From NCBI RefSeq assembly GCF_000210915.2, contig NC_016620.1, positions 2,604,001-2,668,000 on the forward strand: DNA of 64,000 nt, read 5' to 3'. The DNA is from Halobacteriovorax marinus SJ (GTDB lineage: Bacteria > Bdellovibrionota > Bacteriovoracia > Bacteriovoracales > Bacteriovoracaceae). Both the position numbers and the translations under genes were made by a program. Below, piece after piece: positions 1 through 64,000 of the stretch. The notes under the pieces were generated by a model, which was not told the DNA's origin, searched no databases, and saw only the letters and a program-made list of their open reading frames with translations. Within the stretch, counting starts at the first letter, position 1, and each line of letters begins with the position of its first letter.

Positions 1-245
1 GCATTAGATCTACTAAGTTTTGGCCAACCTTCAGAAACAAATGCTATTTAAAAATGTTAAAATATGCTCACAATCCCTAGATTTTACACAGAAGTTCAAG
101 CCCCTATAGTACATTAGTCCAGACTCAGAAAGTGGTCACTTTTAACCTTAAGAAGTCCTCTAAGTATCTTGAGTTTATATTAATTTTTCTAAATCTGAAT
201 TCAATATAAAATATTATTTAAGACATCATTTAGAAGAGAAATTAT
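1..245. other. Left-edge non-coding stretch
   Basis: No convincing gene is visible before the apaG start. The forward frame beginning at base 1 is open only to a TAA at 49-51, so it could be the last 16 codons of a gene cut by the window edge, but that is too short to judge. The rest is AT-rich spacer that must hold the apaG promoter; I see no clear -35/-10 pair. Confidence 0.3.
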
Positions 246-686
246 ATGTTAGAGCTAAAAAGTAAGAATACTCATCCTATAAAAATTGAAGTCCTCCCTA
301 CCTATGTGGAAGAACTTTCTAGACCACTTAAGAATGACTTCGTCTTTAACTACTTTATTAAAATTTATAATATCCCCACTAGTGATATTCAATTACTAGC
401 AAAGACTCTCTACTTTAGAGACGGAAAAAGATCAGAGACTTGTATGGAATTTGATGACGTCAATGAAGAGCAAGCATGGATTCCTGCCGGAGATACTTAC
501 GAATACTCCGAGTTTCATACGATGAGAACAACGACAGGAAATATGCGTGGAGAAATCATCTTAAGACTTATTGAGACTGATGAGATTATAAAAGTAAAGA
601 TACCTCTTACCTTCTTTAGAATTTTCAAAGCAGATGAAGTTTTAAAACTACAGAAGACGACTCAAGGGCCTAGGCTTCGAGAGTAA
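246..686 (+). CDS. apaG: ApaG-domain protein
   Basis: The 146-residue protein is close to the usual ApaG length of about 125-130 residues. It shows the family layout: a start resembling LPTYVEELSRP, a central WIPAGDTYEYSEF stretch like the family's L-x-PGESFEYTSG motif, then TTTGNMRGEI, and a final strand ending in IPLTFF. ApaG is a small immunoglobulin-like beta-sandwich; in enterobacteria its loss affects Co2+ resistance and Mg2+ efflux, but its molecular role is unsettled. The gene stands alone on the plus strand and its 3' end overlaps the convergent DUF2797 gene by 17 bases. A GAAGAGAAAT stretch supplies a weak ribosome-binding site. Confidence 0.8.
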   Translation: MLELKSKNTHPIKIEVLPTYVEELSRPLKNDFVFNYFIKIYNIPTSDIQLLAKTLYFRDGKRSETCMEFDDVNEEQAWIPAGDTYEYSEFHTMRTTTGNMRGEIILRLIETDEIIKVKIPLTFFRIFKADEVLKLQKTTQGPRLRE

Positions 687-1467
687 TAAAATAACCTTGA
701 TGCTTTCTCATATTTAAAACGCCACAATCTAGAATAAGATATTGTCCTTTAATTCCATTTAAGACTCCTTCAATAACGGGGTTTTTATCAAAACCTAGAG
801 ACTTAATTTTCGTAGGGTATTCATTTACAGGATATTCAATTTCGATGACTTCTTCATCTAGGTCTTCTGCTTCAAAGTGATCCAATATATCAGCAAAATC
901 TTCAAATATATTTTCTCTCTCCTGCTCTAGATCAACTTCTGTTACATCATTTTGTAACATCTTTCTCCAATTCGTTTTGTCAGAAAGTGATTTAGAAATT
1001 TCTTTTTCAATAAGACCTGATGTTAATCTATCTTCCACTCTAAGAATTGGAAGTGCAAACGAAGCACCCTGATCAATCCATCTTGTTGGAACTTGAGACT
1101 CTCTAGTTATACCAATCTTCAAATGGCTTGAGACTGAAAGATAGACGATATGAGGTTGAAAGCAATTTGCCTCTCCCCACTCTGGCTCACGACAAGTCCC
1201 ATCAGCAAAGTGGCACAACTCAGGTTTCACAATACAAATATCACAAGCAGCTAATTTCTGAGATGCCCTAAATGAATAGCCCTGATTATAACTCTTCGAT
1301 ATTTTCTCACCAGTTGATATACAATTAATTTGTCCATCAAAAGAGAGCTTTATCTTCTTTCCAATAAATTCATTCATACCAATAAGCTCATCTCCTATTG
1401 GCAATTTATATTGTACAGGACTCTCAAGCGTTGATTTCATTTTTAAAATATTTCCACTAACCTTCAC
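670..1467 (-). CDS. DUF2797 family protein
   Basis: This 265-residue protein matches the DUF2797 pattern. A cysteine cluster at about residues 74-103 (CDIC...C...GTC...C) suggests a metal site. It is followed by VYLSVSSHLKIGITR, then QVPTRWIDQGA and DKTNWRKML, which are the family signatures. The GIY-YIG-like YLS...KIGITR arrangement hints at a nuclease-related fold, but no activity is established. Translation starts at a GTG that overlaps the TGA of the upstream esterase (GTGA), so the two are probably translationally coupled. It is the last gene of the nth-esterase-DUF2797 run. Confidence 0.75.
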   Translation of the reverse strand: MKVSGNILKMKSTLESPVQYKLPIGDELIGMNEFIGKKIKLSFDGQINCISTGEKISKSYNQGYSFRASQKLAACDICIVKPELCHFADGTCREPEWGEANCFQPHIVYLSVSSHLKIGITRESQVPTRWIDQGASFALPILRVEDRLTSGLIEKEISKSLSDKTNWRKMLQNDVTEVDLEQERENIFEDFADILDHFEAEDLDEEVIEIEYPVNEYPTKIKSLGFDKNPVIEGVLNGIKGQYLILDCGVLNMRKHQGYFITLEA

Positions 1468-2153
1468 GCTTTAGACCCTCTTAGAAAGTTTTCTAATTCT
1501 CTTACGACTAGTGGAGGAACTTCGTGACCTCCAGAGAACTCAATAAACTCTGGCTCATTTTCAGTTCTTTTTAAAAAATCAATTAAATCTCTCGCTCCCG
1601 AAATTGGCAGGACGGGATCATTTGTTCCATGGCTTTGAAAAATTGGAAAAGGTAGTTGCTTCGTACAAGCACTTTCCCACTGTTTCTTTGCAACCATAGT
1701 AGAAGAGAGAAGAAAGAGTTTATCCACTAGAGTTGGATTATGGAAAGCTATATCAGCACTTACCATTGAGCCCTGAGAGAATCCTCCAAGATAAACCTCA
1801 TCATATTTCTCTCTAAGGACTTTCAGAAAATTAGTCACACGACCTCTCGCCTCTTCAATCCCCTCAGGTTCATGCTCTTTGAAGAACTCTGAGAAAGTTC
1901 CATTATTAAGAGCTTTCTCTAACGCCATCATATCAATTGGAAACCAAGACCTACCGGTTTCATAAGGTCCCATTGTGACTGGACAAATTCCATTTAAAAA
2001 GAACCATGATGGATCGACATCTTGTAAGAGCATTTCTCCAAATGGTGCAAAGTCTTGATAACTGGCCCCATAGCCATGAAGTATAACAATGGCTATCTTA
2101 GACTTTCCTTTTTTGACAATGACATCAATATCTTCGATTCTTTCAACTTTCAC
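1464..2153 (-). CDS. Alpha/beta-hydrolase, phospholipase/carboxylesterase family
   Basis: The 229-residue protein has the family order: an ILHGYGAS oxyanion segment near residue 25, the nucleophile elbow GFSQGS (serine near 126), the acid residue in GTNDPVLP, and the histidine in SGGHEVPP near the end. These are the hallmarks of the acyl-protein thioesterase/carboxylesterase (Abhydrolase_2) group, which cleaves ester or thioester bonds of small substrates or acylated proteins. There is no signal peptide, so it is probably cytoplasmic. It begins with GTG directly after the nth stop codon and overlaps the next gene by four bases, which supports one transcript. The natural substrate cannot be read from the sequence. 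Confidence 0.8.
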   Translation of the reverse strand: MKVERIEDIDVIVKKGKSKIAIVILHGYGASYQDFAPFGEMLLQDVDPSWFFLNGICPVTMGPYETGRSWFPIDMMALEKALNNGTFSEFFKEHEPEGIEEARGRVTNFLKVLREKYDEVYLGGFSQGSMVSADIAFHNPTLVDKLFLLSSTMVAKKQWESACTKQLPFPIFQSHGTNDPVLPISGARDLIDFLKRTENEPEFIEFSGGHEVPPLVVRELENFLRGSKA

Positions 2154-2810
2154 TTAGGCCTTCTTATATTTTCGTGCTCTCTTTCTATCAGGAAAGCATG
2201 TTTGACATAATTCGCACTGAAGACCATCACATTGTCTGGCCGCACAGTACTTTCTTCCAAAGAATATGATTTGTAGATGAAGTTTATTCCATCTATCTTT
2301 TGGAAAGCATCTCTTTAAGTCTTTTTCCGTTTCAACAACGTTCTTACCACTTGTAAGTCCCCACTGCTGGGCAAGGCGGTGAATGTGAGTGTCTACTGGA
2401 AAGGCTGGAATTCCAAATGACTGGGCCAAGACAACTCCAGCAGTCTTATGACCTACACCTGGAAGTTCTTCTAGGTCTTCGAAGTTATCCGGAACTTCTC
2501 CACCATGCTTTTCAATTAGAATTTCACTTAACCTATGAATGGCCTTAGCTTTTCTTGGGGCCAGTCCACAAGGCTTAACAATGGCTTCAATTTCGTCCAC
2601 AGTTAATTTAACCATATCTTCAGGACACGTTGCTTTTTCAAAAAGTGCAGGCGTCACCTTATTCACTCTCTCATCGGTACATTGAGCCGAGAGCAAGACA
2701 GCTATCAATAATGTGAAGGGATTTACATGATCTAAAGGTACAGGAGTCTCCGGAAAGAGCTCCTCTAGTCTCTCATCTATATACGCTGCGCGTTCTTTCT
2801 TTGTTTTCAT
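2154..2810 (-). CDS. nth: Endonuclease III
   Basis: This is a DNA glycosylase/AP lyase of base-excision repair acting on oxidised pyrimidines. The 218-residue length fits the family. The helix-hairpin-helix is seen as LEELPGVGHKTAGVVL, where the lysine is the Schiff-base nucleophile, and the catalytic aspartate follows in FPVDTHIHRLA. The C-terminal cysteines that normally hold a 4Fe-4S cluster are present but oddly arranged: five cysteines with gaps of 4, 4, 2 and 2 residues instead of the canonical 6-2-5. It heads a tight minus-strand group with the esterase and the DUF2797 gene. Confidence 0.9.
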   Translation of the reverse strand: MKTKKERAAYIDERLEELFPETPVPLDHVNPFTLLIAVLLSAQCTDERVNKVTPALFEKATCPEDMVKLTVDEIEAIVKPCGLAPRKAKAIHRLSEILIEKHGGEVPDNFEDLEELPGVGHKTAGVVLAQSFGIPAFPVDTHIHRLAQQWGLTSGKNVVETEKDLKRCFPKDRWNKLHLQIIFFGRKYCAARQCDGLQCELCQTCFPDRKRARKYKKA

Positions 2811-2842
2811 GGGCTAAATTTAACAAATTAAAACTAGATTTT

Positions 2843-3592
2843 CTAGTCTAAGGAGATCTCCAAGCGACCTAAAAGGCTAGACTTTGAAATTAAATATTGA
2901 GTAATTTCATAAAAGAGATCGCTCTCAACTTTCATCACTTGCGAGAGACCCATATAAGTCTCACCTCTAAGTCCACACGGATAAATAGTTCCAAGCACTT
3001 TTCTCATTAGGTCATCTTCATATAAATTTAGGGCCAAGCCGTGATAAGTGATAAATTTATGAGAACACAATCCAATAGAGGCCAATTTGGACTCTTCTCT
3101 CCAAAGACCTAATAAGTCTTTTTCGCACTCTAGTTTATCAATTTGATAGAGCGACTCCAAAGCAGCTTTCACTTCACGCAGAACTTCATTAAGAAAGTCC
3201 ATGACTTTCTTCTTATGTCTTTCCAAGCTCAAGATGGGATAGAAGACAAGTTGCCCAGGGTAATGAAATGTTATCCCACCTCCTCTTTTTACGTCGTAGA
3301 GAGGAATAGTCATTTCTTTTCTTAAGCTTTCATCAAAATCCACAAGTACTTCATCGGCTTTTGTTCTTCTTTGTAATCCTCTTCCTAGAGTCAAACAGTG
3401 GGGATGATTGCAAAAAATGAAAACACGAAGAGACTTATTCTTATAAACTCGCTGTACCATCTCCTCTTGAAAGCGAAGAGCACTTTCATAATTCCAAATA
3501 TCTTTTATAACAATAAAAGTATTTTCATCTCTTTGATGAATATTACTTAAAGATAAAGAATATGTTGAAAGTTCACTCTCATTAAGAAGCAT
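2843..3592 (-). CDS. lipB: Octanoyl-[acyl carrier protein]:protein octanoyltransferase
   Basis: LipB moves octanoate from acyl carrier protein to lipoyl domains, the first step of lipoate synthesis. The 249-residue protein carries the diagnostic RGGGITFHYPGQ motif, the lysine in SKLASIGL, and the catalytic cysteine in IYPCGLRG. The first 40 residues extend beyond the compact bacterial family and vary most. Its ATG overlaps the lipA stop codon (TAATG), so it is translated from the lipA transcript by coupling. Confidence 0.92.
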   Translation of the reverse strand: MLLNESELSTYSLSLSNIHQRDENTFIVIKDIWNYESALRFQEEMVQRVYKNKSLRVFIFCNHPHCLTLGRGLQRRTKADEVLVDFDESLRKEMTIPLYDVKRGGGITFHYPGQLVFYPILSLERHKKKVMDFLNEVLREVKAALESLYQIDKLECEKDLLGLWREESKLASIGLCSHKFITYHGLALNLYEDDLMRKVLGTIYPCGLRGETYMGLSQVMKVESDLFYEITQYLISKSSLLGRLEISLD

Positions 3593-4563
3593 TAAATTTC
3601 ATGTCCTTGTTCGCGAAGATGTTTCAGGTAGTCTGCGGCCTTATAGCTGCTTCTCACAAGAGGTCCACTGGCCACAAACTTAAACCCCTTCTCATAGGCG
3701 ATATTCTTTAACTCTTCAAATTCGGCCGGAGTATAATAGCGCTCAACCGCAAGATGCCTCTGAGTAGGTCTTAAGTATTGACCAAAGGTGATGATGTCAC
3801 AATTGACCGAGCGAAGATCATCCATACACTCAATCAACTCTTCCATCGTCTCTCCAAGCCCCACCATCAAAGATGTCTTAGTAGAAATATGAGGATAGTT
3901 ATCTTTATAATATTTTAAACAATTCAAACTCTGTTCATATCCTGCTCTTCTATCTCGAACCACATGAGTGAGTCTTTTTACTGTTTCTACGTTCTGAGCA
4001 ATAACAAAGGGATTAGATTTCGCCAATGTATCCATATGCTCTTCCACTGCATTAAAATCAGGCACGAGAACTTCAACTAAAGTCTTAGGGTGATTCTCTC
4101 TAACAGACTCCACCACATTGGCAAAGTGCGAGGCTCCAAAGTCAGGAAGATCATCTCTATCAACACTTGTAATGACGAGGTAATTAAGTGCCATCACCTT
4201 GGCCATATTAGCGGCATTGGCGATTTCCTCCTGATTAATAACCCCTTTAGGATTTCCCGTATCGACATGGCAGAAGCGACAGGCCCTAGTACAAGTACCA
4301 CCTAGGATCATCATTGTTGCAGTCTTCGCCGCCCAACACTCTGTTAAGTTTGGACAACTCGCCTCTTCGCAAACAGTCCAAATTTTATTATCTCTAAGAT
4401 TCTTTTTTAGCTCAGTATAATTATCTCCACCCGGAAGCTTAATCTTAAACCAATCAGGCTTTTTTTCTGGCGTTGATTTCTTTTTTGCACGCAAGAGCTC
4501 TTGCGCCTTCTCGCGCTTCTCTCTTATCTTCTTTCGCTGTTGTTCGTAGTCGTAGTCCTGCAC
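3592..4563 (-). CDS. lipA: Lipoyl synthase (radical SAM)
   Basis: LipA inserts two sulfurs into the protein-bound octanoyl chain. Both iron-sulfur sets are visible: the auxiliary cluster cysteines in CEEASCPNLTEC and the radical-SAM cluster cysteines in CTRACRFC. The C-terminal serine ligand lies in SGPLVRSSYKA. At 323 residues it is of normal length, with a lysine/arginine-rich leader of about 35 residues. It is the first gene of a lipA-lipB pair that together gives de novo protein lipoylation. Confidence 0.95.
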   Translation of the reverse strand: MQDYDYEQQRKKIREKREKAQELLRAKKKSTPEKKPDWFKIKLPGGDNYTELKKNLRDNKIWTVCEEASCPNLTECWAAKTATMMILGGTCTRACRFCHVDTGNPKGVINQEEIANAANMAKVMALNYLVITSVDRDDLPDFGASHFANVVESVRENHPKTLVEVLVPDFNAVEEHMDTLAKSNPFVIAQNVETVKRLTHVVRDRRAGYEQSLNCLKYYKDNYPHISTKTSLMVGLGETMEELIECMDDLRSVNCDIITFGQYLRPTQRHLAVERYYTPAEFEELKNIAYEKGFKFVASGPLVRSSYKAADYLKHLREQGHEI

Positions 4564-4809
4564 GTTACTCTTCCTCTAATTTCTTATCAGTATCCCTAAT
4601 ATGCGATAGCGGAGAATAAGTGTAAAGAAACAATGTATACTCAGAATTCTGTCCCCAGCCCTAGGCATTTTATGCCCCCACTACTCCCATTCTTTGGACA
4701 AATTGCCACTGACAACTTCCAATTTCTAACAACTTAGCGTTGGCATAGGGATTGCTTTAACAATAGGTGTAAAGGTCATGAAGACCTGTAGTGAAGAAAA
4801 GGAGTTTCT

Positions 4810-5235
4810 ATGAAAGTTAAAATGACAACGTTATTACTTATTAAGCCACTCGTCATACTTGCCCTAGTCTTTGCTTTTAAACCAAGTGGAGAGATTGCCA
4901 AAACAGAAACTATGACTGATGAAGTCCAAAGTATGAGAGGATACTTTCTTGAAGACCAGAGTATGAAATTGGTCATTACTCACAAGAGAGTTCAAATCTT
5001 AAAGGGAAAAATACTTCAATCATCAAATGATATCATCACCAAACATAAGACGAAATTTGTAAAAATGGTAAAAGATTTTAATTTGGCCATCGCAGAGTTT
5101 GAGAAATTAACAGAGTATAAGTCAAAGAACTGGAACGAGAGTCGAAAGAAATTCATCGTTCTTATGAAGAATGTTGAAGATCAACAGATGAACCTACACC
5201 AGATCTTAAGTCAACGAAAAATGGTCAGTATCTAA
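4810..5235 (+). CDS. Hypothetical exported helical protein
   Basis: I do not recognise this 141-residue protein. Residues 1-26 hold a hydrophobic stretch typical of a signal peptide or membrane anchor. The remainder is lysine/glutamate-rich and should form long helices, with conserved-looking MRGYFLEDQSMKLVITHKR. A strong AAAAGGAG ribosome-binding site six bases ahead of the ATG supports the start. It stands alone upstream of yidD, 43 bases away, and may share a promoter with it. Inference: a periplasmic or envelope-associated coiled-coil protein. Confidence 0.6.
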   Translation: MKVKMTTLLLIKPLVILALVFAFKPSGEIAKTETMTDEVQSMRGYFLEDQSMKLVITHKRVQILKGKILQSSNDIITKHKTKFVKMVKDFNLAIAEFEKLTEYKSKNWNESRKKFIVLMKNVEDQQMNLHQILSQRKMVSI

Positions 5236-5278
5236 GCTCTATTGGCCAAGCTCTGGCTCTTAATGCTATAAAAGGGCC

Positions 5279-5494
5279 ATGAGAAAGTTACTGATTTTTA
5301 TAATCAAAATATATCAGGTGGCCATTTCACCTCTCTTTGGGAGCAAGTGTCGATTTCATCCAACTTGCTCTCACTACACTCAAGAAGCCCTGGCTACACT
5401 TCCTCTATATAAAGCATTCTACTTAAGTTCAAAAAGAATTCTTAAGTGTCATCCTTTTCATAGAGGCGGTTATGATCCAGTTCCTAAAAATTAG
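5279..5494 (+). CDS. yidD: Membrane protein insertion efficiency factor YidD
   Basis: The 71-residue product is a near-complete match to YidD: an amphipathic start, then YQVAISPLFGSKCRFHPTCS with the paired cysteines, and the closing CHPFHRGGYDPVP. YidD helps YidC-dependent insertion of inner-membrane proteins. It is usually next to rnpA-yidC, so this position away from that locus is mildly unusual. Its last 23 bases overlap the start of the downstream dacB-like gene, suggesting translational coupling. Confidence 0.92.
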   Translation: MRKLLIFIIKIYQVAISPLFGSKCRFHPTCSHYTQEALATLPLYKAFYLSSKRILKCHPFHRGGYDPVPKN

Positions 5495-6860
5495 TATCGC
5501 TTCTATCATTTGTTCAATCACAATCGCTAAGCCCATTGATTTCAAATTAAATAAAGACGAGCTCGTATCTATTAGCTTTAATCCAATATCTAAAGGAAGT
5601 GCATTTAACCTCAGTGAAACGCAGGCGATTACACCAGCTTCAACCCTAAAGCTTCTTAGTATGATTTATGCACTAAATACACTTGGAGAGAGTTTTACCT
5701 TTAAAACAAAATTCTTCTATTCTGGTGAAATCAAAAATAACACTCTTATTGGAGATCTCTACATAGTTGGTGATGGAGACCCCTACTTTAATCATCCAAG
5801 TCTTATTAACTTGGCGATGGCACTTAAGAAATTACGAGTTGAAAAAGTTGAAGGTAATCTTTATTACGATAATACCCTCTTCGCACAAGCCGATTCTATT
5901 TCAACTATGGGACTTGGTGACCAAACCTATAATCCAAGCTTAGGAGCACTCAACTCTGAATTTAACCGCTTAAGTCTTTGGACGAGAGCTTCTGAAGTAG
6001 AGTCTATTATTCCAGGGCTTCCTGTTAAGATTACAAAAGCACAGCAAGGCTTCTTTCCTACACAAAATTTTAGAAGTAGCGAATCTTCTAATGAATCTTG
6101 GTTTTTGAAAAAGGGAGCGAAACTTAAAATCAGAGAAGACCTTCCGGTAAGGGATGCTGGTATGTGGAGTGCTCACTTACTTAACTTTCATCTAAATACG
6201 CTTGGGATAAAAGTTAAAAGTATTCAGTCTAAGAAAGCTCCTTCAAAGAATTTAACTCTCATCACTTCTCTTGAGAGCCTCCCTCTTTGGAACCTAGTCT
6301 CTCTAACAATGGAATACTCTAATAACCTAATGGCGGAAGCTATTACACTTAGAGCATGTGCTCATAGAAATGTAAGCCCTATAACAATTAAAAATTGTGC
6401 TAATGACTATATAAAGTCTCTTGGACTTCCAAAAGACTTAAAAATCTTCAACGCTTCTGGACTATCAGTTGATAACGAAATAAGTGCAAAAATCTTATCT
6501 GAATTATTAAAAAATCATTTTTTAAAAGCTTGGAAAAATCATACTTTTTTAAGTCTCTTATCATATTCTGGACAATCCGGATGGATTAGAAATAGACTTG
6601 CTTCTCCTGACTATAACTTAAGAGTCTATGCCAAGACAGGCTCTCTAGATTTTGTTAATAATATTGCGGGATATATTAGAACCAAAAGTGGCCTTTGGTA
6701 TAGTTTTAGTGTTTTACATACACAAGATAAGAAGCGAAATGCTATTAGCCAATTAAATAGAAAGAACTATAAAGTACTAAAAGATCAAACTGATTCATGG
6801 AGAAGAAGTTCTCTGGATAGAGTTGATCAGCTATTAGAAAACTTTATTGATAATAATTAA
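5472..6860 (+). CDS. dacB: D-alanyl-D-alanine carboxypeptidase/endopeptidase (PBP4, peptidase S13)
   Basis: This penicillin-binding protein trims or cleaves peptidoglycan cross-links in the periplasm. A signal peptide covers about residues 1-19. The three active-site motifs are present in order: STLK (SxxK) near residue 57, SNN (SxN) in MEYSNNLMAEA, and KTG in YAKTGSLDFVN. The 462-residue length agrees with PBP4. The start chosen sits after GAGGCGG inside the yidD reading frame. In a predatory Bdellovibrio-type bacterium PBP4 homologues modify prey peptidoglycan; whether this copy does so is inference. Confidence 0.9.
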   Translation: MIQFLKISIASIICSITIAKPIDFKLNKDELVSISFNPISKGSAFNLSETQAITPASTLKLLSMIYALNTLGESFTFKTKFFYSGEIKNNTLIGDLYIVGDGDPYFNHPSLINLAMALKKLRVEKVEGNLYYDNTLFAQADSISTMGLGDQTYNPSLGALNSEFNRLSLWTRASEVESIIPGLPVKITKAQQGFFPTQNFRSSESSNESWFLKKGAKLKIREDLPVRDAGMWSAHLLNFHLNTLGIKVKSIQSKKAPSKNLTLITSLESLPLWNLVSLTMEYSNNLMAEAITLRACAHRNVSPITIKNCANDYIKSLGLPKDLKIFNASGLSVDNEISAKILSELLKNHFLKAWKNHTFLSLLSYSGQSGWIRNRLASPDYNLRVYAKTGSLDFVNNIAGYIRTKSGLWYSFSVLHTQDKKRNAISQLNRKNYKVLKDQTDSWRRSSLDRVDQLLENFIDNN

Positions 6861-6869
6861 GGATTTTAT

Positions 6870-7313
6870 ATGAGTGATTTTATTTCAACAAAGCATTTTA
6901 TTGGCTTTCCATGTACACACCGTCAGTGGAAAGCAGACTCTCACTGCAAATATGTTCACGGATACTCGAGATCATTTTACTTCGAATTTAAGTCTACAGA
7001 ACTTACAAAAGAAGGATGGGTCGTTGACTTTGGTGGACTTAAAGAAATTAAGAAGTGGCTAGATTATATGTTTGACCATACTTTTCTAGCCTCATCAGAT
7101 GATCCATTCCTTGAAACATTTAAACAACTAGATAAGGATGGTGTCATTCAATTGAGAGTTCTCCCGAATGCAGGAATGGAGGGAACAGCTCAATACGTTT
7201 ACGATGAGGTAAACCCAATGATTAAGAAACTAACTCATAATAGGGCCTGGATCTCAAGACTAGAAGTCAGAGAGAATGAGAAGAACTCGGCAATTCTCAT
7301 ACCAAAAGATTAA
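6870..7313 (+). CDS. queD: 6-carboxytetrahydropterin synthase / PTPS family (QueD-like)
   Basis: The family converts 7,8-dihydroneopterin triphosphate in queuosine or pterin synthesis. Matching the E. coli QueD layout, His17 lies in the first zinc motif, Cys26 occupies the catalytic cysteine position, DFGGLK matches the IIDFAELK segment, DHTFL matches DHHYL, and a glutamate sits in SRLEVRE. The usual zinc motif HGH is HGY here (His30-Gly-Tyr32), so one canonical zinc ligand is replaced. The gene follows dacB by 9 bases with an AAGGA site. FolE2, which could supply its substrate, lies at 22191. Confidence 0.75.
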   Translation: MSDFISTKHFIGFPCTHRQWKADSHCKYVHGYSRSFYFEFKSTELTKEGWVVDFGGLKEIKKWLDYMFDHTFLASSDDPFLETFKQLDKDGVIQLRVLPNAGMEGTAQYVYDEVNPMIKKLTHNRAWISRLEVRENEKNSAILIPKD

Positions 7314-7319
7314 TTCAAT

Positions 7320-8246
7320 TTAGAGATAAGAATTCAAAAAGAAGTTAGGGTTTAGCATTAAATTGTCAAAAGACTCAAAGTCTTTCACAACTCTAACTTC
7401 TTTAATATTTTTAAATTTTGGAAACTCTAACTCACTTCCGCCACCGAGTATCACAGTTATTTTAATATCGAGATACTTATCTAACTCTTTTAGATATGAA
7501 ATCATACTCTTTCCATAATCCCACTTATCAGATGAGACAACTCCCATAACTATCGTCTCAATCTTTAGGGCATTCGTGGCCTCGCCTAAGCACTGAGCAG
7601 GGTGAGAAGCTCCAAGGTAGCTAGTTGAAACCCTATTGCTTCTACAGAGGATATCGGCAATTAGAATTGAGAGTTCATGTAAGTTACCATCAGGTGTCGC
7701 CAAAATGACCTTACTATCAGAGTCCGTAAAATTAGGAAGATTGATTTGTGCAATCTGATCTCTAATAAGAGTTGAGATGATATGCTCCTGTGTAACTGAG
7801 AAATCATCTCTGGCAACTTTCATTCCTATCTCTTGCATAACAGGTAAGACTACTTTAAAGATGAAATCCTTTGAGCTTGTGTTCAATCGCAAGTGTTGTA
7901 ATTCGGCCAATACTCCATCGATTTTATAATCCTGTAAGTTTGCAAAGAGATTCTTTACGGAGGCACTCACAAAGTCCTCACACTCTACCACTATCTCCTT
8001 AGTGGACTGAACCATCTCTTTAAGCTCATCTAGCGTAAGCGGAGATAGCTTTGAAATAGACACACCTTTGGACAAGAGAGAGCCTATGAGTTTGGCCCTT
8101 TCCAAATCCAAGCGAGAGTAAACCCTTTGACCATTAGAGGCGCGGTCAGGGCTAAACACCTGATATCTTGTTTCCCAAGTCCTTATTGAGTGAACTTTTA
8201 CACCACAGGCCTTTGATATTACTGATATTCCGATATTTTCTTTCAT
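7320..8246 (-). CDS. MerR-family regulator with B12-binding-type domain (LitR/CarH-like)
   Basis: The protein has an N-terminal MerR helix-turn-helix (SVISKACGVKVHSIRTWETRY) and a C-terminal region aligning with the cobalamin-binding light sensor CarH/LitR. From the CarH signature the EH pair is present (VTQEH), and the lower-ligand histidine is present in TPDGNLHELS, followed by YLGASHP. The tryptophan of the W-x9-EH motif is valine here. I prefer the ATG at 8246 over a GTG at 8264, because an AAGAAAG stretch precedes it and nothing resembling a ribosome site precedes the GTG. It diverges from a photolyase operon, its probable target. In the known family the apoprotein or dark form represses and light relieves repression. 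Confidence 0.85.
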   Translation of the reverse strand: MKENIGISVISKACGVKVHSIRTWETRYQVFSPDRASNGQRVYSRLDLERAKLIGSLLSKGVSISKLSPLTLDELKEMVQSTKEIVVECEDFVSASVKNLFANLQDYKIDGVLAELQHLRLNTSSKDFIFKVVLPVMQEIGMKVARDDFSVTQEHIISTLIRDQIAQINLPNFTDSDSKVILATPDGNLHELSILIADILCRSNRVSTSYLGASHPAQCLGEATNALKIETIVMGVVSSDKWDYGKSMISYLKELDKYLDIKITVILGGGSELEFPKFKNIKEVRVVKDFESFDNLMLNPNFFLNSYL

Positions 8247-8265
8247 AATTACAACTTTCTTCACA

Positions 8266-8326
8266 TTTTGGTTGATTATTTATTGTATAGTATAATACAT
8301 AAACAAAAGCTAATCAACCAAGGAGA
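8266..8326. promoter_or_regulatory. Divergent promoter with perfect 11-bp inverted repeat
   Basis: Bases 8268-8278 (TTGGTTGATTA) are repeated exactly inverted at 8311-8321. On the plus strand TTGGTT (8268-8273) is 17 bases from TATAAT (8291-8296), a good sigma-70 promoter for the photolyase operon. On the minus strand the mirror TTGGTT (8321-8316) lies 18 bases from TATTAT (8297-8292), a promoter for the regulator. So each arm contains one -35 element, and an inner TGTAT/ATACA pair sits at 8284-8299. The right arm abuts the AAGGAGA ribosome-binding site. Inference: the LitR-like protein binds the arms and shuts both promoters. Confidence 0.7.
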
Positions 8327-8332
8327 TATATC

Positions 8333-9706
8333 TTGAAAATTCTTATTACTGGAGCCACAGGGCTTGTCGGAAAGAGATTACTTGAGAAGTTATTTTTAAG
8401 TGGGTTTGATGACGTTAGAATTTTAAGCACTAATAAGAATAGGGCCCAGAACTCTATCCCCTTTCCGGTTGAAGTCTTTGAGTGGTCACCGCTAGAAAAT
8501 AAAATTTCAGATGCTGCTCTTGAAAATATAGATATCGTCTTTCACCTCGCAGGCGAAAGTGTTGCTGATGGAAGATGGAGTAAGCAAAGAAAAGAGAGAA
8601 TTCTAAACTCAAGAGTTAATGGAACAAGACTCTTATTAGATAGTATCCAAAAATCAAATAGCACTCCACAAAAGTTCATCACTGCCTCGGCAGTAGGAAT
8701 CTATGGACAAGATTTGAGTGATAAAGTTATCACTGAAGAGTCTCCACTAGATGATGATTTCTTAGCCGACGTGTGTAGAAGGTGGGAAAGCACTTTATTT
8801 GAACGAGATATTGAAGGTATGAAGGTTCACTCTCTAAGAACAGGTATCGTTCTTAGTAATCAAGGAGGAGCTCTACAAAAAATGCTCCCTCCCTTTAAAA
8901 TGGGTGCAGGTGGAATACTTGGAAGTGGAAAGCAATACATGAGCTGGATACATATTGATGACCTCGTTGATGCATATATATTTCTAATGAAGAATGACTG
9001 CAAAGAGAAGGCCTATAATGGCGTCTCACCTACACCTCTAACAAATTATAATTTTACTAAAGTACTTGGTGCGGCCCTAAAGAGACCAACTATTTTTCCA
9101 GTGCCTGCCTTTGTATTAAAAAGTATTTTTGGTGAAATGTCAGATATTCTTCTGAAAGGACAAAGAGTTATACCAAAAGCATTAGAGGCAGAGGGCTTTG
9201 AGTTTAAATATGAGAAACTAGGTGACGCCCTAGATGACATACTCAAATATGAAGTGAGCGGAGAAGTTCTCTTTAAAAGATACCAGTGGGTCGAATCATC
9301 AAAAGATAAAGTTTTTGATTTCTTTAAAGAGGCCAAGAATCTAGAAAAAATAACTCCAGAATACCTAAACTTCAAAATACTTCATATGAATACAGATAAT
9401 ATTCAAGCAGGCTCACTAATTGATTACAAGTTACAAGTTCACGGCATCCCAATGAAGTGGAAGACTAAAATAAGTGAATATGAAGAAGGTAAATACTTTA
9501 TAGATGAGCAGCTTAAGGGGCCATACTCAAAATGGGTACATAGACATGAGTTTATTCCTCACAAAAATGGAACGCTTATTTCAGACAAGGTAGTTTACAA
9601 GATCCCACTAGGAATACTTGGTAAATTAGCTGCAGGATGGTTCGTTAAAAAAGATGTAAACAATATTTTCAACTATCGAAATAAAGCAATTAATAATTTT
9701 ATTTAA
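8333..9706 (+). CDS. TIGR01777-type SDR epimerase fused to SRPBCC domain
   Basis: Residues 1-300 form an extended short-chain dehydrogenase: the NAD(P) motif GATGLVGKRL at 7-16, VFHLAGESV, and RTGIVLSNQGG, typical of the YfcH/TIGR01777 group. Residues from about 305 form an SRPBCC/START-like lipid-binding domain (VFDFFKEAKNLEKITP, then GPYSKWVHRHEF). This two-domain form occurs in light- and singlet-oxygen-responsive clusters. The TTG start is fixed by AAGGAGA seven bases upstream. It is the first gene of the five-gene operon. Substrate is unknown; a lipid or isoprenoid derivative is inference from the fused domain. Confidence 0.82.
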   Translation: MKILITGATGLVGKRLLEKLFLSGFDDVRILSTNKNRAQNSIPFPVEVFEWSPLENKISDAALENIDIVFHLAGESVADGRWSKQRKERILNSRVNGTRLLLDSIQKSNSTPQKFITASAVGIYGQDLSDKVITEESPLDDDFLADVCRRWESTLFERDIEGMKVHSLRTGIVLSNQGGALQKMLPPFKMGAGGILGSGKQYMSWIHIDDLVDAYIFLMKNDCKEKAYNGVSPTPLTNYNFTKVLGAALKRPTIFPVPAFVLKSIFGEMSDILLKGQRVIPKALEAEGFEFKYEKLGDALDDILKYEVSGEVLFKRYQWVESSKDKVFDFFKEAKNLEKITPEYLNFKILHMNTDNIQAGSLIDYKLQVHGIPMKWKTKISEYEEGKYFIDEQLKGPYSKWVHRHEFIPHKNGTLISDKVVYKIPLGILGKLAAGWFVKKDVNNIFNYRNKAINNFI

Positions 9707-9723
9707 TTTATGGAGAATGAAGA

Positions 9724-10254
9724 ATGAAGACACTTCTTATCACGCTACTGTTAGTTTCATGTTCTACCTCAAGCGCAAGACACCTCCCACTAGATACAGT
9801 GAATTATGTGGATTTAAGCAAGTACCTTGGAAAATGGTATGAAATTGCAAGGTATGAACAGAAATTCCAAAAAGATTGTACAGCCGTTACGGCAAATTAT
9901 AGCCTAAAAGAGAATGGAGAAATTGAAGTTATCAACTCATGTCGAAAGTTCACTCCAACAGGAGAACTTAAAACAGCGAAGGCTCGAGCATGGATCACAG
10001 ACGATGAAACAAATGCAAAACTGAAAGTTCAGTTCTTTTTAAGAAGTATTCGTATACCTTTATTTGCAGGTGATTACTGGATACTAGAGTTAGATGATGA
10101 TTATCAATATGCAATTATAGGAGACCCTTCAAGGAAATATCTTTGGTTTTTAAGTAGAACCGAGAAAATAGATAGTGATCTTTATGAATATCTAATCAAG
10201 CGAGCTGAAGAAATGAGCTTTGATACGAGTAAGCTCATAAAGACAATACACTAA
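9724..10254 (+). CDS. blc: Outer-membrane lipocalin (Blc-like lipoprotein)
   Basis: The 176-residue protein starts with a lipoprotein signal ending LLVSC (Cys13). The lipocalin signature G-x-W-Y is present as YLGKWYEIARYEQKFQ, and the family's conserved closing segments are seen in DDDYQYAIIGDPSRKYLWFLSR. Bacterial Blc binds lysophospholipids and fatty acids in the outer membrane under envelope stress. It lies 17 bases after the SDR gene with a GGAGAATGA site, in the same light-type operon, which suggests a role in handling oxidised lipid. Confidence 0.9.
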   Translation: MKTLLITLLLVSCSTSSARHLPLDTVNYVDLSKYLGKWYEIARYEQKFQKDCTAVTANYSLKENGEIEVINSCRKFTPTGELKTAKARAWITDDETNAKLKVQFFLRSIRIPLFAGDYWILELDDDYQYAIIGDPSRKYLWFLSRTEKIDSDLYEYLIKRAEEMSFDTSKLIKTIH

Positions 10255-10272
10255 TCTTTAAAAAGGATTATT

Positions 10273-11232
10273 ATGGAAGCGAACCAAAAGCCTAAAATTG
10301 CAATTAGCTCATGTCTACTTGGCAACTTGGTACGATATGATAAGAACCATTGCAAGGATAATTGGATTGTAAACGAACTCTCAAAATACGTTGAACTAGT
10401 CCCTATTTGTCCAGAAATGAGAATGGGACTAGGTGTCCCAAGAGAGGAAATACATCTCTATCATAGACCTGGAGAAAAAGATAAGGTTAGACTAAAAAAG
10501 AAATTTGATGGACAAGACCTAACAAGGTTGGCTGAAGAAACCTACGCAATGATGAACGAAGATATTCGAGAAGTTGAATATGATGGAATGATACTTACTA
10601 AGAAGTCACCATCCTGTGGAATTGATAGAGTTAAAACGATTGAAGAAGGTAGGCCTGATAAAGTTACTTGGTCAACAGGTCTATTCGCTAAAAATATTTT
10701 AGAAAATTTTCCAAGCCTTCCTATTATTGATAGCGGCAGACTTTTAAATAAAGATTTAAGAGAAAACTTTCTAAAGTCAGTCTTCGCTCATTTTAGATTT
10801 AAACAAGTTGAAAAAAATCTTTCAAGCTTCCAAGACTTTCATAAAAGATATAAGTATATTCTAATGGATCATTCTCCTAGTTCTTTAAAATCACTTGGGC
10901 AGATTGTTGCAAATGCATCCCTAGAAACAATTGATAGAGACTTCAATAAGTACTACAAGTTATTTTTTAAAACAATGAGTACGCCTTCGACTTCTCAAAA
11001 GAGATGCAACACTCTTCAACACTTCATGGGTTATTTCAAAAAGCATATTGATACAGATGAGAAAAGAGAAATACTTATACTTTTAGAAGATCTTAGAAAG
11101 GATATTATTAAATACTCCGTAATCTTAAAGTACTTTGATCTACTTACTAAGAAGTATAAAGTTAACTACTTAGATATTCAGTACTACTTCTCCCCCTACC
11201 CTAAGGAATTAAAACTTTTAAAGGATATATGA
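10273..11232 (+). CDS. DUF523-DUF1722 two-domain protein (YbgA-like)
   Basis: Residues 8-150 match DUF523: ISSCLLGNLVRYD near the start, CPEMRMGLGVPRE, and KKSPSCGID, with three conserved cysteines that could hold a metal or cluster. Residues about 190-310 match DUF1722 (YbgA), including SPSSLKSLGQIVAN and a QKRCNTLQHFMGYFKK segment. In many proteobacteria YbgA-type genes sit directly next to DNA photolyase, as here; the biochemical function is unknown. Its stop overlaps the photolyase start by four bases (ATGA). Confidence 0.85.
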   Translation: MEANQKPKIAISSCLLGNLVRYDKNHCKDNWIVNELSKYVELVPICPEMRMGLGVPREEIHLYHRPGEKDKVRLKKKFDGQDLTRLAEETYAMMNEDIREVEYDGMILTKKSPSCGIDRVKTIEEGRPDKVTWSTGLFAKNILENFPSLPIIDSGRLLNKDLRENFLKSVFAHFRFKQVEKNLSSFQDFHKRYKYILMDHSPSSLKSLGQIVANASLETIDRDFNKYYKLFFKTMSTPSTSQKRCNTLQHFMGYFKKHIDTDEKREILILLEDLRKDIIKYSVILKYFDLLTKKYKVNYLDIQYYFSPYPKELKLLKDI

Positions 11233-12533
11233 AAAAGAATAAAGATAAAGTTAGTATTTTTTGGTTTAGAAGAGATCTGAGAGTTGAGGACAATATAGGC
11301 TTATATCATGCCCTGAATAGTTCTTTTCCAGTACTTCCAATATTTATATTCGATAAGAATATTTTAAATAAGCTAGAAAGAGATGATTCGAGAGTAAGCT
11401 TTATTCACGAATGCCTTCAAAACCTTAGCGAAAAGTTTAGAAAATATGATGGAGACCTACTCACTTTCTACAATTCCCCCAAAAATGCTTGGAAAGAAAT
11501 TTTTGAATCCTTTGATGTTCAAGAAGTCTATACAAATGAAGACTATGAACCCTACGCTCTAAGTAGAGATAAGTCCATTGAAGACTATTTAACAAGGAAA
11601 GGTATAAAGTTTCAATCCTACAAGGATCAGTGTATTTTTTCAAAATTTGATATTCTAAAAAAAGATGGAACTCCCTATACGGTATATACACCCTATAAGA
11701 ATAAGTGGCTTGAAACCTTGCAGCCAAGTGATCTAGCAAGTATCAAATCAGAAAAGAACCTAAGTAAAATATATAAATTTAAATCAGAAATTCATTCTCT
11801 AATGAGTCTTGGTTTTACAAAGAGTCATATCTCTTTTCCTAAAAGAATTATTAAAAAGAAAATAATAACGAATTATCACGAAACCAGAGATCTTCCATCT
11901 ATAAACGGAACATCTTTACTAGGCGTACACTTGAGATTTGGGACTATTGGTCCAAGAAAGCTTGCTTCAATTGCCTATCATACAAATAAAACGTGGTTAA
12001 ATGAACTAATCTGGAGAGAATTCTTTTCTCAAATACTCTTTCACTTCCCACATGTAGTGAACGCTCCTTTTAGAGAGAAGTATGAATCTATAGAGTGGAG
12101 AAATAACAAGGAAGAATTCAAACTATGGTGTGAAGGCAGAACAGGATTTCCCTTAGTAGATGCTGGAATGAGAGAGCTTAATCAAACGGGTCATATGCAC
12201 AATCGAGTAAGAATGTTAGTGGCAAGTTTTCTAGTTAAAGACTTGCTCATTGACTGGAGATGGGGAGAGAAGTACTTTGCAAAAAAACTTCTCGATTTCG
12301 ATTTGGCCTCAAATAATGGTAATTGGCAATGGGCTGCTGGAACGGGATGTGATGCTGCCCCCTACTTTAGAATTTTTAATCCAACAACTCAGATAAAGAA
12401 ATTTGACCCTGACTTAATATACGTAAAAAAGTGGGTACCTGAATATGGAAGCGATAATTACACTGAAGAGATAGTTGACCATAAAGAAGCTTACCATAGA
12501 GCAATATTCACATATAACAAGGCCCTTAAATAA
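11229..12533 (+). CDS. phrB: Deoxyribodipyrimidine photolyase
   Basis: The enzyme uses blue light to split cyclobutane pyrimidine dimers. The N-terminal antenna domain opens with IFWFRRDLRVEDN. The FAD-binding half is highly conserved: GFPLVDAGMREL, MHNRVRMLVASFLVKDLLIDWR, NNGNWQWAAGTG and DAAPYFRIFNP. At 434 residues it is slightly shorter than E. coli PhrB (472). One position usually aromatic in this class (TGWMHNR) is histidine here. Coupled by ATGA to the DUF523-DUF1722 gene. Confidence 0.95.
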   Translation: MKKNKDKVSIFWFRRDLRVEDNIGLYHALNSSFPVLPIFIFDKNILNKLERDDSRVSFIHECLQNLSEKFRKYDGDLLTFYNSPKNAWKEIFESFDVQEVYTNEDYEPYALSRDKSIEDYLTRKGIKFQSYKDQCIFSKFDILKKDGTPYTVYTPYKNKWLETLQPSDLASIKSEKNLSKIYKFKSEIHSLMSLGFTKSHISFPKRIIKKKIITNYHETRDLPSINGTSLLGVHLRFGTIGPRKLASIAYHTNKTWLNELIWREFFSQILFHFPHVVNAPFREKYESIEWRNNKEEFKLWCEGRTGFPLVDAGMRELNQTGHMHNRVRMLVASFLVKDLLIDWRWGEKYFAKKLLDFDLASNNGNWQWAAGTGCDAAPYFRIFNPTTQIKKFDPDLIYVKKWVPEYGSDNYTEEIVDHKEAYHRAIFTYNKALK

Positions 12534-13160
12534 ATGAAAGATACTGGACTAATAAATATAACTGAAGAGGATTTTATAAATTATGAAGAGAGAAAAAGAG
12601 CGCGCCTTATAAATTCATTGTCAGGATTTAAATCTGCAAACCTCTTGGGCACTATCTCTTCAGATAAGAAAACAAATCTAAGTATTGTCAGCTCTACTTT
12701 TCACCTAGGTGCTTCCCCTGCTTTAATGGGGATAATAATTAGACCCGATATTTCCCCGAGACATACACTAGAAAATATTAGATCAGAGAAATTCTTTACT
12801 TTAAATCATGTTAATGAACATATCTATAAGAAGGCCCATCAAACAAGCGCTAGATATCCTAGAGAAACGTCAGAGTTTGATTCATGTAACTTAACAGAAG
12901 AATATCTAGAAGAATTCCACGCCCCTTTTGTTAAGGAATCAAATATAAAAGTGGCCTTAAAGCTCATCAGAGAAATTAAAATTGAAGAAAATGGGACACA
13001 CTTTTTGATTTCAAGCGTGAAAAGTATTTGGGCACCAAAGTCAGCTCTTAGTGAGGATGGTCATATCAATATTGAAAATGCCGGGAGTATTTGTGTAAGT
13101 GGCCTAGATAGCTACCACTCAACATCTATCATTGAAAGACTCCCCTATGCCAAACCCTAG
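12534..13160 (+). CDS. Flavin reductase-like FMN-binding protein
   Basis: The 208-residue protein fits the flavin-reductase-like split-barrel family: SLSGFKSANLLGTIS and SIVSSTFHLGASPALMGIIIRP correspond to the FMN-binding strands, followed by HTLENIRSEKFFTLNHV. The ATG follows the photolyase stop directly. In light-responsive clusters of other proteobacteria a flavin reductase commonly accompanies the photolyase, so it may supply reduced flavin or act on another oxidised substrate; this is inference. It is the last gene of the operon; no strong terminator follows. Confidence 0.8.
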   Translation: MKDTGLINITEEDFINYEERKRARLINSLSGFKSANLLGTISSDKKTNLSIVSSTFHLGASPALMGIIIRPDISPRHTLENIRSEKFFTLNHVNEHIYKKAHQTSARYPRETSEFDSCNLTEEYLEEFHAPFVKESNIKVALKLIREIKIEENGTHFLISSVKSIWAPKSALSEDGHINIENAGSICVSGLDSYHSTSIIERLPYAKP

Positions 13161-13262
13161 GTGACTGGAATTACATTCTTAACAATTGGAGGGCCGTATA
13201 CTTCAAAGACAGCTCTTGTAGAAATTTCAATACGACCTAAACCTATCAAGAATGATGTTAAA

Positions 13263-13299
13263 AATTAAGGACTTATATTATTTACCGGAGTCCTTAATT
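13263..13299 (+). promoter_or_regulatory. Hairpin covering the start of the subtilisin gene
   Basis: Bases 13263-13273 (AATTAAGGACT) pair perfectly with 13289-13299 (AGTCCTTAATT) around a 15-base loop. The 3' arm contains the end of the GGAG ribosome-binding site (13287-13290) and the first two bases of the TTG start codon (13298-13300). An 11-bp stem here would hide translation initiation, so it may act as a translational switch. It lacks the T-run expected of a terminator. Confidence 0.55.
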
Positions 13300-14809
13300 G
13301 ATAAAACTTTTAATACCAGCACTCATTCTATCCTCAGTCGTCCAAGCAAGTGAGTGCAAACTTGTTGATAATAACTCAATTGAGCCCAATACTATTCTAG
13401 GAAAGAAGTTAAGTGTATTTTGGAGCAATGAATACACTGGAGCAGATCTAGTAAAAAAAGAACTTCGAACTATTAACTGGAAGAAGCGAGTAAAGGTCTC
13501 TGTCTACGATAGTGGTTTTGAAAAAGATTTTATAAATCTAAATGAAGATACTCTCGTAGAAGCAAGTTATATGAGAAGAAATAGACGTCTTACTGCTCAT
13601 CACGGAACAAGTGTTACGAATATAATTAATGGCAATGAAAGCTACGGTGTTAGTGAGCTCGTTGATTACCTTGGTCTAAGGAATGTTAAATTCGCCTCAA
13701 CTTATAACCAAGAGTTTAGACGCTATGAAGAATTGGATACGTATCCAAAGATAATCTCAAACTCCTATGGATGGAGCAATACTAAGTCTATTCAAGAACT
13801 CTCATTCAAGGCAAAAGAGAGAGATATTCTCTGGTTCTTGGCCGCAGGGAATGATCACCCTAATAAAATATCAAATATAGAACAAGACTCTGGTGCCATT
13901 CTCATAGGCTCTTACGCCCCTAGTGGCCTACAGTCCTCATTTTCACAAGTATCGAATAAAGTCGTGACTCTTGCTGGAGGAGATGACTATCAAGCATCAA
14001 TTGATGGGAAGGGAGTACATACTAATTTTGGAGGTACTAGTGGAGCGACACCTTTAGTTGCGGCTAGCATTGCAAATATAGCTGCCCTCATACCAAATAT
14101 AACCTATGAACAAGTTGTAGAACTCATTAGAGCAACAAATCTAACGAGCTTTGAACAAAATAATCGACTACAATTCAAGCCTGGTTTATTTAATGCTTAT
14201 AAAGCATTTCATGTTGCTAAGAAAATAGCTAAGAAATGTCATTATCATATTGATTCTAACGATACACTCTGTGTAACAAGTGAACTTAAGAATAGAGAAA
14301 ATTTTAACTTTGCCCACCTTATTGATGAAGCACCTTTGGCCACAACAATTCTTTCTAAAGATTTAAGCTGTGAGAATAGAAAGCAAGATTTAGAGATCCT
14401 AAGAGGTCACGCTCTTTTAATAGATTCACCAATTCTTTGGGAAAGATTAGAGTCCGTTTACACTAATCTCTCTTATACAAAGAATGCTGAATTTTACGGG
14501 AACCTCAAAACGAGATTTGAACTCACTAGAATACAGATTAGACAGATGGAAATTGCAGCGATTAACGCATTAAAAGAAGAGAAGTTCTTTGAATCCTATT
14601 TTAGATACCAAGGTTTTTATACAGAGAAGTACCAGCTTGAATTAGTTGAGTTACTTATTGGTGAAAATAATTACAGCAAGTACTGGATCGCTCACTACTT
14701 ATCTGAAATGAAAAAATCTCTTACAGAAGATGTTATAAGTAAACTTAAGTCCTCACTTGAAGATCGCTCAAGTGAGGTTAAAGAATATATTAGAAAGATT
14801 TTAGAATAG
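13298..14809 (+). CDS. Secreted subtilisin-like serine protease (S8)
   Basis: A signal peptide spans residues 1-17. The catalytic triad is visible: Asp71 in VSVYDSG, His102 in HHGTSV, and Ser248 in GGTSGATPL, with the oxyanion asparagine in LAAGNDHP. The protease domain ends near residue 310. About 190 further residues have no family I recognise; they are helical and contain several cysteines. The TTG start follows GGAG by seven bases and sits in a hairpin. A secreted protease fits a predatory lifestyle, but the target is unknown. Confidence 0.88.
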   Translation: MIKLLIPALILSSVVQASECKLVDNNSIEPNTILGKKLSVFWSNEYTGADLVKKELRTINWKKRVKVSVYDSGFEKDFINLNEDTLVEASYMRRNRRLTAHHGTSVTNIINGNESYGVSELVDYLGLRNVKFASTYNQEFRRYEELDTYPKIISNSYGWSNTKSIQELSFKAKERDILWFLAAGNDHPNKISNIEQDSGAILIGSYAPSGLQSSFSQVSNKVVTLAGGDDYQASIDGKGVHTNFGGTSGATPLVAASIANIAALIPNITYEQVVELIRATNLTSFEQNNRLQFKPGLFNAYKAFHVAKKIAKKCHYHIDSNDTLCVTSELKNRENFNFAHLIDEAPLATTILSKDLSCENRKQDLEILRGHALLIDSPILWERLESVYTNLSYTKNAEFYGNLKTRFELTRIQIRQMEIAAINALKEEKFFESYFRYQGFYTEKYQLELVELLIGENNYSKYWIAHYLSEMKKSLTEDVISKLKSSLEDRSSEVKEYIRKILE

Positions 14810-14810
14810 A

Positions 14811-16316
14811 TTATGCCGCTCTATGATGGTGAGACTCTCCGTACTCACCTGCATACTTAGTATCCACTCCCATAATATGACTGATAAGCCAATTCTTTAA
14901 GAAGGCCACAAGTTTTTGCTTATCAACACTTCCATTTTTAATATCTACTTCATGACTTCTTAATACACCAAGTAGATTATCATGAATTTTCTTATGAGCA
15001 TCGTACTCACTGTAGCTAAAGCTTCTCATAAACTCTTCTTCATGAGTGAAATGCTCTACTGTGTAGTCACACATATCATTAAATCTTTCGAGCGTATCTT
15101 TACAGCCATCAGTATTTAGACTTTCTACTAGAAGGTTAATTTTCTCTACTAGAATTTGATGCTCATTATCCATATCATCAACATGAATAAGGTAAGAGTC
15201 ATTCCACTCAAATAGCTCAGCGTCAGTATTTGTAGATCTTGGTCTACCTGTAGTAGAGAGAACAATACTATCGACGATTTCATCTAGTCTTTCAGATTCT
15301 TTGGAAACACTATAAGCAACTTGCTTAGACTGACCAACAACCAGATTAATTTTCTGATTAACTTGATTAAGTAAATTCACTGCACTAGTAATTTCCTCTA
15401 CCCCTTGTCTCTGTTCACTAGAGGCAGAAGCAATTTCATAAACAGACTTATTCACTTCATCGATACACTTTGATATTTCATCTAGTGAATCTGCGCAAAG
15501 ATTAACCGCCTCTTCTCCCTGAGAAATACTATTCACACTATCAGATGAAATTCTCTCCACAGCGTGCTGACTCTCTTCAACAATACTGTCTACTCTAGTC
15601 GTACTCTCCTCTAGCATAGAGGATATTTCATCTGCTGCGCTTCCACTTAAGTTAGCGAGGTTTCCAATTTCCTCTGCTACAACAGAGAACCCTTTCCCAT
15701 GCTCACCAGCTCTTGCCGCTTCTACCGAAGCATTAAACGAGAGAAGCTTTGTTTAAAAGACGATATCGTTAATAACTTTTGTTTTAGCATTAATCTCTTT
15801 TATCACATTACTGATTTCTAAAATCTTATTATTTGACTCCGAAATATAATTTGAAAAAGTAATATTACCTTCTTTCATTTTGGAAAAACTTGATCTGAGA
15901 TTTAATACGGCTTCTTTTCCTTTTCCCGCTGCACTTACACACTCTCTTGAAAGCTCCGTAGAATTCTCACAATTCGCAGAACTTCTCTGCGCCATAGCAT
16001 TGATCTCATCAAGAGCTGTTGCTGTCTCATGTAAAGACTCTGATTGCTCAAGAGAGCCCTCTTCTAACTCTCTATTGGTATTTAAAATTTGATCCGATGT
16101 TCCCAGAATAACTCTATTAGACTTTTCTAGATCCTTTAGGATTTCTTCAATAAATGTAATTGTTCTTCCCTTACTATAGAGCAGATAGAGTAATGAGAAA
16201 TTAAACCCAACCACAATGGTTGCCCAAATGACCTTCGAGAATTCTAAATAAAATCCTACTCCAGCAAGTGTAGCACTCACAATTCCTAGTCCTACTAATA
16301 TCAAATTACTTCTCAT
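14811..16316 (-). pseudogene. Chemoreceptor-hemerythrin gene with in-frame TAA
   Basis: Reading from the ATG at 16316, a 501-codon frame is intact except for one TAA at 15753-15755 (codon 188). The start is fixed by AAGGAG six bases upstream; a further ATG at 16340 has no such site. Two membrane segments lie near the N-terminus with little between them, then the methyl-accepting signalling domain. The stop falls in INDIVF[13 protein letters not shown]; the sister receptor at 27636 has glutamine at this exact place. The last 135 residues are a bacteriohemerythrin domain with its full ligand set ([24 protein letters not shown]). The 3' part could restart at the ATG at 15617. Either a recent nonsense mutation, readthrough or a sequencing error. 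Confidence 0.85.
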
Positions 16317-16389
16317 ATCTAACTCCTTACATAGAATCATAACGGAGTTAAGTTATTGGAAGTGAGTTAATTTTTGGTTAAGAAAAACT

Positions 16390-18411
16390 TCAGTAAATCT
16401 GATATGGATCAACATCAATCTTATAACTTATTGAATTTGATCGGTTATAGGAGCGTTCAAAAAAACTTAATACCTTATGAAGATGATTAATATCATGTGA
16501 TTTGAGAGCAATATACCACGTATATTGGTTAAGTCTCTTTTCTATCATGGCCGGAGATGGGCCAAGAATATCCACCTCTAAATGGTTTTTAGCGATGACA
16601 TCTTTTAAGGTTGCAGCAACAGAGACGACATTATCGGCCAATTTACTTCTAAATCTTGAGTTAAAGTAGATGGCCGCCATCTTTGCAAAAGGAGGAAATT
16701 TAGAAATCTCTCTAATCATAAGCTCATCTTCATAGAACTCAGAGAATGAGTGATCTTTTATATAATCAAAGACTTTATTTCCTGGGGTTAGAGTTTGAAT
16801 AAGAACCTTGGCATCAGGGGAATATCTTCCAGCGCGACCATTGATCTGAGTAATTAACTGATATGCTTTTTCTATGGCCCTAAAGTCAGGGAAGTTCATA
16901 ATAGAATCAACACCTAGAACAAGCACTAAATTTACTTTTTCAAAGTTATGGCCTTTAGAGAGCATCTGAGTTCCAACAAAGACATCAATTTCTTTATTGT
17001 GAAATCTTGTTAACTTATCCTCTAGTTGCTTTACATTCTTTATTTCATCTCGGTCAAATCTCTCAATATTGTAACCTTCTAAATGCTTTTGAAGTACCTC
17101 TTGGATCTTCTCCGTTCCAAAGCCTTGCTGTAATAAACTCATATTCCCACATTCGGGACAAACATCTGGAGTAGGAATCTCGTAATCACTATGGGCACTT
17201 TTTAGAATATTTTTACCCTTAAAATAGCGAAGAGGAGTATTTGTATTTGGGTCTTCGAATTTAAATCCACAACTTCGACATTGTAGATAATTTGCAAAGC
17301 CTAAGCGGTTCACAAAGACGAGAACTTGCTCCCCTTTTGCTAGCTTATCTTTTATTGCTAATAAAGACTTTGAATGAATAGGCCAAAGCTCATTCTCTTT
17401 AAAGCTTCCTCTGTTAAGTCTCTTCTCCTCCCTACAATCAATCAACTCAACTTCAGGGAATCCACCTGCGGCCCTCTTTTTTAGTGAGAAATAATTCTCA
17501 CTCTTACTACTATAGCTGTGATAATTTTCTACTGTTGGAGTTGCCGAGCCAAGGACCACTGGTGCATTTGCAAGCTGGGCCTTTTTAATCGCCACATCTC
17601 TTCCATTGTATGGACAACGATCACTCTGCTTAAAAGATTGATCATGCTCTTCATCGACAATAACTAAACCTAAGTCTTCAATTGGTAGAAAAACGGAACT
17701 TCTCACCCCCATAACAAGTACAGGAGATTTATTTTCCTTTAACTCTTTCCATATGGCATTCTTTTCAGAGTCTCCCACTCCACTGTGGTAGGGAAAGACT
17801 TTACAACTTAAATACTTAGCAAATGTTTGAGTGAATTGAGGTGTTAAATTTATTTCAGGTAAGAGAAAGAGAACGGACTTTCCGCTCTCTAAGACTTTCT
17901 TCATTAACTTTAAGTAAATAGATGTTTTTCCAGAACCTGTTACACCATGAATATAGAAGCGCTCAAAGCCACCGCTTACATTACTGTAAATACTTTCAAA
18001 GCTTAGGCTCTGCTCAGGATTTAACTCATGAGGAAGTTCTTCACCAAGGCCTTCAACAAACTCTACTGCTCGCGGCCTTTTTAAAATCTTAGGCATACAT
18101 TCAATAATAGTCATGCCTAAATTATAGTGATAATAGCGAGACATCCACTCATAGAGCTTTAGCTCATTCTCACTAAGACTAAAGAGCTCATTTTCCTTAG
18201 AACTCACCGGCTTTAATTTATATTTTTCTAATTCTTCTTTGACTGAATCTTGGCCAAGGCCAGTTGCCACAACACAACCAGCAGCTTTTCTTCTACCAAG
18301 AGGGACTTCTACTAAGTCCCCTCTTTTGACTTCAAAATCAGTAGGGCATTCATAGGTTAAAATACCCTCTGGACCTGGATACTTAACTGCGACTTTGCAA
18401 TAAGTTTTCAC
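16390..18411 (-). CDS. priA: Primosomal replication restart helicase PriA
   Basis: PriA reloads the replisome at collapsed forks. The N-terminal DNA-binding domain is followed by the Walker A GVTGSGKTS, the DEEH box (VDEEHDQSFKQ), and helicase motifs VFVNRLGFA and QINGRAGR. The zinc module is reduced: only the outer pairs CRSC and CPEC remain. The inner four cysteines that make a second zinc site in E. coli PriA are absent. Length is 673 against 732 in E. coli. It starts six bases after cysS, so the two form an operon. Confidence 0.93.
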   Translation of the reverse strand: MKTYCKVAVKYPGPEGILTYECPTDFEVKRGDLVEVPLGRRKAAGCVVATGLGQDSVKEELEKYKLKPVSSKENELFSLSENELKLYEWMSRYYHYNLGMTIIECMPKILKRPRAVEFVEGLGEELPHELNPEQSLSFESIYSNVSGGFERFYIHGVTGSGKTSIYLKLMKKVLESGKSVLFLLPEINLTPQFTQTFAKYLSCKVFPYHSGVGDSEKNAIWKELKENKSPVLVMGVRSSVFLPIEDLGLVIVDEEHDQSFKQSDRCPYNGRDVAIKKAQLANAPVVLGSATPTVENYHSYSSKSENYFSLKKRAAGGFPEVELIDCREEKRLNRGSFKENELWPIHSKSLLAIKDKLAKGEQVLVFVNRLGFANYLQCRSCGFKFEDPNTNTPLRYFKGKNILKSAHSDYEIPTPDVCPECGNMSLLQQGFGTEKIQEVLQKHLEGYNIERFDRDEIKNVKQLEDKLTRFHNKEIDVFVGTQMLSKGHNFEKVNLVLVLGVDSIMNFPDFRAIEKAYQLITQINGRAGRYSPDAKVLIQTLTPGNKVFDYIKDHSFSEFYEDELMIREISKFPPFAKMAAIYFNSRFRSKLADNVVSVAATLKDVIAKNHLEVDILGPSPAMIEKRLNQYTWYIALKSHDINHLHKVLSFFERSYNRSNSISYKIDVDPYQIY

Positions 18412-18417
18412 CGACTC

Positions 18418-19881
18418 TTATACCTTAACATTCCACTTTACTCCCTCTGGAGTATCGCTAAAGTCAATTCCCATAGCGTGAAGAGCATCTCTCGCCTCAT
18501 CGGCTTTATCCCAATCTTTATTTTCTCTGGCCTCTTCTCTCATTTTCACTAACTCAAGAATTTTTTCTCTATCTAAGTTTTTCTCTTTGATCATAATGTC
18601 ATCAATAGAACTTAGAAATTGAACTGGCTCCTCTTGAAAGAGTGCCATCATTTGTCCGTATCTTTGAATCCAATCTTTAAAGGCCTTGGCTGTTGTCCAT
18701 GAATTTACATCTTTCTTTTTCTTTAAAAGATTTAAACCGTTAAATGTTCTAACAACTTCAAATATTGTTGCCACAACTTCAGCCGTACTGAAGTCATCAT
18801 CTAGAGATTTTTTAATCTTTGCATCAGAGTTTGTTAACGTTGTTTGGAAATTCTTATTTACCTTTCCCGATTCACTTTTTTCAAATGTATCTAAGATCGT
18901 ATCCACAGTGGCCAATGTTTCGTAGACTCTTCTAAGTCCTGATATCACTTGATGAATTTTCTCATCTGTTACATTGAAGTTACTTCTGTAATGAGCAGAG
19001 AGCATAAGAAACTTTAATACTTCTGGATGATATTGATCCATAAAGGCCCTACCAGTAATAACATTACCTAGAGACTTAGACATCTTCTCATCTTTTAGAT
19101 TAATAAACTCATTGTGCATCCAATAGTTACAATACTTAGTGCAATTACATCCTTCACCTTGAGCAATTTCATTTTCGTGGTGTGGGAAAATTAAATCTAT
19201 TCCCCCACCATGAATATCAATTGTTTCTCCGAGTATTGCTTTTATCATTGCTGAACACTCAATATGCCAGCCAGGTCTTCCCTCTCCCCAAGGAGATGTC
19301 CAATGTGGCTCACCTTCTTTAGATGGTTTCCAAAGAACGAAGTCATATGGATTTCTCTTTCTTGAATCAACTTCAACTCTTTGACCCGCATTGAGTTCAT
19401 CTAAGTTCTTCTTAGATAATTTTCCGTAATCAGTGTAATTATCTATAGCGTAGAAAACCTCACCATCAATTTCATAGGCCTTATCATTCTTAATTAGAGT
19501 TTCAACATAATTAATAATCTCATCCATAAACTCTGTTACTTTTGGATTGTGAGTATGTTTTTTCAGTCCAAGACGATTGAAATCTTTTTCAAACTCTGCA
19601 ATATATTTCTCAGAGATAACGATTGGCTCAACACCTTCGTCATTCGCTCTTTTAATAATTTTATCGTCAACATCTGTATAGTTGTAAACGAAAGTCACGT
19701 CGTATCCACTAAGCTCTAACCAATTGCGAACTAAGTTGAAAGTAATAGCACCTCTAAAGTTTCCAATGTGAAGAAGATCGTAAACAGTTGGACCGCATAG
19801 ATAGAGCTTAACCTTGCCCTCAACTAATGGTTTAAATTCTTCCTTTGACCTACTCAGCGTGTTATAAATTTTCAATGACAT
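18418..19881 (-). CDS. cysS: Cysteinyl-tRNA synthetase
   Basis: This class I synthetase charges tRNA-Cys. The HIGH-type signature is HIGNFRG after YLCGPTVYD, where Cys is a zinc ligand. The KMSKS loop is present as EKMSKSLGN. Other zinc ligands are in WHIECSAM and HHENE. The 487-residue length is normal. A GGAG site precedes the ATG. It leads the cysS-priA transcript. Confidence 0.96.
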   Translation of the reverse strand: MSLKIYNTLSRSKEEFKPLVEGKVKLYLCGPTVYDLLHIGNFRGAITFNLVRNWLELSGYDVTFVYNYTDVDDKIIKRANDEGVEPIVISEKYIAEFEKDFNRLGLKKHTHNPKVTEFMDEIINYVETLIKNDKAYEIDGEVFYAIDNYTDYGKLSKKNLDELNAGQRVEVDSRKRNPYDFVLWKPSKEGEPHWTSPWGEGRPGWHIECSAMIKAILGETIDIHGGGIDLIFPHHENEIAQGEGCNCTKYCNYWMHNEFINLKDEKMSKSLGNVITGRAFMDQYHPEVLKFLMLSAHYRSNFNVTDEKIHQVISGLRRVYETLATVDTILDTFEKSESGKVNKNFQTTLTNSDAKIKKSLDDDFSTAEVVATIFEVVRTFNGLNLLKKKKDVNSWTTAKAFKDWIQRYGQMMALFQEEPVQFLSSIDDIMIKEKNLDREKILELVKMREEARENKDWDKADEARDALHAMGIDFSDTPEGVKWNVKV

Positions 19882-19982
19882 CTAATACTCCGTTTCCTTC
19901 TTTTTTAGCACAGCGTTTTCTATTTTCAAAAGTCCAATGTACTATAAAGCATAAATTTTAAACGATTAAGGACCTAAGAACT

Positions 19983-21311
19983 ATGGAAAAATTTGATCTA
20001 ATTATTAAAGGTGGGACTTGTATCCTAGAATCTGGCCCAAAGAAGAGAGATTTAGCCGTTAAAGACGGTAAGATTCATGTCTTAGACAAAAGTGAAGACC
20101 TTAGCGCGACTAAAATTATTGATGCAAATGGAAAGCATATCTTTCCGGGATTAATTGACACTCAGGTTCATTTCAGAGAGCCTGGCCTCACTCACAAAGA
20201 AGATCTCGCCTCAGGCTCTCTAGCAGCGGTACTTGGAGGCGTTACAACATATCTAGAAATGCCCAACACTACTCCACCAACAACAACTAAAGAAGCTATT
20301 CTTGAGAAGATTTCTCTAGCAAAGAGTAAGTCTTTGGCCAACTTTGGTTTCTATATGGGCGGAACAGCGGAGAATCTTGAAGAGCTCAAGAAGGCCAAAG
20401 ATATTGAAGGCTGTTGTGGTATAAAAATTTTTCTTGGCAGTTCAACAGGAAATCTTCTTCTCTATAAAAGGGATAAGCTTGAAGAAATTTTTAAAAATAC
20501 TACAGGTATCATTGCCCTACACTCTGAGAATGAAGAAATGCTCGTGCAAAGAAAAAGTGTTAGAGATAATGCAACATCAGCTCATGAACACGCCAACTGG
20601 AGAAACGTAGAGACGGCGCTCACTTCTACAAAGAGAGTTATTGAAATAGCTAAGGAGTGTAAGAGAAAAGTGCACGTATTACACATTACCTCTAAAGACG
20701 AGATCGACTTTCTCGCAGAAAATAAAGAACACTGTACAGTAGAAGTTACTCCTCAACATCTCACTTTATCTTCGCCCGAGTGCTACGATAAGCTTGGTAC
20801 ATACGCGCAAATGAACCCTCCCATTAGAACTGCAGATCACACTGCTGGTCTTTGGGGAGCATTAAAAAAAGGAGTGGTTGACGTTATCGGCTCTGACCAC
20901 GCTCCTCATACTAAAGAAGAAAAGGACCAAGGCTACCCGAACTCACCTAGTGGAATGCCTGGAGTGCAAACCATATTCCCTATCCTTCTTCACCATGTAG
21001 AAATGGGAAATCTCACGATTCTAGAAGTTGCAAAGTACTTATGCTTCAATCCAGCGAAGCTCTATGGTTTAAATAAAGGTCACCTTGAAGAGGGCTTTGA
21101 TGCTGACATAACAATTGTTGACATGAATAAAACTGTCGAAATAAAAAATGAAGATATGGCCTCAAAATGTGGCTGGACACCTTTTAATGGATATACATAT
21201 AAAGGCGAGATCAATTACACTATTGTAGGTGGAAATATAGTTGTGGATCATGGACAAGTCTCTAAAGAGAAGTTTGGAAAGCCCATCTCTATTAATCAAA
21301 GGAAGTTTTAA
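19983..21311 (+). CDS. pyrC: Dihydroorotase
   Basis: This is the third step of pyrimidine synthesis. The metal-binding HFREPG (DTQVHFREPGLTHKED) marks the type I (TIGR00857) form. The lysine in GIKIFLGSS is the likely carbamylated ligand, HSENEE and HVLHITS supply histidines, and the DHAPH motif lies in IGSDHAPHTKEEK. All catalytic residues appear intact. The 442-residue length is typical. Its stop overlaps the cytidine deaminase start (TAATG). Confidence 0.92.
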   Translation: MEKFDLIIKGGTCILESGPKKRDLAVKDGKIHVLDKSEDLSATKIIDANGKHIFPGLIDTQVHFREPGLTHKEDLASGSLAAVLGGVTTYLEMPNTTPPTTTKEAILEKISLAKSKSLANFGFYMGGTAENLEELKKAKDIEGCCGIKIFLGSSTGNLLLYKRDKLEEIFKNTTGIIALHSENEEMLVQRKSVRDNATSAHEHANWRNVETALTSTKRVIEIAKECKRKVHVLHITSKDEIDFLAENKEHCTVEVTPQHLTLSSPECYDKLGTYAQMNPPIRTADHTAGLWGALKKGVVDVIGSDHAPHTKEEKDQGYPNSPSGMPGVQTIFPILLHHVEMGNLTILEVAKYLCFNPAKLYGLNKGHLEEGFDADITIVDMNKTVEIKNEDMASKCGWTPFNGYTYKGEINYTIVGGNIVVDHGQVSKEKFGKPISINQRKF

Positions 21312-21715
21312 TGAATCAAGAAATAGAAAAAGCTTATAAAGTTGCACTAGCAGCAAGAGAAAACGCTCATGCTCCCTACTCTAAATTTCTGGTCGGATCG
21401 GCAATCAAAGTCAAAGGACACGACGAAATCTTTCCAGGATGTAATGTAGAAAACGCCAGCTATGGTGCAACTATCTGTGCCGAGAGAAACTCACTCATAG
21501 GAGCAGTAGCAAGACTTGGAAAAATAGAAGTTGAGTATGTTGTTGTGGCCTGTGATACTAAGCCAGTAACAGTTCCTTGTGCCCTATGTCTTCAGGTTCT
21601 AAGCGAGTTTGCAAAGCCTGAAACCCCTATTCATCTCGGGGATCTAGAGTCAGTAAAAAAGACGGTTCTCTTTGGAGACCTCTTACCTATGCCATTTAAT
21701 ACATTAGATTGTTAA
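21311..21715 (+). CDS. cdd: Cytidine deaminase
   Basis: The 134-residue protein is the short tetrameric type. It shows the zinc motifs CAERN (active-site Glu included) and PCALC, plus the substrate segment SKFLVGSAI and NVENASYGAT. It deaminates cytidine or deoxycytidine for pyrimidine salvage, consistent with its coupling to pyrC through a TAATG overlap. Confidence 0.94.
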   Translation: MNQEIEKAYKVALAARENAHAPYSKFLVGSAIKVKGHDEIFPGCNVENASYGATICAERNSLIGAVARLGKIEVEYVVVACDTKPVTVPCALCLQVLSEFAKPETPIHLGDLESVKKTVLFGDLLPMPFNTLDC

Positions 21716-21722
21716 AAAGAGA

Positions 21723-21938
21723 TTAATTCATAGAGTGTATTGTTTTGCGACTTCCAAAGTCGCACTCAATACACTGGGCCGATTCTTCCATTAAGAGCGT
21801 CGTGCAATCTGCCCAATGAGTGATGATGAGTTTCTTGCCACAATCTGGACAGTCTTCCATTGTCTTTGTCACCTCATCAACATCGCCGTGATATTTTTCT
21901 AGATGTTCAAATTCAAAATTTCTCTGTCTGGCACTCAT
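21723..21938 (-). CDS. Small zinc-ribbon protein
   Basis: The 71-residue protein has two cysteine knuckles, CPDC and CIEC, 29 residues apart, separated by a segment that also holds a cysteine and histidine (THWADC). This is a zinc-ribbon layout. A GAGGAAG site precedes the ATG, supporting a real gene. No further family is recognised; it is convergent with cdd, with seven bases between the stop codons. Confidence 0.6.
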   Translation of the reverse strand: MSARQRNFEFEHLEKYHGDVDEVTKTMEDCPDCGKKLIITHWADCTTLLMEESAQCIECDFGSRKTIHSMN

Positions 21939-22121
21939 TAAACTTCCTCATTGCTGTAACCTTTAATCTATCGGTGCCGACTCCCAAATACTGAGATCTT
22001 TTCACTGGAGTAAATCACTTAAAATACTGGAAGAAATCAGTAAAAAATATAGGTTTTAACCCCTATAACCGACCGTTTTCAGGGGACTTTGGAAATGTCT
22101 AATCTTTTGCCGGACATAATT

Positions 22122-22165
22122 TGATATAATTTGCTAAAGCGTCAAAAAATAGGTAGTTTTTTGAC
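22122..22165 (+). promoter_or_regulatory. folE2 promoter and leader hairpin
   Basis: An extended -10 (TGATATAAT, 22122-22130) lies 60 bases ahead of folE2, with no good -35. Transcription from it would start near 22137, immediately before a perfect 9-bp stem (GTCAAAAAA 22141-22149 with TTTTTTGAC 22157-22165, loop of 7). Further upstream, 22052-22070 is a near-palindrome (GGTTTTA, five bases, TATAACC) that could be an operator. FolE2 genes are often Zur-regulated in other bacteria; whether this is a Zur site cannot be told. Confidence 0.4.
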
Positions 22166-22190
22166 CTAATTAACAAGTAAGGGAAATAAG

Positions 22191-23111
22191 ATGGATTTAC
22201 ACACTTTAAGAAGTAACCATTCAGATATTATGGACTGCGAAATCAAAGATTCGACAGGTCTAAATGACTTTCAAAAACTATCAAATGAGTTTGGTGTCGC
22301 TATCCCTAAAGTTGGGATAGAGAGATTTAGAATCCCACTCAAGTTTAAGCATGAAGATGGCTCGATCATGAGCCACGACTGTGAAGCCTCAATGTTTGTC
22401 TATTGTGACGCTCATAAAAACGGTGTGAATATGAGTCGCTTCTGCGCCATTCTACAAGAAGAGTCGGAAATGGCAGCAGTAGACAATAACTTCTTTAAAA
22501 AGGTTCTAAGACGCTATAGAGCGGACCTCAGAGACGCTTCTACTGAAGACCTTATTCCTGAGTCTTTTTTAAAACTAAACTTTAAATATCCAGTAAAGCA
22601 GAAGTCTCTAAAGTCTGATAACTGGGGTTGGCAATATTACAACTGCTCCCTTGAAGGTAAGGAAAATAGAGACGGTAAAGTTATTATGAGTATGACAGTT
22701 AATTTTGAGTACTCATCAACTTGTCCTTGCTCCCTCTCAATGGCAAAGCAATATGAAAAAGGTTATGCTGAGGGAGAGATCACAGAAGGAAATGGAATAG
22801 CAACGGCTCATAGCCAGCGCTCAAACGCCACTGTAACAATAGACTACGATCTTGAAAGCCCTATTTCACTCCTACGTCTTATTGAATTACTACGTGTGGC
22901 ACTTCCGACAGAGACTCAGAGTTTAGTAAAGAGATTAGATGAACAAGCTTTTGCAATTTTAAATGGAGAAAATCCTATGTTTGTAGAGCACTCTTCTAGA
23001 AGAATTAGTGCTGTATTAAATGCTGAGGAATCTATTCTAGATTGGAGGGCCAAGGTTGAGCACTTTGAATCTCTCCATAGTCACAACGCGGTTGCGTATA
23101 TCTCAAAATAA
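22191..23111 (+). CDS. folE2: GTP cyclohydrolase FolE2 (type IB)
   Basis: FolE2 makes dihydroneopterin triphosphate from GTP, the entry to folate and queuosine. The diagnostic cysteine segment is STCPCSLSMAKQY, and IATAHSQRSNATV follows. The substrate-binding N-terminal motif is VGIERFRIPLKF. The 306-residue length fits. Unlike FolE it does not strictly need zinc, which is why it is often zinc-regulated. A good terminator follows. Its product is the substrate expected for the QueD-like enzyme at 6870. Confidence 0.93.
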   Translation: MDLHTLRSNHSDIMDCEIKDSTGLNDFQKLSNEFGVAIPKVGIERFRIPLKFKHEDGSIMSHDCEASMFVYCDAHKNGVNMSRFCAILQEESEMAAVDNNFFKKVLRRYRADLRDASTEDLIPESFLKLNFKYPVKQKSLKSDNWGWQYYNCSLEGKENRDGKVIMSMTVNFEYSSTCPCSLSMAKQYEKGYAEGEITEGNGIATAHSQRSNATVTIDYDLESPISLLRLIELLRVALPTETQSLVKRLDEQAFAILNGENPMFVEHSSRRISAVLNAEESILDWRAKVEHFESLHSHNAVAYISK

Positions 23112-23116
23112 ATGAT

Positions 23117-23147
23117 AAAAAGGTCTCTAACTGAGACCTTTTTTTTT
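23117..23147 (+). terminator. Rho-independent terminator of folE2
   Basis: Bases 23117-23127 (AAAAAGGTCTC) pair with 23133-23143 around a five-base loop, and nine T residues end the structure. It lies six bases after the folE2 stop. Confidence 0.9.
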
Positions 23148-23157
23148 GGGAATTTTT

Positions 23158-24339
23158 ATGAAGTTTATTACTTTAATCGCACTTCTTCTCCTCACTTCTT
23201 GTATTAAGGAAAAGAACCAAATCAACCTACTCCACTATAATATAAAAGAACTAGACTCACTTAAGCTAAGATCTAAAGAAGACTCTCAGATTAATGCAGT
23301 AAAAGAAGTAATTCAAAATTTCAGTTTCGATATTCTCTCTATTAATGAAATGCAATACGACCTTCCAATGGTTCCAGTAAAAGGACTGGAGACGACGGGA
23401 CAGAATATAAATATCCTTGCAAAGAGACTGGGCTTAGAAAACTTCAGCGGAGTTTTCTATCCTGCAAATACAGGGATGAAGGCCAAGAGAGATGAAAGTG
23501 GTAACTATGCTACAAACTTCAAATCTACCGATACTAGAAAGCTGGCAGACCCAGAGGACTTTGGAATTTTTCCAGGACAATATTCAAGTGGAGCCTTAAT
23601 TAAGAATAACCTTAAAATTATAAGCTCAAAGAATATACAAAATCTAACATGGAAAGAGTTCAACCCTGCAATAGATTTAACAAAGTTTAGTGACAATAAT
23701 GGTAACCCACTAAGTGAGAGAGTGAAATTATTTGATAAGAACCTTACTGATATCTTAGTTGAAAAAGATGGGTTTCAATTTCATATTATCATCCTTCACA
23801 CAGTACCTGCCTTTCACTTTGGCAATAAGAAGAGCCCTAACTACCAGAGAAATGCAGATCAATTAAAATTTCTTGAATGGTATCTCACGAGACAAACAAG
23901 CTTGAATATTCCAGGTATTGAAATAGAGCCTCTGGCAGAAAATACTCCATTTGTAGCCCTTGGGGATTGGAATACTGAGCTCTCAAATACAAGTAATCCA
24001 GGAAGTGAAGTTCTAAGAAGTTTAAGCAAGAAGGTTCAACTCTACCCAACTGATCCGAAACTTATTACAAATGAATCCCCTTCTTTTGCACCAAAGAGGC
24101 TACAACTTCAACTTGATTATATAGCAGTGAGTGAGCACTTTAAAATCTTGGACGCCGGAGTCTATAGACCAGAAGAAATGAGAAAAGATCTTGGGTGTGA
24201 GAATATTGTTAAAAAAGATTCTATAAGAAGTTATAAAGAAAATGAAAAATCTTGTTACGCTGAGTTTAGTGAAGATTTTTTGAGAGCGAAAGAGGCATCA
24301 GATCACTTCCCAGTATGGGCAAAGCTAGAGGTTAAGTAA
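23158..24339 (+). CDS. Endonuclease/exonuclease/phosphatase-fold lipoprotein
   Basis: The ATG at 23158 gives a clean lipoprotein signal (LLLLTSC, Cys15), so I reject the TTG 12 bases upstream inside the terminator T-run. The mature protein has the EEP superfamily motifs in order: LLHYNIKEL, INEMQYD (metal glutamate), ALGDWNTEL (Asp, Asn) and SDHFPVWAKL. Members cleave phosphodiester or phosphomonoester bonds in DNA, RNA, lipids or inositol phosphates. The envelope location suggests a nuclease or phospholipase acting outside the cytoplasm; which one is open. Confidence 0.82.
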   Translation: MKFITLIALLLLTSCIKEKNQINLLHYNIKELDSLKLRSKEDSQINAVKEVIQNFSFDILSINEMQYDLPMVPVKGLETTGQNINILAKRLGLENFSGVFYPANTGMKAKRDESGNYATNFKSTDTRKLADPEDFGIFPGQYSSGALIKNNLKIISSKNIQNLTWKEFNPAIDLTKFSDNNGNPLSERVKLFDKNLTDILVEKDGFQFHIIILHTVPAFHFGNKKSPNYQRNADQLKFLEWYLTRQTSLNIPGIEIEPLAENTPFVALGDWNTELSNTSNPGSEVLRSLSKKVQLYPTDPKLITNESPSFAPKRLQLQLDYIAVSEHFKILDAGVYRPEEMRKDLGCENIVKKDSIRSYKENEKSCYAEFSEDFLRAKEASDHFPVWAKLEVK

Positions 24340-24343
24340 TACT

Positions 24344-25753
24344 CTAGCTCGCTTGCTTTCTTTTAAAGCTCTGTGAGAACTCTACCATTTTTTCTGCGAT
24401 ATTCTCTTTGTGGACGACTTCAGTTGCACCACCAAGAGCAATTGCTTCCTTAGGCATACCAAAGACAACACAACTCTCTTCACTTTGAGCAATTGTAAGA
24501 GCACCTAAGTCCTTAAGCTTTCTAATACCCTTAGCTCCGTCTTTTCCCATTCCTGTTAGAATGACAGCAATTAGGTTTTCTTTAGAGGCAGCATTTTCAA
24601 AGGATTGAAACATATAGTCTACAGATGGCTTAAATCGATTTACTGGGGCATCATCGGTAATCTGGATAATCTTCTTTCCACTTCTCTCTTTGATCTTCAT
24701 TTGTTGTCCACCAGGGGCAATATAGACATGATTACTTTCAACCACATCTCCATCTATCGCCTCAGAGACAGTAAAAGGACAAAGCCCATTTAATCTATCC
24801 GCAAAGGCCTTTGAAAAAACGGCCGGAATATGCTGAACAATTAGGACAGGTGGAATATCACTTGGAAGTCCACATAGTATATCCTTTAGAGCTGTAGTTC
24901 CACCTGTAGAGGAGCCAATAACAATAGTGCAGTCTTTATTAAAAACATTATTTGAACGATTAATTATACTAGAAGAGCTACGCCTATTTGTTTTAAATTT
25001 AGAAGCCTCAATAACCTTATCTATCATCAAAGGGCCAACTACAGAGAGCTCCTCTATTTTAGGCTTTTGAATATAGTCAAAGGCACCACTTTCGAGTGCT
25101 TCGAGTACGAGAGGACCTTCTTCAATACTAATAGAAGTGATCATTATTGTAGGTATTTTATACTTTGGATAAATCGTCTTTAATAGATCGACACCGTTCA
25201 TCTCCGGCATATGAATATCTAAGGTGATCACATCTGGCTTATGCTCTTTAATAAGTGCTTCTACTTCGCTTGGCTTTTCAGCTGTGGCGACAATATTTAT
25301 TCTTTCAGATTTAGATAGAACTTTTGTAAGAAGATTTCGAATAGTTTTTGAGTCATCAACGATAAGAACATTGATTACTTTATTATCATCTTTCTTAGCT
25401 TCTTCCTTACTTACCCTTAACTTACCTTCATTAGGATAGAAGACAACTTCAAACTTATCATCTCTTTGTACATACTTCTGATCCTTAAAGGTAAGCTCCT
25501 CAACTTCACTTTTAACTTCCCTCAGAAAGCTTGAGCTACCAACTACTTTGAGTGTCATCATACTCTTTATAGTATTGAGTTCTTTTTCAGCATCTTTTAA
25601 GAATTGGGAGAACTTCCCTTTCTTAAAATCAAGGTTACTAAGAAGAGTTCCACAAGACTTCCCATTATTTGCTTCTACACAAATAAAACACTCGAAGCTA
25701 ACCTTCAAATAGTATTCATTTTGAGTTTTTGAAGTAAAGAATTTATTGTCCAC
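24344..25753 (-). CDS. cheB: CheD-like/receiver/CheB methylesterase fusion
   Basis: Residues 127-245 are a receiver (VLIVDDSKT; phospho-acceptor in TLDIHMPEMNGV). Residues about 275-460 are a complete CheB methylesterase/deamidase with Ser in GSSTGG, His in VQHIP and Asp in TGMGKDG. Residues 1-118 are extra; their ending (LKVVGSSSF ... FEVVFYPNEGKLRV) resembles the end of CheD. The CheD histidine is missing (GTLLSN where CheD has AHVMLP), so this would be an inactive copy. CheB resets receptors by removing methyl groups. Its start lies two bases after the CheR-fusion stop. Confidence 0.88.
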   Translation of the reverse strand: MDNKFFTSKTQNEYYLKVSFECFICVEANNGKSCGTLLSNLDFKKGKFSQFLKDAEKELNTIKSMMTLKVVGSSSFLREVKSEVEELTFKDQKYVQRDDKFEVVFYPNEGKLRVSKEEAKKDDNKVINVLIVDDSKTIRNLLTKVLSKSERINIVATAEKPSEVEALIKEHKPDVITLDIHMPEMNGVDLLKTIYPKYKIPTIMITSISIEEGPLVLEALESGAFDYIQKPKIEELSVVGPLMIDKVIEASKFKTNRRSSSSIINRSNNVFNKDCTIVIGSSTGGTTALKDILCGLPSDIPPVLIVQHIPAVFSKAFADRLNGLCPFTVSEAIDGDVVESNHVYIAPGGQQMKIKERSGKKIIQITDDAPVNRFKPSVDYMFQSFENAASKENLIAVILTGMGKDGAKGIRKLKDLGALTIAQSEESCVVFGMPKEAIALGGATEVVHKENIAEKMVEFSQSFKRKQAS

Positions 25754-25755
25754 AA

Positions 25756-27621
25756 TTACTTCCTACTCAAATACTCTGACGACATATAGGCAAAGCTTGT
25801 TACAGGCACAACATCTGTTGCGGCTTCACTTAAGCTTGAATTAACTCCGATATCTTCTAAGAGAAGTTGAGCATTCCCCCAATTAAGAATTTGCTCCCCT
25901 CCATGCTTAGAACATTGGCCAAAAACCATCACTGAAGTTTTTGCATCTTGATGGTGCTGATGTGCCTGATCAAATACTTTCTTAAAGTCTGCTAAGTAAA
26001 CTTTCCCCGGCTCGAACTTTGAACTTATCTGATCAACGACCTCAATAGGATACTTAATTTTATCACTCATATCTTCTTTTAGAGCTTCAAGTAAATTATC
26101 CTGCCCCTCAAAGAGCATTAAAGTCGCAGGCTGTGGTCCATGAAGTTCATGGAAGAACTTAACAACCTTCTTTTGATCCGAGATCGACGAAACCACAATT
26201 CTAAACTTATCTTCTGGTCTATCAATAGTGACTTCTTTTTCAAACTCTTTATCAATAGAGCTAATATGTTGTTTCGTTAAGCTTCTATCAATATAAGAGA
26301 CACGTGCCTTTGTTCTAATTTCCTCACCACGCTCTAGTAAATTATTTAGAGCTGGCTTTTCAATAAAGTCTGATGCCCCTGCTCTTAAACATCTCATGGC
26401 TGCATCAGAGTCTTCTCTAGATGCAGAAGAGATCACAACAACAGGAGGATGTGACTCATCATAGTATGTCTCAAGATAAGTTACACCATCCATTTCCGGC
26501 ATATGAATATCTAAAGTCACAACATCAACCTTGCCATTCAGATCTTTAAGCTGATTGCGAGCATCAATACCGTTAGAAGCTGTTCCAACGACTTCAAATT
26601 GATCTTCTGCAAAGACTTTCTTTAATAGAGTTAAAATACTCGAAGAGTCATCAATACAGAAAACTCTCAACTTATCTGGTACAGATGTAACAGACTTAAT
26701 AAGCTCAGGAGCTGGAGTGATAGTAGGTCTAATATCACTTACAGTCATTGCTGGAGTAACTTCTTCTACAACTTTATGTCCATAAACAGATGGTCCACAA
26801 TTTCTTAAATCTAACTTCAAAGCACTCAAAGACTCTGAGATACCTGAATATAGGAAGCCATCTGTGTAGAGATGATCTAAAAAATTCTTTGTAATTTCAA
26901 AAATTTGCTCTGTTTTAAAATAAATAAATACATTTCGACAGAAGATAATATCAAACTTCTCTCTTCTCATTTCTTTTTGAAAAGTTAAAAGATTATAAAC
27001 CTTGAATTCACATGAATCAGAAATACTCTTCTTGGCCTTAACAAAATCTGAAATATCCCCAGTCCCTCTGGCCCAGTGGCTTCCTAGATAATTCATAGGG
27101 ACAGATTTAATCTCTCTTCTATGATAAACTCCGTTCTCTGCAATTCGTACAGACTCAGGGTCAATATCACTTCCTAAGATTTTAAATTTCATTGTTGGGT
27201 CAATCTTAGGTAGATAAAAATTCATAAACATTGAAAGTGAGTACACTTCTTGTCCACGACTACAGGCAGCTGACCAAATCTTAATTGTATTATCTCCCCT
27301 AGCTCTTATTTTTTTTACAAGCTCAGGTAGATTTGCCTTTAAATGTTCAAAGTGAGTAAATTCTCTAAAAAAGAATGTATGGTGTGTAGTTAACAAAGAA
27401 ACGAGTACTCCAGACTCTTTTTCTCTATGCTTATCAATATAGCTGACATATTCAGCAGCCGTTCTAAGACCCAACTCACTCATTCTCTTCTTGATTCGAG
27501 TCTGAACCATTAAAGCCTGCTTTTCTCCAAGAACATTACCGGAGATTCTAGCAACAATAGTACTTACTTTCTCAACGAGAAAATCATATGAATCTTCTTC
27601 TACTTTCTTTGCAACGCTCAT
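25756..27621 (-). CDS. cheR: CheR methyltransferase/receiver/degenerate CheB fusion
   Basis: Residues about 10-285 are CheR: TTHHTFFFRE, WSAACSRGQEVYS (SAM site) and FCRNVFIYF. Residues about 313-435 are a receiver (FCIDDSSS; TLDIHMPEMDGV; KPALNN). The last 160 residues follow the CheB fold in outline (IVVSSISDQKK, MLFEGQDN, VMVFGQCSKHGGEQI) but all three catalytic residues are replaced. CheR adds methyl groups to receptor glutamates. A fused receiver suggests methylation is tuned by CheA phosphotransfer. Same operon as the chemoreceptor before it (14-base gap) and cheB after it. Confidence 0.88.
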   Translation of the reverse strand: MSVAKKVEEDSYDFLVEKVSTIVARISGNVLGEKQALMVQTRIKKRMSELGLRTAAEYVSYIDKHREKESGVLVSLLTTHHTFFFREFTHFEHLKANLPELVKKIRARGDNTIKIWSAACSRGQEVYSLSMFMNFYLPKIDPTMKFKILGSDIDPESVRIAENGVYHRREIKSVPMNYLGSHWARGTGDISDFVKAKKSISDSCEFKVYNLLTFQKEMRREKFDIIFCRNVFIYFKTEQIFEITKNFLDHLYTDGFLYSGISESLSALKLDLRNCGPSVYGHKVVEEVTPAMTVSDIRPTITPAPELIKSVTSVPDKLRVFCIDDSSSILTLLKKVFAEDQFEVVGTASNGIDARNQLKDLNGKVDVVTLDIHMPEMDGVTYLETYYDESHPPVVVISSASREDSDAAMRCLRAGASDFIEKPALNNLLERGEEIRTKARVSYIDRSLTKQHISSIDKEFEKEVTIDRPEDKFRIVVSSISDQKKVVKFFHELHGPQPATLMLFEGQDNLLEALKEDMSDKIKYPIEVVDQISSKFEPGKVYLADFKKVFDQAHQHHQDAKTSVMVFGQCSKHGGEQILNWGNAQLLLEDIGVNSSLSEAATDVVPVTSFAYMSSEYLSRK

Positions 27622-27635
27622 GTTCTATCCCTTCT

Positions 27636-29885
27636 TTAGATATCTTCAAAACGACTATCGTCACGACTAGGTAAGTCCTGAGTTAATTTAACATCATTTT
27701 TTTCATATTCAGTTGAAGTGTCTTTAACTTCGTCTTCACCACTCTCTGACTCATCGGTATTTTCCACTGGTGATGTTAAAGATTTATCATGAACTTCTTC
27801 ATTTTTTTCTGCTAATTTTTCCTGCTTCTGAACTTCTTGTTTATCAATTTTCTCAACTTCTTTGCCAATTCCTCCTGAGACTAAAATACTCAAGCTATCA
27901 GCTACACTTGCAAGCTTATTTGCCTGAGAATTAAGTCCCTCAGAGGACTCCAGAGCTTCTGTAGATATGAGTGTCGTCTGATGTGTCATCTCATCTAACT
28001 GACTCATGGCCTTAGAGACTTCATTGATTCCTATGGCCTGTTCATTCGATGCATTTGTAATCTCAGATACCTTATCGTTAACCTCAAGTACATTAACTAA
28101 TATTTGATCTAGAACCTGTTCACATTCGTTTGCAGTCTTAGTTCCAATATCTACTTTCTCTTTTCCCACACTTGAGAGAGCAGATAACTTTGATTTTGAA
28201 TCAGCAACGATGGCCTCAACTTTCTTAACACTCTCCCCTAGCATTTCACTAATCTCAGTTGCAGCGCTACCACTGGCAGTAGCAAGAGAGCCCACTTCTT
28301 CAGCAACGACAGCAAAGCCCTTACCATGTTCACCAGCTCTTGCCGCCTCAACTGAAGCATTAAATGAAAGTAACTTTGTTTGAAAGACAATATCGTTAAT
28401 AATATCTGTCTTACTACCAATTTCATTTATGACATCAATTATTTCGTTCATCTTGTGACTTATATTATCCATCTCACTGACGATATCAGAGTTTGAATTA
28501 TTAATTTCCCCCATCGCCGCAATCATATTAGTTACAGATTGTTTACCTGATTCGGCCACAACCTTTGACTCTCCAGACTTCTTACTTGAGAGTTCAACAT
28601 TTTCTAAATTTCTACTAACCATAGAAGATAACTCATCAAGAGTAGAGACAGTCTCTTGAATAGCCGACGCTATTTTTGTAGAACCATCACTTAGATCTAC
28701 AGAGTTGGACTTCATCTTATCAGCATTACTACTTACTTCATGTGTGACATCACTTAATATTTTATTAGCATCAACAATTGGCTTTACAAGTAGCTTCGTT
28801 ACATATGCGCCGATGAGAATAATAATAAAAAGAGCAACGACTGATGAGATTGTAACAAAAATCATCATTGATCTTACAGGAGCGAACATTTCACTAGTTT
28901 GTATTTCAGCAATAAGACCCCAAGTTCTCCCGAACATGGAAATACTTGAATAGTAACTTAGAACTTCTTCCCCATTGGGGTCTACAATAAAATGTGTTCC
29001 CGTTTTCTTTGCGACTGCAGCGTCAATTGATGGTGAATGAACTTCCGCTTTATTTTTAAATGAATTTACAGTATTGAATTTCTCTTTATTTACAAAGAAG
29101 TCAGTACGAAGAAGATTGTCATCCCCGACAAGATAAACTTGTCCCGTTTCTCCCATACCAACTCTACTCGATACAATAGAATTTAGTTCACTTATATTAA
29201 CCTGGGAGATTACGACTCCCATATTATCACCCTTACTTATTCCTTCTGACAGATGATCAAATTCAGCAAGTTGTCTTATACAATAGAAAGCCACCACAGA
29301 ATTAGTAATTTGATTATATTCATAGCCACTAAAGTGAAGTCCAGCTTTTTCATCATCTAGAGCCTTTTGAAAACATTTTGCAAGAGAAGACTTACTATAG
29401 GCTCCATTAGTTAAGCTTCTTCCGAGTAAATTTGCTTTTGGGTCTTCTTTAGAAGACATAATAACTTGTCCATCTAATGATACGAGCAGGATATTCTCCA
29501 ATGAGTAATCACTCACTAACTCGAGGGCCCTCTCTCCGTATATTTTATGAACAGACTTATACTGATCTGTATTAATATTTTGATCTTCACCAGGGAAGAG
29601 ACTCGCACCATAGAATGCACTTTCATAAGCTAAGAATAAACCTTCAATCAAGCGATTTTGCCCTAGTCTTTCCGAAAAAGTCTTTGTTTGTTTTTCAAAA
29701 TGGGAGAGGCGATTTTTCATCATCTCTCCCATACTTGAAAATTGATTTATTGATTGTGCTTGAAGAGCATTTTTAGATTTAAAATAGGAAATGCTAGCAA
29801 CGATAGTAATACAAACAAATGCCACCGTTACAATGGTCAAAAGTAGTTTAAACTGAAAACTTGATTTCTTTTTAGATATACTCAC
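27636..29885 (-). CDS. Methyl-accepting chemotaxis protein, Cache-type sensor
   Basis: The 749-residue receptor has a first membrane helix at about 14-34, a periplasmic region of about 300 residues with Cache-like features ([39 protein letters not shown]), and a second helix near 340-365. The cytoplasmic part ends in the conserved hairpin tip ([35 protein letters not shown]). A highly charged tail of about 70 residues follows, without the NWETF-type CheR tether. It probably responds to a small molecule in the periplasm. It is 28 bases after a secreted Cache-like protein. Confidence 0.9.
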
Positions 29886-29913
29886 TCTATATATTCCCTA
29901 TATAAGTTTAAAT

Positions 29914-30363
29914 TTATTTCCAAACACCTGCACCAGCAATCCATCCCAGATCACCACCACATACTTTTACGTAAGAAACTTTTGGTGTTGCTTTTTCTGC
30001 TCCAGGCTTTGCCCAAACATAGTCAACCCATCCACCAGCAGCTGCTGACTTGGCCATCTTATCAAACTCTACAAAGAGAGCTTTTCCATTTTCATCTTTA
30101 TTGGCCTTTAGAGACTTCCCATTAAGTCTTCTCTTAATTGGGTGAAGAACCATCTTCACGTCCTTATCTTGAATCCAAACATAATTAGATCCACAAAATC
30201 TATACTTTCCAATCTCAGCTAATGCACCTTTTCCTTTAGAGGCAATAAGACCACACATTTTCTCAACAGACTCTTTTGCCTGTTCCTTTGTACAATCAGC
30301 AGCTGAAACATTAATAAACGAAAGACCTAGAACGCTGGCCACGAGCATTTTTTTAACATTCAT
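29914..30363 (-). CDS. Secreted single-Cache-domain protein
   Basis: A signal peptide (cleavage after VSA-A, residue 21) is followed by one small domain: YVWIQDKDVKMVLHPIKRRLNG, then GWVDYVWAKPG and VKVCGGDLGWIAGAGVW. This is the pattern of the single Cache type 2 sensor domain normally found inside receptors and kinases, but here it is a stand-alone periplasmic protein with four cysteines. It starts the operon containing the chemoreceptor and both adaptation enzymes, with an AAAGGAG site. Inference: a soluble ligand-binding partner of that receptor. Confidence 0.75.
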   Translation of the reverse strand: MNVKKMLVASVLGLSFINVSAADCTKEQAKESVEKMCGLIASKGKGALAEIGKYRFCGSNYVWIQDKDVKMVLHPIKRRLNGKSLKANKDENGKALFVEFDKMAKSAAAGGWVDYVWAKPGAEKATPKVSYVKVCGGDLGWIAGAGVWK

Positions 30364-30456
30364 ATATTCTCCTTTTATATTAAGTAGTTCGGGATATTTT
30401 CCCTCAAAATGAATGAAAAATTATTAAAGATTTATAAATTAAAGATTTCTTAAGGT

Positions 30457-30485
30457 AAAAAAAAGGCCATCTGTACTAGATGGCC
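30457..30485 (-). terminator. Terminator after cheW
   Basis: GGCCATCT (30465-30472) pairs with AGATGGCC (30478-30485) around five bases; on the minus strand eight T residues follow. It separates cheA-cheW from the Cache-receptor-cheR-cheB transcript. Confidence 0.88.
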
Positions 30486-30519
30486 CGTAAATTATTATAA
30501 ATCGAATTATATTCCTATG

Positions 30520-31026
30520 TTACGCTGCTCTCTTGGCCATAGCGTTCACATCTTTAATGTCTAAAACTTTAGCAACATTAAGTAGAACTGTGAGTGAGTC
30601 CTCTTTTCTATAGACTCCATAGATATATTCTGCATTCACTTGAGTTTCAATCTCTGGAACTTCATTGATATCTTTTAGAGTAAATGCAAGAACCTTATTA
30701 ATAGAATCGACAACGATCCCAAGGTTCATTCCATCAAGATCGACAATGATAACACTCTCTTCAGAATTGTTTTCTTTTGCCTTTATCTTTAACTTAGTTC
30801 TCATATCAACGACAGAGATAACTTGCCCTCTAAGGTTCATAATACCTAGAAAGTGGCTTGGAGCTTTTGGAATAGGTGTTGTCTCAGGTACAGAGATAAC
30901 CTCTCTTACAGATAGAAGAGGTATCGCATACTCTTCATCTCCCAAACTAAACTCTAAGAATCTTTGTAGTTCTGAGTTTTCTTCATCTACAATTGATAAG
31001 TTTTGATTCATTTTTTCTTCGTTCAT
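30520..31026 (-). CDS. cheW: Chemotaxis coupling protein CheW
   Basis: CheW bridges receptors and CheA. The 168-residue protein begins with an acidic leader, then the SH3-like fold: FSLGDEEYAIPLLSVREVI, ITTPIPKAP-like PETTPIPKAPSHFLGIMNLRGQVISVVD, and VVDSINKVL. Start overlaps the cheA stop codon (TAATG). Confidence 0.95.
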   Translation of the reverse strand: MNEEKMNQNLSIVDEENSELQRFLEFSLGDEEYAIPLLSVREVISVPETTPIPKAPSHFLGIMNLRGQVISVVDMRTKLKIKAKENNSEESVIIVDLDGMNLGIVVDSINKVLAFTLKDINEVPEIETQVNAEYIYGVYRKEDSLTVLLNVAKVLDIKDVNAMAKRAA

Positions 31027-33137
31027 TAGGCTACCCTTCCCATTAAGTCTTCTTTTATACTTGAGTTCTTTTTCATTTTTCCGCTATAGAGTTCATTTAA
31101 ATCAAGAATAAATGATGGCTTACCATCTCCTAAGATGGAGCTTCCCATAAATCCTTTATTATTTTTAATTTCATTTCCTAAGTTTTTAATTACAACTTGC
31201 TGTTGATGTAAAATATCATCAACAAGTACTGCGAAAGGATGTTCAGCAGCTTGAATGATAATAGCAATCTTATCTAGAGAACTTCCCTCATCCATTTTTA
31301 CAGATAGAGTATTTCCAATATTAAAGAGTGGAAGTATTTGTCCTCTTAGATTTAAGCACTCACCCCAACCTGTGACTTTACTTACCATTTCCTTTGTTGG
31401 CTTTAACGACTCATGTACCTGTGATAGAGGAAGGATAAACTTATCCCCACCTGCTCTAATCACCATACCTTCAATAATTGCCATAGTGAGTGGAAGAACA
31501 ACTTTAAACACACTTCCTTTTCCAAGCTCTGTTTTTACTCTAACTTCTCCAGAGAGTTTTTCAATATTAGTTTTTACAACATCCATTCCAACTCCACGGC
31601 CAGAAACTTCTGTTACCTCTTCTTTCGTCGAGAAACCAGGATGGAAAATATATTGAATCATATCTTCATCAGAGATTTGTTGATTTTCTCTGATAAGCCC
31701 TTTCTCAAGCGCTTTCTTTCTGATGACATTTGCAGGAATTCCCTTACCATCATCTGTTATCTCAATAACAAGGTTATTACCTTCGTGATAGGCACTAATT
31801 CCAACATTTCCAAATTCACTCTTACCTGAAGCTATTCGTTCCTCAGTACTTTCTAATCCATGGTCAACTGCATTTCGAACAATATGAACTAAAGGATCAG
31901 CAAGATGCTCTAGAACTGTTTTATCAATTTCAGTTTCCTCTCCGCTTAATTTTAATTTAACTTTCTTATCGAGAGTCTTAGAAGTGTCTCTTACAATTCT
32001 ATTCATCTTTTGCAGAGTAGACTTAACAGGAACCATTCTAAGTGACATTGAGATTTCTTGAATCTCTTTAGAAAGCTTTCCTAATTGTGAAATAGATTTA
32101 TTCATTAATTGATCTTGAGCCGCACTAAAGCGCCCCTGATCTAAAACTGTTTGAAGAATTACTAATTCTCCTACAACGTTATTTAATTTTTCAACTCTAG
32201 AAAGTGAGACTCTAATACTTTCATCTTCAGAAACTTTCTTTACTGCAGCAGCTTTCTTTGCGGCAAGTGGAGCAACGTTTTCAGGTGTTGTTGTTGACTT
32301 CTCTATTGGAGTTACCGACGGAGTATCATCTTTTGCATTATTAAACTTAAGGCCATCAGTAACGTTCGAGCTCTTTTCAAGGTCTGCAATAACACTTGAG
32401 TCACAAGTTCCTAATTCTTTAAGCGCCTCTAGAGCGGCAGCTGAAATTTCTGTTTCTTCCTCTACAGGCTCATCCTTTGCAACAACTGGGTCAGACTTTC
32501 CTTCGAGTTCCGCGATAATTGAGTCATCGCAATTTCCTAACTCTTTTAAAGCTTCTAGAGCGGCCGCAGATACTTCTGGCTCATTAGAGCTTGCCTCTTC
32601 ACCAGAGCTCTCCATAATTGCATCATCTAAGATATCGTCGATCTCCTCATCACTTTCCCAATTATCATCATTGGCAATGAGCTCTTCAGATGGAACTTCA
32701 GGCTCAGGCTCTACTACCTCGTCCGCAACTTCTTCACTCATAGATGCAGACTCTCCACCTAGAGCACTTTGAATATTAGCAACGATCTGGGCACTATCAA
32801 AGTCGGCCTCCATATCGTCTTTTAGTGTATGAATCATATGTGTTATGTGGTCATTACATTCGAGTAGAAGAGAAACAATCCCATCAGTAACTTCTAGCTC
32901 GCCAGTCTTTAGCTTTAAGATTAAATTCTCCATCTCGTGAGTGAACTCTGCTACGTTACCAAAGCCAACTGCACGGGAAGTCCCCTTTAAGTTGTGGGCA
33001 AGCCTAAAGATCTGATCCAAGATCTCTGTACTTTCTTTGTCATTTTCCAGCGCTAGAAAAGATTGCTCTGTGTCTTCCAATAACTGTAAAGACTCGTCGA
33101 GGAAATCTTCTTTTAATTCTCTTTCAAAATCATCCAT
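31026..33137 (-). CDS. cheA: Chemotaxis histidine kinase CheA
   Basis: Domains in order: HPt (phospho-histidine 48 in LAHNLKGTS), a long acidic linker, dimerisation helix, ATPase (NAVDHGLE, DDGKGI, GRGVGMDVV) and a C-terminal CheW-like regulatory domain. The linker contains two copies 42 residues apart of a 29-residue unit (SAAALEALKELG followed by CD and an I/V-IA-LE segment) at about 188-216 and 230-258, in place of a recognisable P2 domain. I choose the ATG at 33137 over TTG 33164, because the FliA-like promoter would leave no room for a ribosome site before the TTG. Confidence 0.93.
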   Translation of the reverse strand: MDDFERELKEDFLDESLQLLEDTEQSFLALENDKESTEILDQIFRLAHNLKGTSRAVGFGNVAEFTHEMENLILKLKTGELEVTDGIVSLLLECNDHITHMIHTLKDDMEADFDSAQIVANIQSALGGESASMSEEVADEVVEPEPEVPSEELIANDDNWESDEEIDDILDDAIMESSGEEASSNEPEVSAAALEALKELGNCDDSIIAELEGKSDPVVAKDEPVEEETEISAAALEALKELGTCDSSVIADLEKSSNVTDGLKFNNAKDDTPSVTPIEKSTTTPENVAPLAAKKAAAVKKVSEDESIRVSLSRVEKLNNVVGELVILQTVLDQGRFSAAQDQLMNKSISQLGKLSKEIQEISMSLRMVPVKSTLQKMNRIVRDTSKTLDKKVKLKLSGEETEIDKTVLEHLADPLVHIVRNAVDHGLESTEERIASGKSEFGNVGISAYHEGNNLVIEITDDGKGIPANVIRKKALEKGLIRENQQISDEDMIQYIFHPGFSTKEEVTEVSGRGVGMDVVKTNIEKLSGEVRVKTELGKGSVFKVVLPLTMAIIEGMVIRAGGDKFILPLSQVHESLKPTKEMVSKVTGWGECLNLRGQILPLFNIGNTLSVKMDEGSSLDKIAIIIQAAEHPFAVLVDDILHQQQVVIKNLGNEIKNNKGFMGSSILGDGKPSFILDLNELYSGKMKKNSSIKEDLMGRVA

Positions 33138-33181
33138 CTCATAACCTATCTTTGTGAACTTCAATGTTCCAATTCAAGTAC

Positions 33182-33208
33182 TTTTCGACATTTTAAACTT
33201 TAAGTTTA
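33182..33208 (-). promoter_or_regulatory. FliA (sigma-28)-like promoter of cheA-cheW
   Basis: On the minus strand TAAA (33208-33205) is 15 bases from GTCGAAAA (33189-33182). The sigma-28 consensus is TAAA-N15-GCCGATAA, so the -35 and spacing are exact and the -10 matches 6 of 8. The start would fall near 33175, 38 bases before the cheA ATG. Flagellar sigma control of cheA is common in motile proteobacteria. Confidence 0.55.
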
Positions 33209-33320
33209 AATGAAATTCGAGCATTAAGAATAAATTAAGGTCTATGTACTTTCAGTAAGTTGGATAAGGAAAAGAGGGTAAAAGTGAGTTATTTAGAGGA
33301 ATTTTATTGGTCTATAAACA

Positions 33321-33350
33321 AAAAAACCCTTCACTAGGAAGGGTTTTTTT
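33321..33350 (-). terminator. Terminator downstream of tRNA-Val
   Basis: AAAAAACCCTTC and GAAGGGTTTTTT (33321-33350) form a 12-bp stem with a short loop. It works in either direction by sequence, and is placed 13 bases after the tRNA 3' end on the minus strand. Confidence 0.88.
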
Positions 33351-33363
33351 ATATTTAAAAATC

Positions 33364-33438
33364 TGGTGGGCGTGGCAGGGATTGAACCTGCGACATCTGC
33401 CTTGTAAGGGCAGCGCTCTCCCACTGAGCTACACGCCC
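33364..33438 (-). tRNA. tRNA-Val (anticodon TAC)
   Basis: On the minus strand the gene starts GGGCGTG at 33438 and closes with CACGCCC-A-CCA at 33364, so CCA is encoded. The D arm (GTAGCTCAGTGGGAGAGC), the anticodon loop CTTACAA with TAC, and the T arm GGTTCAATCC are all regular. TAC reads GUA/GUG valine codons. 75 nt in length. Confidence 0.97.
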
Positions 33439-33519
33439 AGATCTGTTTGATTTGATTCGTGGGCTAGAATATATATCTGCACCATTATTGTCAATTTCTT
33501 TTTTATTATTTTTTAAGTT

Positions 33520-33939
33520 TTACCAGCTCCCCGTATTCTCCATAGATGCAAAAGGTTCAACTGGCGCCATTGGCTCACCTGCTTGTAGTAACTCAATAGA
33601 GATACCATCAGGACACTTTATAAAGGCCATATAGCCATCTCTAGGCGGTCTCAGTATTGTCACGCCAGCATTCATAAGCTCTAGACATTTTTCATTGATA
33701 TTATCTACTCTAAAAGCAAGGTGACCAAAGTTTCTACCACTGCTATAGCTCTCAGTCTCACCCCAATTGTGAGTAAGCTCTACTTCCGGCTCACCTTTTT
33801 CAGTGGCCAAGTAAACAAGAGTAAACTCTCCCTGTGGGTAATCATTCCTTCTAATTTCTTTTAAGCCTAATTTATTAACATAGAAATCGAGTGACTTCTC
33901 AAGATCTAGAACTCTTATCATTGAGTGCAAAAATTTCAT
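33520..33939 (-). CDS. gloA: Lactoylglutathione lyase (glyoxalase I)
   Basis: GloA isomerises the hemithioacetal of methylglyoxal and glutathione. The 139-residue protein keeps the metal ligands: His5 in FLHSMIRV, Glu in VELTHNWG, His in FGHLAFRV and Glu in GISIELLQ. It aligns with E. coli GloA over its whole length. Glutathione dependence fits the glutathione-synthetase-like gene at 57175. Single gene on the minus strand. Confidence 0.93.
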   Translation of the reverse strand: MKFLHSMIRVLDLEKSLDFYVNKLGLKEIRRNDYPQGEFTLVYLATEKGEPEVELTHNWGETESYSSGRNFGHLAFRVDNINEKCLELMNAGVTILRPPRDGYMAFIKCPDGISIELLQAGEPMAPVEPFASMENTGSW

Positions 33940-34020
33940 AAACTCCTCCCTTATCTACACAAGAGATTAAGTGCAAAATGAATTAAAGTCATGGAAAGAT
34001 TTTAATGTCTAAGAAAAAAG

Positions 34021-34047
34021 AAAAGGGAGAACTTAGTTCTCCCTTTT
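34021..34047 (-). terminator. Terminator after lon
   Basis: AAAAGGGAGAAC (34021-34032) and GTTCTCCCTTTT (34036-34047) give a perfect 12-bp stem with a 3-base loop, and on the minus strand it is followed by a C-T6-C-T tail. Confidence 0.9.
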
Positions 34048-34101
34048 CACCCCAATACCATCAAGCAAAAAAATACCACTTTTTAAGCTGATTAAATTTT
34101 A

Positions 34102-36522
34102 TTAATTTGCAACTTCTAAACCACCAGCATCTGAATCGATAACTTTTAGTTGAGGAGCTACATGTTGCATGAACTGCTCAGGATTCTGAAGTTCAAGCGC
34201 ATTCTTAAGAACATTATCCACTTGGTAGCAAGGAATAATTGTTAAACCGCTTTTTACTTCTGATGGAATCTCTGGAAGGTCTTTCTCATTCTTTATTGGA
34301 ATGATTACCGTTTCAATTCCTGATTGCTTAGCAGCTAATAGCTTTTCTTTTAATCCACCAATTGGAAGAACTCGCCCTCTAATTGTTACTTCACCAGTCA
34401 TTGCAACATTTTGCTTAACAGGAATTCCTGTGATCGCAGATGTAAGAGCTGTTACCATTGTAATACCAGCACTTGGACCATCTTTTGGTGTTGCTCCTTC
34501 TGGAACATGTACGTGAATATCATTCTTATCATACCAGCTAGCATCAATTCCTAACTGAGCACTAATTGATCTTACGTAGCTTAGGGCCGCTGAAGCAGAC
34601 TCTTGCATCACTTCGCCAAGCTTACCTGTAATCTTAACTTGCCCCTTTCCTGGTACAGTAACAACTTCAATATGAAGTAATTCACCACCAACAGAAGTCC
34701 AGGCCAGTCCATTTACAAGTCCTACTTGAGGCTCAACTTCTACAGCTGTTCTATCAAATCTCTTTGGACCTAAGTACTTAGTAAGTTGCTTAGGAGTTAC
34801 GCTAAACTTCTTACCTTCTTTGTGATCTTTTGCAACAACTTCAGTAGCAATTTTTCTACAAACAGTGTTAAGTAGTCTTTGGAACTCTCTAACACCAGCT
34901 TCTTTTGTATAACCTCTAACTACTTCTAGTACAGAGTTATCACTCATTGCCACATCATAATTATCAAGACCATTATTCTTAATTGCTTTCTTTAGTAAGT
35001 ATCTCTTACCAATTTGAAGTTTTTCCTGTGGTGTATACCCAGAGACATTGATGATTTCCATTCTATCTCTAAGAGGACCTGGGATTCTTCCAAGATCATT
35101 CGCCGTCATAACAAACATTACTTGTGAAAGATCATACTCACACTCAATGTAATGATCAGCAAAGTTCTTATTCTGTTCTGGATCTAGAACTTCTAACATT
35201 GCAGCAGCTGGGTCACCTCTCATATCAGAGCTCATTTTATCGATCTCATCTAAAAGAATAACTGGATTACTTGTTCCCGCTTTCTTAAGAGCAGAAATAA
35301 TTTTACCAGGCATTGCCCCAACATATGTTCTTCTATGTCCTCTTATCTCAGACTCATCTCTAACTCCACCTAGAGAAATTCTTACAAAATTTCTATCAAG
35401 TGATTCAGCTAGTGACTTTGCAATCGAAGTCTTCCCTACACCTGGAGGACCAGCAAGACAAAGAATCGTTCCTTTACCTTCGTCTTTAACTAAAGATCTA
35501 ACAGAAAGATATTCTACAATTCTCTCTTTAACATCTTTCATTCCATAGTGGTGGCTATCTAGGATTTCCCAAGCCTTCTTAATATCGTTATCGTCAGTCG
35601 TATACTCATCCCATGGAAGATTAGTCATCCAATCGATGTAGTTTCTCACAACAGCAGCTTCAGCTGACATTGGAGACATTGACTTTAATTTCTTGATTTC
35701 TTTTAAAGTTTTTTCACGAGCTTCTTCAGGCATTTTCTTTTTAGCTAGCTTCTCTTCCATCTCATTGATGTCAGACTTACCATCATCTTTTTGCCCAAGC
35801 TCTTTTTGAATAGCATTCATTTGCTCATTCAAATAATATTCTTTCTGAGATTTTTCCATTTGCTGCTTAACGCGAGTTTTGATTCTTCTCTCAACGTTAA
35901 TAACCTCAATCTCCCCTTGCATTTTCTCAAGTAAAAGGTGAAGTCTATCTTCAACATTTACTGCTTCTAGAATTTCTTGCTTCTCAGGGATCTTCATACT
36001 TAAGTGAGCAACAATAATATCAGCTAATCTTGATGGATCAGTGATAGAAGAGATACTCATAAGTAGTTCAGGTGGAATTCTCTTATTTAATTTTACGTAT
36101 TGTTCAAAAGTGCTTTTGATACTTCTCATTGTTGCTTCAAGATTTACAACGTCTACAACCTCAGATTGTGACTTTGTAACTTCTGCCCAATAACCTTCAG
36201 GCTTTGCAACAAATTCATTGATATTTGCTCTATACTTACCTTCGATTAATACCTTTACAGTATTGTCAGGTAATCTGAGCATTTGAATAATGTTTACAAC
36301 TGTTCCCACATCGTAGACATCTCCCCTCTCAGGATTGAGAACGTTGGCGTCTTTCTGTGTTACAAGGAATAATTCATTGTTGTTCTTTGCCGCTTCCTCT
36401 AGCGCCGCAATCGACTTTTCTCTACCTACGAAGAGAGGTACCACCATGTGTGGAAAAATAATAACGTCTCTTAGTGGAAGAAGAGGAAATCTCTTTGAAT
36501 CAACAGACTTGTTGTCTGACAT
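34102..36522 (-). CDS. lon: ATP-dependent protease Lon
   Basis: Lon degrades damaged and regulatory proteins. The N-terminal substrate domain (PLLPLRDVIIFPHMVVPLFVGR) is followed by the AAA+ module with GPPGVGKTS and ILLDEIDKM. The C-terminal peptidase has serine in PKDGPSAGI and lysine in GGLKEKLLAA. The 806-residue length fits LonA. It stands next to clpX-clpP, a common grouping of regulated proteases. A GGAGG site precedes the ATG. Confidence 0.97.
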   Translation of the reverse strand: MSDNKSVDSKRFPLLPLRDVIIFPHMVVPLFVGREKSIAALEEAAKNNNELFLVTQKDANVLNPERGDVYDVGTVVNIIQMLRLPDNTVKVLIEGKYRANINEFVAKPEGYWAEVTKSQSEVVDVVNLEATMRSIKSTFEQYVKLNKRIPPELLMSISSITDPSRLADIIVAHLSMKIPEKQEILEAVNVEDRLHLLLEKMQGEIEVINVERRIKTRVKQQMEKSQKEYYLNEQMNAIQKELGQKDDGKSDINEMEEKLAKKKMPEEAREKTLKEIKKLKSMSPMSAEAAVVRNYIDWMTNLPWDEYTTDDNDIKKAWEILDSHHYGMKDVKERIVEYLSVRSLVKDEGKGTILCLAGPPGVGKTSIAKSLAESLDRNFVRISLGGVRDESEIRGHRRTYVGAMPGKIISALKKAGTSNPVILLDEIDKMSSDMRGDPAAAMLEVLDPEQNKNFADHYIECEYDLSQVMFVMTANDLGRIPGPLRDRMEIINVSGYTPQEKLQIGKRYLLKKAIKNNGLDNYDVAMSDNSVLEVVRGYTKEAGVREFQRLLNTVCRKIATEVVAKDHKEGKKFSVTPKQLTKYLGPKRFDRTAVEVEPQVGLVNGLAWTSVGGELLHIEVVTVPGKGQVKITGKLGEVMQESASAALSYVRSISAQLGIDASWYDKNDIHVHVPEGATPKDGPSAGITMVTALTSAITGIPVKQNVAMTGEVTIRGRVLPIGGLKEKLLAAKQSGIETVIIPIKNEKDLPEIPSEVKSGLTIIPCYQVDNVLKNALELQNPEQFMQHVAPQLKVIDSDAGGLEVAN

Positions 36523-36599
36523 AGTACCTCCTGCACTACTGGTATTGGTTGGGAAAACATATTTGTGACCTCATGTCGCTTAAAATATGTCTTGTATAA

Positions 36600-36628
36600 A
36601 TTGTCTCGTAAAATCAAATCTGGGTCAA
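36600..36628 (-). promoter_or_regulatory. Possible lon promoter
   Basis: On the minus strand TTGACC (36628-36623) is 17 bases from GACAAT (36605-36600), a fair sigma-70 pair 78 bases upstream of lon. No sigma-32 or CIRCE element was seen. Confidence 0.4.
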
Positions 36629-36841
36629 AAAAAAAGTTAAGGCATCCTTTTCCTCTAAAAAAATTTTATACCCAGTGATATTGCCTCTCTAGAGGCTTTT
36701 TTCCCTCTAAAGTACTGAAAACTAGTTGCAATAAATAAATGTCAGAAAATGTTAATTGAAAAAAAAATGATCACATTTTTAAAGAAGTGACTAAATGTTA
36801 GATAAGCTTCAATCACTGGTTCTAAGTGGCCCTAAAATAAA
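36629..36841. other. Spacer between clpX and lon promoters
   Basis: The 368-base gap between lon and clpX holds the lon promoter and the clpX terminator. In between is AT-rich sequence with no open frame of note and no RNA structure that I recognise. Confidence 0.4.
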
Positions 36842-36867
36842 AAAGGCCACATAAAATGCGGCCTTTA
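36842..36867 (-). terminator. Terminator after clpX
   Basis: AAAGGCC (36842-36848) pairs with GGCCTTT (36860-36866); the loop has further pairing. On the minus strand a T6-A-T4 tract follows. Confidence 0.85.
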
Positions 36868-36890
36868 ATACTATTTATTTATCTAAATAT

Positions 36891-38201
36891 TTAAGATGCA
36901 GACTCTATATCACTCTTAGCTTTTAGAGTGCTTCCTCCACCACCTCTTGGAGTTCTCTCTCCCTCGATAGTTTTAGGTGACTCTGTACCAAGAATAGATT
37001 CTTTTGTTACAACAATCTTACAAATCTTATCGTTAGAAGGTACTTCATACATAACATCTAACATTGTTTGCTCTAGAATTGCTCTAAGTCCTCTCGCACC
37101 AGTCTTCTTTCTAAGAGCAGTTGCCGCAACTTCTTTCAGCGCTTCCTCTTCGAACTCAACTTCAATTCCGTCGTACTCAAAAAGTTTTTCGTATTGTTTA
37201 GTAATTGCATTCTTAGGCTCAGTTAAAATTTTAACTAACGCCTCTTCATCTAGTTCTTGTAAAAGAGCATTTACAGGAAGACGTCCGATAAATTCAGGAA
37301 TAAGTCCAAACTTAGATAAATCTTCCGCTTCAATTCCACCGAGTTTTTCAACTACAGATTGCTCTACTTTTTCTTCTTTTGTTACAAGCCCCATTGGACG
37401 CTTTGTTAATCTCTTTTCGATAATTTTATCAAGACCAACAAATGCACCAGCAACAATGAAGAGAATATTCTTTGTATCAACTTGAATAAACTCTTGCTGA
37501 GGATGCTTTCTTCCACCCTTAGGAGGTACCGCCGCAACAGTTCCTTCAACTAATTTTAGAAGTGCTTGCTGAACACCTTCACCCGAAACATCTCTCGTAA
37601 TCGAAGGGTTCTCACTCTTTCTAGCAATTTTATCAATCTCATCAATATAGACAATTCCGCGCTGAGCTCTCTCAACATCGTAATCGCATGATTGTAGTAA
37701 ATTAAGAATAATATTCTCAACGTCCTCACCTACATATCCAGCTTCTGTTAAAGAAGTTGCATCTGCAATAGCGAAAGGTACATTTAAATACTTTGCTAAA
37801 GACTGAGCGATTAACGTCTTACCTGAACCAGTTGGACCTGCAAGAAGAATATTCGACTTCGCTAATTCAACTTCGTCTTTGCGACCTTTGTTTACACTAC
37901 CGTGAGAAATTCTCTTGTAGTGATTATGAACCGCAACAGAGATAATCTTCTTTGCTCTATCTTGCCCAATAACATAGTTATCAAGGTGTAATTTAATTTC
38001 ATGAGGCTTTGGAACATTATCTAAAGAGGCCTTACTCGTAGACTTTACTGAGTCCTCATAAATAATATCGTTACAAAGCTCAATACACTCATCACAAATA
38101 TAGGTTCCAGGACCTGCAATTAATTTCTTAACTTCCTTTTGCGACTTTCCACAAAAGTTACATTCTAGAGTGCTATTGTAGCTACCATTTTTCTTCGTCA
38201 T
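36891..38201 (-). CDS. clpX: ATP-dependent protease ATPase subunit ClpX
   Basis: ClpX unfolds substrates for ClpP. The N-terminal zinc domain is CNFC ... CDEC. Then come Walker A (GPTGSGKTL), Walker B ([10 protein letters not shown]), the IGF-like ClpP contact (near [15 protein letters not shown]), and the sensor 2 GARGLR. 436 residues, typical. Transcribed with clpP, 16 bases apart. Confidence 0.97.
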
Positions 38202-38217
38202 AAGGGTGGTCCTTTAT

Positions 38218-38826
38218 CTATTTCTTTTTCTCAATAATGTGATCAATAATTCCAAGCTCAATTGCTTCAGTTGGAGAGAGGTAGTTATCTCTATCCGTTG
38301 CTGCAACAATCTTATCCATACTCATCTCTTTAGCTGAGTGCTTAATATAAATACCATTTAACTGGTCTTTTAAATCTTGAATTTCTTTTGCTTGAATTTG
38401 AATATCAGAACATTGTCCTTGAGCTCCACCAAGTGGTTGGTGAATCATAATTCTAGAGTGCGGCATAGAGTATCTATGTCCCTCGGCTCCAGCAGTCAGA
38501 AGTAGTGACCCCATTGAAGCAGCAAGACCTACACAATAAGTATGAACAGGACAAGAGATGTATTGCATTACATCGTAAATCCCAAGACCAGCATATACAG
38601 ATCCACCTGGACTATTAATATAAAAGTGAATTGGTGCATCTGGATCGTCAGTTTCTAAAAATAACATTTGGGCCATAATTAAATTGGCCACAGTATCATT
38701 CACCTGCGTTCCTAAGAAAACAATTCTATCTAATAATAGTCTTGAATAAATATCGTATTGTCTTTCCCCACGCGCCGTTTGTTCGATAACAATTGGATTT
38801 GGAATGTGCATTTTGGGATTACTCAT
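38218..38826 (-). CDS. clpP: ATP-dependent Clp protease proteolytic subunit
   Basis: The 202-residue peptidase has the catalytic serine in [11 protein letters not shown], histidine in IMIHQPLGG and aspartate in TDRDNYL. It forms the tetradecameric chamber used with ClpX. It is first in clpP-clpX. Confidence 0.97.
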
Positions 38827-38863
38827 GGTTCTCTACCCTCTGTTTGATTAAGTAAATGATCGT

Positions 38864-38892
38864 ATTCTTTAGTACTTGTCGTACCGTTTCAA
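38864..38892 (-). promoter_or_regulatory. Possible clpP promoter
   Basis: On the minus strand TTGAAA (38892-38887) and AAGAAT (38869-38864) are 17 bases apart, 38 bases upstream of the clpP ATG. The -35 resembles both sigma-70 and sigma-32 types; the -10 does not show the CCCCAT pattern of heat-shock promoters. Confidence 0.35.
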
Positions 38893-39064
38893 GAAATACT
38901 TTAATCAAAAGACTAAACTTTCACGAATAATGTCACAACTAAAAACAACATTTATTTTCAATTATTTCAATACTTTAGTTGAACAAAAGACTCCATTGAC
39001 TCCCCTTTGATCTCACCTCCTCTCAAACACACTGCACTACTTGGTGACTTTTATCCGCTAAGTC

Positions 39065-39093
39065 TTGAATTTGCCTCCCCAAGAGCTTAAAGT
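39065..39093 (+). promoter_or_regulatory. Possible peroxiredoxin promoter
   Basis: TTGAAT (39065-39070), 17 bases, TAAAGT (39088-39093). The gene starts 38 bases later after AAGGAG. The rest of the 305-base gap to clpP holds nothing that I can identify. Confidence 0.4.
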
Positions 39094-39131
39094 CTTAGCA
39101 AATATTTTTACATAAATATAAGGAGACTTTC

Positions 39132-39734
39132 ATGACTACAGAAACTGTTTATCCAACTTCACTTGTTGGTAAAGAAGCACCAGAATTCAAAGGTCAAGCT
39201 GTTGTAAACGGTGAGATCAAAGAAATCGCACTTTCAGACTTCAAAGGTAAGTGGAAAGTTCTTTTCTTCTACCCACTAGATTTCACATTTGTTTGTCCTA
39301 CAGAAATCACTGCATTCTCTGACAAGATTCAAATGTTCAAAGACCTTAACTGTGAAGTTATTGGTTGTTCAGTTGATTCTGAATTCTCTCACCTTGCTTG
39401 GACTCAACAACCAAGAAACAAGGGTGGACTTGGAGAAATTGCTTACCCACTTCTTTCTGACTTAACTAAAGAAGTAGCTAGAAGCTACGGTGTATTAATG
39501 GATGACGCTGTTGCATTCCGTGGAACATTCGTTATTGATGATAACAATGTTGTACAACACTGTTCAATCAACAACCTATCTGTTGGTAGAAACGTTGAAG
39601 AAATCGCTCGTCTAGTAGACGGTTACCAATATACAGCTAAGCACGGAGAAGTTTGTCCAGCTGGTTGGAATAACGGTGCAGATACTATGAAGCCAGATCC
39701 AACAGGATCTCAAGAGTACTTCAACAAGTTATAA
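39132..39734 (+). CDS. ahpC: 2-Cys peroxiredoxin (AhpC/Prx1 type)
   Basis: The enzyme reduces hydrogen peroxide and organic peroxides. The peroxidatic cysteine lies in FTFVCPTEI and the resolving cysteine in HGEVCPAGW. The 200-residue length is usual. No ahpF is nearby, so thioredoxin is the likely reductant. Codon choice is more uniform than in neighbours (many GGT, AAC, CCA), and AAGGAG precedes the ATG, suggesting high expression. Confidence 0.95.
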   Translation: MTTETVYPTSLVGKEAPEFKGQAVVNGEIKEIALSDFKGKWKVLFFYPLDFTFVCPTEITAFSDKIQMFKDLNCEVIGCSVDSEFSHLAWTQQPRNKGGLGEIAYPLLSDLTKEVARSYGVLMDDAVAFRGTFVIDDNNVVQHCSINNLSVGRNVEEIARLVDGYQYTAKHGEVCPAGWNNGADTMKPDPTGSQEYFNKL

Positions 39735-39762
39735 GAATAATTTAAAAATTATTTTTTATATG

Positions 39763-39790
39763 GGGCCACTCTTTATAGGGTGGCCCTCTT
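39763..39790 (+). terminator. Terminator after the peroxiredoxin gene
   Basis: GGGCCAC (39763-39769) pairs with GTGGCCC (39780-39786); a TCTTT tail follows. It lies 29 bases after the stop codon. Confidence 0.75.
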
Positions 39791-39808
39791 TAATTCAAGG
39801 CAATAAAA

Positions 39809-40417
39809 ATGGAAATGATTCTTGAGTATATACAGGCCAACGTGGCCATTGCTCCATACTTAATTTTTGGACTGCTCTTCCTTGCTGGTTTTAATCTTCC
39901 AGTCTCAGAAGATATTATGCTCTTTGTCTCTGCTCTTATTGCTTCAAAGAATCCAGAGTATACTTACCAACTCTTTGCTGCTGTTTTTCTAGGCGCCTAT
40001 GTTAGTGATCTCATTTGCTACGGCTTTATGGGTAGATTTCTTGGTAATAAAATATTTAAACTCAAATTCTTTGCCTCTATAGCCTCCCCTGAGAAAATAG
40101 AGAAAGTTAATAACTTCTACAATAAGTACGGAATTATGACTCTTCTCATTGGTCGCTTTATTCCCTTCGGCGTGAGAAACGCTCTCTTTCTAACTGCTGG
40201 GCTTGGAAAGATGAATGCGTGGAAATTTGCAATTAGTGATCTTATCGCTTGTACTATTTCGTGCGTAAGCTTCTTTGCTCTCTATTATAATTATGGTGAG
40301 ACAGTTATCGAGTACGTGAAAAAAGGAAATATCATTCTCTTTTCCATCGCACTTATTGGGGTCGTTATCTTCTTTATCAAGAAGAAAAAGGATCAAAAAG
40401 CACTTAACTCTCTATAA
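39809..40417 (+). CDS. DedA-family membrane protein
   Basis: The 202-residue protein has several membrane segments and the DedA pattern: FNLPVSEDIMLFVSALIAS, GAYVSDLICYGFMGRF, then the conserved RFIPFGVRNALFLTAG. DedA proteins handle undecaprenyl phosphate or phospholipid flipping and are linked to membrane homeostasis. The acidic residue and arginine motif typical of the re-entrant loops are retained. The gene stands alone behind the peroxiredoxin terminator. Confidence 0.85.
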   Translation: MEMILEYIQANVAIAPYLIFGLLFLAGFNLPVSEDIMLFVSALIASKNPEYTYQLFAAVFLGAYVSDLICYGFMGRFLGNKIFKLKFFASIASPEKIEKVNNFYNKYGIMTLLIGRFIPFGVRNALFLTAGLGKMNAWKFAISDLIACTISCVSFFALYYNYGETVIEYVKKGNIILFSIALIGVVIFFIKKKKDQKALNSL

Positions 40418-40427
40418 TTACAGAGTT

Positions 40428-40455
40428 TTCACAAAAGTTGTGTAAATTATATAAT
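40428..40455 (+). promoter_or_regulatory. Promoter for small gene at 40552
   Basis: TTCACA (40428-40433), 16 bases, TATAAT (40450-40455). The pair lies 97 bases ahead of the ATG, leaving a leader that contains an inverted repeat. Confidence 0.45.
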
Positions 40456-40500
40456 CGCTGTGCGTTCTCGTTGTTTTTACGATTTCGATCTGTCATAAAG

Positions 40501-40523
40501 GGTTTCACAAAATATGTGAAACA
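40501..40523. repeat. Inverted repeat GTTTCACA-N5-TGTGAAAC
   Basis: GTTTCACA (40502-40509) is followed after AAATA by its exact complement (40515-40522). It lies in the leader of the small gene at 40552 and could be an operator or a small RNA hairpin. The same GTGAAACAC word occurs in an inverted repeat at 62363. Confidence 0.5.
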
Positions 40524-40551
40524 CAAAAAAACACTAAAACATGAGAATTGA

Positions 40552-40761
40552 ATGACAGCAGTAAATAATAAAATAGTCTCTCTAAAGAACTGGAAGGATA
40601 AGAAACTTGAAACAAGTGAGGAAACTTCCCTTCTCAATTACCTGAAGGCCCTTAGCTTTCACGATCTAATGAGTGAGGCTGAGAACACGAGAAACGAACT
40701 CAACTCTGGTGAATTAAATAGTCAAACGACTCTAAAATATAAAACAATCCTAGTTATTTAA
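40552..40761 (+). CDS. Small hypothetical protein
   Basis: The 69-residue product is hydrophilic, rich in Lys, Glu, Asn and Leu, and should be helical. No family is recognised. A fair promoter at 40428 favours a real gene, while the ribosome site (GAGAA) is weak. No opposite-strand gene overlaps its coding part convincingly. Confidence 0.45.
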   Translation: MTAVNNKIVSLKNWKDKKLETSEETSLLNYLKALSFHDLMSEAENTRNELNSGELNSQTTLKYKTILVI

Positions 40762-40898
40762 GAATTTAAAAAGTGAATATTTTTTCAACTCATAAAGTCT
40801 ATTCGTAATTCAAGAAAAATTAAAGAAAGAATAACGATAAAATAGAAAATTAATAAAAAATTAATATAAAAAAGAAATTAAATTACAAAGGGAATAAT

Positions 40899-41468
40899 TT
40901 AAAGAGATTCGAGAGACTGATAGTCGTGTAAGACCTTCTGCCTAAGGATTGCAAGCTTTTGATCTTGATCGTAGCCCAAGAGTTTTGCAACATGTCTAAG
41001 CAGCTTTATTCGAGATTCATCATTAGCATGGGACTCGAAGAGGTTTAATAAGAAGATTGTATTCTTAGCAAAATTTGAAACATAACTCTTTATGGCCGCT
41101 TTTGCTTCATCACTGGCCAAAACAAATTCGCAGCCGATTCTCGTCACAAAGATTTGATCAATTTCACTAAGGCCTTCAAATTGCCTTACAGTTCTGGCCT
41201 TTACTCTAATAATTCTTCCCTCTAAGTCATCCACTTCAATCTCATTTAATCTCGCTGCACTCACAGAGTGAAACTCAGGAAATTGAGGTAGACACAACAT
41301 TAGAGGAATTGCATTTATTTCGGGAACACTTGGCAAGTTTTCAAGGAGAACTCCCCCTTCAGAAATATTCAAACACTTTGCCCTAAAAACATAACAATCG
41401 CTCTGATAGAGAGCGATTGTTTTTAAGGGTGAACGTAAATGTTTTCGTTTAAATTTTGCCTCTGTCAT
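40899..41468 (-). CDS. PilZ-domain protein
   Basis: The c-di-GMP motif is seen as R-x3-R (RKHLR, residues 8-12) and N-x-S-x2-G (NISEGG, near residue 34), followed by a PilZ barrel to about residue 115. The remaining 75 residues are helical and unassigned. It likely changes shape or partner binding with c-di-GMP. It follows the PhoH-like gene after six bases, in one transcript. Confidence 0.8.
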   Translation of the reverse strand: MTEAKFKRKHLRSPLKTIALYQSDCYVFRAKCLNISEGGVLLENLPSVPEINAIPLMLCLPQFPEFHSVSAARLNEIEVDDLEGRIIRVKARTVRQFEGLSEIDQIFVTRIGCEFVLASDEAKAAIKSYVSNFAKNTIFLLNLFESHANDESRIKLLRHVAKLLGYDQDQKLAILRQKVLHDYQSLESL

Positions 41469-41474
41469 AACGCC

Positions 41475-42785
41475 CTATAGAAGCTTACTTGCAACCTCAG
41501 AAAGCGCTGATCTCTCACCAACTTTTAACGTCGTGTGAGCGACAATATCTTCAACTTTTAATCTCTCAACACAGTAAGAAAGCCCATTGTTGATTTCATC
41601 TAGGTATGGACTATCAATCTGCTGAGGGTCACCAGTTAAGATGATTTTTGTTCCCTCACCTGCTCTTGTAATAATTGTTTTTACTTCATGAGGTGAAAGG
41701 TTTTGTGCCTCATCAACTATTAAGTACTGTCCAGGAATTGAACGACCTCTAATATATGTTAGAGGCTCAACGTGTAATAATCCATGCTCAATAAGATCAT
41801 CATAAGAAGAGTTACCACCCTTGTGCTGATTAAAGAGAAAGTCCATATTATCAAAAATTGGCTGCATCCATGGTGCAAGCTTTTCATTTACATCACCAGG
41901 TAGGAAACCAAGATCTTTTCCCATTGGTTGTACTGGTCTCGATACGAGTAGCCTTGAGTACTTCTCTTGATTAATAGTCATTTCAAGGCCAGCGGCAATT
42001 GCTAAAAGGGTCTTTCCCGTTCCGGCCTTACCTACTAGAGTAACCAATTTAACATCATCATTTAATAGTGCATCTAGAGCAAATTGTTGCTCCATATTCT
42101 TTGGATAAATTCCCCAAATACCTTCTCTCATTGGGATAAGAGGAACAATCCCCTTCTTAGAGAGAGAATATCTTCCTAGAGCGCGCTTTCTCTCATTCCC
42201 CTTTTCTTGAAGAATGAGATATTCATTTGGATAAATCTCTTGTTCATCAGCATCTTCAAAAGGAAGGTGACGATTCTTTTCAAACTCAGATAGCTCAGAA
42301 GCATCAACCTCTAAAACTCTATGACCATGGTAAATCTCATCTAATGAAATATTCTTCTTACCGTAGTCCTCAGCATCAACTCCTAAAATATCTGCTTTTA
42401 ACCTTAGGTTAATATCTTTTGTAATGAGGATAACATCTTCACCTTCTTCCTTAAGCGCTAGCGCCGAAGAGAGGATGAGGTTGTCATTCACTTTTAGATC
42501 AATAACTTTATCGTACTTATCTTTAACTTTCTTATCGACGGTAATGATTAATTGACCACCATTATCTAGGGAAACCCCTTTAGTTAGAGAGCCTTGCTTT
42601 CTTAAGTCATCTACTAATCTTGAGAAGTGTCTCGCGTTTCGACCATTCTCATTTTGATCTTTTTTAAATCTGTCTACTTCTTCAACAACTACTAGCGGGA
42701 TAAAGACATTATTGTCTGCAAATTGAAAAATTGCAGTTGGATCAAATAGGATAACATTAGTGTCTAGGACAAAAGTCTTTTTCAA
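41475..42785 (-). CDS. PIN-PhoH ATPase (YlaK type)
   Basis: Residues 1-130 are a PIN domain (FVLDTNVILFDP; later EDVILITKDINLR supplies acidic residues of an RNase site). Residues about 215-430 are a PhoH ATPase with Walker A (LVGKAGTGKTLLA) and Walker B (YLIVDEAQNLSPHEVKT). Such PIN-PhoH proteins are RNA helicase/RNases. I set the start at TTG 42785, because GGAGG is exactly six bases ahead; a TTG 15 bases upstream would place that site within the coding sequence. Confidence 0.9.
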   Translation of the reverse strand: MKKTFVLDTNVILFDPTAIFQFADNNVFIPLVVVEEVDRFKKDQNENGRNARHFSRLVDDLRKQGSLTKGVSLDNGGQLIITVDKKVKDKYDKVIDLKVNDNLILSSALALKEEGEDVILITKDINLRLKADILGVDAEDYGKKNISLDEIYHGHRVLEVDASELSEFEKNRHLPFEDADEQEIYPNEYLILQEKGNERKRALGRYSLSKKGIVPLIPMREGIWGIYPKNMEQQFALDALLNDDVKLVTLVGKAGTGKTLLAIAAGLEMTINQEKYSRLLVSRPVQPMGKDLGFLPGDVNEKLAPWMQPIFDNMDFLFNQHKGGNSSYDDLIEHGLLHVEPLTYIRGRSIPGQYLIVDEAQNLSPHEVKTIITRAGEGTKIILTGDPQQIDSPYLDEINNGLSYCVERLKVEDIVAHTTLKVGERSALSEVASKLL

Positions 42786-42941
42786 AAGAAACCTCCACAA
42801 AGAGTGTTAAAAACCCTCTTAGTTATATAAGTATGTGTGTGTAAAAATTGATTCGTTAGATATGAAAATGAAATAGTATCATCCTTGATTATTTTCATTC
42901 TCTATAATTGTAGATAAAAGACTTGAAAGTTGCAAAATAAA

Positions 42942-44051
42942 TTAGATATCTATATCGATATCAAAGAGATTTAGCTGAAATACTGCTCTTTTGGCCTCAA
43001 ATTCCTTAAATTCGACACCTAACTCATTACTATAGAACCCTGCAATAAACTTAAATGGCCATAGCCTCAACTCAAGCCCATAACTCAGATACCCCTCAGA
43101 GAATCCTCCAAGTAGAGATACAAAAGGAAGGTCTACCTCTAGTCCTAAGTGAATTTTTCTAGAAAACGGCATATAGACATTGATAGGATGAAGATCAGCA
43201 GATAGAGAGTAAGCAATAATTCCAAAGTTCTGCTTCCAATTCACACCTGCATTTATATACATTTCTTGCTCAGGTATATCGACATCACCAGAAACTTTTC
43301 TAAACTTAGTCCCACCAACATCTAAAATACTAGCTCCCCATGAAAGCTCACTAAAACTAGTTCTAAGTGATTGCTCAAATCCAAGATCTACTCCCCAAGC
43401 TTTTCCTTTCGACCACCCTAGGGCATTTCGAATATCATCAATATCTTCGACGTCATTTTGAATCTTACTTAAGAGCTCTGTTCCAAATAAATCAAATTGC
43501 CCAGCAAGTCCCTCTCTCTGGATGTGCTTGAGAGAAATACCTATTGAGCTTCTCAGTCTTTGTTTTGATTTTGAGCTCTTTCCAAAGTTATAGGCAAAGC
43601 CCGCTACAAAACCTCTATCAACTCTATAATCAATATCTAAAAGAGGATGAACTGTATTCTCAAGTAAGAGACTCGTCCTAGTTCGAGCAAAGAGATTAAA
43701 GCCAAAGCTCGCCATTTTTAGACCGGGGTATGCCCCTGCTTGTACAAAGACAGGAAAACCTAGGAGTCGATCAGATATAGCTGCGGCATCACTACTTGGA
43801 AAGTCTTTAAAGCGATCCACTTCATCAAGAGCATTTGTCACACCTATTTGAGGATTTAGTGGAGAGATCTCTACTCCACTATTTCTGCCAAGAGCAGCTG
43901 GATTATAGAATAGAGTATATTCATCATCCGCCCTAGCTGTATAGGCGTCCCCTAGCAGTAGTGCCTTAGAACTTCTTCCCATATGCACAACTTCCTGCCC
44001 TAAAGCTGTGGAAGAAATAATGAATGTGATTAAGAAGAAAATCTTATTCAA
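42942..44051 (-). CDS. Putative outer-membrane beta-barrel protein
   Basis: A signal peptide ends at residue 18 (ALG-QE). The mature start resembles PorV/FadL-like proteins: SSKALLLGDAYTARADDEYTLFYNPAALG, here shortened to its key NPAAL turn. Alternating hydrophobic/polar strands continue to the end, which closes with FQLNLFDIDIDI. No TonB box or plug was seen. It follows the lipoprotein by six bases; the two probably work together in the envelope. Confidence 0.6.
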   Translation of the reverse strand: MNKIFFLITFIISSTALGQEVVHMGRSSKALLLGDAYTARADDEYTLFYNPAALGRNSGVEISPLNPQIGVTNALDEVDRFKDFPSSDAAAISDRLLGFPVFVQAGAYPGLKMASFGFNLFARTRTSLLLENTVHPLLDIDYRVDRGFVAGFAYNFGKSSKSKQRLRSSIGISLKHIQREGLAGQFDLFGTELLSKIQNDVEDIDDIRNALGWSKGKAWGVDLGFEQSLRTSFSELSWGASILDVGGTKFRKVSGDVDIPEQEMYINAGVNWKQNFGIIAYSLSADLHPINVYMPFSRKIHLGLEVDLPFVSLLGGFSEGYLSYGLELRLWPFKFIAGFYSNELGVEFKEFEAKRAVFQLNLFDIDIDI

Positions 44052-44057
44052 AAAATA

Positions 44058-45023
44058 CTACCTATGAAGTGTTTCAAATACTGCGGCGTAAAAGTACATG
44101 ATATCTTCATCGTTTCCAGCAAAGAGATTTTCACATCTCTGTTGTGATGTTGTATCAAAAATGCGCGTATCAAAAGTTGGTTTAACGACAGTGATTCCAA
44201 GCTTGGCCACTTCTACCGCGGTAGAAATATTTGCAAACTCTGAAAAATCATCTCCCGTAAATGTTCCAATAAAACTATCTAATGTATCTACGAAATTATT
44301 AAAGAGTGTGATTCCCTTACAGGCATTCTCAACATTCACAAGATCAACTCCATCAACTAAGTCGGGATGCCCTTCATCTGATCCATTTACGCAATTGCCA
44401 GTATCCCCTAGCGTATCTAGGAAAGCGTTCACATTAGCATTGTAGTCGAGATAACAAGGATTCGTGCTCGTATCATTTCCAGCTCCTTTGATACCTGTTA
44501 CAAAAGAGGCGTTACCAAAGTAAAAAGAAAAGTTACCAAGTTGAGCAAGTGAGAGATAGAATGCAAACGAATTCAAATCCATCCCTTTAGAGCCAAAGAT
44601 TGCACTTCTATCTGCAGAGGTAGGATTAACAGCTGTTGAAATTCCTCCCGCATAGAGAAGATTCTCTAATCCTCTTTGCAAGAAGAGATATGCAGAATTA
44701 TCTAAAGAGTCCATTGTACTTGTTGTAAACGTACTCATGTCTCTTAAAATCATATCTGGATCTGATACTTTTGGTAGGTCTGTTCCAAAGAGAACAGTTG
44801 TCTTGTACCCTGCCTTACACGCATAAGCCGAAGAGAGAGTTTTAATATAGTCCGCGTTCTTAGCTTGATAACCTTCTAACTCTAAAATTGAGATTGCACT
44901 ATCACAGTCCCCTCTCGTCAGGGCCAAATTCGCTCTAAGAATTGCATTATCAACTTTTTCTTCTTTTTTTCCACAAGAAGCAAATTGAGCGCAAAGAGCT
45001 AAAATAAGTAAAAATCTAAGCAT
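44058..45023 (-). CDS. Hypothetical lipoprotein with TPR-like start
   Basis: Starting at ATG 45023, which has GGAG seven bases upstream, gives a lipoprotein signal ending FASC (Cys18). Next, NLALTRGDCDSAISILE resembles the first helix pair of a TPR unit. The rest has scattered Cys and Asp/Asn-rich loops. I know no family. It is followed after six bases by the beta-barrel gene and has two hairpins in its leader. Confidence 0.6.
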   Translation of the reverse strand: MLRFLLILALCAQFASCGKKEEKVDNAILRANLALTRGDCDSAISILELEGYQAKNADYIKTLSSAYACKAGYKTTVLFGTDLPKVSDPDMILRDMSTFTTSTMDSLDNSAYLFLQRGLENLLYAGGISTAVNPTSADRSAIFGSKGMDLNSFAFYLSLAQLGNFSFYFGNASFVTGIKGAGNDTSTNPCYLDYNANVNAFLDTLGDTGNCVNGSDEGHPDLVDGVDLVNVENACKGITLFNNFVDTLDSFIGTFTGDDFSEFANISTAVEVAKLGITVVKPTFDTRIFDTTSQQRCENLFAGNDEDIMYFYAAVFETLHR

Positions 45024-45035
45024 GAGTATTCTCCG

Positions 45036-45086
45036 TGGACACACTTGTCCAAGCTTCCCCTATTATCTCCCAAAGGAGACAATAGG
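45036..45086 (-). promoter_or_regulatory. Two hairpins in the leader of the lipoprotein gene
   Basis: One stem is TGGACA/TGTCCA (45036-45051) with a 4-base loop, ending one base from the ribosome-binding site. The other is a 12-bp stem with one mismatch (45059-45086, loop of 4). No T-run follows either on the minus strand, so they are not simple terminators of the upstream aminotransferase; they may stabilise or control the message. Confidence 0.4.
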
Positions 45087-45110
45087 TGGTAGAGAGAAAA
45101 AAACTCTAAC

Positions 45111-46328
45111 TTAGCTCTGTTTTACAAACTTAATAATCTTTTCAAAGGCTTCAGTGAATAGCTCCTTAGTACTTACAAGAGATAACCTTGCAGTATTAGG
45201 TGCACCAAAAGCTTCACCAGGAACAATGGCAACGCCAGTTTCAGTAAGAAGCTTCTCACATATCTGAGCAGAATAATCAGTTAAGTCTTCATCATTCTTT
45301 CTGAACTGATCAATAATTGGCGTATTTGAGAAATCTATCAGGAAATAGAAAGCTGACTTCGTTTGATACCAACACTGAGAGAGTTGATTCTCTCTAAGCT
45401 TATCTTGAACGACTCGAGCATTTTCTCTTAAGTGAGATTTAATTGGCTCTAGATAAGTTGGAATTAAATTGAAATTGAAACCAACTAAGGCCTTTTGAGT
45501 AAGGCTATTTGCTCCCGAAGCAGTTTGGCCTTGTAACCTAGACATGGCAGAGATTAATTTCTTTGGACCAATTGTGAATCCAATTCTTAAACCAGTTAAG
45601 GCCATATTCTTTGAAACACCATCGACAATAATAGTTCTCTCTAGAAGAGACTTATCTATTTGGTAGAAGTATGTTGGTTTTGGATCAAAGTAGCTTAGTT
45701 CAAAATAAATTTCATCACTAATAATCAGTAAGTCAGGGTATTCCTTCATAAGCTCAGCAAAGCCCTGCATCCACTCTTGCGAGTAGTGAATACCTGAAGG
45801 ATTATTTGGACTATTGATAATAATCGCTTTTGTCTTCTTATTTATTTTTGATTTAATATCATCCAGACTCGGTTGAAAATCATTATAGATGGAAGATGAA
45901 ACAATCTGAGTCTTACCTTCATATAAATTTATGATCTCTGGATACGATAGCCAAAATGGAGCAAGTACGATGACTTCATCATTCGGATCTAAAATTGAAG
46001 CAAAAATATTTGAAAGAGAATGCTTTCCCCCATTTGAAACAATAACGTCATGAGTTTCGGACGCATCAACAGCTCTAGACTCATTAAAGTAGTCCATAAC
46101 CTTTTCGCGTAATTCTTTTAACCCCGGTACTGGTGAGTACTGAAAACTATTTAAGAAAACTAATTCATTTCTTAAGCTCTCTGTAAACTCAACCGCTGGT
46201 CTAAACGGCAATTGTCCCGCCGTTAAGTTCCAAACCTTCTTCCCTTCACTCTCCATACTCACGGCTAGAGAATTTAACTTAAGGGTAATACTTTCAGAAA
46301 TTCCATTTACTCTTTTACTTATTTTCAT
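45111..46328 (-). CDS. Class I/II aminotransferase (aspartate aminotransferase-like)
   Basis: This PLP enzyme has the substrate segment NLTAGQLPF, the INSPNNPSG motif, YLDEIY-type IISDEIYFELSY, and the Schiff-base lysine in VDGVSKNMALTGLRIGF. The arginine binding the carboxylate is in TARLSLVS. 405 residues. Substrate preference (aspartate, alanine or aromatic) is not certain. It follows coaD after seven bases. Confidence 0.87.
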   Translation of the reverse strand: MKISKRVNGISESITLKLNSLAVSMESEGKKVWNLTAGQLPFRPAVEFTESLRNELVFLNSFQYSPVPGLKELREKVMDYFNESRAVDASETHDVIVSNGGKHSLSNIFASILDPNDEVIVLAPFWLSYPEIINLYEGKTQIVSSSIYNDFQPSLDDIKSKINKKTKAIIINSPNNPSGIHYSQEWMQGFAELMKEYPDLLIISDEIYFELSYFDPKPTYFYQIDKSLLERTIIVDGVSKNMALTGLRIGFTIGPKKLISAMSRLQGQTASGANSLTQKALVGFNFNLIPTYLEPIKSHLRENARVVQDKLRENQLSQCWYQTKSAFYFLIDFSNTPIIDQFRKNDEDLTDYSAQICEKLLTETGVAIVPGEAFGAPNTARLSLVSTKELFTEAFEKIIKFVKQS

Positions 46329-46335
46329 TCAAACC

Positions 46336-46809
46336 TCAGGCCTTCACTAGCCACTTATTTATTACCGCTGGAACGAATTCACTCACATCACCATCGTGCT
46401 TATATATCTCTTTAATGAGCGATGATGAAATATAATAATTCTGTCCCTCAGTCATGAGAAAGACTGTTTCAATTTCTGGATAAAGTTTATTATTCATAGA
46501 CGCCATTTGAAACTCAACCTCAAAATCTCCAGTAGGTCTCAGTCCTCTAATAATCGTATTAATATTATTTTTCTTGGCGTAATCAACAAGCAGTCCACTC
46601 CAAGAATCAACTCTAACCTGAGTATCATCTTTAAAATGTTCCTCGAGCATCTTCACTCTTTGCTCTGCAGAGAAGAGAGGTGTTTTACTAGGAGAAACGG
46701 CAACTAAAACAGTGACTTCATCAAAGAGATTCAAAGCTCTTTTTAAAATATCATCATGTCCATTTGTAAAAGGATCAAATGTTCCAGCATAGACAGCTTT
46801 CTTCTTCAT
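46336..46809 (-). CDS. coaD: Phosphopantetheine adenylyltransferase
   Basis: CoaD makes dephospho-CoA. The nucleotidyltransferase motif is AVYAGTFDPFTNGHDDI, the substrate loop includes RGLRPTGDFEVE, and the ISSSLIKEI motif is near the end. 157 residues, the normal size. It lies between rsmD and the aminotransferase, a common rsmD-coaD pairing. Confidence 0.96.
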   Translation of the reverse strand: MKKKAVYAGTFDPFTNGHDDILKRALNLFDEVTVLVAVSPSKTPLFSAEQRVKMLEEHFKDDTQVRVDSWSGLLVDYAKKNNINTIIRGLRPTGDFEVEFQMASMNNKLYPEIETVFLMTEGQNYYISSSLIKEIYKHDGDVSEFVPAVINKWLVKA

Positions 46810-46868
46810 TTCTGCTCCAAGGCTTAAGACTTGCTTTGTGTTATTTTAACTTAGGAAAGTAAAATTGC

Positions 46869-47450
46869 CTAGCGAACCATGAGAATAAAACTTGTTCCCT
46901 GGCGATAGACTTTAGAATCAGGAAACATCTTTTCCAGCTCACTGAGCTTTACCCCTTTTTGCTGATCAGATTCTATCCAAACTTCCCCACAGTAACCCGA
47001 GCTTAAAATTAACTCTAAGCAATCAAAATAAACTTGATGGAGTTCATAGGGAGGATCTAAAAAGAGTATAGTTGATTCCTGAGTCTCTTGATCAAAGTTC
47101 TTATAGGAAATTAAAAAGCTCTGCAAAAACTTAAATGCATCAGACCTAATTAACTCCCCCGTTCCAAGATCTTTCGAGAATTTTAAAATAGAAGACAAAT
47201 TCTTCTTAGTTAACGCAAAGACTTTTGCATTGGGCTCAATTAATTTAAGAGAACTTGCTCCCCTAGAAAGTGCCTCAAGTCCCATGGCACCACTACCTGC
47301 ACAGAGATCGACAAAGTGAAAACCACTTAGGTCTTGCCTAGCATCAAAAATTTTTCTCCTGAGCATTACAGAGGTCGGGCGAATAAGGTCACCCTTAGGA
47401 ACTAAAAGGGCCTGTCCTTTGACGAGCCCCCCTAATATTTTAATCGACAT
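46869..47450 (-). CDS. rsmD: 16S rRNA (guanine966-N2)-methyltransferase
   Basis: RsmD methylates G966 of 16S rRNA. The SAM motif is FVDLCAGSGAMGLEALSRGA and the catalytic motif is LFLDPPYEL. The N-terminal IRPTSVMLRRKIFD is specific. 193 residues. Followed by coaD after 59 bases. Confidence 0.93.
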   Translation of the reverse strand: MSIKILGGLVKGQALLVPKGDLIRPTSVMLRRKIFDARQDLSGFHFVDLCAGSGAMGLEALSRGASSLKLIEPNAKVFALTKKNLSSILKFSKDLGTGELIRSDAFKFLQSFLISYKNFDQETQESTILFLDPPYELHQVYFDCLELILSSGYCGEVWIESDQQKGVKLSELEKMFPDSKVYRQGTSFILMVR

Positions 47451-47472
47451 TTCTTATGGCCATTTGTGAAGG

Positions 47473-48072
47473 TTACGCAGCCTTCTTTGTAGCGGCATTT
47501 GAAGTTGTGGTCAAAGGAATATTAAAATTCACTCCACCGTCCATTGTAACAGTGCAACCGCTTTCTTCAGTTATCGCTATCGTGACTCCACCCATTTCAA
47601 CCGAGAGACCTTTGTCTCCATCGACTTTGAGCGTCGCACTCTCTTCACCAATCTTAAAGTTTAAATTGAAGTTCATAGTTCCTTCACCAGCGAAGCCCAT
47701 GGCAGCTCCTGTTGAAGTCGTTGCTGGCTTTTCCGCAGTTGGAAGAGAGACAACATTGTCCACAACCTCTGACTCACTAACAAAGTCATCTTCAATTTCA
47801 TTCGAAGCTTCGGCCACAATCTCCTGAGTCTGCTCCATCGTTTCCTCTGGCGACATCTCCTGAGCTATAGATTCCACTTCTTCATCAATAGCACTTTGTA
47901 GGTCAGTTTTCTTAGCACTTACAATGGCCAACTCTTCTGGAGTTCTCTCACCATCTTCTACAAACTCTTTTTCAAGACTCTCAATTTCACTCATAATATC
48001 TTCGAGCTCTGAGTCATTAAAACTCTGCTCTGCCGTTTCCTCAATTGCCTCGTCTAGTTTTGTATCTTCCAT
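47473..48072 (-). CDS. Acidic hypothetical protein
   Basis: The N-terminal 115 residues are extremely rich in Glu and Asp with helical periodicity. After a Ser/Thr/Ala/Pro hinge (about 115-125), a beta-rich 60-residue tail follows (MNFNLNFKIG, then LKVDGDKGLSVEMGG). No family, signal or membrane segment was recognised. It lies 22 bases ahead of rsmD and likely shares its transcript. Confidence 0.55.
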   Translation of the reverse strand: MEDTKLDEAIEETAEQSFNDSELEDIMSEIESLEKEFVEDGERTPEELAIVSAKKTDLQSAIDEEVESIAQEMSPEETMEQTQEIVAEASNEIEDDFVSESEVVDNVVSLPTAEKPATTSTGAAMGFAGEGTMNFNLNFKIGEESATLKVDGDKGLSVEMGGVTIAITEESGCTVTMDGGVNFNIPLTTTSNAATKKAA

Positions 48073-48235
48073 GCTTTTCTCCTACAATTTCTAGCCATTT
48101 TTTGCGTAACAATAATTTACATAGACTCATCGACCTCAGATGTAAGAAACTTTAATATTTTGAAAAAAATCAATAATAACAATACCCTACATAAGTAATC
48201 CACTATTACTCACAAAAGATAAAAAGGGATTGTGA

Positions 48236-48346
48236 ATGACTTTTGACCCCCAATATAGTAAAAAGCCCTACCCACTTAAGTATAGAGATAGAATAAGAAT
48301 GCACTACGCAATAAAAGATATTTACGGTGTTCAAATTGAGCAATAA
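48236..48346 (+). CDS. Small 36-residue ORF ahead of the 945-residue protein
   Basis: The ATG at 48236 is preceded by AGGGA six bases upstream, a better ribosome site than that of the following large gene. The peptide is basic and aromatic-rich (PYPLKYRDRIRMHYAIKD) with no membrane segment. Its stop lies 20 bases inside the next reading frame. It may be a leader that couples translation, a small protein partner, or chance; the good spacing argues for translation. Confidence 0.45.
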   Translation: MTFDPQYSKKPYPLKYRDRIRMHYAIKDIYGVQIEQ

Positions 48347-51164
48347 ATTTTTCAAGGCCCAGTCTTGGCTCAATTCAACATCATCACAGAATGGACTTCT
48401 TTCTGAGGAGCTAGAAGCTTCTCTACAAGAGAGTCTAGCTCTTGAGTTTCCTGAAGAAGCTAGTGCAAAGAACTATCCGTTTAAGCCTCAGAACTTTTTA
48501 GTTCCAGGTTGGAATGGTGAGGGTCTCTTCTCTAAACCAGGCTTTGTGGTCAAACGTGCTCACAAGCAACTCCTTATTGATGCAAAATCTCAGTTCAAAG
48601 AGATTATCAATAGAAATATTACTCAACATAAAATCATTTATAACGAATTCGCTATTTATTTAGATGTAAAAGGAATTGAGAACTACCCACTCAATAGTCC
48701 TACTAAATTTTCTCAATATATTGCGAACTCAAATCAATACGATGAAGTTGTAGATGAATTTATTGACCTCTACTGCTTTAGAACTGTTACAGTTTACCTT
48801 TATAAAGCAAGATTTCTCTTAGTTCTTGCTAAGAGAATGGATATAAGTTTTGATAAAATTGATCTTCACAATCCAAACTCTATTCTAAGTAGAATTTTTA
48901 AGACAGGCTCAAGCTCTGAGCTTAAATGTGAATCATTTAAAATACATCAATTTAGCTGGTATAGACCATCACACTTTGTCAGCGAGAGCATCTCAGAGAT
49001 AAAGTCTTGTCTATCTCTAATATCGACTACTGAGATGATTAAACTCTCAACATACGACCTAAGTAAGTTGGAATATTCTCACTCATACTCTCACAAGTCT
49101 TTTGGACTCTTCGTCAACAAGCTCTTAGTTCACTTTCCTAAGTGGCTTAAGAACTCAAAGGACTCAAGAACAAATGGTTTCCATGGACTTTTAAGTGCTA
49201 AGAGTACAGAAAAGCTAAGCGCTCTAACAACTAAGTTTTCAGGAAATAACCTCTCCTCTCTAAGCCTATCTCACTGGATGGCCCAAGAGAATAATGTTAT
49301 CCAAAACTGGGATGAAGTGATTTGCCCAGAATTTATTGGGGATGAATTCTATCAAGGTAAGTTCACACAAATTTGCCAAGAGATACAATTTCTTACCTTC
49401 CTAGTTGATCTCGCAACCTATCAAGGGCACGACCTACTAGGACTTATTTGTAAGGTTATGAATGAGAGACATAATAAATCACTCTCCAATGAAGTTGGAC
49501 AAATGTCTATCTTCTCGGGAGAGGATATCAAAACTTCTCACCAATCTTACGACCGAGTTGTTTTAAACCTCACTGAGTTACCAAAGAAGAACCCACATCA
49601 CTTTCTTATGGGTCAGGTCTCAAATGAGCTTAAGAATTTAAATAAAGATGGTTACCTCTTCGTATTTAGTAATCAAAAATTCTTCGTTCCTTCTCACAGT
49701 GACAAGGTTGAACAATTTTTAAAAGATGTAAAATTAGAGGCCCTCTTCAACCTCGACCAACTAGGTGGTCGTGGAGAAATTGCAAGCTTTCTCTATGTAT
49801 TTAAGAAGAGAGTTCAATTTTCAAAACCAGCTTTCATCACACCAATTGCAAGCTCAGAAAAAGAAGCATGCTTAAGCTTTAGATGGAGTGGAAATTTAGA
49901 AATATTCAATAAGTTTGAGCTTATGGTCGATGAATTCCAAGGCTTCATGGATTCAAAGCAAGCTCATTCAACGCCTGTATACCAAGCGGAACCTCTTGAG
50001 AATCTCTCTTTTGACTTTCATCAAGATGCAATTCTAGACGGTTTACTTCTAAGTTCAACAAGTAAAGACTCGTCAAATATTACGCACCCAAGTTTCTTTA
50101 AAAACTTAACAAAGTCATGCGTTCCTTTTGATTCATTTTTTCAAATAGAGAGTTTTAACCACGATGCCCATGGACAGAAGAAGAGCAGATTAACTTCTGA
50201 TCTCTTAGGCATCTCTCTTAGACATGAAGAGAGATTCCCATTACTCCTTATTGTAAATTACACTAATCAAAAGAATATTACTCTTGAACTCACTAGCTCT
50301 GACGTATATCAAGCGAAGCTAGAAGAGTATGGGATGGCCTACTTCCAATACTTCGGTCTAATTCCTAAGAGAAATGAAATAAACCTCAATGTTTTTAGAG
50401 AGTATTTTAATACTCAACTTGGAAAGCAGATTATTCAACTCTTCCTAAATGGAGGAGATACAAAAGTAAAAGCGAAGCTTAGGTCTCTGTTAATTCCAAA
50501 GTTCTTCCTTGAGAATAATCAAATTCCAAGTCATATAATAGACGCATTCAAAGTCTTTAATATGAACTCTCAAGAGATTTTAAACTCTCACCCAACAGAG
50601 CTGAGTCAAGAGTTCTCTAAATCTTCAGAGCTTCTAGACTCAATTGAGAAGAAGTACCCATGGCACACTCTTGGAATGCTTTCTCACTATAAGCTATCTC
50701 TAAGCTCGTCTCTAGAAAAGCTAGACCATACTCCAACAGAGATTTTCAAGAATCCTGTTATTATTGAGCAACTTGTAAATTCTTCTTCTCAAAGTGTTTA
50801 CCCAAAGAATTCTGATATCTTTGTGAGAATGCCACTAAGAAACCCAAGTGATATTCACCTTCCACTGACTAATGTTGAAATTGGTCTTGAGGGAGATAAT
50901 CACTATGTTGAACTATTAAGTGGTGATCAAGTTATTATTCAACTCTATACTTCGAATAACTTAGTTCATTTTATAAAGTTCATTCTTTCAAATGCTTTAG
51001 AAATGAAAATATCTACGATCCTTCAAAATCTCAAGGTTCCAAGTGCAACAGATATTGACGATATTCTATCAAATCACTCTAGTCTCAAGGATGCCCTTGA
51101 GGAAGTTAAGTCGAAGTGTTCAAAGAGAATTCTCTCAATCTTAACTACAAATATAAATTCTTAA
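48327..51164 (+). CDS. Putative inactivated N6-methyltransferase with specificity-like tail
   Basis: The 945-residue protein is not a member of any family that I can name with certainty. Around residues 410-500 it follows the second half of an N6-adenine methyltransferase fold (YDRVVLNLTELPKK, then LNKDGYLFVFSNQKFF, then GGRGEIASFLYVFKKR), but the catalytic NPPY is NLTE and no clear SAM-binding GxG is present. Around 670-750, YFNTQLGKQIIQLFLNGG and the following LRSLLIPKFFLEN resemble the distal part of a type I specificity-subunit recognition domain. The start is either GTG 48327 or TTG 48336, both without a clear ribosome site, so coupling to the 36-codon ORF is likely. Confidence 0.55.
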   Translation: MFKLSNKFFKAQSWLNSTSSQNGLLSEELEASLQESLALEFPEEASAKNYPFKPQNFLVPGWNGEGLFSKPGFVVKRAHKQLLIDAKSQFKEIINRNITQHKIIYNEFAIYLDVKGIENYPLNSPTKFSQYIANSNQYDEVVDEFIDLYCFRTVTVYLYKARFLLVLAKRMDISFDKIDLHNPNSILSRIFKTGSSSELKCESFKIHQFSWYRPSHFVSESISEIKSCLSLISTTEMIKLSTYDLSKLEYSHSYSHKSFGLFVNKLLVHFPKWLKNSKDSRTNGFHGLLSAKSTEKLSALTTKFSGNNLSSLSLSHWMAQENNVIQNWDEVICPEFIGDEFYQGKFTQICQEIQFLTFLVDLATYQGHDLLGLICKVMNERHNKSLSNEVGQMSIFSGEDIKTSHQSYDRVVLNLTELPKKNPHHFLMGQVSNELKNLNKDGYLFVFSNQKFFVPSHSDKVEQFLKDVKLEALFNLDQLGGRGEIASFLYVFKKRVQFSKPAFITPIASSEKEACLSFRWSGNLEIFNKFELMVDEFQGFMDSKQAHSTPVYQAEPLENLSFDFHQDAILDGLLLSSTSKDSSNITHPSFFKNLTKSCVPFDSFFQIESFNHDAHGQKKSRLTSDLLGISLRHEERFPLLLIVNYTNQKNITLELTSSDVYQAKLEEYGMAYFQYFGLIPKRNEINLNVFREYFNTQLGKQIIQLFLNGGDTKVKAKLRSLLIPKFFLENNQIPSHIIDAFKVFNMNSQEILNSHPTELSQEFSKSSELLDSIEKKYPWHTLGMLSHYKLSLSSSLEKLDHTPTEIFKNPVIIEQLVNSSSQSVYPKNSDIFVRMPLRNPSDIHLPLTNVEIGLEGDNHYVELLSGDQVIIQLYTSNNLVHFIKFILSNALEMKISTILQNLKVPSATDIDDILSNHSSLKDALEEVKSKCSKRILSILTTNINS

Positions 51165-51212
51165 TCTTTTCAAGACTTCGTTTTCGTTTATAATGAACTA
51201 AGAGCTTTAGTT

Positions 51213-52844
51213 ATGAAGACGAATATACAAAAAGTAAGAAAGAATATTTATAATTATATGAAGAATAAGGCCCACGCCTTAGAGGGAAACCTATCCCCAG
51301 AGCTGATCTCTTATCAGAGAAGTCAGAATAGATATTCTAATAGAGACTTCCTTATCTCGAGCTTTCAAAACTTGGTCAAATCTTTAAAGAAGTCCAAGGT
51401 CATCTACCTCGGTGACTTCCACTCTTTTGATCAGAGCTCTAGAAACTTCCAAAGAATCATGCGACCTCTATCTAAGTCAAAGCTTCCCCTCACACTTGGG
51501 GTTGAGTTCGTCCATATCGAACACCAAAAGCATATAGATAATTACCTCGCTAATAATATTACCGAAATTGAATTTCTAGAGAATATCAACTATTACGAAT
51601 CATGGCGCTTTCCATGGGCACAATATAAAGTCTTCTTTGAACTGGCGCGCGAGAGTGGCCATAGAATACTCGCACTTAACTCTATAGGTTCTCTCTCAGC
51701 TAGAGACAAGAGAGCAGCTAAAATTCTAGTCCAATATATGAAGGATCATCCTAAGGATAAACTTCTTGTTCTCTTTGGTGAGTACCATATCACTCCTAGT
51801 AAACTCCCTAAGCAGGTTCTCACTCGCTCAAAAGAGAAGTTTACTCAGACTATCGTTCACCAAAACCTAGACAAGGTCTATTGGAAGTTAGAGGACACCC
51901 AAATGGGGAGAAAGAAGACTCAAGTCATTGAGTTTGATGAGAACGAATTCTCAATTCAATCTTCTGCTCCATGGGTTAAGTATGAAAGTATGATCTACTG
52001 GTATGAAAACTTACTCGAAGACCCCGATTTTGATATTCATCAATATATGATGGAGTCAGGGCTTAAGTCCTTTACAGAAAATGCCAACGACACTTTTCTT
52101 TTTTTGACAGAGAAAATGCTGGGGGCCCTTAACTTTAAAATACCTAGCTCATATATCGAAGACTTTAACTTACACGATCATCAAAAGATGAGTTTTATTT
52201 TAAAGAAGGCCGAGGCCATAAAGTCAAAGTCGGTCTCAAAATACTTTAAAAATCTCGTCATAAAGGGTCGAAGTTTTAAGGTTCCAAATACAAATGATTA
52301 CTACTGCTCAAACTATTCTATTAATAGACTCTCCTATCTAGGAGGAGTTCATATTTGGCATCTAAAGAGAAAGCTAGATAAGCTTCAGACTGTCGCGACA
52401 CTTTCTTCAAACTCTCAAGAAAAGAGATTCACCTTCTTAGTCTATCAATTTTGTTACGCCTACTTCTGTTCTAAAATAATTAACCCTTATAGAAAGTGTG
52501 ATCTCTATGCTGATATTTTTGAAAAATCACGCATGAAAGAAAATAAAGATACTCACTACTATAAGCTCTGCCTTGAGCTTATAGAGTATGATCATATTGA
52601 GATTGATATAAATAAAACTATAAAGGGACTATCTCTAGATAAGGTTTATAAGATTGCAAAGATAATTGGCTATATGTTTGGAGACCTCTTCTTTGACTTT
52701 CACTTTGAAAAGAACTCCAAGAAGTACTTATCAATAAATGAGATACTTTGTGAAAAAGAAATTGAAGAAGAGAATTATATAGATTTATGTAAGGCCTTGC
52801 TTCCGAAGAGAAAGTACAAGGCCTATAAGAAAAGATTTTTTTAG
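51213..52844 (+). CDS. Protein with ChaN/EreA-like domain
   Basis: Residues about 65-230 follow the ChaN/erythromycin-esterase-like fold: VIYLGDFHSFDQS, LTLGVEFVHIEHQKHIDNYL, then LLVLFGEYHITPSKL. The D-x-H, E and E-x-H residues correspond to the family's active-site acidic/histidine set. The other 310 residues have no match and contain scattered cysteines. There is no signal peptide, unlike ChaN itself. It follows the 945-residue gene after 48 bases, suggesting shared transcription. Function unknown. Confidence 0.6.
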   Translation: MKTNIQKVRKNIYNYMKNKAHALEGNLSPELISYQRSQNRYSNRDFLISSFQNLVKSLKKSKVIYLGDFHSFDQSSRNFQRIMRPLSKSKLPLTLGVEFVHIEHQKHIDNYLANNITEIEFLENINYYESWRFPWAQYKVFFELARESGHRILALNSIGSLSARDKRAAKILVQYMKDHPKDKLLVLFGEYHITPSKLPKQVLTRSKEKFTQTIVHQNLDKVYWKLEDTQMGRKKTQVIEFDENEFSIQSSAPWVKYESMIYWYENLLEDPDFDIHQYMMESGLKSFTENANDTFLFLTEKMLGALNFKIPSSYIEDFNLHDHQKMSFILKKAEAIKSKSVSKYFKNLVIKGRSFKVPNTNDYYCSNYSINRLSYLGGVHIWHLKRKLDKLQTVATLSSNSQEKRFTFLVYQFCYAYFCSKIINPYRKCDLYADIFEKSRMKENKDTHYYKLCLELIEYDHIEIDINKTIKGLSLDKVYKIAKIIGYMFGDLFFDFHFEKNSKKYLSINEILCEKEIEEENYIDLCKALLPKRKYKAYKKRFF

Positions 52845-54286
52845 ATCGTTTGTTGCTTCATTGCTTCGAGAATTTCTTTCTTAGTTCCCGATTGAACACT
52901 CGCAACTCTCTTGCTTTGGGCCTCTGCAGATCTCATCACAATTTGAACTTTTGATCCACAAACTTCACCTGCTCTATAAGTATTTTCAAATGAGATATCC
53001 CCACCAGCATCTTCTAGTAACTCTCTTGAAATTTGAAGAGAAAGTGGCATATGCTCATCTAAATCAGCAAGTCCATTTACTGCACTTAGAAAGTCTTTAC
53101 TAAATCCTAATCCAGAATCTGTTAGATTAATAATAACACTAGTTCCTACTCTCTTGGCCGATATAGATACTCTTCCAGTCTCATCATTTTGCTGACAATT
53201 TTTAACAGCATTCATAATAACATTATAAACAACTTGCTCAAGCGCCTCATCCTCACCTCTTACAGTTAAGTCTTCAGCGATATCAAGATCAATAATGACA
53301 CCTTCAGCAAGTAATTTATTACTTAGATGGTTAACTACTTTAGTTAAGCTCTTATCAATTTGAGCGACAGCACCGCTATATGATTCTTCCTCAACTCTTG
53401 TCTCCCCTTCTGCACTAAGAACAAGAGAGTCATCTGATTCTGATTGATTCCAGATATCATCTATCGCTTGCTCAGTTAAATTCTCAGGTGTAACCATCGC
53501 TTGAATTCGAGTAGAGTCTTCCTTCAATGGATTAAGTGCACTTAGAGTATGATATTGAGTAAATAACTTTGAGCAGTAAACTAACTTATTTTGTTCTAGT
53601 GCATCCTTAATAATAGTTGCAACTTCATTGTGAGCAATGGCCTCTGTACTTTCCATTCTCTTTCTAGCTTCATCTTCAGCATACTTATTTCTTTGCTCAA
53701 GCGTTCTCCTTTGAGCAAAATCCCAAAGTAGAAGAAGAGGAGCAATAAAACAGAGTGTAATTAAGAAAATAGTCAGATTACTTTTTGAAAGAGATATACT
53801 TCCCTCTTTACTGATTAGCTCTCCATCAACATTGTCATATTTCATTTCAAGCTTTTCAAATCTGTCAGAAAGATTACTTAAGATGACTTCTGCATCCTTA
53901 TCTGAGAATGAACTAGAGCTCTCCTCTACTCTTTCATGAAACCAATGAATATCTGAAATCAGTGCATTCAAAGCCTGTCCAAGCTTAACCGCACTACTAG
54001 CAAAGACTTCTTGTGAGAATGTATTTACTTCTGAAAGACACTCTTCTGTTGTCTTCATAAATCCAGTTTCTAAATACATTGAGTTTGCATCGCCAATGAC
54101 TTTGGCCGTGTAACTTTGATTAACTCTTGAAAAGCATGTTGCGAGATTACTCTTTAAATATGAAATATTAGAAATTTTAACATTTAACTTATGCTGGAAC
54201 ACACCTGTTGTAATCAACAATGCCGTGGCTCCAATTCCTATGACGGCTTTTTTACTTCTTAGCCAATTCTTAATTTCATGCTTCAT
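52841..54286 (-). CDS. Membrane histidine-kinase-like protein
   Basis: Two membrane helices (about 15-33 and 170-192) flank a periplasmic helical region. A coiled coil follows, and residues about 310-455 form an HATPase module: N box NVIMNAVKNC, G1 TDSGLGF, and a degenerate G2 segment where GLGL is absent. A phospho-acceptor histidine is not certain (AHNEVATI near residue 215 is the best candidate). No response regulator is adjacent. Its end overlaps the convergent ChaN-like gene by four bases. Confidence 0.7.
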   Translation of the reverse strand: MKHEIKNWLRSKKAVIGIGATALLITTGVFQHKLNVKISNISYLKSNLATCFSRVNQSYTAKVIGDANSMYLETGFMKTTEECLSEVNTFSQEVFASSAVKLGQALNALISDIHWFHERVEESSSSFSDKDAEVILSNLSDRFEKLEMKYDNVDGELISKEGSISLSKSNLTIFLITLCFIAPLLLLWDFAQRRTLEQRNKYAEDEARKRMESTEAIAHNEVATIIKDALEQNKLVYCSKLFTQYHTLSALNPLKEDSTRIQAMVTPENLTEQAIDDIWNQSESDDSLVLSAEGETRVEEESYSGAVAQIDKSLTKVVNHLSNKLLAEGVIIDLDIAEDLTVRGEDEALEQVVYNVIMNAVKNCQQNDETGRVSISAKRVGTSVIINLTDSGLGFSKDFLSAVNGLADLDEHMPLSLQISRELLEDAGGDISFENTYRAGEVCGSKVQIVMRSAEAQSKRVASVQSGTKKEILEAMKQQTI

Positions 54287-54353
54287 TTTTTCCTATCCTT
54301 GGAAAATTATTTTAGACAAAAATAAATTAAATCCTTTAACTTATTGAAATTTT

Positions 54354-54375
54354 GTAGCAACACAAAAGTTGCTAC
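54354..54375. repeat. Hairpin in divergent spacer
   Basis: GTAGCAAC (54354-54361) is inverted exactly at 54368-54375 with a 6-base loop. It lies between the divergent kinase and TonB-like genes and may be an operator or leader hairpin. Confidence 0.4.
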
Positions 54376-54481
54376 TACTATTTTTGCAATTAGAGATTGG
54401 CCAGTCAAGCAGTGGTGAAAAATGCCTCGATAAATTAATAATCCCTATCTAAACACTTGTTATCTGGTATACATTATTAAT

Positions 54482-55372
54482 ATGAATTCTTGGGCTAAAA
54501 TTCAAATGGACAATTATGGAACTTCACTAGTTCTATCCATCCTTATTAATATTATTTTAATGGCCCTCACCTCACTACTTTTCAATATCAAACCTTCAGT
54601 TCCCGACTCAAGTGCTCAACTTATTAATGGAAGACCTGTTATAAAGGTGAAGTCCTTTAGAACTGTTGGAGTAAAAAATGGTAATAAGAAAACCTTCTCT
54701 GTTCCAACAAAGTCTCCTTCTAAGAAAAGCTCTAATAAAACTCAAAGCTCAAGTTCTTCTCAGTCTCTAGACCTAAGTCAGCTTGGTTCTATTTCAAAAG
54801 AGCAGACGGCTCCCTCACCTGCTCCAACTCAGGGAATGACTAAGTACAAAAGTGATGACTCAAGGTTTAAGTTCGAGGCGAAGGCCCCTTTAAAACAAAG
54901 ACTCCACAAACAACAGCAACAATTACAGGGCGATGTTCTCAAGCAACTAGCAGCAAATCCAAGCTTTGCCAGCGCTCTTAGTAATAAAGGCTTCAATGTT
55001 CAATTTGATCCACCAGAGGGAATTCCAGAGGATGAGCTCAATAGTGTAGAGAAAATCTTCTATAGTTTTCAAAAAAGGACATACGAGACTTACCTCAATT
55101 CTTTTCTTAAGACTTATTACAATAACCTGACGGCAAACCCTAACTTAAGGAATGACCTCTCTTCTCAAAGACATAGGCTCAATGCGAGAGTTCAATTCGA
55201 TAAGAATGGACATATTCTTTCCGTAAAAATATTAAAGTCTTCTAATAGTGATAGTGTGCACGACTTATTTGAAACAACACTTGATGCTATGAGATCTATT
55301 CCCAATCCTCCAAAAGACCTTCTGGGTAAAGATGGAAATTTTACGATTTATTATTCTCTATATATTAATTAA
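54482..55372 (+). CDS. TonB C-terminal-domain protein
   Basis: One membrane anchor (about residues 14-36) is followed by a Ser/Lys/Gln-rich spacer of about 150 residues. The last 75 residues match a TonB-type C-terminal domain (RVQFDKNGHILSVKILKSSN, then AMRSIPNPP). Such proteins transmit energy or bridge to the outer membrane. No exbB/exbD are near. The ribosome site is unclear. Confidence 0.75.
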   Translation: MNSWAKIQMDNYGTSLVLSILINIILMALTSLLFNIKPSVPDSSAQLINGRPVIKVKSFRTVGVKNGNKKTFSVPTKSPSKKSSNKTQSSSSSQSLDLSQLGSISKEQTAPSPAPTQGMTKYKSDDSRFKFEAKAPLKQRLHKQQQQLQGDVLKQLAANPSFASALSNKGFNVQFDPPEGIPEDELNSVEKIFYSFQKRTYETYLNSFLKTYYNNLTANPNLRNDLSSQRHRLNARVQFDKNGHILSVKILKSSNSDSVHDLFETTLDAMRSIPNPPKDLLGKDGNFTIYYSLYIN

Positions 55373-55775
55373 AAATTTTTAAATAACTCCACACTGTGGA
55401 AACTAAGCAAATACTAATAACGACAGGCTTACTAAGTAGTGCCTCTTTCAAATCTGCGAAAAAGACCATTGCCTTCTCACTTGTTTCACCCATTTTCTTT
55501 CTTTTAAGCGAAACAACTCTCTTCTTCACTTTTAAAGTCATCTCTCTAGATTCAGCTTCAAAAATATCTTTAACTTCAACAGGAGCCGTCACAAATGGAA
55601 TCTGTTTTAAAAAGAGCTTTCTATCACTCTTTAATTTCTTCAACTTTAGATTGCAGACTTCACAACTTTCAAAGTGTCTCGAAAGAAACTCTCCCGCGAG
55701 TTCTCCATTTTCTAAAATTAATGAAGCTTTATGAGAATGAGGACATCCATATTCCTCTTTACTTACCACGTCCAT
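55365..55775 (-). CDS. Anti-sigma-like membrane protein with zinc-finger motif
   Basis: Residues about 33-43 carry H-x3-C-x2-C (RHFESCEVC), the zinc-binding motif of anti-sigma factors (ZAS). A single membrane helix lies at the C-terminus (VVISICLVSTVWSYL). 136 residues. It starts four bases after the sigma-like gene and has no periplasmic domain, so it would sense from the membrane or cytoplasm. Its 3' end overlaps the convergent TonB-like gene by eight bases. Confidence 0.6.
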   Translation of the reverse strand: MDVVSKEEYGCPHSHKASLILENGELAGEFLSRHFESCEVCNLKLKKLKSDRKLFLKQIPFVTAPVEVKDIFEAESREMTLKVKKRVVSLKRKKMGETSEKAMVFFADLKEALLSKPVVISICLVSTVWSYLKIFN

Positions 55776-55779
55776 GTAA

Positions 55780-56256
55780 TCAATTTACCTCTGTTGGTTT
55801 TCCAAGATATTCATATACTGAATTTACACCTAAATGATATTTCTCAATGGCCTCAATTCTACTCTTACCAGTGATTTCAGAAATTCTCTCCCATGAAAAT
55901 GAGAGCTTCTCTCTTAAGAAGATCACCCCTCTCGACTCAATAGGCGTTCTATAAAATGGTCCAAAGTTTCTTGGTATTGTAAAACTTCCACTCAACTGCC
56001 CTACTCTTCTCTTGGCCAATCTATAGATATGTGAATAGAGAGTTGTGGACAATACTCCTAAATCCCTTCTTAACTCATCTTCAGACTCAAAGTATTCTGG
56101 AAACTTCGATGAGAAATCTCTATCCACTAAGATAAGATCAATAGCATCGAGCACTAGCTGTCCTGCCTGTAAATCATCCGGCAATAAGCTATATGCAAAA
56201 GGATAAAGTTCATTGGATTTAATTTTAAAGAATTGTTCTAAGTGTTCGCTCATCAA
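55780..56256 (-). CDS. Divergent sigma-factor-like protein
   Basis: The 158-residue protein has ECF size. A region 4-like segment is visible: RGVIFLREKLSFSWERISEITGKS, which I cite only by its key part LSFSWERISEITGKS. Region 2 is not recognisable: the N-terminal half (LYPFAYSLLPDD, LVLDAIDLILVDRD) has the right position and helical content only. Pairing with a zinc-finger anti-sigma-like gene four bases downstream supports the call. It might instead be a sigma-derived regulator that no longer drives transcription. Confidence 0.55.
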   Translation of the reverse strand: MMSEHLEQFFKIKSNELYPFAYSLLPDDLQAGQLVLDAIDLILVDRDFSSKFPEYFESEDELRRDLGVLSTTLYSHIYRLAKRRVGQLSGSFTIPRNFGPFYRTPIESRGVIFLREKLSFSWERISEITGKSRIEAIEKYHLGVNSVYEYLGKPTEVN

Positions 56257-56407
56257 TAATATTTTACTCTTGCCTCTTTAGGAGTGCAATAGCCTAATCC
56301 TCTATTATTTCAACACTTTAAATATCAAACGAAACTACTCAACATAAAAACTAAAGTTTTATTAACTTTAAGTCGATAAAACTAAGGAATAGCTATAAGG
56401 GCAAATT

Positions 56408-57178
56408 ATGAAATGGAATAACTTAAAATTTATCGCACTCATTATCGCTTCACTCATGCTCACGGCTTGTGTTGAGCAAAAGAGTAATAAGAAAAGTAGT
56501 TCTGATACATCTACAACACAGTCTACAATCCTACTTCCAGATGAAAGTGGTGGTGACGGTGATGATGATGGATACGTAGATGATACAGACCTACCTGATT
56601 ATTATAGTATCCCGACAACATCTGGTGGTGGAGTCAGAGCAATAATTGTTCATGGTAGAAATCACCCAGATAGAAATCCACCACCTAATGGAATTTTTTG
56701 GTCTTCTAATAGAGATATAAATATGCCTGAAGAAAATAGACAAATTCTAGTGACCGACTCTAGGTTTGAAATGCGACTTCAAGCTATTCCTCATTACGAT
56801 ATCCCGCAAAACTCTGTGGATTCTAACGGAATAACATGCTCGCAAGTTGCTATGAAATATACCAAGTTAAATATTGACGTTTGTGTAAGAAGACAAGGTG
56901 GAAATTGTCTTTATAATCACTATTTTCAAAATGTGGAAGTAAATAAATGGTCGCTGGTAAAAGAATTTGACATTCCAACTAATACAAATGATCCACTAGT
57001 TATAGAGGTAAAGTATGTTTCATGGGATGGCAGCTGTATTGAAAACCAGAAGTCTGGCTACGGATCAGGTTACGAATATACTTGTCCATATGACGGAGTT
57101 TGGGATTCTCAATGCGTTGGTTTTCAAATGGAAGTATCCACTGATGGAACAAAGAGACTCCCTGGTGGAAGATACTAG
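56408..57178 (+). CDS. Hypothetical lipoprotein
   Basis: The signal ends LMLTAC (Cys21). A low-complexity Ser/Thr/Asp/Gly linker (DGDDDGYVDD) follows. The remaining 180 residues contain six cysteines in pairs and a beta-rich sequence (AIIVHGRNHPDRNPPP), but no known family. It is convergent with the glutathione-synthetase-like gene, overlapping it by four bases. Confidence 0.6.
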   Translation: MKWNNLKFIALIIASLMLTACVEQKSNKKSSSDTSTTQSTILLPDESGGDGDDDGYVDDTDLPDYYSIPTTSGGGVRAIIVHGRNHPDRNPPPNGIFWSSNRDINMPEENRQILVTDSRFEMRLQAIPHYDIPQNSVDSNGITCSQVAMKYTKLNIDVCVRRQGGNCLYNHYFQNVEVNKWSLVKEFDIPTNTNDPLVIEVKYVSWDGSCIENQKSGYGSGYEYTCPYDGVWDSQCVGFQMEVSTDGTKRLPGGRY

Positions 57179-58125
57179 AGTAGATCAATAATATCTTCAC
57201 AGAGGTTTCTTTTATATGCACTAGAAACCTCTACAACCAGTCCTGGACAAGTAATATTTACTTCAGAAATTGAATCTCCTAAGATATCAAATGCAATCCA
57301 ATGAACTCCATAACCAGCAAGTTCATTACAAATCTTTTCGCACTCTCTTCTTTGATTTTCATTTAAGTCGTAACGTGAATAACTCGCCCCCTGAGCAATA
57401 TTGGCCAAGTACTCACCCTTCTTAGGAACTTTTAAAATAGAGCCTAGCTCCTTCCCCTTAAAGTAGAAGCTTCTCACTTCTCCTTGCTCAACAACTTTCG
57501 CAAATGGTTGTGCTACAACAGGGCCTTGATATTGCTTAACCTTATCTTCAAAAATAGCAGCATAATCATCATCAAGAGATATCTTCTGTACTCCAATTCC
57601 TTGATAAAGGTCTAAGGGCTTCAGAATTAGCTCTCTATGGCCTTCTGCCATTATTTCCTGAGCAAACCCTAAAAAACCTTCCTTAGAGCTTCCTACGTAC
57701 GTTTTAAGGCTAGATTCTTGTTCGTATGCATAAAGCTTTTCATTAAAGAGTAAAACACCATCAGGATCATTTAAAACTTCTACACCTAATGACTTATAAT
57801 AACGAAGCATCCATAGGAATCTTAGATATCTTCCATCAAAAGGAGGATCTAATCTCATATGCATTAATGTATTTTTATCAATCTGATAGTCCAGAGACTC
57901 TGTGAGCTTAAAATCTTTTAAATAGCAATTATCATCTTCAAAGCTTCCTTCAAAACTATGTACCTTGAGTTTAGGAGCATCTCCATTTGATACGAAGAAG
58001 TCTTCTTCAAAAATAAGATAAGTTTCGATTCCTCTCTTTTGCAATGTTAGGGCAAACATAAGAGTTGAGTCTTTCTTTATGACGAGTTTTTCAAGGGGAT
58101 CAATTAATAATATGTGCTTTTTCAT
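57175..58125 (-). CDS. gshB: Glutathione-synthetase-like ATP-grasp enzyme
   Basis: The protein follows GshB: LLIDPLEKLVIKKDSTLMFA at the start, MRLDPPFD, NDPDGVLLFNEKLYA, LKPLDLYQGIGVQK (ATP-grasp glycine loop) and ISEVNITCPG. Glutathione synthetase joins gamma-glutamylcysteine and glycine. No gshA is nearby, but glyoxalase I is present at 33520. I take the ATG at 58125, because the preceding 28 codons are inside the upstream gene and do not fit the family. Confidence 0.82.
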   Translation of the reverse strand: MKKHILLIDPLEKLVIKKDSTLMFALTLQKRGIETYLIFEEDFFVSNGDAPKLKVHSFEGSFEDDNCYLKDFKLTESLDYQIDKNTLMHMRLDPPFDGRYLRFLWMLRYYKSLGVEVLNDPDGVLLFNEKLYAYEQESSLKTYVGSSKEGFLGFAQEIMAEGHRELILKPLDLYQGIGVQKISLDDDYAAIFEDKVKQYQGPVVAQPFAKVVEQGEVRSFYFKGKELGSILKVPKKGEYLANIAQGASYSRYDLNENQRRECEKICNELAGYGVHWIAFDILGDSISEVNITCPGLVVEVSSAYKRNLCEDIIDLL

Positions 58126-59194
58126 TTTCCGACCTACTTTTCCCAAAGAGCCATTTTGTAAAGCTCTCATCTTGGTTAGATTCTTCAAACCTTTTGAATT
58201 CCTCTTCAATATAGTTAAAAAAATCTTTTAGGTCACCTGATATTCGGTTTCGTAGGGCCAATAATTGATCCCCTTTATTTTCATAGGTCATAAATGCAGC
58301 GAGTGAAGCTTGATTCCATTTGCGATTTAAGTAATAGCACTTCCCCTCTTCGACAGAGTGCTTCTTACAAATACTTCTAACCTTAGGAAGTATCTTACTT
58401 TCTCTAAATTCATGAACAACTTTAGAGGCCATCTCTTTTGATGTGTGTTTAGCATTTCGAAGTTTTTGATCTAACTCTCTAGCAAGCTTCACTAACTCTT
58501 GTCGCATTTGCTGATTAAATACTTTTTCCTCTTCAATTCGCTTTCCAAGCCTTAAATCATCTTTGAAATATTCAATGGCCATTTGCTTTCCAAAGTAATT
58601 TGCTAAATTCTCGTTTAGTTCAACCTCATCTTTGACAAAGAAGACAGTATGAAAGAGTTCGTGAAAAATAAGCTCAGCTAATTCAAAGTCATCAAAGTAA
58701 AAGAATGATGAGAGTATTGTATCTGTAAAATAGCCAAGAGTAGAATAAGCATAGACAGGCCTTGTGTAAGTCACTAAACCTTTTTTCTCCAAATCTTCAG
58801 CATAGTCTTTGGCCGAAGACTTTTTAAAAAATCCAAGATATGGAAAGCAGCCCATTATAGGAAAGCACTCCTTGCGTGCTTCAATTTTATTAAAATCTGA
58901 GGAGATTACAAGATAAGTGACGGCCGGATCATGAAGAATAGTTGTCTTAGAGTAGATACTCGTTTCATCTCTTTGCCAATATTCGTAGAAATACTTCTTA
59001 TAAGTTTCAATTTTTCTTATTTTATCCTTATCTTTTTTGGATATACGAACATCATTTAGGACATCTTCATTCTTCTTCGCACTCGTTAGCAATTTAACCT
59101 GACCAGTTCCCTGTTCAACGAGATAGCCAAGTTTTGCACATGAGCAAAGAGAGAGAATAATAGTGAGAGTTAAACTTAATCTTAAAGTAGCCAC
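58100..59194 (-). CDS. Predicted aminopeptidase lipoprotein (DUF2265 type)
   Basis: A lipoprotein signal ends LSLCSC. The zinc motif HELFH (HExxH) follows the family signature YAYSTLGYFTDTILSSF and FPYLGFF, and the third ligand is in ENLANYFGK. Family members are annotated as predicted aminopeptidases, function unproved. GTG start. Its 3' end overlaps the gshB start by 26 bases, indicating one transcript from the beta-barrel gene onward. Confidence 0.8.
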   Translation of the reverse strand: MATLRLSLTLTIILSLCSCAKLGYLVEQGTGQVKLLTSAKKNEDVLNDVRISKKDKDKIRKIETYKKYFYEYWQRDETSIYSKTTILHDPAVTYLVISSDFNKIEARKECFPIMGCFPYLGFFKKSSAKDYAEDLEKKGLVTYTRPVYAYSTLGYFTDTILSSFFYFDDFELAELIFHELFHTVFFVKDEVELNENLANYFGKQMAIEYFKDDLRLGKRIEEEKVFNQQMRQELVKLARELDQKLRNAKHTSKEMASKVVHEFRESKILPKVRSICKKHSVEEGKCYYLNRKWNQASLAAFMTYENKGDQLLALRNRISGDLKDFFNYIEEEFKRFEESNQDESFTKWLFGKSRSENEKAHIIN

Positions 59195-59799
59195 GTAAAC
59201 CCAGCGGTGTACCTTAGATCATCCTTAGCACTATTCCACTCAAAGGCCCTTATATAAGTCTGAACAGAACCGCGAAGACTCAATCTCTTAGTTAATCTAA
59301 ACTTCAAACTAAATGTACCAAACATAGAATCTTGCCTCTCCTTCTTCATTGGAGAGACAGAGGTGAAGCTGTTGCCAGAAATATCACTTCGGATTGTATA
59401 ATTCGTTTGCGACTCTTTAAATGTTCTCGCATAACCCAAACTAATTGAGGGTTGTATTAGAGATTTTCTCGATGCAAAAGACTGCCTAAGACCAACTCCA
59501 TAAGACTTTGTTTCTATATTTGTCTGTTGCCCCAAAACTGTAATATCTAAATCAGTGTAGGTTACAGATTCATTAATCACAGTCTTGTCACTATTTTCCA
59601 TATAATTCAATTCAAGAGCGGTGTATTCCCAAAGATAAGTCGCAATAGACCCTGACCAAGTTCGCGATGTATTCTTGCTATCACGATTTGTTCCGAAAAC
59701 ATCTTTGTCGTAACTAAAGTCCATACCAAGCTCAATAAGAGCATGTGAATTAAGTGAAAGAAGGAATATTAAAGAAATAACTGAAATTTTAAAGCGCAT
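59182..59799 (-). CDS. Small outer-membrane beta-barrel protein
   Basis: The 205-residue protein has a signal peptide (about 1-20), then alternating strands with tyrosine/threonine/serine repeats, ending in an aromatic-leucine terminus (GFTWLL), typical for barrel insertion. I estimate 8 strands. No family is assigned. It overlaps the next gene by 13 bases. Confidence 0.6.
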   Translation of the reverse strand: MRFKISVISLIFLLSLNSHALIELGMDFSYDKDVFGTNRDSKNTSRTWSGSIATYLWEYTALELNYMENSDKTVINESVTYTDLDITVLGQQTNIETKSYGVGLRQSFASRKSLIQPSISLGYARTFKESQTNYTIRSDISGNSFTSVSPMKKERQDSMFGTFSLKFRLTKRLSLRGSVQTYIRAFEWNSAKDDLRYTAGFTWLL

Positions 59800-59893
59800 A
59801 AGGATACCTCATTCACTTTAATTCTACTATTTTCTACGGGCAATTGCCTGTGGTGGCACTATTTGCACGCCACCACCAGCTATCTATCTAAAA

Positions 59894-61372
59894 TTATTGA
59901 ATTGTAGGAATCCTCTTCCCTATAACATCAAGGAGTTCTCCCTGACATGAAAGAGCTGTGGTTTCGATAACCTTAACATCAACCCAATTCCATTGAAGAT
60001 TTTCTTCAGGATCTCTAGGAAGAAAGTGAACAATGCGATTACAATTTGTTCTCCCCTTCCACTTCGTTTCACCTTTAAAAGTATTCTTTCCTTCAACTAG
60101 AATTCTAAAGCTCTTACCTTCCATCTCTTTTCTGATTTCAGCTTGAAGCTTTAATTGATGGGCCTGAATCTCTCTGAGTCTTGCGCCTCTAATATCATCA
60201 GTAAGATGATCTTCCATACGAGCAGCTCTTGTCTTATTTCTCTTTGAGTAAGCATATGAGTAAATAAAATCAAATCTAGCGTCATCTAATAACTTCAATG
60301 TCGCCTCATGCTCTTCATTTGTTTCATTAACAAATCCAGCAATAATATCCGTAGATATAATAATCTCCGGTTGCACTTCTCTTAGCTTATTCACTCGATC
60401 AAGGTAATGTTCAACCGTGTACTCTCTATTCATTCTCTTTAAAACAGTATTTGAACCAGACTGAATTGGAAGGTGTAAATGCTTAGATAATTTCTTAGAA
60501 ACTCCATGAGTCATGATCAACTCATCTGAAATATCGTAAGGATGACTTGTCGTATATCTGATAATCTCAAGTCCCTCTAGATTCTCAAGCTCTAAAATAA
60601 GCTGAGCGAGTGATTCACCATTTTCTTTTCCATAGGAATTCACGTTTTGTCCAAGAAGAGTTACTTCTTGAATCCCTTGGTACTTAACTAGTCTTCTAAT
60701 ATCCTCTACTACTTCGGCAACTTTTCTTGATCGCTCTTTTCCACGAGTATAAGGAACAATACAGTACGTACAATACTTATTACATCCCTTAATAATATTG
60801 ACGAAAGCTTGAGGTGTTCCGTGAGAAATTTTTGTCTCAATTGAAAAATTCTCAGACCTATCCCAACTATTAATAAAGAACTTAGAGTCTCCTGCATAAG
60901 TTCTATAAACCATGTCGTTAATTGAATCGATTGTATCGGGGCCAAAGGCGAAATCGAGATGTCTATACTTCTTAATTAACTCCTTCCCTTCAGTCTGCGC
61001 AACACAACCACCAACACCAACAACTAGATTATCTTTCTTGATGGCCTTTTGATGTTTTAAATTACCTAAGTGAGAATAGAATTTATTATTAGCAAGATCT
61101 CTTACCGCACAAGTATTAAAGAGAACAAGATCTGCATCTTCTACTTCTTCAGTTTGTGTGAAGTTTAGACTCTTTAAATGTGACATTATCCTATCAGTGT
61201 CGTGGTAATTCATCTGACAACCATAGGTTTTCATCCAAACTTTTCTTGGTGGAAATACAACTTCCCCCATTTTTACCAAACGCTGACCAGACACTTCATC
61301 TGTGAACCACTCTTCTCTTGGTCCATCTGTCGTACGTAAACCTAAACCCGTTGGGTTTTCAGTTGTATCCAT
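59894..61372 (-). CDS. miaB: tRNA-2-methylthio-N6-dimethylallyladenosine synthase
   Basis: MiaB thiomethylates ms2i6A37 in tRNA. The N-terminal MTTase domain starts WMKTYGCQMN with cysteines at YGCQ, NTCAV and GGCVAQ. The radical SAM cysteines are in GCNKYCTYC. A C-terminal TRAM domain follows. I choose the ATG at 61372 since GGAG lies eight bases upstream; a start 18 bases earlier lacks that. A 50-residue N-terminal extension, longer than in E. coli, precedes the core. Confidence 0.94.
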   Translation of the reverse strand: MDTTENPTGLGLRTTDGPREEWFTDEVSGQRLVKMGEVVFPPRKVWMKTYGCQMNYHDTDRIMSHLKSLNFTQTEEVEDADLVLFNTCAVRDLANNKFYSHLGNLKHQKAIKKDNLVVGVGGCVAQTEGKELIKKYRHLDFAFGPDTIDSINDMVYRTYAGDSKFFINSWDRSENFSIETKISHGTPQAFVNIIKGCNKYCTYCIVPYTRGKERSRKVAEVVEDIRRLVKYQGIQEVTLLGQNVNSYGKENGESLAQLILELENLEGLEIIRYTTSHPYDISDELIMTHGVSKKLSKHLHLPIQSGSNTVLKRMNREYTVEHYLDRVNKLREVQPEIIISTDIIAGFVNETNEEHEATLKLLDDARFDFIYSYAYSKRNKTRAARMEDHLTDDIRGARLREIQAHQLKLQAEIRKEMEGKSFRILVEGKNTFKGETKWKGRTNCNRIVHFLPRDPEENLQWNWVDVKVIETTALSCQGELLDVIGKRIPTIQ

Positions 61373-61666
61373 AAGTAATCTCCGAATCAATTAGGGAATC
61401 TACAGTAGAGATCTACCTCAATTTCCTACACAGTTGTTAAGCCTGCTGATTAAGTTTTAAATTTGGCGCAAGTTACCAATAACACGTTTGAAAGTAAATA
61501 TTCATTTTAGAAAATGTCATAATTACCTATCTCAAGTCATTGATATTTCGAAATACCATTTCAAAAATTCTTCATTTCTGACTGCTAATAGCACAGGCAA
61601 TTTCACCAAAAGCAAAATCACATCGAAGGGTAAATATTTGAAAATATAGGGAAAGTCTTTAAGGAT
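61373..61666. other. Intergenic spacer before miaB
   Basis: The 348-base gap between miaB and the histone-like gene contains the latter's terminator. A near palindrome with core TATTTCGAAATA lies at 61543-61554. I see no gene in it and no clear miaB promoter. Confidence 0.35.
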
Positions 61667-61695
61667 AAAAAAAGGGCCACTTCAAAAGCGGCCCC
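61667..61695 (-). terminator. Terminator after the histone-like gene
   Basis: GGGCC (61674-61678) pairs with GGCCC (61690-61694) with inner CTT/AAG pairing; on the minus strand seven T residues follow. Confidence 0.8.
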
Positions 61696-61720
61696 TCTTT
61701 AAGTATTTGAATATTACAAA

Positions 61721-62191
61721 TTACTTTTTCTTAGCTGGCGCTTTCTTAGTTGCTTTCTTAGCAGCTACTTTCTTAGTCGCCTTTTTAGCAGTTGTTTTCT
61801 TAGCTGCTGTTTTCTTTGTAGCTTTCTTAGCAGCTGTCTTCTTAGTTGCTTTCTTTGCTACTTTCTTAGTCGCTTTTTTAGCAACTTTTTTCTTTGTTGC
61901 TTTCTTAGCTACTTTCTTCTTAGTCGCTTTCTTAGCAACTTTCTTCTTAGTTGCTTTCTTAGCTACTTTCTTCTTTGTAGCTTTCTTTGCAACTTTCTTC
62001 TTAGTTGCTTTCTTTGCTACTTTCTTAGTCGCTTTCTTAGCAACTTTTTTCTTTGTTGCTTTCTTAGCTACTTTCTTAGCTGCTTTTTTCTTAGTTGCTT
62101 TCTTAGCTGTTTTCTTAGCAACTTTCTTTGCAGCTGTCTTTTTTGTGGCCTTCTTAGCTACTTTTTTAGTAGCTTTCTTTTTTACTGCCAT
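61721..62191 (-). CDS. Histone H1-like lysine/alanine-rich protein
   Basis: Almost the whole protein is made of Lys, Ala, Thr and Val in tandem KKATKK/KKVAKKATKK units. Such proteins are known in Bdellovibrio, Bordetella and chlamydiae (Hc-type) and bind DNA through their charge. AGGAGG directly touches the ATG at 62197 but is exactly six bases from the ATG at 62191, so the second is the start. The repeats make length variation likely. DNA-level repeats are imperfect because synonymous codons vary. Confidence 0.85.
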   Translation of the reverse strand: MAVKKKATKKVAKKATKKTAAKKVAKKTAKKATKKKAAKKVAKKATKKKVAKKATKKVAKKATKKKVAKKATKKKVAKKATKKKVAKKATKKKVAKKATKKKVAKKATKKVAKKATKKTAAKKATKKTAAKKTTAKKATKKVAAKKATKKAPAKKK

Positions 62192-62226
62192 TGACATCCT
62201 CCTGGCTTTTTAACACTTATAGATTC

Positions 62227-62255
62227 AGAATAAACATAATTTTATTTTAACGCAA
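62227..62255 (-). promoter_or_regulatory. Promoter of the histone-like gene
   Basis: On the minus strand TTGCGT (62255-62250) lies 17 bases from TATTCT (62232-62227), with a start near 62220 and the ribosome site at 62203-62198. Confidence 0.5.
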
Positions 62256-62617
62256 ATAAAAAAGTACGCTTTTATTATGAATCTGTTAAAAAAAAATTTA
62301 AACAGTTTATAAACTGATTTCGGTTTTAATTTAGAATTACTTTACAAAAAAATACATCACTAGTGAAACACACGATGAACATTAGTGTTTCACGTTTCGT
62401 TTTTTTGTTCATTACTAATTTTCAATAGAAATTTCATGTTTTTCTAAATTTCAGATTACATTTTTAAGAGGTGATTTTTTTTTAGAAAATATCTACTCTC
62501 ACCAAGAGAAAATGCGCAAAATATGCCCCTAAAGAGCACTAATAAGCACATATAGTTGGCATATTTTTAACTTTTTCTATCAAAATTATGCAGAAAATCT
62601 CATGAACTTAAAGATTT
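62256..62617. other. AT-rich spacer with an inverted repeat
   Basis: No gene is visible. GTGAAACAC (62363-62371) is repeated inverted as GTGTTTCAC at 62385-62393 with a 13-base gap. The remainder is T/A-rich runs. It is the longest non-coding stretch in the window. Confidence 0.45.
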
Positions 62618-64000
62618 TTATTCATCAGAAGAAGCGAGATCACTAATATATGGATATCCATGCCAAACTTCTTTAAATGATTCATTAAAATAATGCTCTT
62701 CTCTCCCTCTATCACTCTCACTAACAGCAATAAATGGATCTATAGTTTTAGCACTTTTAAAGTTTAACATTATTGGGTTATAAGCTCTTCTTCCCAACTC
62801 ACAAGAGACGAAATTTGGAGATTTTGTAGTACTTAAAGAGACATCATTCTTAAATTTCATACATTGATCTAGACATTCTCTTTCATTCTTAACATTAACC
62901 TTTTTTGTACCTATATATTTTGAAGTTCTACCACCAATTCTTGATAAATTTCCCATCGTACATTGAGGATTAGAGCTAAATCGAAGAAGTGTTTTATTAT
63001 TGACCCTTACTTCAATATCATAGAGTTCATCTTTCTTAAGGCGAAATCCATAATGATCAGCATATGCCTTCGCCCCACCTTTTTTACTATTCATTCCAAT
63101 TGATAAACAATCTTCCTCACTTTCAACAATAAACTCTCTTATAGGTTTTCTTGACCAATGATAGTTAAAGTAAGAACAATTTAAGTATGTTTTCTCTTCT
63201 TCTGAGTAGATTAAACTCTTAAATCCAAACATTGGATTAGCTATCATATTCGGTAACTCTCGACATTTGAAATTAGAGAGCTTCTTCTTCCCAAGCTTAG
63301 CTCTCTGCTCTTTACAGACATCTAAGCAATCTCTTGCACCCGAAGGTAAATCAAACTCTCTTACAGATCTCTTATGCCCACTTCTCTCATAAGATATTTC
63401 ACATTTTGGAGCTGAAATATCATACGGCTGTGGATACTTGGCAAATTTAGAAATAGTTAGTCTATGAGGAAGGGCCTTCGAAGACATTCTAGTGAAGGGA
63501 ACATTTCCTAAGTAGAAGATATACTCTTGCCATTTACTCGGATCCAATTCATATATATCTCTATTGGCCATAAAGCGGCATTCATTTCTGGTTTTACTCT
63601 TATAGCTCTTGCTCTTAAAAACTCTCTTATTTGAGCTTTGTAAATCCTTTAAGTTTGGATTTCTACGATCACTCGATGGAGTATATATAATGGAGTGACA
63701 CTCCCCTCTTATATACTCCAAGATAGGAGGTGGAAGTTGTCCTCCTCGACCTAATTCTTCAAAACCAAAAGACTTCCTTGCTGGATAATTACCAAGTTCA
63801 ACCAAACGTGCCTTATAGGCCTGCTCAAACTTTGTCATTCTTTCGAGACACTCTAGTTTCGTTGCAGCGCTAAATGGATATGGATTAAAGCTCTCAAAAT
63901 AGTAACTATCTTTTTGAACTCCAATAACTTGCTCTTTAAATGGAGTTCTTCCTTTTGGAAGTTTATTAAAACCTATATTACAGAGTATTTGGTGAGGAGT
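62618..64000 (-). CDS. Cysteine-rich repeat protein, N-terminus beyond the window
   Basis: The frame is open from the stop at 62618 to the right edge, past the first in-window ATG at 63838. The upstream codons continue to read like protein (GFNKLPKGRTPFKEQ ..., ECLER), so the gene is cut by the window. The visible part repeats a module of C-x3-C near C-L, then an F-x-S/K-x-C and an N-x-M-x-GFKS type ending (DCLDVCKEQ, ECLDQCMKF, DCLSIG). This resembles PAN/apple-like or other disulfide repeat domains. Probably secreted; the signal peptide would be outside. Adhesive function is inference. Confidence 0.7.
   Translation of the reverse strand, partial: TPHQILCNIGFNKLPKGRTPFKEQVIGVQKDSYYFESFNPYPFSAATKLECLERMTKFEQAYKARLVELGNYPARKSFGFEELGRGGQLPPPILEYIRGECHSIIYTPSSDRRNPNLKDLQSSNKRVFKSKSYKSKTRNECRFMANRDIYELDPSKWQEYIFYLGNVPFTRMSSKALPHRLTISKFAKYPQPYDISAPKCEISYERSGHKRSVREFDLPSGARDCLDVCKEQRAKLGKKKLSNFKCRELPNMIANPMFGFKSLIYSEEEKTYLNCSYFNYHWSRKPIREFIVESEEDCLSIGMNSKKGGAKAYADHYGFRLKKDELYDIEVRVNNKTLLRFSSNPQCTMGNLSRIGGRTSKYIGTKKVNVKNERECLDQCMKFKNDVSLSTTKSPNFVSCELGRRAYNPIMLNFKSAKTIDPFIAVSESDRGREEHYFNESFKEVWHGYPYISDLASSDE

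Follow-up and report, generated by a model that had tools for sequence, protein, structure and literature searches.

A 46-bp palindromic element of four boxes (positions 8272 to 8317, unstranded, centred on 8294.5) lies between a regulator gene and a divergent photolyase operon of Halobacteriovorax marinus SJ and quite probably serves the neighboring CarH/CarA-like regulator as its operator, with mirrored arms that overlap two predicted divergent promoters and would allow both joint repression and autoregulation. All positions are those of the window, the whole stretch of 64,000 nucleotides that was analysed. The element has the same geometry at orthologous promoters, and its boxes co-vary with a residue of the regulator's recognition helix.

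Gene context of the element

The regulator, a CarH/CarA-like MerR-family protein of 308 aa, is encoded on the minus strand (7320 to 8246, with its ATG at 8246 and an alternative GTG start at 8264). The operon on the plus strand begins with a TIGR01777/ThyD-like SDR oxidoreductase that carries a DUF1731 domain (8333 to 9706, TTG start) and continues with a lipocalin (9724 to 10254), a RudS-type TudS-DUF1722 protein of the tRNA 4-thiouridine desulfidase family (10273 to 11232; for the RudS family, see PMC11417400), a DNA photolyase/cryptochrome family protein (11229 to 12533) and a flavin-reductase-like protein (12534 to 13160). This neighborhood of photolyase, RudS, SDR, lipocalin and flavin reductase genes is syntenic across the family. 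The content of the operon is of a light-response type (PMC11417400), and from its photolyase and RudS genes we infer a light input.

Four boxes in two mirrored arms

A preliminary description of this DNA had pointed to a perfect 11-bp inverted repeat, which the sequence bears out: TTGGTTGATTA at 8268 to 8278 has its exact reverse complement at 8311 to 8321, 32 bases away. Extended to 22 nt, the arms pair at 18 of 22 positions. By itself, a perfect inverted repeat of 11 bp is weak evidence; the window contains 8 perfect inverted repeats of at least 11 bp with a gap of at most 60, against 1.7 expected from Markov sequences, while inverted repeats with 22-nt arms and 18 of 22 positions paired are expected 0.13 times per window. 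This abundance of perfect repeats is what favors reading the element as an RNA structure, a recombination site or a chance repeat, a view we consider extremely improbable in light of the conservation, co-variation and genome-wide specificity described below. In addition, both transcripts are predicted to start between the arms and would each contain at most one of them, which argues against an RNA structure.

The element gains its definition from four 7-bp boxes, two in tandem per arm with the arms facing opposite ways, all concentric on 8294.5. In the left arm, read on the minus strand, the outer box is TTGATTA (8272 to 8278; reverse complement TAATCAA, hence TnnTCA), recognized from sequence and conservation, and the inner box, 11 bp from it, is TTGTATA (8283 to 8289; reverse complement TATACAA, hence TnnACA). 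In the right arm, on the plus strand, the inner box TAAACAA (8300 to 8306; TnnACA) is followed at the same 11-bp spacing by the outer box TAATCAA (8311 to 8317; TnnTCA), which holds the conserved -35 of the regulator. The box pitch is thus 11 within arms, and the inner pair is 10 apart. Read outward, the inner boxes give TATACA and TAAACA, the TnnACA core of the published CarH repeat, and the outer boxes are TnnTCA and not strict TnnACA. Because the inner boxes carry this core and each lies 11 bp from its outer box, the spacing of the published repeat, the element can be described as a back-to-back arrangement of two CarH-type tandem pairs: the tandem 11-bp repeats overlapping a promoter that mark CarH operators are present, two per arm, but the arms are inverted and the outer boxes are TnnTCA.

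The stretch from 8272 to 8317 is an exact match to TTGNTTAN4TTGNWTAN10TAWNCAAN4TAANCAA and the sole exact match in its own genome; the four-box form had 0 matches in 100 shuffled windows. We regard the element as above chance because it recurs at orthologous promoters and is absent from the shuffled windows. The 11-bp pair of the preliminary description is real and correctly placed, but the conserved boundaries are 8272 and 8317, the boxes number four, and the inner ones had been missed. The outer extensions, TTGG at 8268 to 8271 and CCAA at 8318 to 8321 (both plus strand), are not conserved; TTGG formed part of the operon -35 proposed earlier, and the last two bases of CCAA fall within AAGGAG (8320 to 8325), the site where ribosomes would bind for the SDR gene. 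Across 12 aligned orthologous operators, the boxes hold 0.97 to 1.34 bits per column, compared with 0.37 on the TTGG side and 0.18 on the CCAA side, such that conservation of the arms among related species, on which the earlier reading had been staked, holds for the core and fails for the outer TTGG/CCAA.

Other repeats and matches were also seen. A long imperfect inverted repeat at 33311 to 33359 of the window, with 22-nt arms paired at 18 of 22 positions and a perfect 13-bp core spanning 33320 to 33350, is unrelated. At 39361 to 39414, an inverted repeat as long as the one at 8268 to 8321 (54 bp) falls in the coding sequence of a peroxiredoxin; it has no inner boxes and was set aside as a coincidence. 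A genome match at 118665 (3 mismatches) has weak boxes and was treated as chance.

Predicted divergent promoters overlapping the boxes

The predicted promoter of the regulator is TTGATT-17-TATACT on the minus strand (8289 to 8317, with the -35 at 8317-8312 and the -10 at 8294-8289), which fits best on that strand. Its TTG...-17-TA...T skeleton is aligned in 12 of 12 orthologous operators, with TTGWTT in 9 of the 12, and the same promoter was picked by an unaided consensus scan. For the operon we predict TTGGTT-17-TATAAT on the plus strand (8268 to 8296, with the -35 at 8268-8273 and the -10 at 8291-8296), a good fit in this genome, of which the -10 is often kept in relatives and the -35 is not. 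TTGGTT-18-TATTAT (8321-8292, minus strand) is also present and matches poorly in relatives. Both TTGGTT hexamers and both -10 elements, at 17 and 18 bases, thus exist as first described; the hexamers, however, are specific to this genome, their outer TTGG being unconserved, and of the two -10 assignments that of the operon stands in part, whereas the conserved promoter of the regulator is TTGATT-17-TATACT. Because the two -10 elements overlap, the predicted start sites would be about 18 to 22 bp apart. It is around this -10 region, common to both promoters, that the arms are inverted.

This geometry bears on whether the regulator could be a classic MerR-type activator that distorts the spacer of a promoter from a single palindrome. 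The protein does have a MerR helix-turn-helix and adjoins its own promoter, but the spacer is 17 bp and not the 19 to 20 bp of such promoters, no palindrome sits in an overlong spacer, and the four boxes at 11-bp spacing straddle the -35 and -10 where a MerR operator would lie between them. The departure from classic MerR geometry had been recognized from the outset and is upheld by the 17-bp spacer and by boxes over both -35 and -10, and we consider spacer distortion very unlikely here.

Conservation among orthologous regulators

For each of 15 orthologous regulators, we counted box pairs at spacings of 5 to 30 within 160 bp of upstream sequence. With the motif as published, TnnACA, 14 pairs fell at 11 bp and 0 to 2 at each other spacing; shuffles averaged 0.3 pairs and never exceeded 4. 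TnnWCA, a motif widened after the outer boxes had been seen, gave 25 pairs at 11 bp and at most 4 at other spacings (shuffle maximum of 6). The four-box palindrome is found upstream of 12 of the 15 orthologous regulators in the family. In each of 11 loci (L055 to L062, L064, L065 and the window) it scores at least 22 of 28 a single time, at the promoter of the regulator; L037, which scores 19 (p about 0.02), is counted among the 12, and the layout is incomplete in three of the more divergent orthologues (L037, L038 and L039). At a 13th orthologue, L063 of genome G111, a site again scoring at least 22 of 28 heads an operon in which the regulator gene comes last.

A scan of 129 whole genomes of the class, allowing at most 3 mismatches, returned sites in 10 genomes; of the 12 sites, 11 lie at regulator promoters. 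A reversed control pattern returned zero sites in the same scan. All 10 genomes with a four-box site encode an orthologue of the regulator. The scan of genome contigs led to a single locus, L052, from the same genome as G095. Upstream of 35 more distant homologues, 11 of the 12 pairs found at 11 bp have the one-way CarH orientation, which makes the mirrored layout a feature of this clade. A search of the window's own genome with a single arm (two boxes, 1 mismatch) gave 36 matches, against 36 for the reversed control, so that further targets cannot be named there.

The 12th site (L116:1501-1546, corresponding to G004:C9:149830-149875) lies about 70 bp upstream of a FAD amine-oxidase-like gene. 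The regulator probably has a second target in this gene, because relatives of the gene stand beside the regulator in G002 and within the regulator operon of G111; the window's own genome contains no relative of the G004 gene at E 1e-20. The regulator-linked cluster at L063:586-7380 encodes a fatty acid desaturase, a DUF1295 protein, two cyclopropane-synthase-type methyltransferases, an amine oxidase and a DUF1365 protein, and we take this L063/G111 cluster to resemble a furan-fatty-acid cluster. In P. putida, the furan fatty acid gene ufaM is under LitR control (PMC9758184). The four-box motif could provide a precise means of finding the regulon.

Co-variation of residue 23 with the boxes

The regulator varies together with its putative boxes. 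Thr23, in the RTWE stretch of the recognition helix, is accompanied by TnnTCA boxes at 6 of 6 loci, and where residue 23 is Val, Ala or Met, all clear boxes are TnnACA only (8 of 8 loci). No other column of the DNA-binding domain splits with box type, and the one further column that does, 237 in alignment numbering, is outside the domain. The Thr23 protein of L035 falls outside the main Thr clade and groups with the Val protein of L008 (support 90/88), and the pairing of Thr23 with its box has for this reason probably evolved on at least two occasions. For residue 23 against box type the Fisher value is 0.0003, a figure that ignores shared descent. This co-variation links the regulator to the boxes and is the strongest sequence evidence that the neighboring regulator binds them. 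One residue set against one base also makes for a testable protein-DNA specificity switch.

A predicted CarH-like fold with an altered sensory motif

The N-terminal signature is that of a MerR-type helix-turn-helix protein (Pfam MerR_1, E 8e-13), with a recognition helix, RTWETRY, that fits RxWExRY, and the B12-binding_2 domain scores 22.8 bits, just under the Pfam cut-off of 23.0. The best PDB matches by both sequence and fold are Thermus CarH/LitR; the model of the regulator has a pLDDT of 86 and aligns to the cobalamin-binding domain of CarH, a four-helix bundle plus Rossmann fold, with a TM of about 0.75 by target length. The Rossmann-like half is thus predicted in this protein and aligned to CarH, and the class II LitR form, with the four-helix half only, does not describe it. 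Upstream of the start of a distant paralogue of the regulator in the same genome (L002:1400-1500, C1 near 1292500), TnnACA repeats follow one another in a single direction at 11-bp spacing (TAGACAACTCTTATACA), the canonical CarH-type layout, as is also seen in related genomes at loci L031 and L032.

Several elements of the cobalamin signature are kept, namely EH, the lower axial His, GxxH and GxxxP. The Trp of the CarH motif Wx9EH (GxxW) is replaced by Val and is absent at that position from every full-length homologue aligned, and in the lower axial motif D/ExHx2G/P the His is retained with Asn in place of D/E and Ser in place of G (GNLHELS). The PDB sequence alignment has the same motif stretch as the Thermus reference row in the motif alignment. 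Against the NCBIfam CarH equivalog the regulator scores 76.4 bits, with a cut-off of 400. In CarH, the Trp of Wx9EH stacks on the adenosyl group (PMC10442372). With that Trp replaced by Val, photosensing through AdoCbl cannot be assumed, and because the defining motif was checked and found altered we do not file this as a CarH photoreceptor system; the "light-type" promoter of the preliminary description is accordingly a putative one.

The retained signature elements, the CarH-like fold of the model, the photolyase in the operon and a PduO-type cobalamin adenosyltransferase encoded in the genome, with which cofactor supply should be no obstacle, all speak for a bona fide class I LitR/CarH, in which an AdoCbl-dependent tetramer would occupy the four boxes in the dark and be released in light. 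The Val for Trp, the Asn for D/E and a score so far below the CarH cut-off count against it, and we consider this reading rather unlikely; the operator would be unchanged and the input would differ. Loss of the Trp with retention of EH is a hallmark of B12-independent CarA (PMC9304148), and the regulator follows this pattern, with the B12-binding motif and EH kept and the Trp lost, except for its Asn in place of D/E. A CarA-like repressor that is B12-independent, and from which a protein antirepressor or a redox/singlet-oxygen signal, in place of direct photolysis, would relieve the promoters, is accordingly a credible possibility that we hold tentatively, again with the operator unchanged. 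It has the parallel of M. xanthus CarA, with B12-binding His and EH kept and the Trp lost, and a precedent for protein-mediated relief in class II LitR, but the genome has no canonical LOV motif GRNCRFLQ within 2 mismatches, and the strongly conserved residues of the cobalamin pocket suggest a ligand. The large group of homologues that keep this pocket and have lost the Trp linked to photosensing bears on how CarH-like proteins may sense light or stress without it.

Proposed mode of repression

At the DNA level, the regulator probably works like the CarH system. We hypothesize that each arm would be bound by one head-to-tail dimer, by analogy with Cystobacter CarH and M. xanthus CarA on paired direct repeats, and that two dimers would jointly cover the -35 and -10 of both promoters, blocking RNA polymerase by occlusion and not by the spacer distortion of classic MerR proteins. 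Occlusion would be the natural mode, as in CarH, because a regulator bound to all four boxes would overlie the -35 and -10 regions of both promoters. The SDR-lipocalin-RudS-photolyase-flavin reductase operon would thereby be silenced together with the regulator gene; this co-repression and autoregulation, already proposed in the preliminary description, is supported as a reading by a predicted operator that overlaps both divergent promoters. Repression may be lifted by light or by photooxidative stress arising from light. A fuller version, which we put forward as conjecture more than as expectation, is that a B12-independent or non-photolytic CarA-like regulator of this largely predatory family would lock a bidirectional promoter on both flanks with two head-to-tail dimers on inverted pairs of 11-bp repeats, with residue 23 setting the choice between TnnACA and TnnTCA.

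Comparison with known systems

Bidirectional sigma-70 promoters of E. coli have a preferred start distance of 18 bp, and also of 10 and 23 bp (PMC12825309), and the arrangement here resembles them in its facing promoters, overlapping -10 elements and close predicted start distances. It differs in that both -35 regions lie in or at boxes of one putative repressor, and its start sites are predicted only.

Class II LitR proteins of Pseudomonas (PplR1/PmlR2) recognize T(G/A)TACA-N12-TGTA(C/T)A (PMC9758184). The likeness is that of a LitR/CarH-family repressor of photolyase/RudS-type light genes acting through inverted half-sites; however, the class II operator is one inverted pair with an 18-bp pitch and without tandem 11-bp repeats, its N12 half-site pair is not present in the element, and its regulator lacks the Rossmann half and acts with a LOV partner.

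CarH/CarA operators are known from Myxococcales, Thermus and Bacillus megaterium as 11-bp direct repeats of the form nnnnTnnACAn (PMC9304148), and the element shares with them the sequence class of its boxes, the 11-bp spacing within each arm, the overlap with -35 and -10 and, as at Sorangium crtI-carH, the use of one operator for divergent promoters. Whereas the known operators are one-way tandem runs, the two tandem pairs of this element are mirror images on either side of the promoter center, and the outer boxes are TnnTCA in the clade studied here. We thus read the element as a CarH-type operator with mirrored arms, set on divergent promoters that overlap, and as a variant layout of a known kind of operator. 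Beyond one-way tandem repeats, the CarH/LitR operator code would then include a mirrored form suited to a divergent promoter region that two genes share.
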